A stretch of DNA of 64,000 nt from Gossypium raimondii. Taxonomy: Eukaryota > Streptophyta > Magnoliopsida > Malvales > Malvaceae. Positions within the stretch are counted from its first letter, which is position 1; every line of letters begins with the position of its first letter. A program made the position numbers and the translations under genes. Positions 1-64,000 of this stretch are shown here, piece by piece. The stretch covers positions 48,083,733 through 48,147,732 of the forward strand of contig NC_068571.1 in assembly GCF_025698545.1 (NCBI RefSeq). The letters run 5' to 3'. Below the pieces are notes generated by a model. That model worked only from the letters and a program-made list of their open reading frames with translations, was not told the origin of the DNA and did no database searches.

Positions 1-1270
1 GATTTTATTATTTTATTATTTATTTATTCTGAATTTAAGGATATTGATATTTGTAAGTATTTAAAGTTATTTAGGAGTTTTATGTTTCTTAGTCAACAAG
101 AAAGTTTAGTTCTGCTAAAACTATTCTTGTTTAGATTAATTAGAGTTCTATTATAGTTGAAAGGTTTATTTTGATGTAATTAGCTAACTTATATCAAAGT
201 CTTCATTGTTCATTAAAGACATAAAATTGATAAATTGATTCTTTCGTTTATAAAATTTTCAACTCTAGGAGTTTTTTCTTTTGTGCAAAATTATTTTCTT
301 GCGATTTTTAGGAGTAGTTTTTGTTGGGATTTATATCTCAAATGGTTCAATTTATTTGATCAATCATTCACCTTTTAATTTTAATTTTCTTTATTTATCT
401 ATGTTTTGAATTTTATTTTTTTCTTAAATTTATTCTTTTAGTTGTTTTTGTTTTCTAATTTGTTTGTTTTTTTCTTTCAAGTTAAATTCAATTTTTTTTC
501 GAGTCGAACAATTTAAATATAATTTTGGTCCGTTGCCGCCTATTAGTAGGAGTACATGGATTATAGTTTTCACATGAAGAATCATCATTCATCACTAATT
601 TGTCCTCAGCTTTTCTCCCTATTTGTAAGAAATTTCCTTTTAAGAACTAGCCACATCAACTATCTAATCCCTTGCGAATATTTGCTTCCTTTCTTGACAT
701 ATATAATCAAATTGAATTTAGAAAATAAAACCCATTCTGTAACATTTAAATCTGACACCGACAATAGGAATATAGTTATAACCCTTCAATTTAGTCCAAT
801 TTAGATTGAAAAAGGCAAAAAAGAGAGGTAAAGACAAATAGTCTTCTTCACAATATACATATTTTGTTTTGAATGCGGTAAAAAACAATTCCTAGAGAAA
901 GAATAGAAACAAGCAAAAAACTTTTCATACTTTTTATTATACCTAACTTAATTGTTAGGCAGAATTTGCTCTTTTTACAAATTTGATGTTGATAAATTCA
1001 TGGATTAGAAATTTATTTTGGACACTTGAACATTCTCAAACTGTTTCTTTTTAAGAGCTAAAAGATTTGTGCAAAAATAACCTATCATAGTACCTTTTTT
1101 TTCTTCATTATTAATCAATGATTAAATTTAATTTATTTTTTCTATCATGCCTAAATTTGAGATTTAACGTTTACACTTTAATTTTTAATATAATTTAGTC
1201 TATATAATTTATAATTTTATTCATTAATTAGAATGGTATACGATTATATATGTATATATATATATATTTA
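1..1270. other. AT-rich intergenic stretch, no gene seen
   Basis: Strongly AT-rich DNA with long T and A runs. The open frames here are short, lack recognisable motifs and have amino-acid content expected of AT-rich noise. I see no RNA gene or clear repeat boundary. It may be old transposon debris. Confidence 0.6.
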
Positions 1271-1274
1271 TAAA

Positions 1275-1670
1275 GAAGGAGTTAACAGTGTCAAACTACA
1301 TTGGTACTTGTCTCTGCACATCAATGTTGCTCACATCATCATGGATTACTTGCAACGCCTCATTCGGTGGTTGCATGAGCCGGTGGTGCCCAATAGAAAG
1401 GTTGCACACATAGTTGGTTAGCGTATCAGTAACACAATTTCCCTCCCTGTAAACATTTACTATTTGCATCTTCCAATCTCTCCTCAACAATCTACGAACA
1501 TACCGAACAATAGCCAAGCTTGAAACATCCATTGTCGGTTACTGCAACATAGCAACAACGTCCATACTATCCAATTCTAGTATGACCTTTCTTGTTCCTA
1601 GTTCCCACACTAACAAGAGGCTATGGTAAGCACCCCATATCTCTGCTTCTAGGTGTATTTGAATGAAAAA
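1275..1670 (-). mobile_element. LINE ORF2 remnant, RNase H-like domain
   Basis: Read on the minus strand, this stretch encodes a degenerate RNase H-like segment of the kind at the C-terminus of plant L1-type LINE ORF2 (RVT_3 family). Visible pieces are an acidic-core-like segment (VILELDSMDVV), then a block with RRDWKMQIVNVYREGN followed by the VTDTLTNY helix. These correspond to the family pattern 'W....V.REGN..AD.LAN'. At least one in-frame stop separates the two blocks, so it is not functional. It could also be a host RNase H-like gene fragment, but the lack of other exons and the repeat-rich surroundings favour a LINE. Confidence 0.6.
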
Positions 1671-4170
1671 TTTTGAAATTTTGTAGATTTTTTAAAATGT
1701 TAGTGTCGAAACTGTTTTTTTAAAAACAAAAATTTAGTTGTCGACTTTAAAAATAAAGTTGGAGTCGCCACCGATCCTTTATTAAGGTGCGATCGGCTCA
1801 CCTTAAAAATTATTTTGGTCTACGAATTTGAGAAAACGAGTTCGGGAGTCAGTTACGCACGAGGAAGGGTTAGCACCCTCGCAACGCCCAAAATCGGTAC
1901 CAAATTGATCATTTAATGCCTTAGTGTCGAATGTTAAAAAGATTTTAAAATCAACTCAAATGATGAAATTTGAAAAAGGATAATCAATTGTTCAAGTTAT
2001 GTAAAGAAATCGAGTCCCAATACGTTAGGGTACAATTCCTCATAATTCCCGAACTTTGAATATCACTTCTATTTTATGTGAAAATCTTCATTTTGAGAAA
2101 GTAACATGCCACACCCAATACGTTAGGACACGACAAGTTAAGTTCCCAAAAATGATTTTTATACTCATGCATTTTGAATAAAGAATATCCTCGGTTATCT
2201 AGAATTAGTAAAGAAAATCGGAACCCAATACGTTAGGGCTCAATTTCCTCGAAAATTCTCAAAAAAAAAACTTTTATTCAATATTGCTTTTATTCAAAAA
2301 AAAACTTTTAAATCAAGGGAAAAAATGATTTTGATATATTGACAAAACCAAAATATATTTCCCAAAACGGGTATGTTTAAAAAATAATGTACAATATGAT
2401 ACAAATATCTTAATTTAAAACGATATCGAAAATTGTAAAAAAATAAAATAAAATATAAAGATATGCATATGTGTGTATATTTACAGAAATAAAAACGTAT
2501 AAGCATATATGTATTGGTAAAACATGAAAATATGTGTACTTAAATTAAAAATACTTATATATATGTATGATATGTACATAAAATAGCAAATTATAAAAAA
2601 ATAAAATATTTAATGATTTTAAAGGAAAAACGTATACAGAAATATATTATAGAAAATGTATGTGAACTTTAAATTATAAAATGTATATGCATTATAAGAT
2701 ATGAGAATGGTGAAAATAAAATAATAACAAATAAAATATAATATGTACATGTGAAAATCAATAAAATAAAAATGTAAATTTATGTATATATATATATTAC
2801 AAAATAAAAATTGGGTAAGTATGTATAAAATATAAGGCATGTGAAAAAAAACTAAAAAAATGTGCAAGAGAAATATATGTATGCATGTAAAAAAACTCAA
2901 TATATATATATATATATATAAATATATATATATTAAATATGCATGTGTGTAAAATGCGTGAATGTGAATGTATAGAAAATATATAATGATAACTATAATG
3001 CATAATATAATAATAATGTTTTTTTTAAAGAAAAAAATAAAATAATAGCTTTTTTTTAAAAAATGGACTAAATTGAGCTTAAAGACAAAAAAGTGGGGCA
3101 GATTTGAAATAAATTTGGAAGGTAGGACCAACTTAAATGCGCGCATAACAGTGGGGGACCAAAAGGGAAATTATTCCTGCCTCCCAAAACGCCGCGCAGC
3201 GGCATGGTCCAAATTGAAACAGAAATAAAACTTGCGGGAAAATTTAAAAGAAATCAGAAGATTAATTTAAACACACCGCAAGACTAGGGGGACCGAATGC
3301 GCAAATAGACCATTTAAAGGAAAACGCGCGGATCCTGGGACCGGGTCGGGTCGACGCGCGGATCTCCCCCCTAAAACGGCGTCGTTTCAATTTTGTTATA
3401 AAATTAAAATATTTCCTTAAAAAAAACTCTCTGCTTTCTTTTTTAAAAAAACAAACCCTAACCAGGGTTTTCTTTGTTTTCTCTGCCGCCACTCTCAGTC
3501 AAGGCCGTCCCTTGGCCTCCGACGATGCCCCGGCCTCCGATTGCGACGGAGAGGGGACACCGTGACAGCCCCAGGTAAGATCCTTTCTTTCTCCCTCTTT
3601 CTTTTTTATTATTTGTTGTATATTTTGAGAAAATAAATCGAAACAACAAAGCCAAAAAGAAAAAAAAGATGTTTCAACCTTAAATCCCTCTTTATATTCT
3701 CAAGATCTCTGCTTGTTGATATTGAGTCCCCCCTTTACAGATTTTTCCATCGGTTTTTATAACCGAAAATAAAAAATAAAGATACAAAATAATAAAAAAA
3801 ATATTTTCTATTATTCCTATTATTTCGTTGTTGCTTGTTTCCGTTTGTTGCTGCAGGTGTGGCGTGGAGCGAATGGCACGGAGAAGAGGGGTTGCACGCG
3901 TAGAGGCGCAACTCGCGCGAATGGCGGCTACTATTGCGGAGGGGGCAGTGCGCAGGGCTGCTATGGCGGCTGAAGCAAAGGTCTAGGGTTTCTGCTTAGT
4001 TGGTTAAGCTTTGGACTTGTATTGGGCTGTGACATTAGGTTTTAGATTTTTGGGCCACTGTATTGGGCCTGCTAGTGTTGGACTGTTTATTTTTTCTGCT
4101 TTGGTTTATTATGTGGGCCCGGGCATAGTTGGGCTTGTACAGTTAGCATTTTAAATTTCACCAAATCAAA
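1670..4170. repeat. Long LTR-like repeat, probably a solo LTR or LTR fragment
   Basis: A repeat-like block opens with a GC-richer conserved segment (about 1755-1900, containing GGAGTCGCCACCGATCC and TGCGATCGGCTCACC). Three spaced copies of a 'CCCAATACGTTAGG' motif follow (about 2015, 2115, 2225), then a very AT-rich middle, then a GC-rich stretch about 3150-3560 and a 'GGGCC/GGGCTTGTACAG' end near 4130. From memory this resembles the long LTR of a Malvaceae Ty3/gypsy-type element. No internal coding region adjoins it here. It looks like an old, broken copy. Boundaries and family are uncertain. Confidence 0.4.
2897..2937. repeat. (TA)n microsatellite
   Basis: A nearly pure TA dinucleotide run with one AA interruption lies in the AT-rich middle of the LTR-like repeat. 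It is low-complexity sequence and probably polymorphic. Confidence 0.9.
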
Positions 4171-4755
4171 ATGCTAGCAATTATAATTGATTTGTTTGGA
4201 TAAATAATTGTTTTAAGAAAAAAATTAGGTGGTTAGAATTTTATGAATTAAAAAATAATTATAAAAAGAATAATTATATTAAAAATAAATAATATAATAT
4301 ATATAATTATTTTTGTAAAATTATAAATATATTTAATAAATAAAAATTTAAAAATATATTATAATTAAATAAGAATAATATTTAAAGTTTAAATGTTTAT
4401 TATGGTATTAAATGAAAAAAGAATATAAGGAATCTTGAAAAACAAGATGAAATCTTGAAAAAACACCTAGGTGGAACTTGAAAAGGAAAATTGAGTAATT
4501 AAAAAGTCTAAAAGCCCTTATTGAATAATTGCCTTTAAGAAAAAAAAACTTCTCATTGTTACATAACTATTATTGTTTCTTTTAATTTTAAAATGTTACA
4601 CTGGTTAAACTGATAGAAAAATTGTAAATAGAAATAATTGGATTTAAAATTTAAAATTTAAAAATAAAAATTAAAATTTTAAAATAAATAAAAAAGTAAA
4701 TTTTATAGGTTTAACTCCAAATTTTTATTTTATAACACAAATAAATAATGAAGGT
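4170..4755. other. AT-rich intergenic DNA, nothing recognised
   Basis: Extremely AT-rich sequence with A/T homopolymers, no coding potential, and no repeat boundary I can define. It separates the LTR-like repeat from the Mutator-like element. Confidence 0.55.
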
Positions 4756-4996
4756 GTGAAAACTACCCAAAGATATTAGGCTAAATTAACCATATATGCT
4801 AATTTTTAATTAGGCTTATAAGTCGTTTTTTTAATTTAAGGAAATATGTCATTTTGGAGAGAAACGGAAACGCTTTTCGTCTCTCTTTCCTAATGTTAAG
4901 GTTTTTAATATTTTTAGGTTTAGGGTTTTTTTTTTAAAAAAAGCTTAGTTTTTTACTAAAATCGGGGAATTTCAAATGTAGTTTTGAGGAGTCGAG

Positions 4997-5973
4997 GATG
5001 TGATAACGCATCTCATAACACATACATTTCATATGTCGTAACGGGATAGGACCATTACATCAAAAACCCATTTTGGGGAAATCTGGTTTTGGGGTGATTG
5101 TGCTTGATAAGATTAGGGGTTGAAGTCTAAGTCGAGGTCCCAGTCGGCAGTCGTGATACAGTTATGGATTCGAGTATAACTGGGGTCCAGTTGATGATAT
5201 TATGCAGTCACGAGTTCAAGCTTTTTGGATACATCACAAATGATGCCTTATATATACCATACATAAGATTAAAGTCATAATCATAAGGAAAAATGATGGA
5301 TTTTCGGTGTAAGCAATGTAATTTTTTTTCTCTATTTCTATGCAGCTGGTATCTTTAACTTTTCATTTTTTCCGAAGGTTGACACCGAGGTGGACACAAA
5401 AGGACTCTCAAGGGGAGAGCGGATGTTTCGATGGAAGTAAAGGTCAAACTCAGGTCGACGCAGTAGTGGTTGTAGTTATTAATGAGTTGTTTAATAACGA
5501 CAACTATTGTCAGCCCAAAAAGAGTATCACCTTTACTCCACTTAAACAACTGCTCCCCGCCTAAGAGTCCCCTTGCGTCCACAACGGTGTCGGCCTCTGG
5601 ATAAGAAGAAAGGTTAAAAGTATCGACTGCTTAAAAATGAAAAAAAATTACGCTAATTATAGTGGAAAGGCCCGCAAATTTTCCCTATAATTATGCACTC
5701 AAACTTCTATATGTTATTTATAAGGCAACATTTTCGGGTATTTGAAAAGTTTGAGCTCATGGCTGCGTAACAACCATCAACTGGCTCTCGCATTATACCT
5801 CGATCCATGACTGCATAACAACTGTTGATTGAGACCTCCATGTATTTTTCCACTCGTAACCGTACAAAGAAAGATCACCTCGGAATTCGACTTCCCCAGG
5901 ATAGACTTTGGTAGTAATGATTCCATCTCGGCATGATATATGAAATGTGAGCAGCTTGGAGCGATATCGCATC
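4997..5973. repeat. Large imperfect palindrome (foldback), arms about 490 bp
   Basis: The two halves are inverted copies of each other around a centre near 5486, with almost no spacer. The innermost match is GTTGTAGTTATTAATGAG at 5469-5486 against its near-complement up to 5504. Outward pairs include ACTCTCAAGG / ACTCTTAGG, GACACCGAGGTGGAC / GACACCGTTGTGGAC (5381 and 5590), CCAGTTGATG on both arms (5187 and 5785), GATGCCTTATA / GTTGCCTTATA (5243 and 5733), and CATTTCATATGTC / CATTTCATATATC (about 5026 and 5945). Arms are roughly 70-80% similar, with small indels. A transcript across it would fold into a long hairpin. It lies inside the MULE-like element but is too central to be that element's terminal repeats. 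Confidence 0.85.
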
Positions 5974-6689
5974 ATTAACAACCCAATAATACCTCGAACA
6001 TAAAAAAAAATTAACACCGAGAAGTGTTTTATAGAGGATGGATGAAGAGGCTGTGGGAGAAGATGTTTGAGGGACAATGAAACATGAAGTGGAAGACTTG
6101 TTTTATAGGCATGGGGAAGGGATGTATTGCAAAGTAGAAATTTCCCGCAGTCGAAAACACGCTACAGACTAGTGTCTTCCCAGAATATATTCAAAACGTG
6201 CTTAAAAATTACTGAAAAATTGGACGGGCATATACTTTTGAAGAAAAAGAAGTTAGGCATGCTTTCTCTAACCTTTTTTTCTGCTGAAAGTTAAAAGAAG
6301 TTGCCATAGAGAATAATTCTATATAATTGATACACATTTTTAGGCGTCGAATACTATTGGGAGCACTATTTTGATGAAATAATATAACTTTAGAAACGTG
6401 TTTTCAAATAATATTTTTCATTTTATCATCATTTTTTGACAAATGCGTGTATTCATAAATAAATTTTGAAGAACGTATTCCCTCTCTCGCTAGCTTATTT
6501 TCCTATTAAAGGGACGTAATTTACATAACTTAGACACGCATCAAATTAATATAAAAAATTGAATTGTTGAGTTGCTGGAGTCGTTTGTACTTTTTTTTGA
6601 CAACCATCTACTTATTTTTTGGGTACAGTTAATCTAATTTGTGACCAATATTGAAATGAGTCAAAGAGTGAATTTTTTTATCTACTACG

Positions 6690-7440
6690 ATGGTTAAATG
6701 TGTAATACAGTCCGTGGAATTGACGTTTGATCGTACCATTCAATTGCATGAGCTACAAACTAGAATCAGGAGGAAAGCTTGAGGATCAACCCTGGGAAGA
6801 ATTTTAAGGTTGAAATATAGATATCTTGCTTCAGTTGACCCCTATAGGTATGACCTATTTGATGTGAATGACGAGCTCCAACTCGAGACGGTCATATCAT
6901 TGCATGTCTCAGCGGAAATATTGTAATGGAGTTATACGTCAAGTTTGCCGAGGCTGATAGATCTGGCCAATCTTCAGCCACTTTTACGGTGACTGTTGCA
7001 ACCAGAATAGAAGTAGAAAGTCCTACTACACGGTTGTGCGGTGGGTTCATTAGCTTGTTACAAAGCTTGTTCATTTGACATGAATCTAAAATTCGATGGC
7101 TAGTACTAGTCGGGGTATGAACATAACCTTAATCTTGATATTTGGGCTCGGCATTCAATCAATGTGTTCGATCTCAACTTCAGTGCAAGTTTAATGTCAT
7201 GAACTAGAAGCACTTATACCGGGGGTTCATCGATGTACACCAAACACCAAACTAATACCGATTTTGGTGGGCGCATAGGTTACAGAAGAACCAATGACTT
7301 ATTCCTTTAGACGGGGACTAACGAGGGTATTCCGAACCCCTTGCTTGAAGGGGAAAATGAAGGCGCAGATGAGGAAGAAGATGTATGTGAGTAAGAAGAT
7401 GCAATTGAGGAAAAAGATGTAGGTGAGGAACAATGGGTTA
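6690..7440 (+). pseudogene. MULE transposase N-terminal-like fragment
   Basis: Plus-strand translation gives recognisable but frame-broken pieces: RYLASVDPYRYDLFDVNDEL near 6820, then, one frame over, ELYVKFAEADRSGQSSATF with TVTVATRIE near 6930-7010. Further down is an acidic tail rich in E and D (about 7350-7430). From memory this order resembles the N-terminal region of MuDR-type transposases in cotton-like genomes, where an acidic linker precedes the zinc knuckle and DDE domain. Stops and shifts occur between the pieces, and no DDE domain follows. Identity is moderately supported by memory only. Confidence 0.4.
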
Positions 7441-8039
7441 GTGAAATGAACAATAATAAGTGGAGTTAACTAATTGGGATATTACATAGACATAGGCGAC
7501 GCTTCTTCGGGTAGAGTCTATTCGTGAGATCGTGTTTGGCCTTACACTGTTGCTGGGGCGATCACCGTTGCCTCTTCTAACTAAATTGTCTTCTCCTCGC
7601 CTCCACTAATAAAAAAAATAGCTTGCCGATGATTCTGAACCATGACAAGTACTCCAAACAGGCCGCCGTGTCTGCGAAGAAAAGAAGTTCGCGGATGTGT
7701 AAAAATTTCATCCTACGATCCCAAGCCTCGATTTAGTCCTTGTGAATCTCTCGCCAATCCTCGTCGTTCTTCCCTTGCATGTCCACATTGGGCAACTCCT
7801 TCAAGTTTCATGGTGTCGACGGAATTTATTGTCGATATCGAAACTGTCGTATCACCTGGTTTGATTCGTGCATTTCCACCATCGCCTACATTATCAATGA
7901 CACCTTCGCATCCTACATCTCCCAATTTTCCAACACTTCCGATGGGATGCAAGATATGGCATCCATTCATATTGAAAGGCACAATTGTAAATTTCGTACA
8001 TTTATTTTACAAATTATTGCGTAATTAATATAGGTTGGA

Positions 8040-8935
8040 AAGAATAAGTAAATAACCTCAACTTTCGAGCGCTGATTTAACTACATCCTAATATCTTTCA
8101 GCTCCGTAGGTAGTCCCACGTAACTTGGCCCATGGTTCCACTTGTAAAAGCGATATGTTAGTTCAAACATATAATAAATAAAACATTTACCATACAAACT
8201 ATTTATTAATAACTGATTTTTACCTTATCACCAAGAGAAACATGTATGAGTCATTCACTCGGGGACGTAAAAATGGTAGCCTCCACCAGACCCACAACTG
8301 CAGCAGAAATAGGCAACCACTGATTGACATCTTATCCAATTTTGTGGCCCGAAACAACTTCCGGTATAATGTGTCCAAATACGGCCGATCCCCAATTTAG
8401 GTGTCTGTATTCTTTGAAATCTACTAGGTATACTAAATTTTGAGATTTATCGGGCATTAAAATGTTCTCGATTAACTGAAGGATAAATGCTCAGACATAT
8501 TGTCTTTGACTACCTCGGTCGCGTGTGGAGGAAGCTTATCAAAATTTTTCGCCAACCAATTAATCGATATTCGACCACCATCAAACTTATTCGTCACCTT
8601 CCCCAATAATGCCGTGCAAAGATCCTCTTTATCAGGAACGATCACTGCTCCCGTAACGACCGACCCATCTGCCGATAGACCAAGTTGTAACGCCACGTTC
8701 TCCAATGTGATTGCACACTTGCTGCATGGAATATGAAAAGTGTGTCTCGGATCTCCATCTTTCCACTTTCCACCAACGTGCTAATGAGTCTAGGATCAAG
8801 TTTGCAGCCCCGAGCATACAAAATGTATGCAAGAATCCCGCCTCTTGCAAGTAACCACAAATTTCAGTGATCGAAGGCTTTGCCAAATCATGTATAAACG
8901 CCTTCAAAACACGATTATCCGCCTATGTATAATGA
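8040..8935 (-). pseudogene. Plant mobile domain (PMD) protein remnant
   Basis: Minus-strand pieces match the PMD (aminotransferase-like mobile domain) family, often annotated as 'serine/threonine-protein phosphatase 7 long form homolog' or MAIN-like. They include YLQEAGFLH, then CKLDPRLISTLVE, then VALQLGLSADGSVVTGAVIV, KEDLCTALLGKVTNKFDGGR and INWLAKNFDKLPPHATEVV, and further down NHGPSYVGLPTELKDIR near 8090-8140. They lie in order but in different frames with stops, so the copy is broken. PMD proteins act in transposon silencing when host-encoded (MAIN, MAIL1), but the domain also travels in MULE-type transposons. The flanking inverted repeats favour the latter here. Confidence 0.75.
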
Positions 8936-9415
8936 AAATAAAATATTTTAATTAAAAAAATTTTAAATTTAACTTAGTCGAAAATAATAGAAATTAAATT
9001 TTCGTCTTATCATTACTACTTGAACGACGAAAATGTAATTGTCGTCGAAACGAATTAGAGATGTTTCCATTCGTGAAAATTTAATCCAAACGAATAAAAT
9101 ATAGAATAATTAAAAAAACTAATATTTTTAAGCGAGAATATCAAAAAATTTAGAACAAGAACTTAAGAAAATTGAGATTAGAAAGACTGTTGCCTCATTT
9201 TAAATTTTTTTACCGTTACATGACCAACATTCAAAAAATCATTAAATTTAATCATTGAGGAAAAACGCATCCAGCTGATCGCATTTTTCGTTTCTCTTTT
9301 CAGAAACGGTCTATTTCCTTAACAAGGAGGACATAATTGGCTTGCCTAGATATTAAATACATAATAAATGGGTGCAATAGGTGCGAATTTCGGGGGAAAA
9401 AGTGGGAAAATCAAA

Positions 9416-9701
9416 GCATTTTGTTTATATATTTTTTGTGGAAAGGAAAAGAAACAACATAAATGGCTGTTCAAATTGAAGTTTTCTCTTCATAATTTTT
9501 TTTATAAAAATCGAAGTTGATTCATTTCCTAAAACAAGAAGAAAAAAGAAGTAATATTCTCCAATTGTTTTTTTTTTCCGTTTCTAAATCTTGCATGCAA
9601 AGTTGTCTTGATAAAAATTCTCTAAAATTTGAATTTCTTATTCTGTTCTCTTTTTATAATTTTTTTTTAACTGCAGTTGCTTTAGATTTTCCAGCCAATC
9701 C
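9416..9701 (+). promoter_or_regulatory. Upstream/5' leader region of the MORC gene
   Basis: This AT-rich stretch lies between the MULE-like element and the MORC start codon. A TATA-like TTATATATTTTTTG occurs near 9425, about 275 bases before the ATG at 9702. The MULE end lies directly upstream, so the gene's promoter space here is unusually short. Promoter assignment is inference. Confidence 0.35.
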
Positions 9702-12700
9702 ATGGACGTTCTCGTGAAGAAAGAGATCATTGAAACGATAAATGCACGAAAACGGAAGCTAAACGACGTAGCACGTAAACACCTTGAATCGGTCATCCAA
9801 CTCAGCAGTAGTAGCAGTGATTCTGACTCGAATGATGACTCAGACGGTCCGGACGAGAACATCAATGCAAACACCACCATTGCAGCTGTGGACCGACCTG
9901 AAGGCAGGATTAGGAAGAAGAGAAAGGTGAATGACGTCGATTTTCAACTTCCGATGGGGTTTTTGTCTACTCTACCGCCAGATGATCCGATTCCAGCTCA
10001 GTTGGACTCTGTTACGGCGGTTGCTGGTGGTGCTGAGACAGCCGGAGCAGGTGGCAAGTAGTATTTCGAGTGTGCTTTGCAAGCAGTTTTGGAAGGCTGG
10101 AGAATATGACGGAGTCTCATCTACTGATTGTGATTTACCTTCAGGTATTATTAGTTTATAACATCCTCTTAGTAGTAATATACTTATATATTTTGAAGTC
10201 GAGTAATGGATTGTAGGGGATAACGACGTTTCACTTCATCATGCAAAGCCTGCATTATTAATTGTTTGAGCTATGTTTTTCTTTATTTACTCTTTTTTTT
10301 TTTGCGATGCGTCTCCCCTATTTTTCTTTCGACTTGTAGGTGGCATGGATCATGTAAGGGTTCATCCAAAGTTTCTACATTCAAATGCAACGAGTCATAA
10401 ATGGGCTCTTGGAGGTAGAGTTGTCTAACCGATGTCTGTATGTATGTATGTGTTAGGAGTAACTGTTTCAGTTACTAAGTAGTTATTAGTTAACAAACTG
10501 TTATTACTGTTATTACTTTCAGTTTTGAGTAGTTGTACGTCTGCATGCTATATATTCTTGTAGATGAGTTTGTAGAAAGCAAGTAAAAAAGAAGATTTCT
10601 TTCATTATGTTAAGCCGATTTTAACATGGTATTCCTGATCAGTTTTTTTTTCTTTGCATTTCCATGAATACTGAAGCAGTTCTAGGATCTGACACTCCGC
10701 ATCATTCCTCCAACACTGGAGGGGCAACTCAGTCACCTGATCTTGGAAATGGTGGGTTGACTGTTCAGTATTTTCAGAAACATGATACTGTAAAACTTGC
10801 AGAGCACAACTTCTTGCTGTGGAAGCATCAGTTATTGCTGATTCTTGAAGGTTACGGGCTGGAAGGTTTTGTACTGGGAACGGTTTCGGTTCCTCTTGCG
10901 GTCGTTACTGGAGCTGATGGTCGTCTGGTTGACAATCCAGGTTTTCTCGTTCATAAAAAGCAAGATAAGTTTCTTGCTTCTTGGCTTTTATCGACGGTTA
11001 CGGATGAAGTTTTAGTTCATCTTAGTGCAGCTAAGACGAGTGTTTCTATCTGGACCACTATTGAGAGACGTTTTGGTACAACGTCCGATATTAAGATTTT
11101 GAGTTTGCGTCATGCATTATACTCGATTAAGAAAGCTGGTTTGACAGTTAAAGAGTATTTGTCGAAGGTGAAGACTTTGTGTGATAGCTTAACAGCTGTT
11201 GGTAGTTTGGTCACAGAAAGGGAACAAATTAGTGTTATTCTATCTGGACTTCCCATTGAGTATGAGTCCATACGGGTTTTTGCATCTGCCACATCCATCT
11301 CCTTAGATCTATTGACTGACATGCTTTTCGATTGTGAAACTAGACATTTGGCTTTACTTTCAGAAGTTCCTGTGCAGGCAAACTTAACCAAATATCAAGA
11401 TGAAGCAGCAGATTCGAAACCTTTGCGTTCTCAAGACTCCAGGCAAAGTAATCGTAGTTCAGGCCGTGGCTGGTCGCGTGGTAGAACTAGAGGTGGTGGT
11501 CGTAGCTGGTCTCGGTCTAGACCTCAATGTCAACTGTGTGGCAAAATTGGCCATATTGTTCAAAATTGTTATCATCGATTTGATGAGAATTTCTTTGGTC
11601 AAAACCCCTCGATTAATTTTCATCAAGCTCATGGTTTGACTCCTGCAACCGCATGCTCTCCTGTTCACTGTTCTGGCTCGTGTTCTTGTTCTTCATCCAC
11701 AACTTCTGGTCAGACTTGGTATCCAGACTCGGTTGCGACGAATCATGTTACACCTGATGATTCTAATCTGGTGTTTGTCTCTCCATATATAGGTACAGGA
11801 CAAGTCGTTATGGGCAACGGTAAGTCTGCTTCTATAGCTAATGTAGGTTCTTCTACAGTTATGGCTGGTTCTAGACTTCTACACCTTCAACATGTTTTAC
11901 ATGTTCCTACTGTGTGTAAAAATTTGTTGTCTGTGGGGCAGTTCGCTAAAGATAATGGAGTTTACTTTGAATTTCATCCTTATCTATGTTTTGTGAAGGA
12001 CCTTCAGACAGGGAAGATTCTTCTCGAGGGCCACATGCATGATGGCCTCTACCGATTTCAGTTTTCCAAGTCTACTTCTGGTATTGACAGATCGGAGTTG
12101 AAGTCCAGCTCGTGCTTCATCAACAGTGCTCAGTTTTCAACTGCCACTCTTTGGCACAACAGACTTGGACATCCCTGCTCTACTGCCTTGACTCGTGTGT
12201 TGAAGTCTTGTAAAATTCCTTTTGTACAAAGTCATTTGGATCAAATTTGTACAGCCTGCCAGATGGGCAAGGCTCATAAGCTTCCATTTTCTTTGTCGCA
12301 AACTGTCTACAAATTTCCTTTTGATCTTGTGGTCTCAGATGTATGGGGGTCAGCTCACATGCCTTCAAATGGGTTTTCATACTATGTATCTTTTGTTGAT
12401 ATGCATAGTAAATACACATGGGTCTATTTCCTTAAAAACAAATCTGAGGTTCTTCAATGTTTTATCAACTTTTATCAGATGGTTAAAATTCAGTTTGGTC
12501 GATCTATCAAGATGCTACAAACGGATTGGGGAGGTGAGTATCGTGTTTTGGCTAAGGAACTCTCTCGTCTTGGTGTTCAACATAGGGTCACGTGTCCCTA
12601 CACTTCTGAACAGAACGGAGTTGCTGAACGGAAGCATAGACAAGTTGTGGATATGGGGTTGTCCCTCCTAGCTCAGTCTGGTGCGTCGTTGAAATACTGG

Positions 12701-15700
12701 TATTATACCTTTGCGTATGCGGTCTTCATAACAAACAGGCTCCCTACTCCAGTATTACAACAGCTAAGTCCATATGAAGTTCTTTTGAGTGAGGAGATTT
12801 ATATGGTGCAGCCTCTAAGGTTCGAACAACAAGGGACCAACGGTGAGCAGTTAGTTTGCAAGCTCCGGAAGGCCTTATATGGTCTTAAACAGACACCTCG
12901 GGCCTGGTTTCACAAGTTGAGAGAATTCTTGGTGTCCATGAAATTTGAAGTTTCCAAAGCGGATAATTCTTTATTCATTCTTTGATCGAAGTCCCAGCTA
13001 GTCTATGTGCTAGTCTACGTTGATGATATTATCATCACTGGAAATGATGCTCAGGCTATAGGGAATTTTGTCCAACAACTTCATGCAAAGTTCTCATTAA
13101 AGGACCTAGGCAAGCTGACATACTTTCTTGGTGTTGAAGTTCGTTACACTTCACAAGGACTTTTTCTGTCCCAAAAGAAGTATATTTTGGACCTTCTCAA
13201 ACGGGCGTCTATGGACAGGTCGAATAGCCTGCCAACACCGATGGTTACTACGTGTCATCTCCCGTCTACTTCTGGCAGCCTAGTGGAGGATGACCACCAT
13301 TATCGGAGTATTGTTGGGGCCCTGCAGTACATAGTCATCACACGACCAGATATTGCATACTCGGTTAACAAGGTTTGTCAGTACATGCACAGACCTTTGG
13401 ATGTTCATTTTAAGGCTGTAAAAAGAATTCTAAGGTATCTACAAGGGACGTTGAATTATGGACTAAAGTTCATTCGATCGTCAAATTTTCTTCTTGAAGG
13501 GTTCTCGGATGCAAGTTGGGGTTCTGATGTGGATGATCGCAGGTCCACTTCAGGATACTGTGTGTTTCTCGGGGGAAATCCTATCTCCTGGAGCTCCAGA
13601 AAGCAGCAAGTTATCTCTCGGTCGATGGCAGAAGCAGAATACAGGAGTGTCGCACATCTCACTGCTGAGTTGGTTTGGATCCGGTCATTATTGATTGAGT
13701 TGAATGTGTCAATCCCTAAGAAGTCTTTTATTTGGTGCGATAGTTCAGCTGCGGTTGCGGTAGCAGGAAACCCTGTTCTTCACTCAAAGTTTAAGCATGT
13801 TGAGATGGACCTATTTTTTGTCCGAGAAAAGGTTGCAGCTGGTGTTCTACAAGTAGGGCATGTTTCTGCTTCAGATCAGATTGCAGATGTGTTGACAAAG
13901 CCTCTATCAGTAGGAGCTTTCACTAAATTTCGAGAACAGCTATGCGTGTGTAATTCAAGTCAAGAAGCAGTTACTGATGACAAGAGTTAATTAGTACGGG
14001 GAATGTTAGGAGTAACTGTTTCAGTTACTAAGTAGTTATTAGTTAACAAATTGTTATTACTGTTATTACTTTCAGTTTTGAGTAGTTGTACGTCTGCATG
14101 CTATATATTCTTGTAGATGAGTTTGTAGAAAGCAAGTAAAAAAGAAGATTTCTTCCATTATGTTAAGCAGATTTTAACAGTATGTCAGTTATTCCGGTTA
14201 GATGAGAAGAGCCATTTCTTTTGTAGAAGTGTTCTTATTGGTAGGGGTATGTTTATTAATTTTACCTTTGCAGCTTTTGCGGAGCTTCTTGACAACTCTT
14301 TGGATGAGGTACCTGATGCCTCTACTCTTTCAATTATGTAGTGTTTGCTCTTCTCTTTTTTTTCGTTCTTTTTTTTTTGTGTGTGTGTCTTCATTTTCTG
14401 ATTTTAGGTCTGCAATGGAGCAACATATGTTAATATGGACATGCTTAAATGTAAGAAAGATGGGAATCAAATGTTGCTAATTGAAGGTACTGTATTTTCA
14501 CTTCTCACGTTTACTTACTGATGCTTATTATGTTGGCTTCAAAGTCCTCATGTGACCTATTGATTCTTTCTGCATTTTAATAAGTTAAACTATGAGGTAG
14601 AGGGTAAAGAACAGTAGGACTAGCTAGGCAAGTAATGACAGTCCTGCATTTTTTGTTTGCTTGTTTCTGTATGGTCTTCAAAGAATCAAGATGTATAACA
14701 TGATACATTTCAGAAATTTATTCTTGTCATTGCAGATAATGGTGGCGGGATGGATCCTGATAAAATGCGTCAGTGCATGTCTCTCGGATACTCGGCAAAA
14801 AGCAAAGTAGCAAACGCCATTGGACAATGTATTTAGTGATTTCTACAGTCTAGAAAAAAAAAGATATTTTGGAGTTGCTATTTGGCTTCCGCAGGGCATT
14901 TTACACTTGCATTTGTTTTCTACAGATGGTAATGGATTCAAGACTAGTACCATGAGGCTTGGCGCAGATGTTATTGTATTTTCCCGGTGTCGTGGAAAAG
15001 ATGGAAAACAGTTAGTCTTTCTTTATTTCTTCTTGCTAGAAGAATCATTATTATTGCAAAGATTCAATTGTTTCTTTTTAGTTTGCAAATGTTAAAACTG
15101 GGTTTACTCTGGGTTTACTAGTTTAACCCAGTTTTTACGGATTCACTAAAGGCCTGTTCTACTATACATACCGCACCTAGTATGCCTTTGATTCTCTGTT
15201 GAACCATCTCGATTGACTGATCCGGTTTGATTTTCTTTTCTTAACACTGATATGCTCTATATTTATTTTATATTGTGAATAGATATTAATATTATCTACA
15301 AAGTGTCATCTTCAAGAAAATAGTTATTAGATTGGTTATCAAATTTTGAACATTTTACTTGGTCAGACTAGGTTTTGGTAGTAATATTCACCTTTAAAAA
15401 CTCCCTATCCCTTTGGTGCTAACACATTGTTGTAGCAGTGCCAGTAATTAGGGTTGTATCTTTAGCTTGTGGGCAATGTAAAACGTTTCCAAGTTTGGTG
15501 CTTTGTTTAACAAGTCCATTTATAGTAGGTTGCTATCTGCTAACTATTAGAAACGCTGATGTTAGAGAAAAATTGTTCAAGTATTTACTTGTGTTTGCTC
15601 ACTATATGCATATTTTCTACCTTTACCCTATTTTTTCCTTTTTTTTTTTGATATGCTAGATCTACCTTTTCTTTCTGTTTTTGTCACTGTAACTGGTAAT

Positions 15701-18700
15701 TAAATTCCTTGGTTTGTTTTTAGTCCCACACAGAGCATTGGACTGCTATCCTACACATTTTTGACTAGCACAGGAAAGGAAGACATTGTGGTACCCATGG
15801 TAATGCCAACTAAAACTTAGTATAGTATTTTGATGAATATACATCTAGTCACCACCATTGCTTTCATAATGGGGTCTGCAAACACAAGCATAATCACTAT
15901 TAATTTTATAGCCAAGTATATATTTACTAAGTTCTTTTAGAGACTTCCCTTGATTTAGAACAAGTTTGTCATGTGTTACAAAATGATTGGCTAAGAGATT
16001 TTTTAATGGCTGGGGCAATTTAGGTAATGGAGTATAGTTCAGGTGCCACTTCGGGCAACAGAGTATAGTTTAGGTTCTTGTGACCAGCAGAAAGTTTAGG
16101 TACTAACTTGGGTAAAAGTGTATAGTTTAGGTACCACTTTTGAGTAACAAAGTATAGTTTAAGTAGCACTTGTGACAAAAAAAAAAAGGTTTAGGTGCAA
16201 CCTTGGGAAAATGGGTATAGTTTAGGTCCATTTTTGTGATCTAAGCCATATTTATTTGTTACTTAAATAGTTAGTACGCTACTGCAGAAACTATACTCTG
16301 GTTGTGCTCTTTAATCATTGTATGAATTGAAATGAACAGCTGGATTATGAATGGCGACAAGAAGAATGGAGCAAGATCATACGATCTACTGATGGTGACT
16401 GGTATAGGAATTTGGACACTATAGTGGAGTGGTCTCCCTTTTCCAGTAAGCTGACCTCCTTCGTCAGATAAGACTTATTCTAGTGTTGCTTTTCTGGTTA
16501 AAAATCTGCTCCAATGAGAAAAAGAAAAAAAGAGCAGAATTTGAGGTCAATAGAAGGATGATTGTGGAATAGGTGTTCAGAAAAGTAGTATTTCTTTTGC
16601 AAATTTTCGGTTTGTACTGTTAAGCTGGGATCTCCATTATGCTTCGCACAGTTGTATTGTATAGTAAAATGTTTCCTTTTTCTTTTTTTAGTTCAATCTG
16701 ATGAAAGACCAAGGTACACAAATTATTATATATAATCTCTGGGAGGATGACCAAGGACTATTGGAACTTGATTTTCTTGGCGACCCACATGTATGTCTCA
16801 AATGTCCTGGATTCTTTCCACTATTTAAAGTTTAAAATGTCAAATAGAATATAATGTATTTGTAATGTTCAAACTTTTTGGTGCCTTATTGTTGGCAGGA
16901 TATCCAACTCAGAGGTGTTAACTGTGATGAGACAAATATACAAATGGCAAAACAGTTTCCCAACTCTAGGCACTTCCTGACATATAAACATTCGTTGAGG
17001 GTAATTATCATTATTTTACTTCTTTTTCAATGGAAGAAATTATGATTTTTACCCTTGATTAAAAGGAAGGAGAACTGAAGGAAAATAAAACAACAATGAC
17101 AGAAGTGGGTGACAAAGTCCAAAAAGATTGTCACTTCACTACGATCAGAAGTTTAGGTCTTGTTTTGTTGTGGAAAATTGTTTCCTCTTCCATGGTCACT
17201 TATGGAAAAGATATTCCAATATTAAACCTACTATAAGTTCTTTCTTTGGTTCAAGAACGGAGGAAGATTTCTAAAAAATTGGATGCTTTACTTGCTATGT
17301 ACATGATTTGATACATTGCCTGCAGTAGCGTACAAACACATATACTTCAGCTTCTTTCTTTTAATTTGATTTTTAGTTTATTTTTCTTTGTTCGCTCTGC
17401 AGAGTTACGCGTCAATACTTTATTTGAGACTTCCTCCCAACTTCAGAATCATTTTACGCGGGAAAGATGTTGAGCATCACGACATAGTTAATGATATGAT
17501 GTTAACTGACAGGGTTACGTATCGACCAAATCCCAGTGCTGAGGGGGCCCCTAAGGATTTGCATGTAATAAATCCTAAATAGATTACTTTTCTGTTCTAT
17601 TTACTCCACACTATGCTTGTCTGACACTGGTTTCTTGCATTTTTGTCATCAGCTGTCTGCTATGGTGATCATTGGTTTTGTGAAAGATGCCAAACATCAC
17701 ATTGATGTTCAGGGTTTCAATGTTTATCACAAAAACCGGCTCGTCAAGGTTTTGCTTTATATTTGCTTTGAATACAGTGTGTCACGATGATTGCTTATAC
17801 ATAGCCATTTTTTATAGTCAGCAAGGTTTGGTTTATACTTGCTGCCTAACTTTTGTTCTGCATGAAATGTTAGTTATTCGGAAGCTTTTGCTATTTGTTT
17901 CTCTGGCATTTTTAAGCATCTTTTTGCAGTTTACCTAACATACTAGTCTAATTTACCTGCAATAAATTTTCTTTTTACAATGTTCTTTTGTCTGATGCCT
18001 TCTTTAACCCACTTCCCCAGCCTTTTTGGAGGGTTTGGAATTCTTCCGGGAGTGATGGTCGTGGAGTTTTAGGTATTGTTTCAGCATTGGAGTCTACTAG
18101 TTAGTTTACTGGGTTATGTTCTAATTGACTGCATTCTTAGGTGTTTTGGAGGCTAATTTTGTTGAGCCAGCTCATGATAAGCAGGGTTTTGAGCGTACAA
18201 CAGTTCTTGCCAGACTCGAAGCACGACTAGTACAAATGCAAAAAGCTTACTGGTTTGTTGTTCTATTCTAGTTATTCCAATGGTAACAATGTGGCTTCCA
18301 ATTGCTGCTTCTGGATTATTGACTGCTTCATTTTAGGTCCATCAATTGTCATAGAATTGGCTATGCTCCACGGCGTAATAAGAAAAATATAAACCAGTCT
18401 CTAGCCAAAGGTATGCGTTTTTGTCATCAGTGAATTGTGAGCCACTCCTTGATTGACATCGGTTTCTTTTTGATCCTTTTAGATACTTCTCCTGGTCGTG
18501 ATCCAAAAATATCTACTAGATTGAATAAGAATGGTACTTCTAGCACTTCTAGCAGCAATCGACTCTCTTCAGACTCAGACAAGTCAAATTCACCCTCAAG
18601 TTGGAGAAAAAGAGGAAAAGAAAGTCTGGGATTTCGTGAAACAGTGGATCGTGGATATGGAAATGGACATTTGTTTAACAAGGGTGATTATAATAAAAAG

Positions 18701-20464
18701 CTGCTGATAGATAAAGGTAGAAAGGACATGCCAAAATCTGGAAAAGGATCAAGCCCATCTAGACTATCTTTCCATCTGGCAGAAGATGCAACTATTGATG
18801 TGTATGAGGTCTTACCTGAGAGACAAGCTAATGTAAGCAGTCAAAAGTTTGTTATAGTATAGAAGTTGAAGGTTAGTTCTGTGCCTTTTTTGCGTATGTG
18901 TGCGTGTTTTTAATAACCATTTTTGTTCAATTGGAAGGATCGTGGTCTAAATGATGGCGAGCCTTCGCTTTCTGAGGCCAACTTACATATACTGGAGCAA
19001 TTGACGCAGGAAAATTGTGAATTGAAGAAAAGGTGCTTTCCGAGACCGTATTTGTTAGGCTTCATCGGTTCTGCTATGACCTGTCTTTTGTATAAACAAT
19101 CTTATTCTTTTTTGTAGATTAGAGAAATATGAGGGAGCGCATCAAAGTGAATTGCTCAATGATTTGCAGAAGGAAAGAAGCCAATGCAAATCACTCGAAA
19201 TCGAGGTATGATCCCTTCTTTGAGTGGCTTAAATAAATGCAAGGAATAGTAGGGATAAATATGACAATACATTAGTTTTGTGATGGGTTATGTAAGGGTT
19301 TAGATTCTAATTAGTCCACAAACTTCAACAAGTTCTAATTAAGTCCTTACAATATTAGTACGTATCAATCAGGTTCTTTTGTCAGTCTACTTATCAGCTT
19401 GAGTGTTAAATGTTTGCTTGGATCTAATGTAGAGGCCAATTTAAATACTTGGAGCATATTTTAAACACACATGCTCCCTAAAAAGAAAGATAGAAGTTGA
19501 AGTCTGCCATGTTTGAGTTAATGTCAGATCCAAGCTAGCCATGAGGTGTGTTTCAAATGTCTAAATTGTCGGATCTGAGCTGAGATTTAATGCCTAAATT
19601 GACAGCTAAGTTAACGGAAGAACTTGATTGACGTGATATACCATGATAGCTCAAAAGTTTTGAAGTTTGAGACCAATTTACAACTTAACCTATAAATTGG
19701 GAACACCTTGTAGTATTAACCCATTTTATAAATTTCTTGTATAATTTCTCTGTGGCTTAATTTTTCTGGGATTTACACTTATTTCGGGTTTCTTTCTTTT
19801 GTATCGTTTTATTAGCTGACAGCAGCGCAGGAAAAAATCGACAATCTGAGCATTGAACATGAAAGTCTGATTCACATTTTCTCGGAAGAGAGGGATCGAA
19901 GAAACAAGGAGGAAGAAAACTTGAGAAAGAAGCTAAAGGTTATAATTCTGATCAGACTCTTCCATTATTGCATTTTCTCATTCATTCCACACATATTCCT
20001 CTCATTCATTGTTCTTTTTAGAATTTAATCGAGAAAGAAGCTAAAAGTTTCATTCTAAGCTAAATTCCATGGTTGTTGGTACCCGGTACCATCTCGGTTC
20101 CAAACTAATACAAAGTAGTTCAAGTTTCACTTTGATCAAAATTTCAGTAGATCTGGGTCAATGCTGACATGTACCAGCCCGTATCCATTAGTAAAAGTTA
20201 TTGAAACTTATTATATAAAATATTAAAAATATATGTACTAGTGTCAGAGTACAGCATTGACAATCTTGCTAAAAACACTTTCATATTCGAACTTTTTCTT
20301 ACATTTACCGAATCTTTATTTTCTGTCACCTGATTACGTTTTCGTTTCTCCTCTTTGGAACAACCCATCAATGTTTGGCATTGTAGGAAGCATCTAATAC
20401 CATACAAGAATTGCTTGACAAGATTAAGTTGCTGGAGAAGATGAAATCTCCCGTACTTCGATAG
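9702..20464 (+). CDS. MORC-family GHKL ATPase gene (MORC4/7-like), frame damaged
   Basis: MORC ATPases compact chromatin and silence transposons in the RNA-directed DNA methylation pathway. Twenty exons can be joined with GT..AG introns, and their summed length is 2445 nt (814 codons plus stop). Visible in order: Ser/Asp-rich N-terminus, an SV40-like nuclear localisation signal RIRKKRKV (residues 69-76), GHKL motifs ELLDNSLDE (E176, N180), DNGGGM (211-216) and GYSAKSKVANAIGQYGNG, the S5-fold region (KDVEHHDIVNDMM), a Ser-rich basic linker, and a C-terminal coiled coil ending MKSPVLR. Three lesions are seen: one extra G near 10051 in exon 1 shifts the frame; one base is missing near 16447 in exon 8; and exon 8's donor reads CAG|ATAAG instead of CAG|GTAAG. 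A full-length protein is therefore unlikely. Initiation at the exon 2 Met (GGMDHVRV) would still meet the exon 8 damage. Confidence 0.88.
10451..10626 (+). repeat. 5' LTR of the copia element
   Basis: 176 bp direct repeat copy with TG..CA ends, flanked on the left by the GTATG target duplicate. It is followed by TGGTAT, which resembles the start of an initiator-Met tRNA primer binding site. Confidence 0.95.
14004..14179 (+). repeat. 3' LTR of the copia element
   Basis: 176 bp copy nearly identical to the 5' LTR (about 98%), preceded by a short purine tract and followed by the second GTATG duplicate at 14180-14184. The MORC intron resumes immediately after it. Confidence 0.95.
16008..16235 (+). 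repeat. Degenerate minisatellite in MORC intron 7
   Basis: About six degenerate copies of a roughly 35-45 base unit built on GTATAGTTTAGGT followed by CCACTT..GGGTAACA. The GTATAGTTYAGGT core recurs near 16032, 16064, 16117, 16151 and 16216, with a shortened copy near 16185. The repeat is intronic and does not disturb splice sites. Confidence 0.75.
19255..19735. repeat. Inverted-repeat (MITE-like) insertion in MORC intron 18
   Basis: Intron 18 is about 610 bases, longer than its neighbours. It contains a left arm rich in 'AATTAGTCC..AACTTCAAC..GTCCTTACAA' and a right arm with near-complementary 'GAAGTTTGAGACCAATTTACAACTTAACC', plus inner complementary words (GGATCTAATG / GTCAGATCC). This resembles the inverted-repeat MITE families elsewhere in the window. 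Edges are approximate. Confidence 0.5.
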
Positions 20465-21070
20465 CCGATCAACATTATTTTCTGGTAACCACGGACTTCC
20501 CCTTTCCCGTATTTTTGGGTGCGTTTTAGGTTTGGATCAATGGCAATTCATTTTTGTAACATTGGCTTAGGGGACAGCTTAATAGATTCACTTTCACTAT
20601 CCCTTTACATGTTTTGGGTTTGGTTAGTCTTAGTGACTTATTTGCCATTTAGGTAGGTAGTTGCCATGTTATTCGAGTGTTGAGTATGAATATATATATA
20701 TTTTGAAATTTTAAATTTATGTCCGAATGTTTTGTCATAACAAATTATATGCATACTGTATATTTTTCTTATTTTGTGTAAGTAGAACATGATAACATCA
20801 TGAAACATGAATAGAACATGTGATGGGTTCTTGAAATATAAAACACATATAATCTGAAGATGAAAATGATCAATATAACAATAAAAAAATTTAAGTGGTC
20901 TAACAATATATTACATAAATAATAATATCTCTATGATTCTAATACTTTATTTTATTAACATTTTCATTTTAAATAATCTTATTAATTATCGAATTTATTA
21001 TTAATTGCTTTGTCTCATGCATATCATGTTTAAAGCTAGATTTTTTCTATGTATATATATATTTTGCCAC
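20465..21070. other. MORC 3' flank and AT-rich intergenic DNA
   Basis: The first 200 bases are probably the MORC 3' UTR (TTTGTAACATTGGCTTAGG style sequence without coding frame). The rest is AT-rich with no gene or clear repeat. Confidence 0.5.
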
Positions 21071-21432
21071 TATGATTCAAATTCATGAGTTGCTTCTGGG
21101 TTGAAGATGCTCCTCCAGATGTTTGTGAAATAGTTGCTGCGGACCGACGGTGGCTGGACCCTCCGTGATTTCCGGCGATTGTGGGTCTATTTTGGGATTG
21201 AGACTCTTCATATGTTTGGGATTAGGGTCCCCTCAGTCTCCGTTCCTACTCAAGTTGCTTTCTGGTGGGATTTTTTCGTGGTTTGATTTCTTTGTTGTGT
21301 TTTGCTGTTTCCTGTTCTTTAGCTCCGATTGGGGCTTCTCTGTTGTTTGGGTTGTATTGTTTTTTCCCCTGTCCAATGTCTATAATAAAGCAAAGCGAAT
21401 CATTTTCAAAAAAAAAAAAAGAAAAACATTTG
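21070..21432 (+). mobile_element. 5'-truncated LINE (3' end with poly(A))
   Basis: The left part reads as the end of a protein frame, WVEDAPPDVCEIVAADRRW then LDPP and stop at about 21168. A G/T-rich 3' UTR follows, with TGTCTATAATAAAGC as a polyadenylation signal about 40 bases before an A-tract (21408-21421). This layout is typical of a 5'-truncated plant L1-type LINE. A flanking target duplication was not convincing (GATTCAAATTC upstream, GACTCAAATC downstream). It might instead be a processed pseudogene of an unrecognised gene. Confidence 0.6.
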
Positions 21433-22120
21433 CAATTGACTCAAATCTCTACAAACTCACACGCCATAAACAGTGCTGTCTTAGTGGTTTGAACCGCGAG
21501 TTCTTCTTTTTTACTGTAAAAAGAATTAGAGAAAGAATGTATGTCTCGGACAATAAACCATGCTTGCACAATATTTGATCTCAGAAAAGTTATCGGTGCC
21601 TACTTTCACCAGTGTTATTATATTCTTCTTCCCTCTAACTTCCTGTCGAAAGTGTCAAAAGCAAAGAGAGGTTCCCTCAAAATCATGTTAATGGCAAATA
21701 CATAAATACATCGCATAAATTATTACACTTCGAGAACAAGAACAACTGTTAAAAAAAAAAAATGGAAAAAGATGTATACTGATGAACGTGAGCGTGAACG
21801 TTTACACATCTAACTTACACGTTACGAACTGGATTATCCCTGTAATTCTAACCTATAAGTGTCTTTTTATACTATTACAGTAGATTCATACAACCTTGAT
21901 ATAAACAAATGGCCACCACTCAAGAAGTGAGTTTTGGGGTGGATATACAATGCTGATAGACCAAGAGGTGGGATTGTAAAGCTGGAATAGGTTGTAGTGG
22001 GCCTGTGTCCATTTTTGGGCTTTCCACCTAGAACTTGGACATTTTCATGCATTAAAACATACTTTGATTATTGGTCCACCCAATACGGTTTAGTCTGTAT
22101 CCTATACTCTCACAGCCCAG
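21433..22120. other. Intergenic region upstream of the aminomutase gene
   Basis: No gene recognised. The right half (about 21900-22120) contains CCAAT-like and C-rich words and probably holds the distal promoter of the aminomutase gene. Confidence 0.45.
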
Positions 22121-22121
22121 C

Positions 22122-22292
22122 CATATTATAAACCCAGAAGTTGACAAAAACAATGGGGTAGACAGCTCGGTGGCTAATCTATAGCCTATTGGCTAATCTT
22201 TCTTACAATTTTACCATTTTCTTATCTCCTTCTTCTTCTTCTTCTTGAGACTTGCCTAGAAGACCACTGAGATACAAATACAGATAGCACAA
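22122..22292 (+). promoter_or_regulatory. Core promoter and 5' leader of the aminomutase gene
   Basis: A TATA-like CATATTATAAACC lies at 22122-22134. Downstream are two ATTGGCTAAT-type (inverted CCAAT) words near 22180-22198 and a CTT-repeat leader (22228-22246) typical of plant 5' UTRs of housekeeping photosynthesis genes. The ATG at 22293 follows in ACAAATGGCG context. Confidence 0.5.
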
Positions 22293-24811
22293 ATGGCGGC
22301 CTCAATAAGTGGAATTGGAATTGGGTTAGGTCTTTCTTGTTCTTCCAACCTTTCTAAATCACTTCATTCTTCACAATCCTCTGGTTTTCGTGTTAAGATG
22401 ACTGTTTCTGTTGAAGATAAAAAGAAGAATTATACCCTTCAAAAATCTGAAGAAGCTTTCAATGCTGCCAAGGTAATTCTCTCAGTTCTGTCCTTTTATT
22501 ACTATTTAAAAAAAATCATCTCATTTGATTGATTTCTCGATCTGGGTTTTTTATGGCATGGATGAAAATGAATAAAAGATTCCACCTTGATTTCTTTGTA
22601 CTCTGTTTGGGCTAAAGGAATTGGTAGGAAGTTTAGTATGTTAGATTGCTGATCAAATATTTTTAAAGATTTGACGCAATTGGCCTTAATATCATATATT
22701 AGTACTTATAGCTTAGACCTGGGCACAGTAGGCCCCTGACCTTTGAGGGCCGGGTTCGAGTCCCACTATCTGCAATTACAATCTGTGGATCTCTCTCCCA
22801 CTCTGTGCGTATGCTTGGATTAATCCAGCTTTTGTCCCGTTCTTCTTCATCTGTGCATTGTATTGGCTGGATTCTACGTTGTAGTTTGTCATTGTATTGT
22901 CTTTGTACTAGTGAAACTTTCAAAAAGAAAAAAAAATAACATATAATTGAGACTTTGAGCAGGCTTTGAAGGAACTATTATGCTTTTGACATTGTAGTTC
23001 TATTAAGAATTAGGGATGGTTACTCCTTGCTTATCACTAAAATAATATGTAAAATGTATATCTAATTGGATGGTTACTCCTTTGATGAAGCTTACCATGT
23101 TAACTTTATATAATTCTATTCAGGAGTATCATTGGTTTTAATTATGGATACCTTATAGATTTGTAGCTATAGTGGCAGTTTTTAGTTTCTAGTGTTATGT
23201 CACCATCTTTTCATTTCCCCTTTTATATCTTATTTTGAGTAAATGTTTCTTTTGAGTATATTTTTCCTTTGACTCCTCTAAGAGCATTTTTCTTTTGGGG
23301 GCAGAATTTGATGCCTGGAGGTGTAAATTCTCCTGTCCGTGCCTTTAAATCAGTTGGTGGACAACCGATTGTGATTGATTCTGTTAAAGGTTCTCACATG
23401 TGGGACATAGATGGTAATGAGTATATCGACTATGTTGGCTCCTGGGGTCCAGCTATAATTGGTCATGCAGATGATGAGGTTAGGTTTTTCTTCTTTTAAC
23501 CTAAATCTACCTTGCTTGTTTTCATTTTAGTGTTTTAACATCCTGAGCAACGAGCATCTTACATAGTTCCTTCTCTTTCAATGATAAATGCTGTAAGGTC
23601 AATGTTCGTGCACTTCTTCATGATAAAGTTGTTTGGCGATGTTCTTTTATGTGAGATGCAATGATGCACTATCTCTACCTAGAGTTGTTAGGTGTGTAAT
23701 GGAGATGACTAATAATTCTCCATCGGTTTGCTTATATCTGCAGGTCCTTGCAGCTTTGGCTGAAACTATGAAGAAAGGAACAAGCTTTGGCGCTCCTTGT
23801 CTTCTTGAGAATGTTCTAGCAGAGATGGTAATCTCTGCTGTTCCTAGCATTGAAATGGTTCGATTTGTAAACTCTGGTACAGAAGCATGCATGGGTGTGC
23901 TCCGTCTTGCCCGTGCTTTTACTGGTCGAGAGAAGATCATTAAATTTGAGGGTTGTTATCATGGCCATGCCGATCCATTTCTTGTCAAGGCAGGTAGTGG
24001 AGTCGCTACTTTAGGGCTTCCTGACTCTCCTGGTGTTCCCAGAGCAGCTACATTCGAAACTCTAACTGCCCCTTACAATGATATATTGGCTGTTGAGAAT
24101 CTATTTAACAGTAACAAAGGGGAACTTGCAGCGGTTATTCTTGAACCTGTTGTTGGGAACTCTGGCTTCATTCCGCCTAAACCTGACTTCCTTGAGGCTC
24201 TACAACGCTTAACCAAGGAAAATGGCACTCTCCTCATATTTGATGAAGTGATGACCGGATTTCGCTTGTCCTATGGTGGCGCACAGGAATATTTTGGGAT
24301 TACTCCTGATTTAACAACCCTAGGGAAGATAATTGGTGGTGGTCTTCCTGTTGGTGCATATGGAGGAAGGAGGGAGATCATGGAGATGGTGGCACCAGCA
24401 GGGCCAATGTACCAGGCTGGGACCTTGAGTGGGAACCCATTGGCGATGACAGCCGGGATACAGACCCTTAAGCGGTTGAAAGAGCCAGGAACATATGAAT
24501 ACTTGGATAAGATCACCGGACAACTTGTTCAAGGCATTTTAGATGCTGGAAAAAAGACAGGACACGCACTCTGTGGAGGGTATATCAATGGGATGTTTGG
24601 ATTTTTCTTCACAGAAGGACCTGTTTATAACTTTGACGATGCAAAGAAGAGTGATACAGCAAAATTTGCCAGGTTTTATAGGGGAATGCTGGAGGAAGGT
24701 GTATACTTGGCACCTTCACAGTTCGAAGCTGGATTTACAAGCTTGGCACATACTCAGGAAGACATCCAAAAGACCATTGCAGCCGCCGAGAAAGTTCTTA
24801 GCAAGATTTAA
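22293..24811 (+). CDS. GSA: Glutamate-1-semialdehyde 2,1-aminomutase, chloroplastic
   Basis: This enzyme (EC 5.4.3.8) converts glutamate-1-semialdehyde to 5-aminolevulinate, the committed C5 precursor of chlorophyll and haem, in the plastid stroma using pyridoxamine/pyridoxal phosphate. Three exons (22293-22472, 23305-23478, 23744-24811) join in frame to 473 residues, the usual plant length. The first ~40 residues are Ser-rich and poor in acidic residues, a plausible transit peptide. Family landmarks: [82 protein letters not shown], and the PLP-binding lysine in [10 protein letters not shown] (Lys313), then [13 protein letters not shown]. No lesion was seen. The ATG was chosen for its context and in-frame transit peptide. 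Confidence 0.97.
22700..22940 (+). mobile_element. tRNA-derived SINE in aminomutase intron 1
   Basis: A GC-richer island inside AT-rich intron 1. It carries a pol III B-box match GGTTCGAGTCC at about 22750, preceded about 35 bases upstream by an A-box-like TAGACCTGGG, then a T/G-rich body and a terminal A-rich tail (AAAAAGAAAAAAAAAT at about 22921-22936). Flanking words ATCATATATTA and AACATATAATT may be a degraded target duplication. It has the same orientation as the gene and lies away from splice sites. Confidence 0.75.
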
Positions 24812-25200
24812 GGTACTTTGTCCAATCCTGTTCTCACTTTCCTATTGCATGATTAGCCATTTAGCTAGGGAATTAATGGTTCTTTTGTTGTCAGCTTTTC
24901 AGATCAAGATTTGTGGTCATTGCCTCTTACTTAGAATCTGTATTTCTCATGAAACTTTGTATCGATGCTAATGTATGAGATAATTATCGGCTTTTAAAGC
25001 TTGTTTACAACCTCAGCTTTCATTTATTGAACTACAATGCGTGAAAAGTTGAAAAAGCTTTCATTGCCCACATGAAAAGGCCTTTTATTAGTAATAGATT
25101 GCATTTATACAGAAGCATTTCTCCTTACAATTTGGTGTACATTTCATCTTTACGTAGTGTCTACACAGCTTTGCGTATAATTCAAGCTAGCATTTGATTA
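24812..25200 (+). other. Aminomutase 3' UTR and flank
   Basis: No coding frame. A transcript end is expected in the first 200-300 bases, but no single polyadenylation site stands out. Confidence 0.4.
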
Positions 25201-25204
25201 CTAG

Positions 25205-25445
25205 CATCAGGGGTGAATCTAGAATTTTTTTTTAAGTGGTCAAAATTGAATTACAAATTTTTGAGATGTCAAATATAGATTTAATCATGTGTTAATTTAT
25301 GATTTTATCATTTTTGAAGGGACTAAATAGAATGTATTTCACTTTTTGGGGGCCAGAGCATAATTTTCCCTTATGTTAATTTATAATTTGATCATTTATA
25401 GAGAGTTAGAATTGCAATTTCTAAATTTTAGGGTCAATGCCCTTG
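25205..25445. repeat. Copy of a dispersed 'GGGGCGAAGCCA' MITE-like family
   Basis: It begins CAGGGGTGAATCTAGAA and contains the family's typical body (AATTACAAATTTTTGA, TTTTATCATTTTTGAAGGG, GGGGGCCAGAGC). Related copies occur at about 30360-30580, 30985-31160, 35640-35912, 49375-49595 and 54225-54405. It resembles non-autonomous hAT-type debris of cotton-like genomes. The copy is diverged. Confidence 0.5.
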
Positions 25446-25449
25446 CCTA

Positions 25450-26420
25450 CCCTTGTATAAATGATTTTGAATACTTATTTGTATTTCTCTTTGTTGTTCT
25501 TGAATGCTTCCATAATTGCTTCCTTGGCTACAACGTAAGATAAGAAACCGACATGCAAATTAACCTCTTATGCCTACATACATGCCCAAAACTTAACAAA
25601 AAGTCCTAACAAAAGTAAAATATTAGGTTAGAACCCTGAAGCTCTGTTGCTTAACTTCTCGAAACACTCTCATTCCCTCGAACCTATGCATAACTCACAG
25701 ATTGAGCTTTTTATCCAATTTGCATGCTATACATCAACTTCAACTAACATAACATTAAACACAATTACAACATCTTACATGGCAAATTTACATGACTAGG
25801 TTACACTACTTCAAACACTTTGCTTATATAGTCTCAACATGTCACTGTAATATCTTAGGAGCTCTTTGACAACCCCTACCTTCAACCAATATTTCTTCAC
25901 CAACATTTGAAGGAAGTCCTAAATCTTTTAAAAGTAATCTCATAGACTCCATGTCTACAGAGCGAGGAATAGCATTTGATGCTGCAGATGGAGATAAACC
26001 CCTGGTAGTACCTCTTTGCGTGACGCTTCTCATTGTTTTTCAAACTCAGAAAAGGAACTATAACAAAAAAATACTACCAAAAAAAAAAAAAAAGAAGAAG
26101 AAGAAACAAATCAACCAAAGAAAAAAAAAATCTAACCTGTGTAATAATCTCGGAAATATTTCAAGAACTCATTAAAGGAGCTTTCTTTAAAGAAATCCTC
26201 TATTCGAATGAACAATAAAAGAGAAGCAAAATTTGCAGAAAGAGCATATACTTGCAAAATCAAGATGCACGTTTAAATATGTGACAACACCCTATTACCT
26301 TCCCCGGTTATCTTGATCTTTGAACATTAAAAGCTTCGTATTATCACCTCTTTCTTCAATCATGGCATGATAACCCCAAATGGGTGGACTCTTTACAAAA
26401 ATCTCATTACTAGACTTATT
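25450..26420 (-). other. Unrecognised minus-strand coding-like segment with flanks
   Basis: On the minus strand, 25842-26033 encodes 63 residues including GLSPSAASNAIPRSVDMESM and LLLKDLGLPSNVGEE, ending in a stop. Just upstream (about 26137-26200) another open piece reads IRIEDFFKESSFNEFLKYFR and is followed by a plausible GT donor (TTACACAGGTTAG). Amino-acid content is more gene-like than chance frames in this AT-rich DNA, so this may be the last exons of a decayed gene. I do not recognise the family and see no further exons. The rest of the stretch shows nothing. Confidence 0.3.
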
Positions 26421-26960
26421 AATGGGTCGGGCTATTCACTTAGTCTTGAAGGTCCGCTTGAAATTTAGAAGGATTTAAATAAAAATATTAGGCCTAAGAA
26501 ATAGTTTTGGGTAAAAACATAGGCTCATTTAAAAAACGGATCGGGTTTGGGCTTAAACATTTAATCCCTGAGCTCGGCTCAGTCAATTTTTAAGTTTATA
26601 ATATTTTATATTATAATATTTTTATATATTATGTAATTTATAACACATTAAAAATTCTATACTAAATATATAATACTATTCTAATGTAAACATTAAAATA
26701 ATATTAAGATGACTGTATAAAAAATTTCAATAAACAAAAAAAATAAAATTATTAAATATAAAAATAATATAATATAAAAAAGTTTAAAAAATAATATGGC
26801 TGAGCTTAAAAAAGGCTTGAGTTACCCATTTGCAAATATAGGTGAATTTTTTAGATTCATATTTCGACCAGGCCAGATTTGAGCTAGCATAAAATATATT
26901 AATACCATACTTAGATCTGATCCGAATCCAATCATAAAAACTTCTACTCGCTACAACAGC
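26420..26960. repeat. GGGTCGGGC-type dispersed repeat
   Basis: The left end carries GGGTCGGGCTATTCACTTAG, the middle is AT-rich (ATATTATAATATTTTTATAT), and the right end carries CAGGCCAGATTTGAGC. Short inverted similarities (GGGCTTAAAC / AAAGGCTTGAG) suggest an inverted-repeat non-autonomous element. Family unknown. Confidence 0.4.
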
Positions 26961-27382
26961 AGTTATTGTTAGGGTTTCAGAGGTCACATTACAAACCTAC
27001 TTGGTTGGGAACTATTGTTGATATCCAATCAAGAAAAGGAATAAAATGGGATAACCATGAGATTCGCATATTTTTTTTTTCAGATTCCTTCAGCACATAG
27101 CAACCCATACTCAGCTCATTAAAACGGCATCAACAATGGTAATTATAAAAACATATATTAAACGTTACAGTAATAAAAGTAAAAAAAGAAAAAGAAAAAC
27201 ATTATTGATTGATATAGTCAAGAGAGAAAAAGATTACACCACACACTCATTATTTTGCATGGTTTTTGACCACATTTTCCATAAAAACAAAAACTATATG
27301 TAATTTAATCATACATTGACAAACGAGAAGTCGTCCAATCATTGTCCATTTGTATAACTCTTTTTTCCCTTTCATCCAATTA

Positions 27383-29255
27383 TTAAACTTTCTGTGAAGC
27401 ATCTAAAGTGTTTTTCTTTATATTTTGAGCTTCAACATCTCCTCCTCCTCCCCCTCCATTATTGTACGCTTTGTCTTTCGTTTGAGGAGCCGTTGTGTTT
27501 ACGTCCGAAGACACGACCGACTCGAGCTGGTCTGATAATTGAAGCTTTGGATCTTCCACCACCATTTTCTTTGGGTGGTTCTTGTAGATTGCATAAAGTA
27601 TCATTTGAAGGATCCCAAAGATAAACCCTAGTATGTTTGGTCCCTGATTTTTCAAAAAAAAAGAAGAATGAAGTCTAATTATTATTGACATGGTAATTAA
27701 AAAAGGTAAAGACTAAACTATTCACTTTTATAGTAGAGGGACCAATTTGCTCATAATGTTATAGTAGAAGGAGTTCCAAGCAATTTAACCAATTCAAAAA
27801 GGTTATTGCATGAATGAAGTAATGTACCGCAATGTTGATATCCTTCTTCAAAAGGCCATAGAAGAACCACATCACTGCTTGTATGGTAAGGAACACTGAT
27901 AAAGTAAACGGCATGAACTCAACACTCTTTGTTTTTATGACCTTTCTCTGCAAGAAAAAACAAAGAATTTACTGTTTAACTATAATCCTATTGGGATCGA
28001 AAGTGATATTCAATTTCAAAGTTGAGACAGCGATACTCACCACGATAGCAAGTGGTGCCGCGTACGTACTCGCAGAGAACCCCAGGCAAATGTATCCGAG
28101 AATACAGAGACGGGTCTTTGGGTTATGAAGGAAGTAAGTGGAGAAAAAGATAAGGCCGGACCCGAAAACATTGAATAGGAGCATAAGCTTCACAGCCTCG
28201 ACCTGAAAATTTTCCACGTGAATTAGATTCGCAAAATAATCTTGATGATGAACTTCATGGAACATGTATAAATAGGGTTTTGTTTTTCAGAAATTAGATA
28301 AAAGTATCATGGAAGCTCTTTACTAGAAGTTAAATTGTATTTTGTTTATTTGCTCGGATAAAAACTGACATAGTTAACTAAATAACCAGATAGTGGCACA
28401 TGGCGTAATACATGTAGTATCTCATGTTTAGAGATGACAACAGGTCAGATATCTGTAAATGTTGAATTATCCAAATCCGCATTGGTTACAAAATATATAA
28501 AATTTTAAATATTTTGTAACCAGCTAAGCGGAGTTGGATACCCGCAAATATCTGCATCCACTTCAAATCCACAGCGGATAGTAATTTTAATATCTGAATC
28601 CGTAAATTTCGAATTGGATATCCGTAGATATCTATTTTTAATAGTAAAAATGGATGAAATTTGTAATAAAAAAACTAGTTTACTCTTTAATCAAACTTAC
28701 AAAAACTAATTAACTCATCTTTTAAGTAAAGGGGACAAAATGCCATCTACTCCTAATATAATGCTCCATAATACTTTTACCTAGAAATTACCTTTTCCTT
28801 CTTTCGACCGTAGTAAAAGTAAGTGACAATGTAAAAGCTTTGAATGAAACAGCAGAAAATGTTGATGATAATTAGATGCATTTCATTCCTCTTAAGAAGT
28901 GCATAGTAAATCCAAAGCAAGGCACTGAACAGCGATATCACATAGGGTAATGATTGGAATCCTTCTGATGTTTTCTTCTTATAGATTTGATAAAATGCTG
29001 GCCTGCAAAAAATTACATCACCTTCTCCATTGACAAGGCAAACTTTATATAGAGAAAGTTCATGAAATTATACCAAAAAATATAGGGACTTACATGGGAG
29101 AAAAGGCGACCATAAATGAAACAATGACGCCTAATTAAAAACAATATAATGTAATGTTAGTGAATATTAAAATACGCAAACAAGAAGGGCATATGAACAT
29201 ATATTTCAGTACCGAGATCGCCGAAAACGGAAACCCAGGAAAGGTGAAGAGCCAT
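27383..29255 (-). CDS. SWEET sugar transporter, clade III-like (copy 1)
   Basis: SWEETs are seven-helix uniporters that export sugars, sucrose in clade III, across the plasma membrane. Six exons on the minus strand (29213-29255, 29094-29130, 28792-29002, 28041-28202, 27828-27947, 27383-27643) join to 277 residues. Two MtN3/saliva repeats lie at about residues 8-97 and 130-215. The proline tetrad (P28, P46, P147, P164) and the sugar-site asparagines N74 and N194 are present, with [10 protein letters not shown] and TKSVEFMPF motifs. Compared with copies 2 and 3, three conserved sites differ: Asp13 in helix 1 where the others have Ile, Val16 where they have Asn (LGN motif), and Gly192 where they have Val or Leu before PN. 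The frame is intact, but function may be altered. The C-terminal tail has a run of six glycines. Clade III SWEET promoters are known targets of Xanthomonas TAL effectors. Confidence 0.93.
28425..28645. mobile_element. Non-autonomous insertion in intron 3 of SWEET copy 1
   Basis: Intron 3 of copy 1 is 589 bases but only 93 in copy 2. The extra DNA contains this repeat with words CAGGTCAGATATCTG, GGATACCCGCAAATATCTGC, AATCCGCATTGG and TTGGATATCCGTAGATATC, in both orientations. That is the pattern of a widespread plant inverted-repeat element with 'GGATATCCG' modules. Splice sites remain intact. Confidence 0.65.
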
Positions 29256-29410
29256 CTTTATTTGTATAATTAGATGAATATATGTAATACCCTCTCTCTT
29301 TTTTCTCTTTGCCTCTCTCTTTCTGAAAGATTGTGAACTGAGGCTCCAATGATCTATCTCAGTTGGAATGAGATACGAAGCTATCTCTAGGATGTCCATA
29401 TTTATAGTGA
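29256..29410 (-). promoter_or_regulatory. 5' leader and TATA box of SWEET copy 1
   Basis: On the minus strand CTATAAATAT (plus 29398-29406) lies about 145 bases before the ATG, followed by a CT-rich leader (TTTCAGAAAGAGAGAGG). The same arrangement is found in copy 2. Confidence 0.6.
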
Positions 29411-29540
29411 TGGAAAAGAAGGTGCCGACGTGTGGGGAAAATTACCAATGAATTGGTCCCTCTTTATGATGTGTCGCCCACCAACTGGTTTAAGGTTTAC
29501 AACTCATGCTTACATTTTGGTTGGGGAATCCTGTTGGCGC
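29411..29540. repeat. Upstream segment shared with SWEET copy 2
   Basis: It contains GGTGCCGACGTGTGGGG directly followed by ACCAATGAATTGGTCC, TTTATGATGTGTCGCCCACC and GGTTTAAGGTTTACAACTCA. The same words occur upstream of copy 2 at 49268-49286 and 49828-49912, so the duplicated unit includes the promoter. Confidence 0.8.
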
Positions 29541-30350
29541 ACAGAACAAAGCAGCAACAAGTATGAAACAATTTACTCGCTTACAAACGTGCAGCAAAAC
29601 AAAGTTTCTTACCAAACATAATTACCACCATTAATTAATCTAAAAGTTGTGAAACATTATTTGCACACTAAAACAAATTTACTAAACACATTATTCACTA
29701 TCTAAATACATCAAACTGTCATTAAACTTGTTCATTTTCCACCAAACTAAATTACATTACAACTAATACAAGCTGCAACATGCAAATAGACTGCATGCTT
29801 GATCTGGCCAATTTTCAACAAAACCTAAAATACATTCTCTACTCATTCATTCACCACCTTTACTTGTCACACTTTTCCATCCATTTCATACTTGTGAATA
29901 TATAACATAAACTATAGGTTTTAATATGTATTACACAATAAATTTAAACATGATTAACATAGTATCGAAGTTTTCAATGTCGAGATTGATTGGCCATGTT
30001 TTCCATAGCTCTCCCTAAAATGCTTATAGAAAATGAATAATGTGGTAATTTTTTAAATTAATCAGTTTAGATAAATACAATAATGAATGCGAAAAGTATT
30101 GCACTAACTACGATGATAAAATAAAATCTGCTAGCAATCAAAGCAGTAAAAACATGTTTGTGGCACTGCTATTGAACTTTCATATATTACTTGCTGTTAA
30201 TTGTAATCTACAACCATCGTTGGCTCTTTTTTCTTCAAGTGTTTATGCACCATATTCATATTGTCACATTTTCATATATGGATAAAGAAATATGGTCCTT
30301 TAAAACCTTTCAAAATTTATGGGAAACTTAAAAAAATTAAATATACCAAT
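29541..30350. other. Intergenic DNA, nothing recognised
   Basis: AT-rich sequence without coding potential or clear repeat ends. Confidence 0.45.
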
Positions 30351-30354
30351 ACCG

Positions 30355-30590
30355 CGCAAGGCGCGAAGCCAGAAAATTTTTTTAGGAGGCCCGGAATTAA
30401 ATTATAATTTTTACGATAGTAAAAATGTAAATTTTAAAGGGTTAAATTAAAATTTTATCATTTTTAAGGGAAATAAAGTATAATTTTACTTTTACTAATT
30501 TAAAATTTTAAAAGATCAAAATAAAAAATTTTCCATTTTAAGAGCCTGAGCCTCTGTCAGCCCCTAGATTCGCCTTGATCCCTCTCTCAC
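30355..30590. repeat. MITE-like copy, 'GCGAAGCCAGAAA' family
   Basis: It begins AAGGCGCGAAGCCAGAAA, has the body words TTTTTACGATAGTAAAAATG and GGGTTAAATTAAAATTTTATC, and ends CAGCCCCTAGATTCGCCTT. It belongs to the same dispersed family as 25205-25445 and 54225-54405. Confidence 0.6.
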
Positions 30591-30984
30591 ACTAGAATCT
30601 AAACAAAATAGGTTAGTTTAATTTACACTTTTTTTTTATCTGAGAAAATGCAATGCACTCATTTTTATAATTTGCTGGAAATTGTAGAATTCATCCCCTT
30701 TGACTGGCAAGTAACTAATGGCCATTGTCCATTGGTGTTTCAGCCAAGGAAACATTGTCCTTTGAGGAAAACAAGTTGAAGTAATTGAACATGTACAATA
30801 CATTAACAAAGTTTAATTAATGCAGTACTTTCTAATCATTATTTCCAGTAGTTTGGTGAAATCTCAACGTTATCATTAACAAAGTATAGCCTGAGTTGTA
30901 AGTTTGCTTTACAGTATTATTTCCACTGCATGCATCGGCAAATTCAATTTGTTAAAAAGAAAGATAATCGGGGATGAATATGAG

Positions 30985-31165
30985 GGGGCAGACTGTATAA
31001 CTCCCTATAAAATGATTAAATTAAAATTTAACTTATGGTAAAAATGCACTTTGCCCCCAATGAAGAAAATTATGTTTAATCATTTAAAAAATGATAAATT
31101 AAGATATTATAAAATTTATTATTCAATTCTACCTCCCCTCAAAAAGAAATTGGATTCGCCTCCTG
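30985..31165. repeat. Partial copy of the same MITE-like family
   Basis: It shares GAGGGGGCAGAC, AAAATGATTAAATTAAAATT and the right end CTCCCCTCAAAAAGAAATTGG followed by TTCGCCTCC with other family members. Diverged. Confidence 0.45.
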
Positions 31166-31639
31166 AAGACAATGTCACTAATGATTAGGCTGATGAAAGG
31201 ACTTCATTGGTAGAATACTAACGCTTTAAGGATTCAATCATAAAGTTTTAAAATGTGAATACCAATTTAAAATTCAGATGATATAGTTTGGGGATGCTCA
31301 GTGAAAATAATCCATTAAGCTAAGTTTGATTTATATAGGTGGGCTAACAACTAGCATCAATGTGGCATTATCATCGTATGGGGACTGATCGAAATGAGCA
31401 TGTGAGAAATTGGTAGTGCAATTTACATAAAAAGGTTTGGTTGATCAAAGTATAGGCTGCGCTGAAGCCTCCTTTACAGTATTATTTTCTCTCCATACAT
31501 TTTTATAAAGCATTCATTCAAGATTCATTCACTTTAATACCTTTTTATCATATGATTTTGCATAGTAATCTTGTTAAACACGTAAAAGTTTGATTTCCAT
31601 TGTTAAGCTAGTTGGTATGTATGGTCCATGGACCAGTTT

Positions 31640-32376
31640 AACTTTCACCTCAAAAGCTAGCTCAAGTGAGATCTATAAAAACATATTATCGACCAAGGCT
31701 TCATTGCGCTTCTTAATCAATATAGGACTCACATCATTTTCCGATTCCACTATATTAAAGAACATATCGACCTCTTGTCCTTCCTAATAATATGAAACTC
31801 ACATTATTTTTCGATTCTATTGTACATAAAACATATTAATTCCAAAATCTTTTTGCCCTTCCTAATCAATATGGAATTCACATAATTTTTTGACTCCATT
31901 ATACATAGAACATATCTATTCCAAGACCTCTTCGTCCTTCCTAACCAATATAGGACCAATGTTGCTTTCCGACTCCATTAAACATATCAACTAAGACCTC
32001 TTTGCCTTCCAAATCAATATTTGTCACATCATTTTTTGACTCTACTGAACATAGAACATATCATGTCCAATACCTCTTCGCACTTCCAAACCAATATAGA
32101 CCTTACATCGCTTTCCGACTCCAATGAACATATCAACCAAGGCCTCTTTGCCTTCCTAATCAATATGGAACTCAAATCGTTTTTCGATTCCATTCTATGT
32201 AGAACATATAAATTCCAATACCTCTTTGCCCTTCCTAACCAATATGAGACTCGCATCATTTTTCGACTCCATTGTATTAAAAAACATTTCAACCAAGACC
32301 TCTTTTCCCTTCCTAATCAATATGGAACTCACATCATTTTCTGACTCCATAGAACATATCAAATTCAATATCTTTG
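31640..32376. repeat. Tandem array of about 75-bp units (left block)
   Basis: About ten units of 70-78 bases, each with 'ACCTCTTTGCCCTTCCTAA', 'CAATATGGAACTCACATC', 'TTTTTCGACTCCATT' and 'GAACATATCAA' modules. Two subtypes alternate: one ends 'TTAAAGAACATATCGACCAAG', the other 'TAGAACATATCAATTCCAAT', giving a dimer of about 150 bases. The open frames across it are products of the repeat, not a gene. The array resumes at 34836 after an inserted element. Confidence 0.85.
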
Positions 32377-33724
32377 TAACGACTCGAAAGTCAATGGTGT
32401 CGGAAAATGCAATTTCGGTATCCCGTTTCCATAAACCGAGATCGTAAATATTTTTATTAAATATACGAAGTTATATTATAGGTGAATTGAATTTTGGATA
32501 TGTAAATTTTTTTGAATTAGTGATTAATTAAGGTACCTAGATTAAATTATAAAAGTGGTAAAGTTCATTTACTATAAACTTTTAAATTAGAAACATGGAT
32601 CAAGGATTAAATGGCAATTATACCATTTAATATGTATAGTGGGCGGTAAGTTCGGTTATCTCATTAAAATTTTGATAAAAAATAATAAAAGAAAGAAATA
32701 ATAAATTAAACTATTGAAATGAAAACAAATAAAAGTGGGGAAAAAGAGAAAGAAGCTTTATCTTTCTCATTTTCCACCGAAAACACAAGTGAGGGAGGAG
32801 GAAGTTTCAGCAATGGGGTTTTGATTTTTGAAGCTTTAATTGCTAACTTCGACCTGGATTCTTCGAAAAAGAAGGGAAAAAATAAAGTCATCGACGAGTA
32901 ACTCGAAATTTACGGTTTGTATTTTTATGACCCGAATCACTTCAATTGCTGCATTATGAACTATTTTGTACAGTAAGATCATAAGGTGAGTTAGAAATGA
33001 TAAATTGAGTGGAATTGATTCAATTCAATTGGTTGTTTGCAATAAAGATTAAATTGAATAGATTTAGAAAAACTGTGTATTGTTATAAATGTGAAATTGA
33101 AATCGTATTGAGATGAATCTTGCTTTACATTTATGAATTGATTATTGATTGATGAGATGGTAGCATTGAATTGAAATGATGATTGACCATGTTTATCAGA
33201 CTTGCAAGGTTAGGAATTCGAAATGAAAATGTGACAACCATTCAGTATAACTTCAAATATGATATGAAATGATTTATGTTCTTATGATAGCAATTTGAAT
33301 ATGATTAAGTTAATGAATATGAAGAAATGGTATAATTTGACATATTAATTTGCATATGAACATTCAATCTTTGATTTGTATCTTTGCATAATTTATGTTA
33401 TGTTATAATATTAGTTATCAAAATATCATTGAGTTTGTACTCAGTGTACGATTTTATTTTTCGTGCGCAGGTTAGGTGTTATTTGGACTATCAAGCATCG
33501 ATTTTTAGCATCCATCAAGAATCTCGAACTCAGCAATCTCGGTGAATTTCCTTTTGTCAGTTAAGGGCATACACCTAAAGGAGCCTTATGTTCATATGAT
33601 GCTAATTTTGAATGATGAATTGGCATTTTAATGTACTTTGTATATATGTTGGCATGATTTTGGTAATGGTTTGAACCATGTCTATGTATTATTATGTTTA
33701 TGATGTGTGAATTAGGTAAATACA

Positions 33725-34055
33725 CTCAATAAGAAAGAAAAATAAGAACACACAAATTTTACGTGAAAAACCCTTATCGGAAAAAACTACGAACAAAAAA
33801 GGAGAAATTCACTAATGTAGAAAAACAACAATACAAGAGGTTTTCGACTACACACGTTTTAAGGGTTAAACAACCCTGTTATAATCAATGTCTAATAGAA
33901 GAAGTATAGTTCTACATGGATTCAACTTGTGCGGCATGGTCTTTCGCCCCCACAGATCATCAATTTTGCCATTCTATTTTATTTTTTTAACAAGTGAGTT
34001 GCACCTCAAACTTTTCAAGACGGATCAAACGAATTCGAGTCACACAACTCTAACA
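33725..34055. repeat. Dispersed repeat nested in the LTR-like insertion
   Basis: It contains AGAACACACAAATTTTACG, GAAAAACCCTTATCGG, AGAGGTTTTCGACTAC, GGCATGGTCTTTCGCCC and GAGTCACACAACTCTAA. A second copy in the same orientation lies at about 42500-42890, inside the decayed copia region. It is presumably a mobile sequence of unknown class. Confidence 0.65.
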
Positions 34056-34394
34056 GAATGATTGGTATGCTTGCATTGTTACGAATGTGTTTAAGCTTGA
34101 CAAATATGAAATGTTCATTTTTGGGTCGGAATTAATATGTAATGTTGAAAGAGGTATTGTTGATTGAAAATCTTGAAATGCTAGGTAGAATTGCTTGTTC
34201 TGATAGATTTGAATGAAGTTATTTGGTATCAAATAAGGCATAGTAAATGAAATGGTTTTGGTATAAGATGAATGGATGATTTGTTGATGTATTTGGCTAG
34301 TTTTTTTTTACAGGTTTATGAGGTACTATTTGAACTAATACGGTTTGGCATGAAATGAACATGTAAAAGGAAGTTTTTTACCATTTCGTTAAGA

Positions 34395-34620
34395 AAGTAT
34401 CAATACCCTCGCATAGGTATTGATACTTGACCATTTGAATCGATTTATCAAATAAATAGAATGCCAAAACGGTATTGATACTTAAATGGGTATCAATACT
34501 TATCAAATAGGTATCGATACCACATGACAGGTATCAATACTTGTGACTTAAATGAAGTATTTTTAAAACATCGAAGCTAAAAACGGTATTGGTACCTACC
34601 CAAGGGTATCGATACCTGCC
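34395..34620. repeat. Cluster of GGTATCGATACC-type palindromic modules
   Basis: About eight variants of the palindrome GGTATCGATACC (also GGTATTGATACT, GGTATCAATACT, GGTATTGGTACC) occur in 225 bases, near 34399, 34412, 34471, 34490, 34511, 34531, 34585 and 34602. The spacers are unrelated, so this is a cluster of a short motif rather than a simple tandem repeat. Confidence 0.85.
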
Positions 34621-34835
34621 ATGAAATTTAAAACCTTGCAATTTTGTCCTATTTCATGCTCGGACATTAAAATTGGGCCCTCGTAAGATCAGTTTAGATT
34701 AATTTGATTGTATGCATGTTATATAATGGTGTGTTTGATTTAATTATGAAATTTCATGTAGAAAGTTGTCTCGGCAACGAATGTCACGTCCCGTTGCTCG
34801 AACCCTGAGATTGGGTCGGGTATTAAGGTGTTACA

Positions 34836-36115
34836 ACCTCTTCACTCTTCCTAACTAATATGGGACTCGCATCATTTTCCAACTCTATTTTATTAAAGAA
34901 TATATCGACCACGACCTCTTTTCCCTTCCTACTGAATATGGAACTCACACCATTTTTCGACTCGAACATATCAATTCCAATACCTCTTTGCCCTTCCTAA
35001 ACAATATGGGACTTGTATCGTTTTCCAACTCTACTATATGAATATGGAACTCACACCATTTTTTGACTCGAACATATCAATTCCAATACCTCTTTTCCCT
35101 TATCAATTCCAATACCTCTTTGCCCTTCCTAACCAATATGGGACTCGCATCGTTTTCCAACTCTATTTTATGAATATGGAACTCACACCATTTTTCGACT
35201 CAAACATATCAATTCCAATACCTCTTTTCCCTTATCAATTCCAATACCTCTTTGCCCTTCCTAACCAATATGGGACTCGCATCGTTTTCCAACTCTACTA
35301 TATTAAAGAACATATTGACCAAGACCTCTTTGCCCTCCCTAATCAATATGGAACTCACAATCGTTTTCCGACTCCATTGTATGTAGAAGATATAAATTCC
35401 AATACCTCTTTACCCTTCCTAACCAATATGGGACTTGCATCATTTTCCGACTCCACTATACAAAAAACCAAATAAGAGGGACCATTGGTTAGTGCAATGT
35501 AGACTTTGATACCAAATGATATGAACCTATTTAGCTCTATTCAAAAGGAAACTCATTTAAGATTTCCCTACCTAACCAATACAAGGCTAACATATTAACC
35601 AAGGCCTCTTTGCCCTTCCTAACCAATATATGATTCACATCAAGGGCGAAACTAGAAAAATTATCAATGAGGGAAGAGTGAGGCAGAATTAAATTTGTAT
35701 ATTTTTATGAGAGCTAAAATTTAAATTCACCATTTTAATAGTTTATATCTTTTTAATTTTTTACAGGACTAAATCAAAATTTTATTATTTTTGAGCGGTC
35801 AAAGTGTAATTTTAACTTAAACTAGCTTAAATTTTGATAAAATTTAAAGGGCCAAAAATAGGATTTCTCATTTTAAGGAGGGGTACTAGCCCCTTTAGCA
35901 CCATCCCTAATTCACATCACTTTTCAACTCCACTGTACTAAAGAACATATTGACCTATACATCTTTGCCCTTCCTAATTAACATGGAACTCATATAGTTT
36001 TCCGACTCCATTGTATATAGAACATATCAATTCCGAGACCTCTTTACCTTCCAAAGCAATATGGAACTCACATTGTTTTCCGACTCCACTATAGAAGAAA
36101 TCAAAAAATGACCCA
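34836..36115. repeat. Tandem array of about 75-bp units (right block)
   Basis: It continues the array of 31640-32376 with the same two alternating unit types. A block of about 127 bases is itself duplicated (35031-35156 and 35157-35285). A MITE-like element (35640-35912) sits between units near the right end. No gene is present. Confidence 0.85.
35640..35912. repeat. MITE-like element inside the tandem array
   Basis: Begins AAGGGCGAAACTAGAAAA and ends GGGGTACTAGCCCCTTTAGC, with the family body ATTTTATTATTTTTGAGCGG. Array units resume on its right side. Confidence 0.6.
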
Positions 36116-39100
36116 TTAATCAATGTTAGATAAACTTTGATATCAAATGATATGAACCTCTTTAACTTCATCCGAAAAGTAATTCTTTTAAGATTGTCCT
36201 TGATTAGTCAATATGGAGTTTCACGTCACTTATATTTTTAATTCTATTCGAATCGAAGACCGACCAACCGATCAAGTCGACCATGTGAGAAATTGATATT
36301 GCAAAGAAATAAATAAAGCAGCTTGAACCGGACAAAGTTTTTGGTTGAACATATGGTTTTAAATTATATGCACTTTTTGATTATTGAATTAATAAAAAGA
36401 CAAAAGAAAAAAATCATTAGCTTTGCATGATGTCATCCCCAAAATAATGTTGACAGCCATGAATGAGATATAAAGAAAATAACTTTGTGTGCATTATTTC
36501 AGGGTGAAATGGACAAAAGATGATGCAAATGCATTACCACTTAATTGAAACAAAGAAATGGACTTGGCTTACAAATGCAATGCAACTGGCCGATGAAAGA
36601 AAGCTTCACTTTAAGGTCAGAAAAAATTTTAAATTAAATTAAATTAAAAAGACAACCTTTTTTGCAGTTTTTGCTTATGTTTCTGAGTGATCTTATCATC
36701 TCAACTTTGCAAAGGAAATAAAGATTTGCTAAAGAAAAAGACAGCTTCTTTTTTTTTTTGCCATGACGTATTTTTCGCTTGCTTGTCTGAAATTTTCTTC
36801 TAACTTTTCGTAAATTCAGGCACGGAACGATGAAGATTACATGATGTTTCGGTTTGTTATTCAATGAATATGAATGACTAATGATATCTATTACAAATTA
36901 AATTTTAGTTCAGTTGATATTACAAAAATTAAGAGGACATGGATTCTAGCGTACTTTCTTCTAATTTAAGGGTTAGGGAGTGCTTATAGAAAAAAATAGG
37001 CATTGTATAAAAAAAATTCAAATCAAATATTAAATCGATTATGCTTTTGATTATCAATTCAACATTACCATTAACGATATTAACTTGTTACCAATGTTTT
37101 AAAAATCGGATTGTAGATCAAATTCATGAGCCTTTTAATTACTGATTCAACCAGTTAGAATCGATTGTATTAAATTTTTTAAAATAATAATAATTCAAAC
37201 TCAGTCTATTTTTGAAAAAGTGAACACTTAACCAATAAACATCAATAGGATGGAACTATTTTTGGTTAATATATACTAAACTAAATAAATAATTTGTTGT
37301 TGATTCAATTAATTTATGCCATTTAATTTTTATCACACTAATGAAAAAGATGCATGGGGAAATTGTTGGGTTTAAAATGAGGGTTTAAGATAGGAGTAGT
37401 GAGTGCCCCATGGCATGTATATCTGATCTTCAACCAAAAAGAAATAAAGAAGCAGATATGTTGCATTACTTTTGCCTGCCTACCATTTTTCTTGACGTCA
37501 TCTCAATTATTACAATTCTTTTACTAGCTACTTGCTTCATTACGATTTGATCCCTCAGATTTCACGAAAAAATGGAATATAAAATCATAAAAGAAATGCA
37601 TGACGTGCACACTGCAGCCTCCACTTTCATGCAACACAACCTATAGATATTTTGTTGGAACAAACTTATTCAATATTAAAAATACCATACATCTTTAAAT
37701 TTAGGGATAATATAATTTTTTATCCGACTGCCTTTTTTTTTTTTCATATTTAGATTTTATTAAAATTTAATGATGTGATCAGTGTTTTTGGAAACATGAC
37801 TAGATTGGCCGGTTCGATCAATAGATATATTGGCCTAAATAAAGTGGTTGAATTGATAGAACCGAAAACTGGGACAAAAATTAGTAGTTAAACATGTTGA
37901 ACCGATTTAATAATTTTTAAAATTTTTATGAATATTTAATTAATTAATTAATTAACTAATGTTGGTGTAGCATTATACCACATCATCACCTGAAAATTTA
38001 TATAAATTTTTAATTTTCAAATGATGATGTGGCATGTCTTAATGTCACATCGTCAAACTTTCATATTTTTCAAGTCCAATGATCAAAATAAATGTAGTTG
38101 TCAAATTTAGGTATCAAAATAGATTTAAAAAATATAAATACCAAAATAAACCTAATTACTAAACTCAAGGACCAAAATTTATATTATCCTCAAATTTTAT
38201 CATGGAAGTTACGTATGTGGGGTTAATGTTGTTTTATTCGTATCATGTCTAAATTATAGAGTATTTTATTTGAACTTCAAATTCTATCGTAGTTGAACAT
38301 TAAAATTGAGTGTATATAATTATATACGGAAACAGAATTATGTGATACTAAGAGTTAAAAGATCAGGTTAATAAATAAGAGTTGAGCTTCACTTTTAATA
38401 TTTAACTTGTTATTTGAGTTTTCTTAATCTTTGAAATGCGTGCTCTAAGTTAAAAATATAAGTACTTAATTGAAAAAAAAGTTTAGATACTAAATTATCG
38501 TTGAAGCCAAACACATGTACTTAACTGGGACAAAAAACAATTAACTCAAGTATCAAATTAAAAAAAAAAACTTTAGGTATTAAAGTGAACATTGAAGCCA
38601 GATTTAGGTGTCAGATTGAGCCAAAAAATCGTAGGTGCTAAATTAAACATCGAAATTAATTATTTGAAAAGTTTAGAGTGAGATGTTTGGTTTATTGCAA
38701 TTTAGCATAACTGATATTTTTATTGTAGTTTTGAGATTAAAGATAAATTTGGGGTTATTAGAAGTGCAGAAGAACAGGAATTCAATAAGGAAAATATACA
38801 AGATGCTGGGAAGCATTGACAATGCAACAATTGTCTTGTTTTGTGGACCATATTAAAGAACACTTTCTCTAGCTAATTTTGTGATGTATTCATTCAATAT
38901 ATGGAAGAGCCAATACTAAAAGTGCTAAATAGATTCAATCACCAAATTGTCATCCTACTTTTCTATTCTTTGCTCTTCACTTTTCCTATTTTAGCCCCCA
39001 AAATTGTTGTTATTACCATTTTATTTTTGGACCCTAGTGGTCGGCACACACATTGGTATTTCCCCAAGCTTCTTAAGGTTAGATATGGAAAACCCAATTA

Positions 39101-39335
39101 GCACAACTCCAAATTAATTACTTTTAGGGTTTAAACATAGATGTATTATTAGCTTTTTATTTATAAAAAAGAAATTTAACATCAAAACGTACTACATTTG
39201 AAATATATTTTATTTATGTAGTTAAACGCAAATAAAGTTATATATAAGGAAAAAGGATGGTAATAAGATTAAAACTAAGAAAGGAGAATATATGATTACA
39301 AGTTTTCTTAATTACCATTTTCATACAAGTTTCTT
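36116..39335. other. Repeat-poor AT-rich intergenic DNA
   Basis: No gene recognised. Scattered motifs such as AATTTAAGGATCAAAATAAA-type words near 37980-38170 and 38400-38680 suggest very old inverted-repeat MITEs. The frame at 38901-39101 has no family motif and is rejected. Confidence 0.45.
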
Positions 39336-39338
39336 TTA

Positions 39339-39512
39339 GGTTAGAATATGTTGTTAGTATCTATACTTTGACCATTTTGAGATTTGGTCCTTTATATTTA
39401 AAAACTTAAATTTTAAAATTGGACTAAAATTTTAAATTGAATCAATAATTTTGAAGTATAGGGATTATATCTCAATTTCTCTAGAAGTACAAGGACCAAT
39501 AACGTACTTTAA
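39339..39512. repeat. Inverted-repeat MITE, about 175 bp
   Basis: The left end GGTTAGAATATGTTGTTAGT matches the reverse complement of the right end (GGTTAAAGTACGTTATTGGT). The interior pairs as well (ATCTATACTT / AAGTATAGGGAT). Confidence 0.75.
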
Positions 39513-39663
39513 CCTTTCTTTTGTGGTTTCTCAAATTTCATAGTGCTCCAAAAGGATTTCTAAACTATTTTTATTGGCACTTTAGAACTTTTAAAAAGAA
39601 TTATGTATGAAATCAATTAAATGATAATATTCTTAATATTATTATAAATTTGATTTAATTTTA

Positions 39664-40034
39664 GGTTAAAATTTTCTTATAGTCCTTGTACTTTTTAAAA
39701 TTAAGAATTTAGTCATTGTACTTGTATTTCTAGGAATTTAGTCACTCTACTTTTTAGATTTCAAAATTTAGGTCCAACTGCTAACATTGTTAATTTTTCT
39801 TGCTAAATTTGTTCTTGTGACATTTTGAAATAAAAAACTACTCGCTTGGTAGCCATGCAATTAAAAAATATTGTAATTAACCTAAATTTAACAGAAAAAA
39901 ATATTTTTAACACTATTAACAATTGAATCCTAAATTTTGAAATCGAAAAGTAAATGGACTAAATTCCGGAAATATAGGTACAAGGACTAAATTCCTAATT
40001 TTCAAAAATACAGGGATTATAGGCATCTTTTAAC
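39664..40034. repeat. Inverted-repeat MITE, about 370 bp
   Basis: The left arm GGTTAAAATTTTCTTATAGT, CCTTGTACTTTTTAAAATTA and AGAATTTAGTCATTGTAC matches the reverse complement of the right arm (GGTTAAAAGATGCCTATAAT, CCCTGTATTTTTGAAAATTA, GGAATTTAGTCCTTGTAC). Arms run about 150 bases around a short unpaired centre. The same family recurs at 59008-59340 and about 53650-53885. Confidence 0.85.
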
Positions 40035-41120
40035 CATAATTTTATTATCTAAGTAAACAACTTTGTGATATTAATAAACACAATAATATTTGATGCACTG
40101 TCTTATGCACCATCAATAAATAATAGCATGGCACATCGTCATTAAATTAAGCAAAAATTGTGGAGGACATGTAAATAAATACTAATAAATTTATTTAAAT
40201 GTAATTAAACATTAATTAAGACTATTATAAATAAATATTAACAACGGTTGCATTTAAGATTTAAGATTTTAACACTTATTTATAAGATTTTTACTATTGA
40301 ATGTTTTATTATGAAAAAGTATGATGTTATTATTTAGGGATGAGAAGTTTATGCACGCATCAAATATCCTGTAAATTGTGTTACTAAAATCGGTGAACAA
40401 AAGAAAGAGATAAAAGGTGATTTAGGGGACATTGCCGCGATCGGTTCTGACTTTTGATATTTTTGTATTTGATTTTTTCATGTGTGTTGGCTAACTTGTT
40501 TACCTTGCTTATTATTTAATCATTTACATGTAAAGGTTTATTATCAAGTATATGGGGTAAAATTTTAAAAAGTTGCAATGTTTTTTTTCTCATTTATTCT
40601 TTTTAATATAATATAAAGCACTAGACAACTTTCTAATGGCGATGGATAGAGGTGGATTTTAGCATTGAATGGGGTCAATTATTATTAGGATAATTGCAGT
40701 TCTATTGTAGCTACTTTGGTCAGAATTGGTACTATAATTTATTTGTATTTTAGCACTATTATTCTATTGGAAATCATGTTGTGGGGTATTTTATAAGTAC
40801 AACACAAAGTGGATAACTTGATTTTTTAGTTAATTATTCAAGGAGAAATATAGTGGAAGGTGATCTAGATTTTAATATGAATATGAAGATGCTACATGAT
40901 GAGTGGTAAACTTAAATCACCACTTACATGTTTGAAAATATTAGATTAGCTAATCCCTATAGGCGTAGGTCGAAACCGAATTGCATAACCAAACTTTTGG
41001 TGTTGCTTTTCTTCACTTGTTAGTTGTCTCAGTTTTAACTGCTCGTGTATTTGCTTTCATATCAACTCGCAAAAACAATTGTTTCTTTAAATTGATATCA
41101 AAACTTAACACTTGACGCAA
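40035..41120. other. Intergenic DNA
   Basis: AT-rich, with no gene or clear repeat seen. The right end leads into the copia fossil, where a short sequence with GATATCAAAACTTAACACTTG may be its leader. Confidence 0.4.
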
Positions 41121-42499
41121 TAAGTGGTGATTCTAGTGTTGATTTTTTTCTCACAATGGAAGGCTCTTCAATTTCACGACCCCCTATGTTGGATTGATCC
41201 AATTACACATACTAGAAGACAATGATGAAGGCTTTTATAAAGTTAATAGATGAAAAGGCTTGACGCACAGTTCTCACTGGATGGGAACCTCTTAAAACTG
41301 ATGTCTCTGGAGTTAAAACTTCTAAGCCTAAACTTAATTGGACTAGTGAGGAAGAGAAGTTGACTAATGCAAATTCCAAGCCCTTGAATGTCATTTTCTG
41401 TAGAGTTGATGGTCAAGAATTCAAGAGGATCTCCAACTATATAATAGCTAAAGAAGCTTGGGAAATTCTTGAAATAACTATGAAGGAACCAACACAGTAA
41501 AAAAATTGAAGTTGCAAATGTTGACCACCAAAATTGAGACACTCAAAATGTAGGAAAGTGAAACTTTTGGTAAGTTTTTTTGCCAAGCTATGTGTCTTGT
41601 CAAATCAGGACTTAGCACATGTAATGAATACTCAAACTCAAAGTTGGTAAGAAAAGTCCTTAGATCACTACTTGAAAGATTTGCCATAAAAGTGACATCA
41701 ATTGGAGAGGCTAAAATTAAAGATAGAATGTGCATTAATAAACTTATAAGGTCATTACAAGCATTTGAAATGAACCATAATAAATCCAGGAAGAACAAAT
41801 TAAAAGGTGAGAAAAACATAACACTTCAAGTTGCAACCACAGTTAGAATTGCTAGTAACACTACTATTGACGAACTCTAAAAGCAAATGGGTTTTCTTAC
41901 TTAGAACTTCAAAAATCATTTAAGAAGATGCTTAGAAGGTACAAGAAGTTTGATGTTGCAAAAAAAATCCAAAAACAAAAAACAAAGGTGTTGTGATCAA
42001 TGATAAATCTATCAAAGAGAAGAAGAAAGGTATATAATGTCATAAATATTATGACTTTGGACACATTCAATAAGAGTGTGAAAATACATTCAAGAAGAAA
42101 AAGAAATACCTTTTTGTTACATGGAGTGATGAAGACTCTTCTAACAATTCAGATGAGGGTGAGGAGCATGTCAGCAACTATGTTGTTTTCACCACTTCTG
42201 TCAGTAATGTAGTCATAATTGATTCAGAAGCTGACATTGATCCTGATATAGAACCCAATAAAGATTTCTTAGTAACTTACAAGATAGTGTTGGAAAAAAA
42301 TGGAGTATCTATGCACAATTAATGCAAATCATATTGATGAAATTTCTTTTCTGAAACTGGAAAATAAAAAAAGTCATTAAGCAAATGGTTGTCAAAGATG
42401 CAACCTTGAAGGAGCTTTCTTCCGCATAGTCCATGATGAAGAAGTTCAATACAACCAATGAGAATGTGAGAAATTTAACGTAGATTATGGCAATGTATT

Positions 42500-42890
42500 G
42501 CAAAGAAAAGAAAAAAATAGAACACATAGAATTTTACATGAAAACTCTGTCGGGAAAAAACCAAGGCAAATGAGAAGAAAATTCACTATGTCGAATGATA
42601 CAAGAGGAGAGATGATTACATCAATTTATAGGTTTAAAACCTTATTACAATCAAAGTCAAATAGAAGTAATGCGGCAAGGTTAAAACACATTATTCTAAT
42701 CAACATCAAATAGAGGAAGTAAACATCTATACGGATTTCACTTGTGCAGCCTGTATCAGAATCAACATCAAATAAATAAAGCAATGCACTAAGGTTAAAC
42801 CTCGGCCTTCGCCCTTGTAGACCCTCCTATCTTGCCACTTATATTTAATTTTTAACAGGAATTTGGGTCACACAACTCTAATAGAGAAAC
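42500..42890. repeat. Second copy of the 33725-34055 dispersed repeat
   Basis: It shares TTTTACATGAAAACTCTGTC, GGAAAAAACCAAGGCAAATG, GGCCTTCGCCC, ATCTTGCCACTTATATTTA and GGGTCACACAACTCTAATAG with the other copy. An internal stretch is locally duplicated ('ATCAACATCAAATA' twice). Confidence 0.65.
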
Positions 42891-42989
42891 TTAATGAAAT
42901 TTTTGTTTCTGAAAGGAAAGAACCAGGGAAGGGAGGTCTTAGATATATTAAAAAGAAAATCAATGGATTAACTATGAAACCAATTATTT

Positions 42990-44276
42990 TTTAGAAATTA
43001 AGAACTCAATTTTATTCCTATTTATTCTAGGCCCAATTTTGGGATGTGACAGTTACGCTAGGAAGATGACAGTATAAGGTAAGAGAAAGATTGAGTATGA
43101 TCTACTTAGAGAGTAATACAAAAGGACGAGTACGACTTATCTAAGAACACGGGTAAATGGGATAGTCTAAGAATTTTCCAAATTAAGGAGAAAAGAAAGA
43201 CGAGTAAGAATATATGAGTCTGTAAGTTTTGGCGAGTAAACCCAAGTCGAGGGTGAAAATAGGAAGATAGAGCGAAACCTAAGCCTAAGGGGTCCACGGG
43301 TAAAAGACAACCTAGGCGGGTAAGTCCGTCGGGGTTCACTTGGGAACAATGATAGCGTAATAGTCTAACTGGTAGAGTTTATCAGAAACCTATAAAGAGG
43401 AAGGATGTTTGATTAAAATTAAATAACACCGGATAGACCACGTGGAGCTAACAAGAGAAGCGTCTGCTAGGGGATAACATAGGACGGACAATCCGTCAAG
43501 AATAGTTAAAGGTAAGGATATGAAATCTAAGGAAGTAAATGGAAGACAACTGATGGTAGGCAATGGAATTCACATCCAAGGTTGTGAGTAAAAGAGGAAG
43601 ATATGCTTTTTAGGTAGTAAGGGAAGTTGAGATCAGGCGGAATTAGGCCTTTATCACTAGAGGACTGTTACCATAAAATAACACACTTATGTCTTAGATA
43701 GAGAATAGGTCTGCCAACAATAAGCTGCGGGAAAAAGGGGAGTCATTAACCTCGTCGATGAAATCTGTGGAATGCCAAGGATGATTAGGAAGTTGAAATC
43801 TCTACTTAAAACTTTGTTCCTTAAAGTTTTTGAATTTCTACTAGAATGTTGTCTTGCAAATTCTTACTACGCTCATTTGACCTTACAAATTTACTGCTTA
43901 TTCGCAGGATAAAGTTTTAACTTGAGAATTGAGTGGAGTGACCAAACTAGACATCGTTAATTTGTGGGAGGGGCTTGATTGTCGTTCATGTGTATAGAGT
44001 GGCTCTCCTTATAGGCTACATCTCGAGAATTAAATTAGATGTATTAGTGTTGTAAACTTAAATCAGAATGGCGAATAATGCCAGAGATTACCAATATAGT
44101 GAATTTCTAAGAGTTCTAAAGTTTGTTTGAAGTGGGTTATGGCTGAAGTTAATTTTTTTAAAATGTGGAAATTAAAACATTTAAATAGGATAGTCAAGGA
44201 CTTTAGTTAAGTTACACGTGGGTTGTGACATTCAGTACATGAACCAGTGGATTAGGTCGAGTATAGGGTGTTACAC
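42990..44276. mobile_element. LTR-like or unclassified insertion in the copia fossil
   Basis: A GC-richer block runs from GGGATGTGACAGTTACG to ATAGGGTGTTACA. It has no protein signal on either strand; the CCT-rich minus frames near 43106-43349 are not recognised. The 'GTGTTACA' end resembles that of the 32377-34835 insertion. It looks decayed. Family uncertain. Confidence 0.35.
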
Positions 44277-45374
44277 TGCATCAAAGGAAAACAACATACA
44301 AAGTCACATCCTTAATTGCAACTAGTTATCTAGACTACTAGTCTCTTAGAATTGCTTCATATGAACTACTGTGTATTGGTGTTGCTAATGATTATTTGAG
44401 GTACACCTAGGTCAGGTTATTGAAGGTTATTGAAGGAAAATTTTGAAACTTCTGTTGAATTCAGAAGCTAAGCAACAAATTGATGAACAAAAAAGGCCAA
44501 CTAATTAGAAAATCATTAGAATCAGAAAAAAAAGACCAATTGATTGGAAAAATCACACCTTATTAAAAGCAATAATGGTAGAGAATTTGATAATGAAGAA
44601 TTATCTATTTATTGTGATTATGAAGGAAACAAAGGTAAGTTTTTTGCTTCCAAAACACCTAAGCAGAACGGTGTGGTAGAGAGAAAAAATCAAACAATGA
44701 AAGATATGGCTCGAGTAATGCTCAACAATAAGAATGTTTTTCATAAATTCTAGGTTAAAGCAATTAACATTGTAGTTCATGTAATCAATAGAGTCCTATA
44801 GGGACAAAAAAAAGGATGACTTTCGAATGAGATGTGGTGAGGAATGAAGCTTATTGTCAAATACTTTCATGTTTTGGGGAACAATTGTTACATTTTATGA
44901 TATTGGGTGTTATATAAAAGGAAGTTCAATGCCAAAAGTGATGAAAAGATTTTCTTGAGCTGCTCTAGCAACATCAATGCTTATACAGCCTATAACAGGA
45001 AGCTGTTAACGCAGTTTGGACTTAAAGTACATCTACGAGGCCTTACTTAAAGAAGAATTACACTAATAAATATCAAAACACAATCAATAATGTAAGCATA
45101 ATATATCCTAATTCTCATATAGTTGTAGCTTCACCTAGGAACATTTCGTATGAAGTCTCCCCCTAAAAAAATGATAAAAAAATCCCTCAAAAGTGAACAA
45201 CAAAGCAATCTAAGGTTTCTCTCGTAATGAATAGAATAATTTCCTCAATTGAATCACATTTATAGTGTTGTGTATCCAACTTCTATTGTTTCTCGTCAGT
45301 ATCCTTCAACAACAACTGCTGGTGTTTCATGCAAAAGGTAGGAGGCTGACTTGAGTATAGTCAAGAATGATGGT

Positions 45375-46005
45375 TAACGATTGCCTTCTCCCATGGGCTA
45401 TTTTAAATGCAATGTTGATGCCCCTCGATTTGAACTTGCAAGTGTTGTTGGCTTTGCAACCATTATCCGAGATTGCCATGGTCATATGGTAAGGTGTTTG
45501 TTCAGGTTTGAGAATGTGCTAATTAGCCCTTGCGTAGCAAAAGCCTTTGTTATATGTGAGCCCCATTCATGGTTAAAATTGATACATATGGATAATGTGC
45601 TTTTTGAATCAGACTGTTTGATGGTGGTGAATACTTTATTATGTCTCTCAATTAATGTTTTGGAATTTTGCATGTTGGTTCATGACTGATTAATGCAAAA
45701 TAGGCAATTTTAACATTTTCCCTTCTGTTGGACTGGTAGGAATGCAAATAAGATGACTCATTCGTTTGCTAAGGCAACCTTATTATATGCAAACCACATT
45801 GAATGGGATGTTATTTTTGTTTCTACTTTTTTTTATCTCTCATTAAATGTTCATGTAGACTATGCTAATGATGATTAAGGACATTAGGATCGGGTGTATA
45901 GGGCCAGCCTGTTGGGTTGGGATTTAGTGGTCCTTTCCTTATTGTTTTTGTTTGTGTTTCTTATTTCTTTTATTAAAGTCTTGATTTTCCTTTAAAAAAA
46001 TGAAT
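45375..46005 (+). mobile_element. 5'-truncated LINE with RNase H domain and poly(A)
   Basis: Frame 45381-45689 begins near GYFKCNVDAPRFELASVVGF and contains ATIIRDCHGHMV, AKAFVICE and LFESDCLMVVN, the RNase H-like C-terminal domain of plant L1-type LINE ORF2. A further piece, WTGRNANKMTHSFAKATLLY, lies in frame after a stop near 45750. A T-rich 3' UTR with TTTTATTAAAGTC and an A-tract (about 45991-46000) follow. Stops make it non-functional. Confidence 0.8.
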
Positions 46006-46377
46006 CATTCTCTCATTAGTCAAGGAAGTCTTGATGGAATAGGACTCTTCAAGAATGTAACTTACACGAAAGGCAACAATGTTAACTAGGATTCTTCAAA
46101 CTTTGATGCACATGTTTCCTTTTTAACTAAGGACTCTTTTAAGGACATGTTGCATATGTCATTAGCTGATCTAAGTCTCCTCCCAACCTTAACTTGATCT
46201 TTAAGAGTCATACTTAAACTAGAACTCTTCAAGTACAATCTTACTTCTTGATTAGCATAAGTTTCCATGTTGATTAGCATATACTATTTGGAAGGTGTCG
46301 AACAAGATATGCCAACTCTCTAAAGCACAATACCAAGCACACTTTAGATTGCGAACCAACACAACATATTTTAAATT

Positions 46378-46842
46378 TTGGGTTAATATGTACGAAGGTA
46401 CTTGAACTTAGCAACTTATACCTACTTGGTACTTTAAAGTTGTTTTTTACCTAATTGGTTCTTGAACTTGGAAAACGTAAACCAACTTAGTACTTTTTTT
46501 AGGTATCTGACTAACACTGCTAGAATATGTTGACATGGCATTGATGACCAAGCATTGTGACACGTGACAGCCTCACATTTTGACACATAGAATATTTTTA
46601 TAAATATTTTATAAATATTTTAACTTTTTTCCACGTGTCAAAATGTTAGGCTAGTAACATGTCACCATACTATTGGTTATCAGTGTCAAGTCAACAAATT
46701 CTAACAATGTTATTCAGGTACCTAAAAAAAGTACCAAGTTGGCTTACAGTTTCCAAATTTAGATACTAGTTAGGTCGAAGAAAAAGTTTAAGTACCAAGT
46801 ATAAGTTACCAAGTTTAGATATCTCCAAATATATTAACCCTT
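46378..46842. repeat. Inverted-repeat MITE, about 465 bp
   Basis: The left arm (GGGTTAATATGTACGAAGGT, AGCAACTTATACCTACTTGG) matches the reverse complement of the right arm (GGGTTAATATATTTGGAGAT, GGTAACTTATACTTGGTACT). Pairing continues to a near-palindromic centre where TCACATTTTGACACATAG faces CCACGTGTCAAAATG. The whole element can fold into one hairpin. Confidence 0.88.
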
Positions 46843-47450
46843 AATTTTTTGTCATGATGTATAAATTTATGTGATAAATATAGAGATGTATATTAAGGAT
46901 GTCAATTTAATTTTATTTAGTATATATATGTACCAAAAGAAATTTTAAAAATTTAAGTGGCTATCAAAAGAAAATTCTACAAATTTTGAATGACCGACTC
47001 CTTGTATATACAATGAAATAATTATATATATTCAATTAATAAGTGGTTGGAAGAAGTAGAAGTAGAATTCTTTACTTGAATACCACTCTCGACTCTAATA
47101 AAACTACACTCAAATGATATATTCAAAAGCAACATCATTAATTGATAAAAATGCTTAAGGCAACAGCTTTATAGCATATAATGTTACCTAATTCTCATTA
47201 TAATATACACATTTATTTTAAATTCAAATAAGTTTCATCTAAATTACCAGCTAAGTTATATTAATATGCATTCGAATAACTTGATCTAATTTATAATCAA
47301 CTTTGATATGATATATAAAGTGGTACTAATATTTTCAACACTTTATTTTCATAAACTTTCTAAAAGTAACCCTATCCAAAGTACTTGCTCATCATGATAA
47401 TTATAATATATATATATTAAACATTAACGTAATAAAAACAAAAAACATTA
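46843..47450. other. Intergenic DNA before SWEET copy 2
   Basis: AT-rich. The last ~60 bases match the 3' flank of SWEET copy 1 (ATTGATTGATA, GAGAGAAAAAGATTACA). Confidence 0.45.
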
Positions 47451-47706
47451 TACACTCATTATTGATTGATAGACAAGAGAGAGATGGAGAGAAAAAGATT
47501 ACAATGAGGGGGATAGAAATTCCACAACACATTATTTTAATTTACTTTTTTTCCTTTTATTTTGCATGGCTTTTGACCTTATTTGCCATGAAAACAAAAA
47601 CTAAACGTAATTTTATTATACATTGCTATAACTTTTTTTTATTGGCATCACTCGAGCGATCATCGTCCACTTGTAGAACCCTTTTTTTTCCCTTTCATTG
47701 AACCTT

Positions 47707-49088
47707 TTAAACTTTTTGGGAAGCATCTGAAGCTTTTTCCTTCGTATTTTGAGCTTCAACACCTCCTCTTGCTCCTCCTCTATTTTCGTACGGTTGAGGA
47801 GCCGTTGTGTTTACATCCGAAGACACGACCGACTCGAGTTTAATGACATCAACTATGTGCTGGTCTGGTAGTTGAAGCTTTGGATCTTCCACCACCATTT
47901 TCTTTGGGTGGTTCTTGTAGATTGCATAAAGTATCATTTGAAGGATCCCAAAGATAAACCCTAGTACGTTTGGTACCTGAATTTTCAAAAAAAAAAAATG
48001 AAGTTTAATTATTATTGATATGGTAATTAAAAAAAGGTAAAGACTAAACTATTCACTTTTATAGTAGAGGGACCAATTTGCTCATAATGTTATAGCATAA
48101 GGAGTTCCAAGCAAATTAACCAATTGAAAAAGGTTATTGCATGAATGAAGTAATGTACCGCAATGTTCATATCCTTCAACAAAAGGCCATAGAAGAACCA
48201 CATCACTGCTCCTAGGGTAAGGAACACTGATAAAGTAAACGGCATGAACTCAACACTCTTTGTCTTTATGACTTTTCTCTGCAAGAAAAACAAAGAATTT
48301 ACGGTTTAAATATAATCCTATTCAGACCGGAAGTGATATTCAATTTCAAAGTTGAGACAATGATACTCACCACGATAGCAAGTGGTGCCGCGAACACACT
48401 CAAAGAGAACCCCATGCAAATGTATCCGAGAATATGGAGACGGGTCATTGGGTTATGAAGGAAGTAAGTGGAGAAAAAGACAAGTCCGAACCCGAAAACA
48501 TTGAATAGGAGCATAAGCTTCACAGTTTCGAGCTGAAAATTTTCCACCATTTGGGAATTGAATTAGATTCATGATGAACTTCATGAAACACGCAGAAATA
48601 TATAGGGCTTTTTTTTAGAATTTACCTTTTCCTTCTTTCTACCATAGTAAAAGTAAGTGACAATGTAAAAAGATTGAATGAAACAGCAGAAAGTGTTGAT
48701 GGTAATTAGTAGCATAGCATCCTTCTTAAGAAGTGCATAGTAAATCCAAAGCATCGCACTGAACAATGATACCACATAGGGTAATGATTGGAACCCTTCT
48801 GATGTTTTCTTCTTGTAGATTTGATAAAATGTTGGCCTGCAAAAAATTACATCACCATCTCCATTAACAAGGCATAATTTATATAGAGAAAATTCATGAA
48901 ATAATACCAAAAACAAAGAGACTTACAAGGGAGAAAGGGAGACCATGAATGAAACAACGTTGCCTAAAAACAAGAAAACATGAAGTTAGAGAAAATTATA
49001 ATATGCAAAGAAGAAGGGAATATGAATATATATATATGTATGTACCGAGGATGCCGAAAACGAAAACCCAAGAAAGGTGAAGAGCCAT
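47707..49088 (-). CDS. SWEET sugar transporter, clade III-like (copy 2)
   Basis: This is the close paralog of the gene at 27383-29255. Six exons (49046-49088, 48927-48963, 48626-48836, 48371-48532, 48159-48278, 47707-47976) join to 280 residues with identical phases. It has the standard LGN helix-1 motif (Asn16), [21 protein letters not shown]74, FAAPLAIV (P147), TKSVEFMPF (P164), [13 protein letters not shown] and [10 protein letters not shown] (N194). No lesion was seen, and it matches the family consensus better than copy 1. Its cytosolic tail is Lys/Glu/Asp-rich, as in SWEET9-15. Introns are short, and several are nearly identical to those of copy 1, so duplication or gene conversion was recent. 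Likely a plasma-membrane sucrose exporter, by clade. Confidence 0.95.
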
Positions 49089-49260
49089 CTTTTATTTGTA
49101 TTAGATGAATATTATGTAAAGAATACCCTCTCTTTTTTCTCTCAGTCTCTCTCTCTCTCCGTGAAAGAGATAGTGAATATTTGTCAACTGAGGCTGATTC
49201 CAATGATCTCTCTCTCAGTTGCTATGAAGCAACCTCTAGGACGTCCATATTTATAGGGAT
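49089..49260 (-). promoter_or_regulatory. 5' leader and TATA box of SWEET copy 2
   Basis: Minus-strand CTATAAATATGG lies at plus 49246-49256, about 165 bases before the ATG, followed by a CT-rich leader (GAGAGAGAGAGACTGAG on the minus strand). This matches copy 1's arrangement. Confidence 0.6.
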
Positions 49261-49286
49261 GGAAAGGAAGGTGCCGACGTGTGGGG

Positions 49287-49827
49287 TGAAGTATGAAATA
49301 CAAAAAAGTGATGTCAAGTTTACAATAAGAAAAATGTGAAAAAAAGTGGCTAATCATTGAAAAAGAATGTTTTGAGGGTTGAGTTAAAATTTAAAATTTT
49401 TGAGGGGTCAAAGTGAAAGAATCTATGTTAAACTGACTTAGATTGAATTATTATTTTTTAAAGGGACCAAAAATATAAATTTAAGGGGATAAAGGGATCA
49501 ATTTAGATTGTTAATTTAACAAGGGCTAAAAATGATATTATACCATCTAACCATGAGGGTCAAGGCCTATCTCCCCCTTGCTTCGCTTTTATTGATTATA
49601 TATTTTTATACGTGGTCATTAAAAGTAAAGTCCCTTGAATATACATTTAAAAACTTTTTATGGAGTGCCATCCTTAAATTTATAGAAAATTTATAAAATA
49701 TAAAAATAAATAAGTTGGGTTCTGTTGTCCTTTTTATGGCTTCAAGTGGGATCTTTTACGTTTAGAGATATGCTAATTGCTTTTGTAATTAACTTCCCTA
49801 GGATAAATAGGCATTCCAAGTAACTAA
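49287..49827. repeat. About 540-bp insertion in the SWEET copy 2 upstream region
   Basis: The upstream similarity between copies 1 and 2 stops after GTGCCGACGTGTGGGG and resumes at ACCAATGGATTGGTCC. In copy 1 these words are adjacent. The extra DNA includes a MITE-like portion (49375-49595: GAGGGGTCAAAGTG, AGGCCTATCTCCCCCTTGC, TTCGC). A deletion in copy 1 is the alternative. Confidence 0.7.
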
Positions 49828-49914
49828 ACAAATCACCAATGGATTGGTCCCACTATAGTTCTTTATGATGTGTCGTCCACCAAGTGGTTTAAGGTTTGCA
49901 ACTCATACTTGATT

Positions 49915-50860
49915 GGGTCTCATATCTTGGATGGGGAGTCCTAAAGTACTTACTCATAATTCATTCCTCGTTTTCATGGTTAGGTTGGGTCACAATTTCA
50001 CAATTTCATTAGTTTAGGTTAGGTTAGAAATGAAATGGTCTGAAAATTTATGTTATTATTTAGAATAATATTGTTGAGGAACAAAAAAGGAAGAAGGTGA
50101 ATATAATAGTTTACACAACAATTTAAAGTTAAGAGTCACTAGAGGAGTAAGAGAATGATGTATAAGGCATTAAAAGTGGAGAGTGGAACAACCTTCTTCC
50201 TAAGCACAAGGATGATTATTTGTAGGCTAGGGTAATCATCCCTTGGCTCTAGTTTTTGACATGTGTTCGACAATAATCCTCATGGTTAATCACTTAATAT
50301 GATAGCCTTCTAGATAGGTAGAATAGGATTGTCATGAACCAAGCGAGATTCTACATGTGATCTACACAAAGAATGAACTAACACTATTCTTTGGCAACAT
50401 ATATAAGTGGTACTCTACGTTTCGTGTATATGTACATCAGCAAAAGGTCCATAGTTGGCGAAATGTTGCCCTCTAGCAAAGTTGTAACTGGTAAGGTTGT
50501 GATTGACAAAGTGAGGGTGGCAAGGACCGTTCTAACAAGGTACAATAGGCCTTTGGAAAATTATGATTCAAACTTAGTAGAACTCAATGCTATTTGAATC
50601 GCCTTCGGAATTTTGTTAAATCTGAATAGGCAAATTGTTAATATTTGATTTTTGAGACTAGCTCATTGGTAGTTTATTCGTGGTACTATAATTTGTGGAA
50701 GCATCCTCGATGGCTTGTTGATACAATTTAGATTGCTTATAATTGTATCTTCCTGCATAAATGGCCAATTACTAACACATAGTAATTAAATCATTTGGCC
50801 TAGAATAATGACCTATGGCCACATTATTTTTCTATCAACTATGCAATGCCGACGAGAAGA
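49915..50860. other. Intergenic DNA, nothing firm
   Basis: There is a short open frame at 50391-50597 (GEMLPSSKVVTGKVVIDKV) without recognisable family. No other feature stands out, though the right end borders the copia LTR copy. Confidence 0.4.
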
Positions 50861-52440
50861 TATCATTTTCCCTTATTGGGCTATGAATTCCACTATTGTA
50901 AGTAAAATTATGTCATACATAAATCGTATATTCAACATATCAATTTTCGGGTCTATTACAAATTGAACTCAGGCTTTCAACACATCAAAGTATACGGGCT
51001 ACATACACATAGTCAGTTACTTACCTAGGATTACACTATGAACGTCACAAGTGAATAAATCCATAAACAAATCTAAGATATATTCAACTTGGGTCTTGTC
51101 TAATGTATCATCAATCCAAACAATTGCACCTATGTCTCTATCTTTCTAGAAGTCATCCGCTCTGATATCTAAGACAATGTATCTCCCTAATTGGACTTGA
51201 TAGATGGCATAATAGTCTTTTGAATCAATTTGCTCATTTTTTATTCTTCAGACTACGAACCATTTATGTTACTTACTAATATAAGTTGTCTTCTCGAATT
51301 ATGATCCGACCACATAATACAACATAATATTTGTTAAACATTGCATAATCGGTGAACCAATATTTGCTCACACATTTTTCTTTGCGTGCAAAAATCATTG
51401 AGGACAAATACAAAAGATAATAACATAAATTATGAAATTTTATTTAACTAATCTGGTCAAAAATTTACAAGCATATATGACGAAATAACTACACTAAGGG
51501 CACTAGATCCCAACAGTCTCTCACTTGCCCTAGTGAAGCAGATAACTCATATTTTACATACACATACATTCTACATGTTTCTCAAAACTCCTAACCACCA
51601 AATTCTTGATAAATAGACCCACAAGGTTGTTCTCAAATGCGACTTCGACTACATCCATTATTTTATTTGTCAACACTTCTCCTATAATATGATATTTTTA
51701 TCAATGTTTTTTTCCCATTTATGATTTCCAATTTCCTTGGTGTTAGCTATTGTCACACTGTTATACGATGTGATAGTTTTCTCCATAACAAGAATGACTT
51801 CGAGATCTGTGAGGAACTTTTGAAGCTAGACTACTTTTTGTTGCCTCAAAATCAACCACATATTCAGCCACCATAGTGGAGTTAGTAGTACAACTCTACT
51901 TGACACTTTTCCACATTATAGCCCCACTTCCTAGATAAATACACAACCCAATGTCGATTTCCTTAAATCTCGGCACATTTGAAAGTCGGAATCCTTATAT
52001 CCAATGGAGTTAAATCCTCTCTAGAATATAAAAGCATACAATCTTCTATTTTCAGTAAATACTTGAGTATATGCTTAATTGATTGCTAAAGTTTTGGACC
52101 AAGACTCGTCTGATATCGACTTGAGTATATGCTTAATTGATTGCTAATGTTTTGTGCATAACATAACATACATGAGACTTCCTACAGCTAAAGCATGAGG
52201 AATCGTTCTGATATACTCTCTTTCTTCTGTTGTCTTAAGACAATCATCCAAAGAAAGATGGAAACTCGATACAAAAGATTGTGTACCTTTCTTTGAATCG
52301 GCCATAGAAAAACATTCCAATATATTATCTATGTATGAATCTTGCGATAAAGCATTAAGGTTCGAATTCTAATGACATAGATAGCTTCACCCAAATCCTT
52401 CATACTAAACTGTTGAATTAATCCAAAATTAGATTCCCAG
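50860..52440 (-). mobile_element. Ty1/copia fragment with LTR, old and broken
   Basis: On the minus strand, from 52440 downwards, degenerate pieces of the C-terminal half of copia pol (the region between reverse transcriptase and RNase H) can be read. They run into an LTR whose start TGTTGGGATC lies at plus 51506-51515 and which extends to about 50860. The LTR body matches the solo copy at about 57440-58213 (GGAAGTCATC.GCTCTGATA, AAGACAATGTATCTCCCTAA). Only the 3' part of the element is present. It is broken many times and is clearly older than the copia in the MORC gene. Confidence 0.7.
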
Positions 52441-53266
52441 CTTAGCTCTTATTTTTACTCTTATCCATTTCAGAAATTGATCGCTAACACTTAGCGATGT
52501 ACGTTATCTTAAATTTTCTATTTATATTTGAACTAAAATGTACTTGAATTTTTTTCACGAATCTATCATATAAAAAATTAAAGATGAGACTTTATTCAAT
52601 GACAAGATTGAGATTTTAAAAATTTAAAATCTCAAATTTGAGTCATACATTATGTATCAAATTTCTTTTAGATTTATTGTTATTAGTCTAGTTAAATAAA
52701 TAGAATTGAGTTAACCATTTAATTTAATACGTGTTTATGCTTTAATAATAATAATCATTAGGTCAACCCTGGCTACTATTGTCTTGTCAAATTTGTAAAG
52801 GAATTTTGGTGGTAATTGAATAAATTTGGATTTGAATTTGAGATCACTATCTCAAATTTTGGCTTCCGTCTCTTTTTTATAAATTACTTCCCAACATTTA
52901 AACCCAAAAAAAAAACACACTTCACCATTTTCTTCTTATTATTATAATACCAAAAATATCATCAGAGCTAAAGCTAAATTAATAGCTACTTTTTATCCAT
53001 TAGATCCATTTGAGGAGAATAAACCCAAAAGCACTTATGCATGTATTGGGCTAAGGAATAATTGTAAATATAACTATCAATTGCAGTTGGGAGATGTTAC
53101 AGAGTCCAAGCATCCTCCAATCTTTAATTTTCTTTCCAATGGCAAAGAAAAAAAACCAGGAGTCCAATCATTTCAATGGTTGCTCCTGCCTTAATTTGGC
53201 TCTACTTACATATTAATATCTTTAAAAGTTGTTTATAATGGGTAACAATGTAAAATTAAGGCAAAT
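52441..53266. other. Intergenic DNA and SWEET copy 3 3' flank
   Basis: AT-rich, no gene. The last ~150 bases before the stop codon of copy 3 are probably its 3' UTR. Confidence 0.45.
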
Positions 53267-55720
53267 TCAAACTCCATCATCACTATGTTCTAACTGAGGG
53301 CCATACAAATTTTCATCTCTACCGACTTCGATGTCACCGGAAACTTGCGGGGACGAACTGTGGATATTTGAAGCTTTGATATGATTGATGTTCTTTCCGT
53401 TCACAATCGGCGACGGTTGCTTCCTTTCATGGTCTTTGGCAATGTTGTTATTGAACTTTTTGTAGACTACATACAGTAGCATTTGGATTGTTCCTAGAAC
53501 AACTCCCACAATGTTTGGGAGCTGAGATTATTAAACCAATAAAGAAATCAGATAAAAATTAGGTGAAACTACAACAATAGGAAATTAGAAATGCGTGAAT
53601 GAAGGGGTTGACATTTCATGCATTTGATGAATAGAGAAAATATAATAGATAAATCATTTTTATTCCATCGCTATACTCCCTGCACTTTTCAGATTTTAAA
53701 ATTTAGGTCTAAATATTAATATTGTTAACTTGTTTGGTTAAATTCAAGTTAATTATAAGACTATTTTCAAAATGTAACAACAGCCAATTTAACAAAAAGA
53801 TATTAACAGTTAAACTTAAATTTTGAAATCTAAAATTTAAAAGACTAAATTTTCAATATTTGAAAAGTGCGTATTTTAACTTATATATTTTCATTTCACA
53901 AGTCAAGGTATAGATATGAAATTTAAAACTCTATTTTTCCATCAAATTATGATTATTGTTATGCCTTAGTTAAATCATTAATACTGTTAAAAATTGATTA
54001 GTGAACTAATGTTTATCTTTTTAAATAAAAATAGTGAAAATAATTATTTTGATAGTCCCAATTTCACCTTTTAAATGACAGGAAAATTTTGGGTATCAAT
54101 TTCTTTTTAAAATTCTAAATTATTTATTTATTTAATTGCATTGGTGAATTAGATTTGTTAAGGGTGAGGGAGACTACTCCTTAAAACAAAAGTCTCTCAA
54201 GTGATATCATATTTGTCAGCGAATTTTGGGGATTATTCCTGAATTTTTAAAAATTTTAAATTAATAAAATAAAATTACACTTTAATCCTCTAAAATGATA
54301 AAATTTTGATTTAATCCTTTAAAAAGTTACATTTTTACTATAGTAAAAATTACAATTTAATTTTGTCCCCAAAAAATTGTTTTGGCTTCGTCCCTAATAT
54401 TCCCTAATTGGTGACCTATATGTCATAAGTCAAGAATTCAAACCCCACTAAGGTCGAGACGCTTACGTTCTCTTGGTGGGTGTCTATACACCCACGTATG
54501 GCCGAATTCCTTATGGCGTTCACCATTTGCAAACCAAGTCCCTCATGGAAAGTTGGCTTTTAATAGAGATGGGAGACAAAACTCCGACACAACTACTAAT
54601 CATTATCGAGGTCTAGTTAGTTGCCCAACAAACAACACTTCGAAAACTTCTCCGAAGAGATCGATTCCCTCAACAAAATCTAAGCATAATTATATTAATA
54701 CCAAATTAAAATATAACCTAGTTTTTTAAAATATTAATGCATCTTCAACTTATATATATATATATATATATATATATGGATTTGAAAATACTTACAGATA
54801 TATAGAAGTCCTTAAGAAGTAGTCCGTAAACCAACCACAAGATGGCGCTGCAGGTGAGGAAAAATGATAAAGTGAATGGCATGAACTCCACACTTTTGGT
54901 GTGAATGACCGACCTCTATCAAAAAATTAAACACCATTAATTAATAATTAAAACAAGACAAATCAAATTAAAATTATTGATTAAACAATAATAATTATAT
55001 CTAACCATTATACTCAAAGGAGCTGCAAAAACAGCAGCCGATGTCACCACACATGACCATCCAATAACATGGATTCGACTTCTCCCTTTTGAAAAGAAAT
55101 GTGTGATAAGAACCAAAACAAGAGCTCCCATATTGAATACCAGAAGCAACTTCAATGTCAATATCTGCCAAAACCTTATATAAGCTCGTTATTTTTGTGT
55201 GTATATACATATATGTATATTACAGTATTATTAGTAGTATACCCGAGCTTTCTTGGGAGCATAAACGATGAAGACGATGATGTAAATGGTTTCCACAACA
55301 CAACCAATGGAGTTTATGGTCATTAAAAGGAAAGCATTGGGTTTTAAAGTGGCGTAATAGATCCATAGCATCGCACTCACTAGGGCAACCACGTAAGGTA
55401 GTGATTCGAACCCTTCTGTTGATTTCTTTTTATAAACCCGAACAAATGTTGGCCTGCAATTCTCAATATATCTATACATCAAATCCCATGTTATATATGT
55501 GTATGTATACACAGAAAAAGAAAAGAAAAGAAAAGAAGAAACACTTACAAAGGAGCAAGGTACACCATGAAAGAGAGAATGTTACCTATATTTGTTGGGA
55601 TTTTCAGAAATGAACAAGATGTTAATTATATGAATGTATATGTATGTATATATATGGAAATGGAAATGGAATTATACCTAGAATGCCAGAGATGAATATC
55701 CATGGATGGTGATGAGCCAT
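53267..55720 (-). CDS. SWEET sugar transporter, clade III-like (copy 3, diverged)
   Basis: Six exons (55678-55720, 55549-55585, 55243-55453, 55006-55164, 54796-54915, 53267-53521) join in frame to 274 residues. The exon phases and the first three exon lengths are identical to the other two copies. Features: MAHHHPWIF start, [17 protein letters not shown] (Asn16, P28), [20 protein letters not shown] (P46), a helix-3 asparagine in LLMTINS (N74), FAAPLSIM (P146), [16 protein letters not shown] (P163), and [10 protein letters not shown] (N193). The acidic/Ser-rich tail ends LEHSDDGV. No lesion was seen. Intron 5 is 1.27 kb and contains MITE-type repeats. It is more distant from copies 1 and 2 than they are from each other, so it is the older member of the array. 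Sucrose export is likely by clade. Subtype number cannot be fixed by eye. Confidence 0.94.
53650..53885. repeat. Inverted-repeat MITE fragment in SWEET copy 3 intron 5
   Basis: The left CTCCCTGCACTTTTCAGATT, TTAAAATTTAGGTCTAA pairs with the right TTAAATTTTGAAATCTAAAA and GAAAAGTGCGTATTTTAAC. It is the same family as 39664-40034. Confidence 0.65.
54225..54680. repeat. MITE-like copy and a second unclassified repeat in intron 5
   Basis: 54225-54405 is the 'GGCTTCGTCCCTA' family (inverse of GGGGCGAAGCC), with ATTTTGATTTAATCC and TACTATAGTAAAAATTAC words. 54430-54680 is GC-richer (GGTGGGTGTCTATACACCC, CCGAATTCCTTATGGCG) and looks like a fragment of another dispersed element of unknown class. Confidence 0.5.
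54751..54776. repeat. (TA)n microsatellite in intron 5
   Basis: A run of about 12 TA units lies 20 bases from exon 5's donor side. Likely polymorphic. Confidence 0.9.
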
Positions 55721-56460
55721 TTTCGTTTTTGAGCTACAAGACTTTCTCTTTGATGTTTGAAGGGTATATAATGTATAGAAATAATATGTAGAAAGAGGTT
55801 AATTGTAAGTCAGGTAAAGACCCAATACTAGTTTCTTCTTATCCAAATTCTAACACATTTGGTGTGATATATTAATAGAGACTAAAGATGGGTGCTTTTT
55901 TTATTTTACAATAAACACCACAACTTTTACGATTAATAGAAAACATCAGTTGCATGTTTTGTTGAATATGGCTTTTCAGCTTTGAAGTTTTTTTGAAATA
56001 TTTTATCAAAGATTCAAAATATTGTAAATTTGATTTTTTTTTATAAATTGATGTTATTTTTTAATTCATAGGATAAATTTTAAAACTATGCATGCACTTT
56101 GGTTTAATGTGCACTTTTAAACATGAACTTTGATTTTGCGTAATCTTATACATGAAATTTTGATTTGATTTGATTCAATTCTTACAACTTATTAATATAA
56201 TTATTGGTATAACATCTTTTTATGTTTATATATTGCATACACAAATAAAGAAATAAATTAATTTAGTTATATCTTTGAACGTGCATGATTGAATTAAAAT
56301 TAAAGCTTCATATATAAGTTTGAACCACAATCAAAATTTCATATGTATAACGCACTAAATCAAAATTGAGATTTGTTAAGTTAAATGGCACTACCAAGAC
56401 AACCTTAACATTCATTATATTGATTTAAGTTTTGATACAAAGTTATTCATTTGTAGTATT
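55721..56460. other. SWEET copy 3 upstream region
   Basis: A minus-strand ATTATATACCC lies at plus 55764-55773, only ~45 bases before the ATG, so it may or may not be the TATA box. The rest is AT-rich without features. Confidence 0.4.
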
Positions 56461-56463
56461 TTT

Positions 56464-56870
56464 TAAGGGTTAAAAGTAACATTTAGTCTTTGAACTTGGT
56501 ATTTTTTTTTTATCTTGGTCTTTATTTTTATTTTACTTTTTGTTTTCATTAGTCTCAGAATTTGGCAAATTTTTTCCAATTTGATCCTTGAATTTGGATT
56601 TTGTTCAAGATGATGATGTGGCACTCCTTGAATTTTTAAATTATAATTTATTTATATTTTTAAATATTTTTATTTTTTAAATTTTATATGATTTTTTAAA
56701 AAAAATTCAAGTGATGGCATGGCACAATCTCATAACACCATGTCATCACTCATGAACGGATTCCAAATTTAGGGATCAATTTGAGAAAATTTATCAAGAT
56801 TTGGAACTAACGTGAAAAAGAAAACAGTTTAAGGGCCAAGTTAAAAAGTTACCACATTCAACATATCAAA
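56464..56870. repeat. Inverted-repeat MITE, about 400 bp
   Basis: The left arm (CTTTGAACTTGGTA, CCAATTTGATCCTTGAATTT, GATGATGATGTGGC) pairs with the reverse complement of the right arm (CTCAAATTGATCCCTAAATT, GAGTGATGACATGG). The centre is very AT-rich. Confidence 0.7.
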
Positions 56871-57440
56871 ATATTAAATAAAGGTGACTGGGATTTGAGT
56901 ATTTTGAAAGTTAAGATCCGTAATATCTTTATCTGATAGATCATATGTGAAACAACTATCTATCCAAATTGAGAAGTAACTTGTGGTTAGTTTCTTATGT
57001 GTACTTGAGGGATATAACACTATTGAGGAATATGATTTGGACAATAATTGGTAATATATTGAGCATTGTTGGTCAATAAAAGAAGATGGTGTTCCTCAAT
57101 AATGTCGATATTTCAGACAATTAATGTTTTATCCTATATATACATATGATATGCAACAAAAGGGATATTGAATTCAGAGAATGTTGTAAGAACCAAATAG
57201 AATACAGCCTAAGCCAAAGAAGATCTACAAGAAACACAGCTAATTAACCTATTGTAGTTACAATTAGAGGAGGAAATTAATGATATATAGCACAGTTTCT
57301 TTTCTTTTGATGTTGAAAACGTTTTGATGCTTGAAGTGTTTTATAATATGTTGTTAGTTTCAAAATAGATATTTGCAAGTAAAATAAGAGCAGTGCCAAA
57401 AACAGTGTTGGTAACTATTACCAACTCCTTCAGTCATTAA
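56871..57440. other. Intergenic DNA
   Basis: No gene or firm repeat. Short sequence words lead into the copia LTR copy. Confidence 0.4.
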
Positions 57441-58213
57441 GTATGAACAAGGTAAAAATATAATGAACACGAAATATATTTATATAGTTCGGTTTTCTTA
57501 CATCCGCAAGGTCTTACTAAAAGAGATAATCCACTATCTTAGCAACATGTACAACAAACGATCACAACCTCTAATACTTACCAATTAGACTCATCACTTT
57601 TGTACCTAAGATCCTTTATTGGGTTATGAATTTCACTTTTGTGGAATGATGCTACATACTGTAGAAATCGTATATCCAATGTACCAACTTTCGGTTCCTT
57701 AACTACTTGAACTTAGGCATTCATTTACATTAAAGTTTACGAGTCACACGTACATAGTCATTAATCCACTTAAGATTAATGTGTATATGCCACACTATGA
57801 ACGTTACAGTGAATAGATTCATAAACAGATCTAGGACCTATTTTACTTGGGTCCTATCCGATGTATTGTCAGTCCAGTCAATCACATCTATGTCTCTATT
57901 TTCTGGAAGTCATCTGCTCTAATACCCAAGACAAGGTATCTCCCTAATTAGACTTAATAGATGACATATTAGTTTTTCAACCAATTTACCCAATTTTGAT
58001 TAGCTAAGGACTTGTTTAGATTATCTACTAGTATAAGTTGTCTTTCTATATTACGATCTGACCACATAATTCCGCTTAGTATTAGTTAAACATTAGATAA
58101 TCAGTGAGTCAATATTTGCTTCCATTTTGCTTTGTGTACAAAAACAATTGAAGACAAAATACCAGTATATGTAAACAAAATCACTACACTAAGGACAATA
58201 GATCTGAGCAACA
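57440..58213 (-). repeat. Solo LTR (copia type), related to the LTR at 50860-51515
   Basis: It shares ordered words with the other LTR: TCCTTTATTGGGTTATGAAT, CACACTATGAACGTTAC, CATCTATGTCTCTAT, GGAAGTCATCTGCTCTAATA, AAGGTATCTCCCTAATTAG, ATATTTGCTTCC and CACTACACTAAGG. The end near 58205-58213 corresponds to the 'TGTTGGGATC' start of the minus-strand copy. No internal region adjoins, so it is solo or truncated and old. Confidence 0.7.
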
Positions 58214-58916
58214 GCTATCAGCCTCCTCCCTCTGCCCCTGATTGGATTCCAACTTAATTAGAAAATAATTAAAGAACCATGTTTTCTTTAAAAAGTTATA
58301 CTATTGTGAGAAAAATTACCTTTTTATATTTCTACATAAAATTAATAAAAACCTATATATATTTGGATTTAAATTTGAACAATTCAATTTTTAACATTAT
58401 CATTTTTTTTTAAATAATTTTTATATAATTTTTTTACTTTTTTGATTTCTCAAGATATCTACCGGAATGGGCTCAATAATTAATCATCCACATTATGTAG
58501 GCCCATTAAGGGGCAAATGTTAACCACGAATTTTAAAGCAGCTCCATACATAAAGTGAGAATCGAACCCTATACTAAATACATAATAACTTTCATCTATA
58601 TGAGAAGCGTGTAATAATCTATACGTATGATGCTACTAAGTTTGCCATTAATCAGGGCTTACTTAATTATTGTTAAACTAATTAAATTCATGATTTGAGA
58701 AGCCATAAAAGAAATTTTGGAATGATTCAAACTTGTATTAGGTAGATATATTAATTGCAATTTAAGGATTGATTATTGCCCAACATTTTAAGGTTTGCTT
58801 CAATCTACGTCACCTATCTTTTTTTTCTATTTTTACTTTTAGGACCCTTATATAAATTTCTCTAATTAATCATTATCCTTAATAAAACTCTTTACTTTGA
58901 GCCGTGTGCCCAACAT
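58214..58916. other. Intergenic DNA upstream of the tRNA gene
   Basis: AT-rich, with no gene. Pol III genes need only their internal promoter; CAA-type initiation motifs (GTGCCCAACATGG) sit just before the tRNA. Confidence 0.4.
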
Positions 58917-58988
58917 GGTTCCATGGTGTAGTGGTTAGCACTCTGGACTTTGAATCCAGCGACCTGGGTTCGACTCCCGGTGGGACCT
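58917..58988 (+). tRNA. tRNA-Gln (anticodon UUG)
   Basis: 72 bases fold as a standard cloverleaf. The acceptor stem is GGTTCCA paired with TGGGACC (one G-T wobble), the D arm TGGTGTAGTGGTTAGCA, the anticodon stem CTGGA/TCCAG with loop CTTTGAA (anticodon TTG), and the T arm CCTGGGTTCGACTCCCGG carrying the B box GGTTCGACTCC. The discriminator is T, no intron is present, and CCA is not encoded. T-rich tracts from about 58991 (TGTTTTTC, then eight T) provide the pol III stop. The anticodon stem pairs fully, so it appears functional. Confidence 0.97.
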
Positions 58989-59007
58989 CTTGTTTTTCTT
59001 TTTTTTC

Positions 59008-59340
59008 TGTTAAAATATAATTTGAAATTTAGTTCTTATACTTTTATTTTTAAGAATTTAGTCCCTTACATATCAAAATTCAAATACAATCATTAACACT
59101 GTTAGAATTATTTTATCAAAATTTAAGTTCATTGCAATATCATTTTTTAGTTAGATCTACTAAGTGACTTTTTTATTTTAAAATGTCACACCAACAAATT
59201 GAACAAAAATAAAAATAGTATTAACAAATAGACCTACATTTTAAAAGCTAAAAGGTAGAGGACTAAATTCTTAAAGATAAAAGAATAGGACTGAATTTCA
59301 AATTTCTAAAAGTACAGTGACTTATGGCTTATTTTAACCT
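59008..59340. repeat. Inverted-repeat MITE next to the tRNA gene
   Basis: The left GTTAAAATATAATTTGAAAT and TTTAAGAATTTAGTCC pair with the reverse complement of the right (GGTTAAAATAAGCCATAAGT, CTTTAAGAATTTAGTCC). It is the same family as 39664-40034 and starts about 20 bases after the tRNA. Confidence 0.85.
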
Positions 59341-60009
59341 AGCTTTTTATGTTTTTAAGGGTCATTAAACCTTTCTTGGTGAGTATTTGTTGTATTTGAT
59401 ACACTAACAGTATATTTTTTAAACTCCACAAATAAAGTTATAAATTTACCATATATATTATTTTTAACTATACTCTATACCCAACCTAGGTTGTGAAACT
59501 TTTTTACTTTTCAATCAAAATCCCACATTTGCTATTCGCATGGTCTGAGTTGTTAGAAAAACTAAATAAGAAATTGAAACAATAATGATGGTTTTGAGGG
59601 CATGTAGAACACTTGTCTTAAGGTTTTATTACAGGGGGTTTGATCAAATTGGTTTATCAATTTAGTCTTTATAGTATTGAAAAGAAATTTTAAAAGTTTT
59701 TATGATTTTGTAAGTGAAATTAAACTGCAATTAAAAATTAAAAATTTCCAAGATTAATTTGACTGGGTCTTAAAAACTTCCCATCTTTTATATAGGCATA
59801 GAATACGTGTATGTTTCCATGAATAGTATGCAAGTTAAATATCTGATGGTGTTTGTCGAAGCTATTGTAAACCCAAAATTGGACCTCGGAAAAACCATCC
59901 ATTCGGCTTGCTATCCCCATCTCTCTCAACCCTATTTTTGTTGTTTCATTTAATCTTTTAAAGAAAATTGAGACAAAAGAAAACCACCAAAAAAAAATAA
60001 AAAATAGAC
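59341..60009. other. Intergenic DNA and leader of the 60-kb gene
   Basis: No gene recognised. A C/T-rich and A-rich leader (AAAGAAAACCACC) precedes the ATG at 60010. Confidence 0.4.
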
Positions 60010-60713
60010 ATGCTTTTGCCTAAACTGCCTCCGCTCCTCTGCCATAGGGTGGAGGAGATTCGGAGAAGCAGAAAAAGGGCTGTTGCTGACTCCGGTGAAG
60101 ATCTTATTTCCCAAAATGATAATAGTAATGAATCAAATGGAAGTCAAAAGCTTTCCACTGTACAAACAAATGATAGCAACAACAGAGAAAGAAGAAGTCA
60201 GAGTTTTGAGTTTGGCAGTGTAGATGGCCCTCTTAATTGTCCAAGCTCACCAAGCTTCAGATTTTACATTACACCTTTGGTCAAGGATAAGAAGAATGAT
60301 GATAATTGTAATTGTAAGTACATTTTTCATGTTTTCAATCTTGAATTCTGAATTTTTCAACAACAACCATTTTTATTGTTGTAGGCAAAAATGATCTTAA
60401 GAAGAAAGAGTCGTTTAGCAAATCCGATGGGACGGACGAATCCCAGACATCCAGTGAGGTAATTTGATATCCCAAACACCAACATCGTTAGGCCTGTTCA
60501 TAAGCTTCAACAAGATAAATTTTAGGGAATTCTAAGTGTCGTGCATGAATACTTCTAATGAAAATGAAAATGAGGTTGACATAGTTGAAGGTTTTCTTAT
60601 TTCAGGAATCGCCAACGAAGCTGAAAAATGAATCAAAAGGGACGAAAATGTGGTGGCTAGTGCCTTGGGGGAAATATGTGAAAAACTTGATTCATATTAA
60701 ACCATGTTGCTAA
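60010..60713 (+). CDS. Small three-exon gene, function unknown
   Basis: Exons 60010-60313, 60385-60458 and 60606-60713 join in frame to 161 residues, with good GT..AG sites (ATT|GTAAGT; GTAG|GC; GAG|GTAATT; TCAG|GA). I do not recognise the family. Visible: a basic cluster RRSRKRAV (residues ~20-27), a hydrophilic Asn/Ser-rich stretch (SQNDNSNESNGSQ), a SEFGS/SPSFRFYITPLVKD patch, a Lys/Ser-rich middle (KKKESFSKSD), and a C-terminal aromatic/basic end MWWLVPWGKYVKNLIHIKPC. There is no signal peptide or membrane helix. Codon and splice quality argue for a real gene. It may be a plant-specific disordered nuclear protein, which is inference from composition only. Confidence 0.75.
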
Positions 60714-62202
60714 TTGTATGTTATGGTAGTCATCGAGATTTTTCATTCAGCAAAGTTAGATGATTATGCTAACATTAAAGGAGAAAAGAGAGCTTATTTC
60801 TTTCTTTCTCTCTTCTCTTTTTATTTTAACTATATTCCACCGCTCTTAGGAATAAATCTCATAATTATTTATTATGTGGATTAAATTTTATATATACAAT
60901 TATATTTTTATAGTTATCGAAATTAAACTCCACAACTAGAAACACTTACAAAGCCATTGAAAAGAAACAAACAATATCAAGTTCCGTCTCATTCAAGCCT
61001 AACACTCTGAGTGATCTTGAGAACATATTAGCAATATCCCTTAACACTCCTCCACAACCTGTCAAACCATCAACATTGAACTTAACCATGCTCTTTTAAG
61101 GGGGAAGCCAAGAAATCCTTGGTCTAAACCGAGGAAGCAAAGCACCAACACCACACAATTTTGGTGAAATCCACCAAGAGGTTTCATTAATGTAACTCAA
61201 TCATTTGGTTTATCTACTCTAATTTGTTCAAATTTAATCTTTATAATTTTTGAATTTTACAATTTCAATATTAACACTAACAACGAATTGGTAGATTTTG
61301 AAAAAACTATGATGAAAGTTGAAAATAAATCTACGTAAAAAACACTTAATATGCATGGTCATGTTAATGGAACATGAAATATCACAGTTGGATGGTTAAA
61401 AATTAGTTGTATAAGAAATTACGAAATAATAACTTAAATTTACATCGATGTAAATAAATCTCTTCCTTTTAATTATACAAAACATTGTGAATGTAATTAA
61501 TATTCTGGTTAATTAAATAAAACAATATAAAAGTTGTAATAATTTGTATAATCAAATGATGAATCTACTTGCAGTGCAGAATAATTTTACATACTAATAT
61601 TTTATGTTATATTTCATTAATGTAATTATACATGTCAAATTTTTGTTTTATATAAAAAAAACTTTCGTAATTTAAGTAAAAAATCCTCCTTTTAAAACTT
61701 GAAGCAATTAATTTTAGATTTTTACCTCTATGTTTTATATAAAAAATCTTTCAAATAATTAAATAAATATATATTAATGGTTAAATTTTAAAAATATTAA
61801 TCGGAGTAAATTAGTTTAAGTTTTATACCAATGTAAAAAATCCTCCTCTGATTTTCTTTTATAATTGTCTAATTATAAAATACATTAAAAGATTAATAAT
61901 AATGTGTAATTGAATAACATTGTGTAAAGCTAACCCTAAAACTTGAAGCAATTAATCTTAGATTTTTATTCAAAGCTGATGAAAATATTGAACATTTTGC
62001 ATTGTCATCCAAAAGAACTGTACAACAAAAAGTGGGATTGCATAGGCAGATTATACACCAAATAATGTGGGATCTTGGCATGGATTATACACCAGATATT
62101 TATATGATCAGATACAAAATAGAGGGGGGCAGAATAAATGGGAAAACCGCATTTTAAGTCCCTTAAAAAAAAGGTTTATGAATTTGGAAAACTATTCTAA
62201 TT
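60714..62202. other. Intergenic DNA between two convergent genes
   Basis: AT-rich 3' flanks of the unknown gene (plus) and the kinase gene (minus). A C-rich stretch near 61010-61180 (CCTAACACTCTGAGTG, CCACAACCTGTC) has stops in all frames and is probably gene or transposon debris. Nothing else was seen. Confidence 0.45.
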
Positions 62203-64000
62203 CTAGCTACGAATCACCTCAGACTTACCTCGGAACAGGAAATCCATTGATAGGCCTATCAAGGATGGTTTGAAACCGCGGATGAACTTTCTAGACGGAG
62301 CCCTTTGGGGGTCTTTATTGGTTTTCTTTCTTCTCGAAGAACCGACGACAGGTCCAGGATTTTTAGCAGATTCGGATGACTTAGAGTTGAAAATTGATGA
62401 GCCGAAAGTAGTGTCAGTTGCGGAAAAAGATAGAGGCCCTTTATGTAAAGCATCTAATGGATGCCCAACAGCTCCATCTTGATGGGGAGGTGGGAATTTC
62501 TCACTCTTGCTTTTTGCATTTGTTTGTGTCATTACTCTCCATTTCTGGAAAAAAAAAAACCAATCAAACAAACAAGTATCGGCATTAAACCCAAAAGTGA
62601 CCGAACCGTGGCCGAAATGGTCTAAAAATGTGATCAAACAAACATAATACTCAAGAAAAGTATTTCAAAATTCAGCCTTAACTAACAAAGCCAAGCACTT
62701 AAAGCTAATATTTGTAATTGGAACAATTTAGATGGAAATTAATATGCAGCAGCTCAGAAACTTCGTTCATGAGAAATTCTCAAAATCAAGTGAAATGAAC
62801 ATAAAATGGTAAAAGCATTAGTAAAAGAATATGAAGAGAAAAGTGTCTCACTTACATCTAAGTTTGCTTGAATCTCTGCATTTGCTTCGGGGGCAGGAAC
62901 TGCTCGATTAGCACGTTCACTAACTTTAACTTTCCTAGCACCATCAACTGCATTAACCTTGCTGGCTAGACCTCTTTGCCTATGCGGGAAAAATGCATGT
63001 CAGCTACCAGAATATAGCCAAACTACAAAACGAAAACAAAAAGTGGAAAAAAAAAGAAAGCTGGCTAACCTTCTGGCTTGTTCGTCTCTCAATTTTACAT
63101 CCATTTCTTTGCTCGGGGGATACTTCGGTAAACTTGACGGCTCACAAGCATATGGTTCAGTGGTAAAGAACTGCAGACAGGAAATGAAATAATTAAACAT
63201 GGAATGCTCAACATAAATCGATAAAGCTATTTTGAAATATATATAAATAAGGATCATAGGTAAAACATGAATATTGGTTTTTCCCGAGAGATGCATTAAC
63301 AAAGCTGATACAACTCACTTCACTGTTAAGAGCTGCAGTGGCAGTACTTCGTTCTTCAGGGTCTATTGAAAGAAGAGTTTCAATAAGAGGTAAAGACGAA
63401 GACGGAAAATCCTTGAAAGTTTCAGCTATACAGCGTTTGTATGGCTGCTGTGGCTTAAAGAGCGTTGCATTTGGCAATTTGGATTTCTTCCAATATTGCT
63501 CGGAAGGGGATCCACATAACTTGAATATCTTATGCAGTTGTTCAACCTAAGCAAGCGAAAAAATATGATGTCAATTGCCAAGATCATTCGGGATTGGCTT
63601 ATTAAGCCTTGACCAATGTCCAAAGCCATCACCAACAATAGTTCCAAGGTTGAGCATAATGTGTTTTAAGCATCTAAAACTCAAACCCATACGGGCCAAT
63701 AATGACCATATGCATTAATATACCATACACTAAGTATGAGCAGATCAATAAAAGAGAGAAATTTTATACCTCTGTCCTTCCTGGCATTATCGGCTTCCCA
63801 GAAATTAGCTCAGCCAAAATGCACCCAGCACTCCAGAGGTCAACCCCAACACCGTAATAAGTTGCCCCAAGAAGTAGTTCAGGTGGACGATACCAAAGAG
63901 TAACTACTCGACTAGTCAAGGGTTTCTTCTGCTCAGGATCATAAAAGGTAGCCAGCCCGAAATCAGCAATTTTTAAAATCCCTTCATTGTCAATAAGAAG
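62203..64000 (-). CDS. CDK-like Ser/Thr protein kinase (At1g54610-type), 3' part
   Basis: Partial gene running off the right edge; its N-terminal half is not in the window. Minus-strand exons: beyond 64000 to 63770, 63319-63546, 63070-63170, 62856-62979, 62203-62544, in frame to a stop at 62203. The first visible exon holds ADFGLATFYDPEQ, VVTLWYRPPELLLG and YGVGVDLWSAGCILAEL with GKPIMPGRTE; the next holds VEQLHKIFKLCGSPSEQYWK and DPEERSTATAALNSE. This is the kinase C-lobe with the CDK-family 'G.PIMPGRTEVEQLHKIFKLCG' signature. The C-terminal extension (EPYACEPSSLPKYPPSKEMD, KWRVMTQTNAKS) ends APSRKFIRGFKPSLIGLSMD, typical of this plant CDK-like subfamily with a long tail and often N-myristoylated N-terminus. 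No lesion was seen. Substrates are unknown. A GTAAGT inside the last exon (near 62230) could allow an alternative end. Confidence 0.93.

Follow-up and report, generated by a model that had tools for sequence, protein, structure and literature searches.

A spacer-free 1-kb palindrome resident in a MULE family of Gossypium raimondii, possibly an inverted-duplicated promoter/leader module

A foldback of about 1 kb lies in a 64,000-nucleotide stretch of the Gossypium raimondii genome (hereafter the window), inside what the initial annotation took to be a MULE-like element. The locus raises the question of whether such a structure is a special hairpin locus that silences the MULE/PMD family in trans, as that annotation proposed, or a regular part of the transposon that carries it. 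A foldback inside a transposon does not by itself make a silencing locus, and comparison across the whole family can separate constraint on sequence from constraint on pairing.

Geometry of the foldback and its host element

Local alignment pairs 5024-5451 with the reverse complement of 5948-5522. The alignment has 433 columns, 302 of them identical (69.7%), and includes 11 gap positions; it scores 177, compared with a mean of 21 and a maximum of 31 in 200 dinucleotide shuffles. The predicted RNA fold of 4997-5976 reaches -423.1 kcal/mol versus -241.2 (sd 8.3) in 20 shuffles (z -21.9). At the centre of a 40-copy consensus, pairing extends to neighbouring bases, leaving no spacer. Using the alignment and the family consensus, we place the left arm at 4977-5485 (plus strand) and the right arm at 5486-5993 (minus strand), so that the palindrome covers approximately 4977-5993. 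These results confirm the inverted duplication, its centre near 5486, the absence of a spacer and the competence to fold, all of which had been proposed from the letters of the window. The limits first given (4997-5973) each fell short by about 20 bases; the pairing was rightly called imperfect, and the figure of about 75% is a little high for the window copy and low for the consensus (79%).

In a scan of the window with a centre every 25 bases and a half-length of 490, this foldback was the top palindrome, and the next-ranked were two shorter ones near 46612 and 39850. The former (46373-46847, 475 bp) is 75% self-complementary and MITE-like in appearance; the latter (39664-40035, 372 bp) is 71% self-complementary and has related stretches at 53684-53851 and 59019-59341. 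The window also contains a copia-type LTR retrotransposon (10451-14179, type assigned by eye) with long open frames. With 98.3% identity between its paired 176-bp repeats, it is probably young.

The host element was delimited at 4779-9346 (plus strand) by left-end alignment and by comparison with a 7.6-kb relative, L048. It is flanked by AAGATATTA at 4770-4778 and TAGATATTA at 9347-9355, read from the sequence, which agree in 8 of 9 bases, and L048 has the 9-bp duplication CTCTTTTTG on both flanks. Target-site duplications of MULEs are given as 8-11 bp (PMC6446971), a range that includes both copies. L048 also has terminal inverted repeats that are 84.8% alike (120-198 vs 7705-7630). The left terminal region of the window copy (4779-4935, plus strand) begins with GGCTAAATTA and was defined by left-end alignment and 40 scored genome matches; its segment 4798-4870 aligns in reverse with the right end of L048 (82%). 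A 12-base terminal pattern, searched for exactly, had no match in 47 loci, and variants of it are present in the left-end alignment. Within this region, near 4857-4889, lies a further short palindrome (GAGAGAAACGGAAA...TTTCTCTC), found in many aligned copies with a variable centre. The right terminal region (9185-9346, minus strand) is decayed, and its part 9185-9297 matches L048 7532-7645 at 79%.

Between these ends, a decayed remnant of N-terminal transposase coding sequence occupies 6656-7403 (plus strand) according to the consensus frame, which in a 24-row consensus stays open from 6571 to where that consensus ends, at 7428; the frame has 309 aa and a Met near 6656. We take this frame to be MURA-like, a likeness drawn by eye. 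The PMD-bearing half, also decayed and with approximate outer limits, lies on the minus strand at 7436-8930, with its PF10536 match within 8472-8780. In Pfam searches, this domain was found with E 6.5e-10 in the window and E 4.9e-26 on the minus strand of L048, where the transposase-like frames recognised by eye are on the plus strand; the MuDR-type domain DBD_Tnp_Mut (PF03108) gave a sub-threshold match in L048 (E 0.044). The window copy has no counterpart of L048 2683-5640, with the junction at window 7403/7436. By this sequence comparison, it is an internally deleted, decayed member of the family. Together, the PF10536 matches and the MULE ends uphold the initial placement of the foldback within a MULE that also bears a PMD. 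The palindrome is situated near the left end, starting about 200 bp inside the element, and occupies 288-1266 in L048.

Distribution and age of the palindrome

Three queries were run against the genome to which the window belongs (750.8 Mb in 281 contigs). The foldback query returned 471 first-look candidates, and all 40 that were scored matched on both strands. A one-arm query, taken from a diverged copy, gave 40 scored places (16 already known and 24 new), with both arms present in 14 of the new ones. The transposase-region query likewise gave 40 scored places, of which 15 were also foldback-query places. Upstream stretches were fetched for 11 of the other 25, the remaining 14 places being neither shared nor fetched; both arms were found in six of the 11, and the other five had just short weak matches (25-62 bases) that are uninformative on absence. 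A tally by hand over all queries yields lower bounds of 70 places carrying one or both arms and 60 carrying both. MULE homology outside the palindrome was present on at least one side in 39 of 39 fetched copies (the best matches). Judged from these sequences, the palindrome is a resident, old and standard component of a repeated plant MULE family. A single unique hairpin locus is ruled out, as all 40 scored genome matches carry both arms, and the search for arm relatives suggested at the outset has thus spoken against the special locus proposed there. We did not find a description of this palindrome among the literature matches listed (titles and abstract openings).

The consensus of 40 copies is identical to its own reverse complement in 816 of 1030 columns, and the arms of subclade consensuses are 74-81% alike. 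The arms were therefore already about 20% apart before the family spread, which means that the inverted duplication predates the spread and bears out its initial description as old. In the consensus, the longest stretches of identity between the arms measure 27 and 20 bp, which by our own estimate is close to what chance would produce at 80% identity. Differences between the consensus arms comprise 50 transitions and 48 transversions, whereas within copies transitions outnumber transversions about 3.1-fold, as if the arm differences had come from copies without methyl-C decay or were saturated. In the copies, C-to-T type changes affect 26.5% of CG, 27.3% of CHG and 11.5% of CHH sites, with A/T-site transitions at 3.9%; this decay pattern fits dense methylation, which we infer from it.

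Constraint on sequence, coding and pairing

Evolutionary rates were calculated at consensus positions that escape methyl-C decay, namely A/T sites. The alignment had 24 rows, consisting of 17 of the 39 fetched palindrome loci, the window copy, L048 and five further copies; the 22 fetched loci left out were judged not colinear far enough. Divergence from the consensus was 5.9% in the palindrome (516 sites), 5.7% in the transposase exon part 6656-7000 (196 sites) and 12.1% in the leader 6000-6640 (417 sites), with p 1e-20 for palindrome versus leader. At well-aligned non-homopolymer A/T sites the respective values were 7.0, 5.7 and 13.8% (p 1.4e-7); sites and copies are related rather than independent, so both p-values are optimistic. 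The same order was repeated in six copies ascertained through the transposase (at A/T sites the arms agreed with the consensus at 92.5 and 94.1%, the two parts of the leader at 86.3 and 89.9% and the exon part at 94.5%), hence the slow palindrome is not merely an effect of ascertainment. Counting against constraint, the exon part 7000-7400 had an A/T agreement of 0.887 (fast) in the palindrome-ascertained set, versus 0.93 in the transposase-ascertained set. Since the palindrome evolves at half the rate of the leader and at about that of the first exon part, it was probably under constraint while elements were active. Indels were not restrained over the long run, as the consensus arms have about 9 gaps per 98 mismatches (0.09), a higher ratio of indels to substitutions than the 0.03 within copies.

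These rates bear on the origin of the palindrome. A foldback MITE could have inserted into an ancestral MULE and been carried along as a passenger; the long inverted repeats of foldback MITEs are separated by a short spacer or none, the palindrome is spacer-free too, and the two shorter MITE-type foldbacks demonstrate that such elements are present in the window. However, foldback MITEs are whole small elements, whereas this palindrome begins well inside a larger one; every fetched copy among the best matches was flanked on one side or both by MULE homology, and evolution slower than that of the leader is not expected of a passenger. We therefore regard a MITE origin as improbable.

Another reading is a small protein encoded on the minus strand of the palindrome. 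On that strand, an open frame of 181 aa is present in the consensus (5335-5874), and A/T rates in the right arm, one of five regions tested, differ by phase (site permutation p 0.006). Against this, the slow phase corresponds to codon position 1, with positions 2 and 3 alike (0.059 and 0.061, phases assigned by hand) and no usual third-position excess, and the mismatches between the arms have no clear phase (p 0.08). In a per-cell phase test within the palindrome, small p-values mostly shrank or vanished when sites were taken as the unit. Frames of the window had no Pfam match above the cut-off here, and for three frames of the arm region the search returned nothing above the cut-off and one sub-threshold, unrelated CarS-like match (E 0.1), which rules out Pfam-recognised coding in those three frames. 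The weak three-base rhythm of the right arm and the 181-aa frame leave a small chance of coding, and we consider such a protein very improbable.

Selection on pairing left no sign in the family. Among 40 copies, an arm paired about as well with arms from elsewhere in the family (0.666) as with its own partner (0.667; permutation p 0.165), a comparison of limited power because most changes are post-insertion decay; compensating changes expected of a selected hairpin did not appear in these copies, with power limited in the same way. Consensus mismatches had no wobble strand bias, with 26 G-U and 24 mirror A-C pairs. Upkeep of pairing by compensation or by gene conversion between the arms is rejected on the arm tests and the subclade consensuses. 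A search of 4700-6400 on both strands gave no Rfam match at E <= 1, and this absence of covariance-model matches rules out a known miRNA or structured RNA family of Rfam. The arms thus seem to have been retained for their sequence rather than for folding.

The same comparisons weigh on the initial proposal that the foldback is transcribed and diced into 21-24 nt RNAs that silence the MULE/PMD family, in the manner of Mu killer. Its fold energy far below that of shuffles, the inward-facing TATA-like boxes in both arms (described below) and a decay of copies compatible with dense methylation all agree with it. There is precedent in Mu killer, a MuDR-derived inverted duplication (PMC3440606), and LP-hairpins are reported for 62.82% of maize Mutator elements (PMC10760457). 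On the other hand, the palindrome belongs to the targeted family itself, the 7.6-kb relative included; the three arm-region frames have no Pfam match above the cut-off; and own arms pair no better than foreign ones, with G-U and A-C mismatches nearly equal. The longest perfect duplex run between the arms of the window copy is 13 bp. Of its 997 21-mers, 161 are present in at least one of 45 other copies; the median other copy has 8 in common with it, and 8 of the 45 have none. With so few 21-mers in common, broad trans-silencing by the window copy looks weak, and we find this proposal unlikely as it was framed.

A promoter/leader module and its relation to known systems

Each arm contains an inward-facing TATA-like box, TATATATA at 5249-5256 (plus strand) in the left arm and TATAAATA at 5715-5722 (minus strand) in the right, for which we suggest a promoter role. 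When up to three changes are allowed, all 40 copies have the 16-mer around the left box and 34 of 40 have the 18-mer around the right box; the bases of the boxes themselves have mean agreements of about 0.95 and 0.96, respectively. This is a small edge over the value of about 0.93 at A/T sites generally; the boxes are barely better kept than such sites, so the promoter role depends on the reading of the motif. Splice-acceptor-like stretches with at most three changes were present in 30 of 40 copies for the left arm and 21 of 40 for the right. A bacterial-type promoter scan, ill-suited to a plant, gave counts similar to those in shuffles.

We consider it rather likely that in this plant MULE family the foldback is an inverted-duplicated 5' promoter/leader (regulatory) module. 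A promoter-like segment of about 510 bp, its activity presumed from the motifs, would have been duplicated in inverted orientation ahead of the family's spread, the duplication and its relative age being visible in the sequence. The product would be a spacer-free palindrome with two inward TATA-like boxes, flanked by the left terminal repeat on one side and the transposase gene on the other. Active elements may then have kept both arms for the primary sequence of each, which would account for the slow evolution observed. After insertion, each copy would have been silenced, presumably by methylation, and have decayed mainly by the C-to-T changes seen in the copies. A transcript from either arm would cross the centre and could fold or overlap with its counterpart, making dsRNA and siRNA plausible by-products; hairpin or overlapping RNA is a possible by-product if the palindrome is transcribed. 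A stronger version, in which the 1-kb palindrome is a built-in convergent promoter pair under selection, with sense and antisense transcripts forming dsRNA through which the element limits its own activity, appears doubtful to us.

The closest working model is Mu killer of maize, derived from MuDR, which shares with this palindrome an inverted duplication of MULE 5' sequence and a potential foldback RNA (PMC3440606). In its description, Mu killer is a rearranged locus that carries about 1300 bp of mudrA as an inverted duplication, plus two TIRA copies (PMC3440606). In contrast, the cotton palindrome is resident in many copies, has arms 20-30% apart and ends before the transposase frame: the arms stop at about 5993 and the consensus frame opens after 6571, so that, unlike those of Mu killer, they do not cover transposase coding sequence, and the three arm frames also lack a Pfam match above the cut-off. 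The Mu killer paper also proposes short antisense transcripts in place of a long hairpin (PMC3440606). Under the miRNA inverted-duplication model, an old fold-capable inverted duplication is a point of likeness (PMC3237417); the palindrome differs from that model in having no Rfam match and no visible pairing constraint.

The first description of PMD involved a rice MULE, and its capture by MULEs has been proposed (PMC5418596). Like the MULEs reported there, the window family combines transposase-like frames and the PF10536 domain in one element (PMC5418596). PMD-C of grasses and Amborella is reported as transposase fusions (PMC5418596); in the window family, by contrast, PMD lies on the strand opposite the transposase-like frames. 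In tea, PMD and transposase genes are reported to yield 21-nt phased siRNAs (PMC10673657), which makes small RNAs against such elements plausible through other routes.

The MULE palindrome may be seen as an anatomical variant within an element type already known, and it looks constrained in sequence and not in pairing. If its slow evolution is real, a successful transposon has tolerated or used a long hairpin-prone sequence, even though silencing would be expected.
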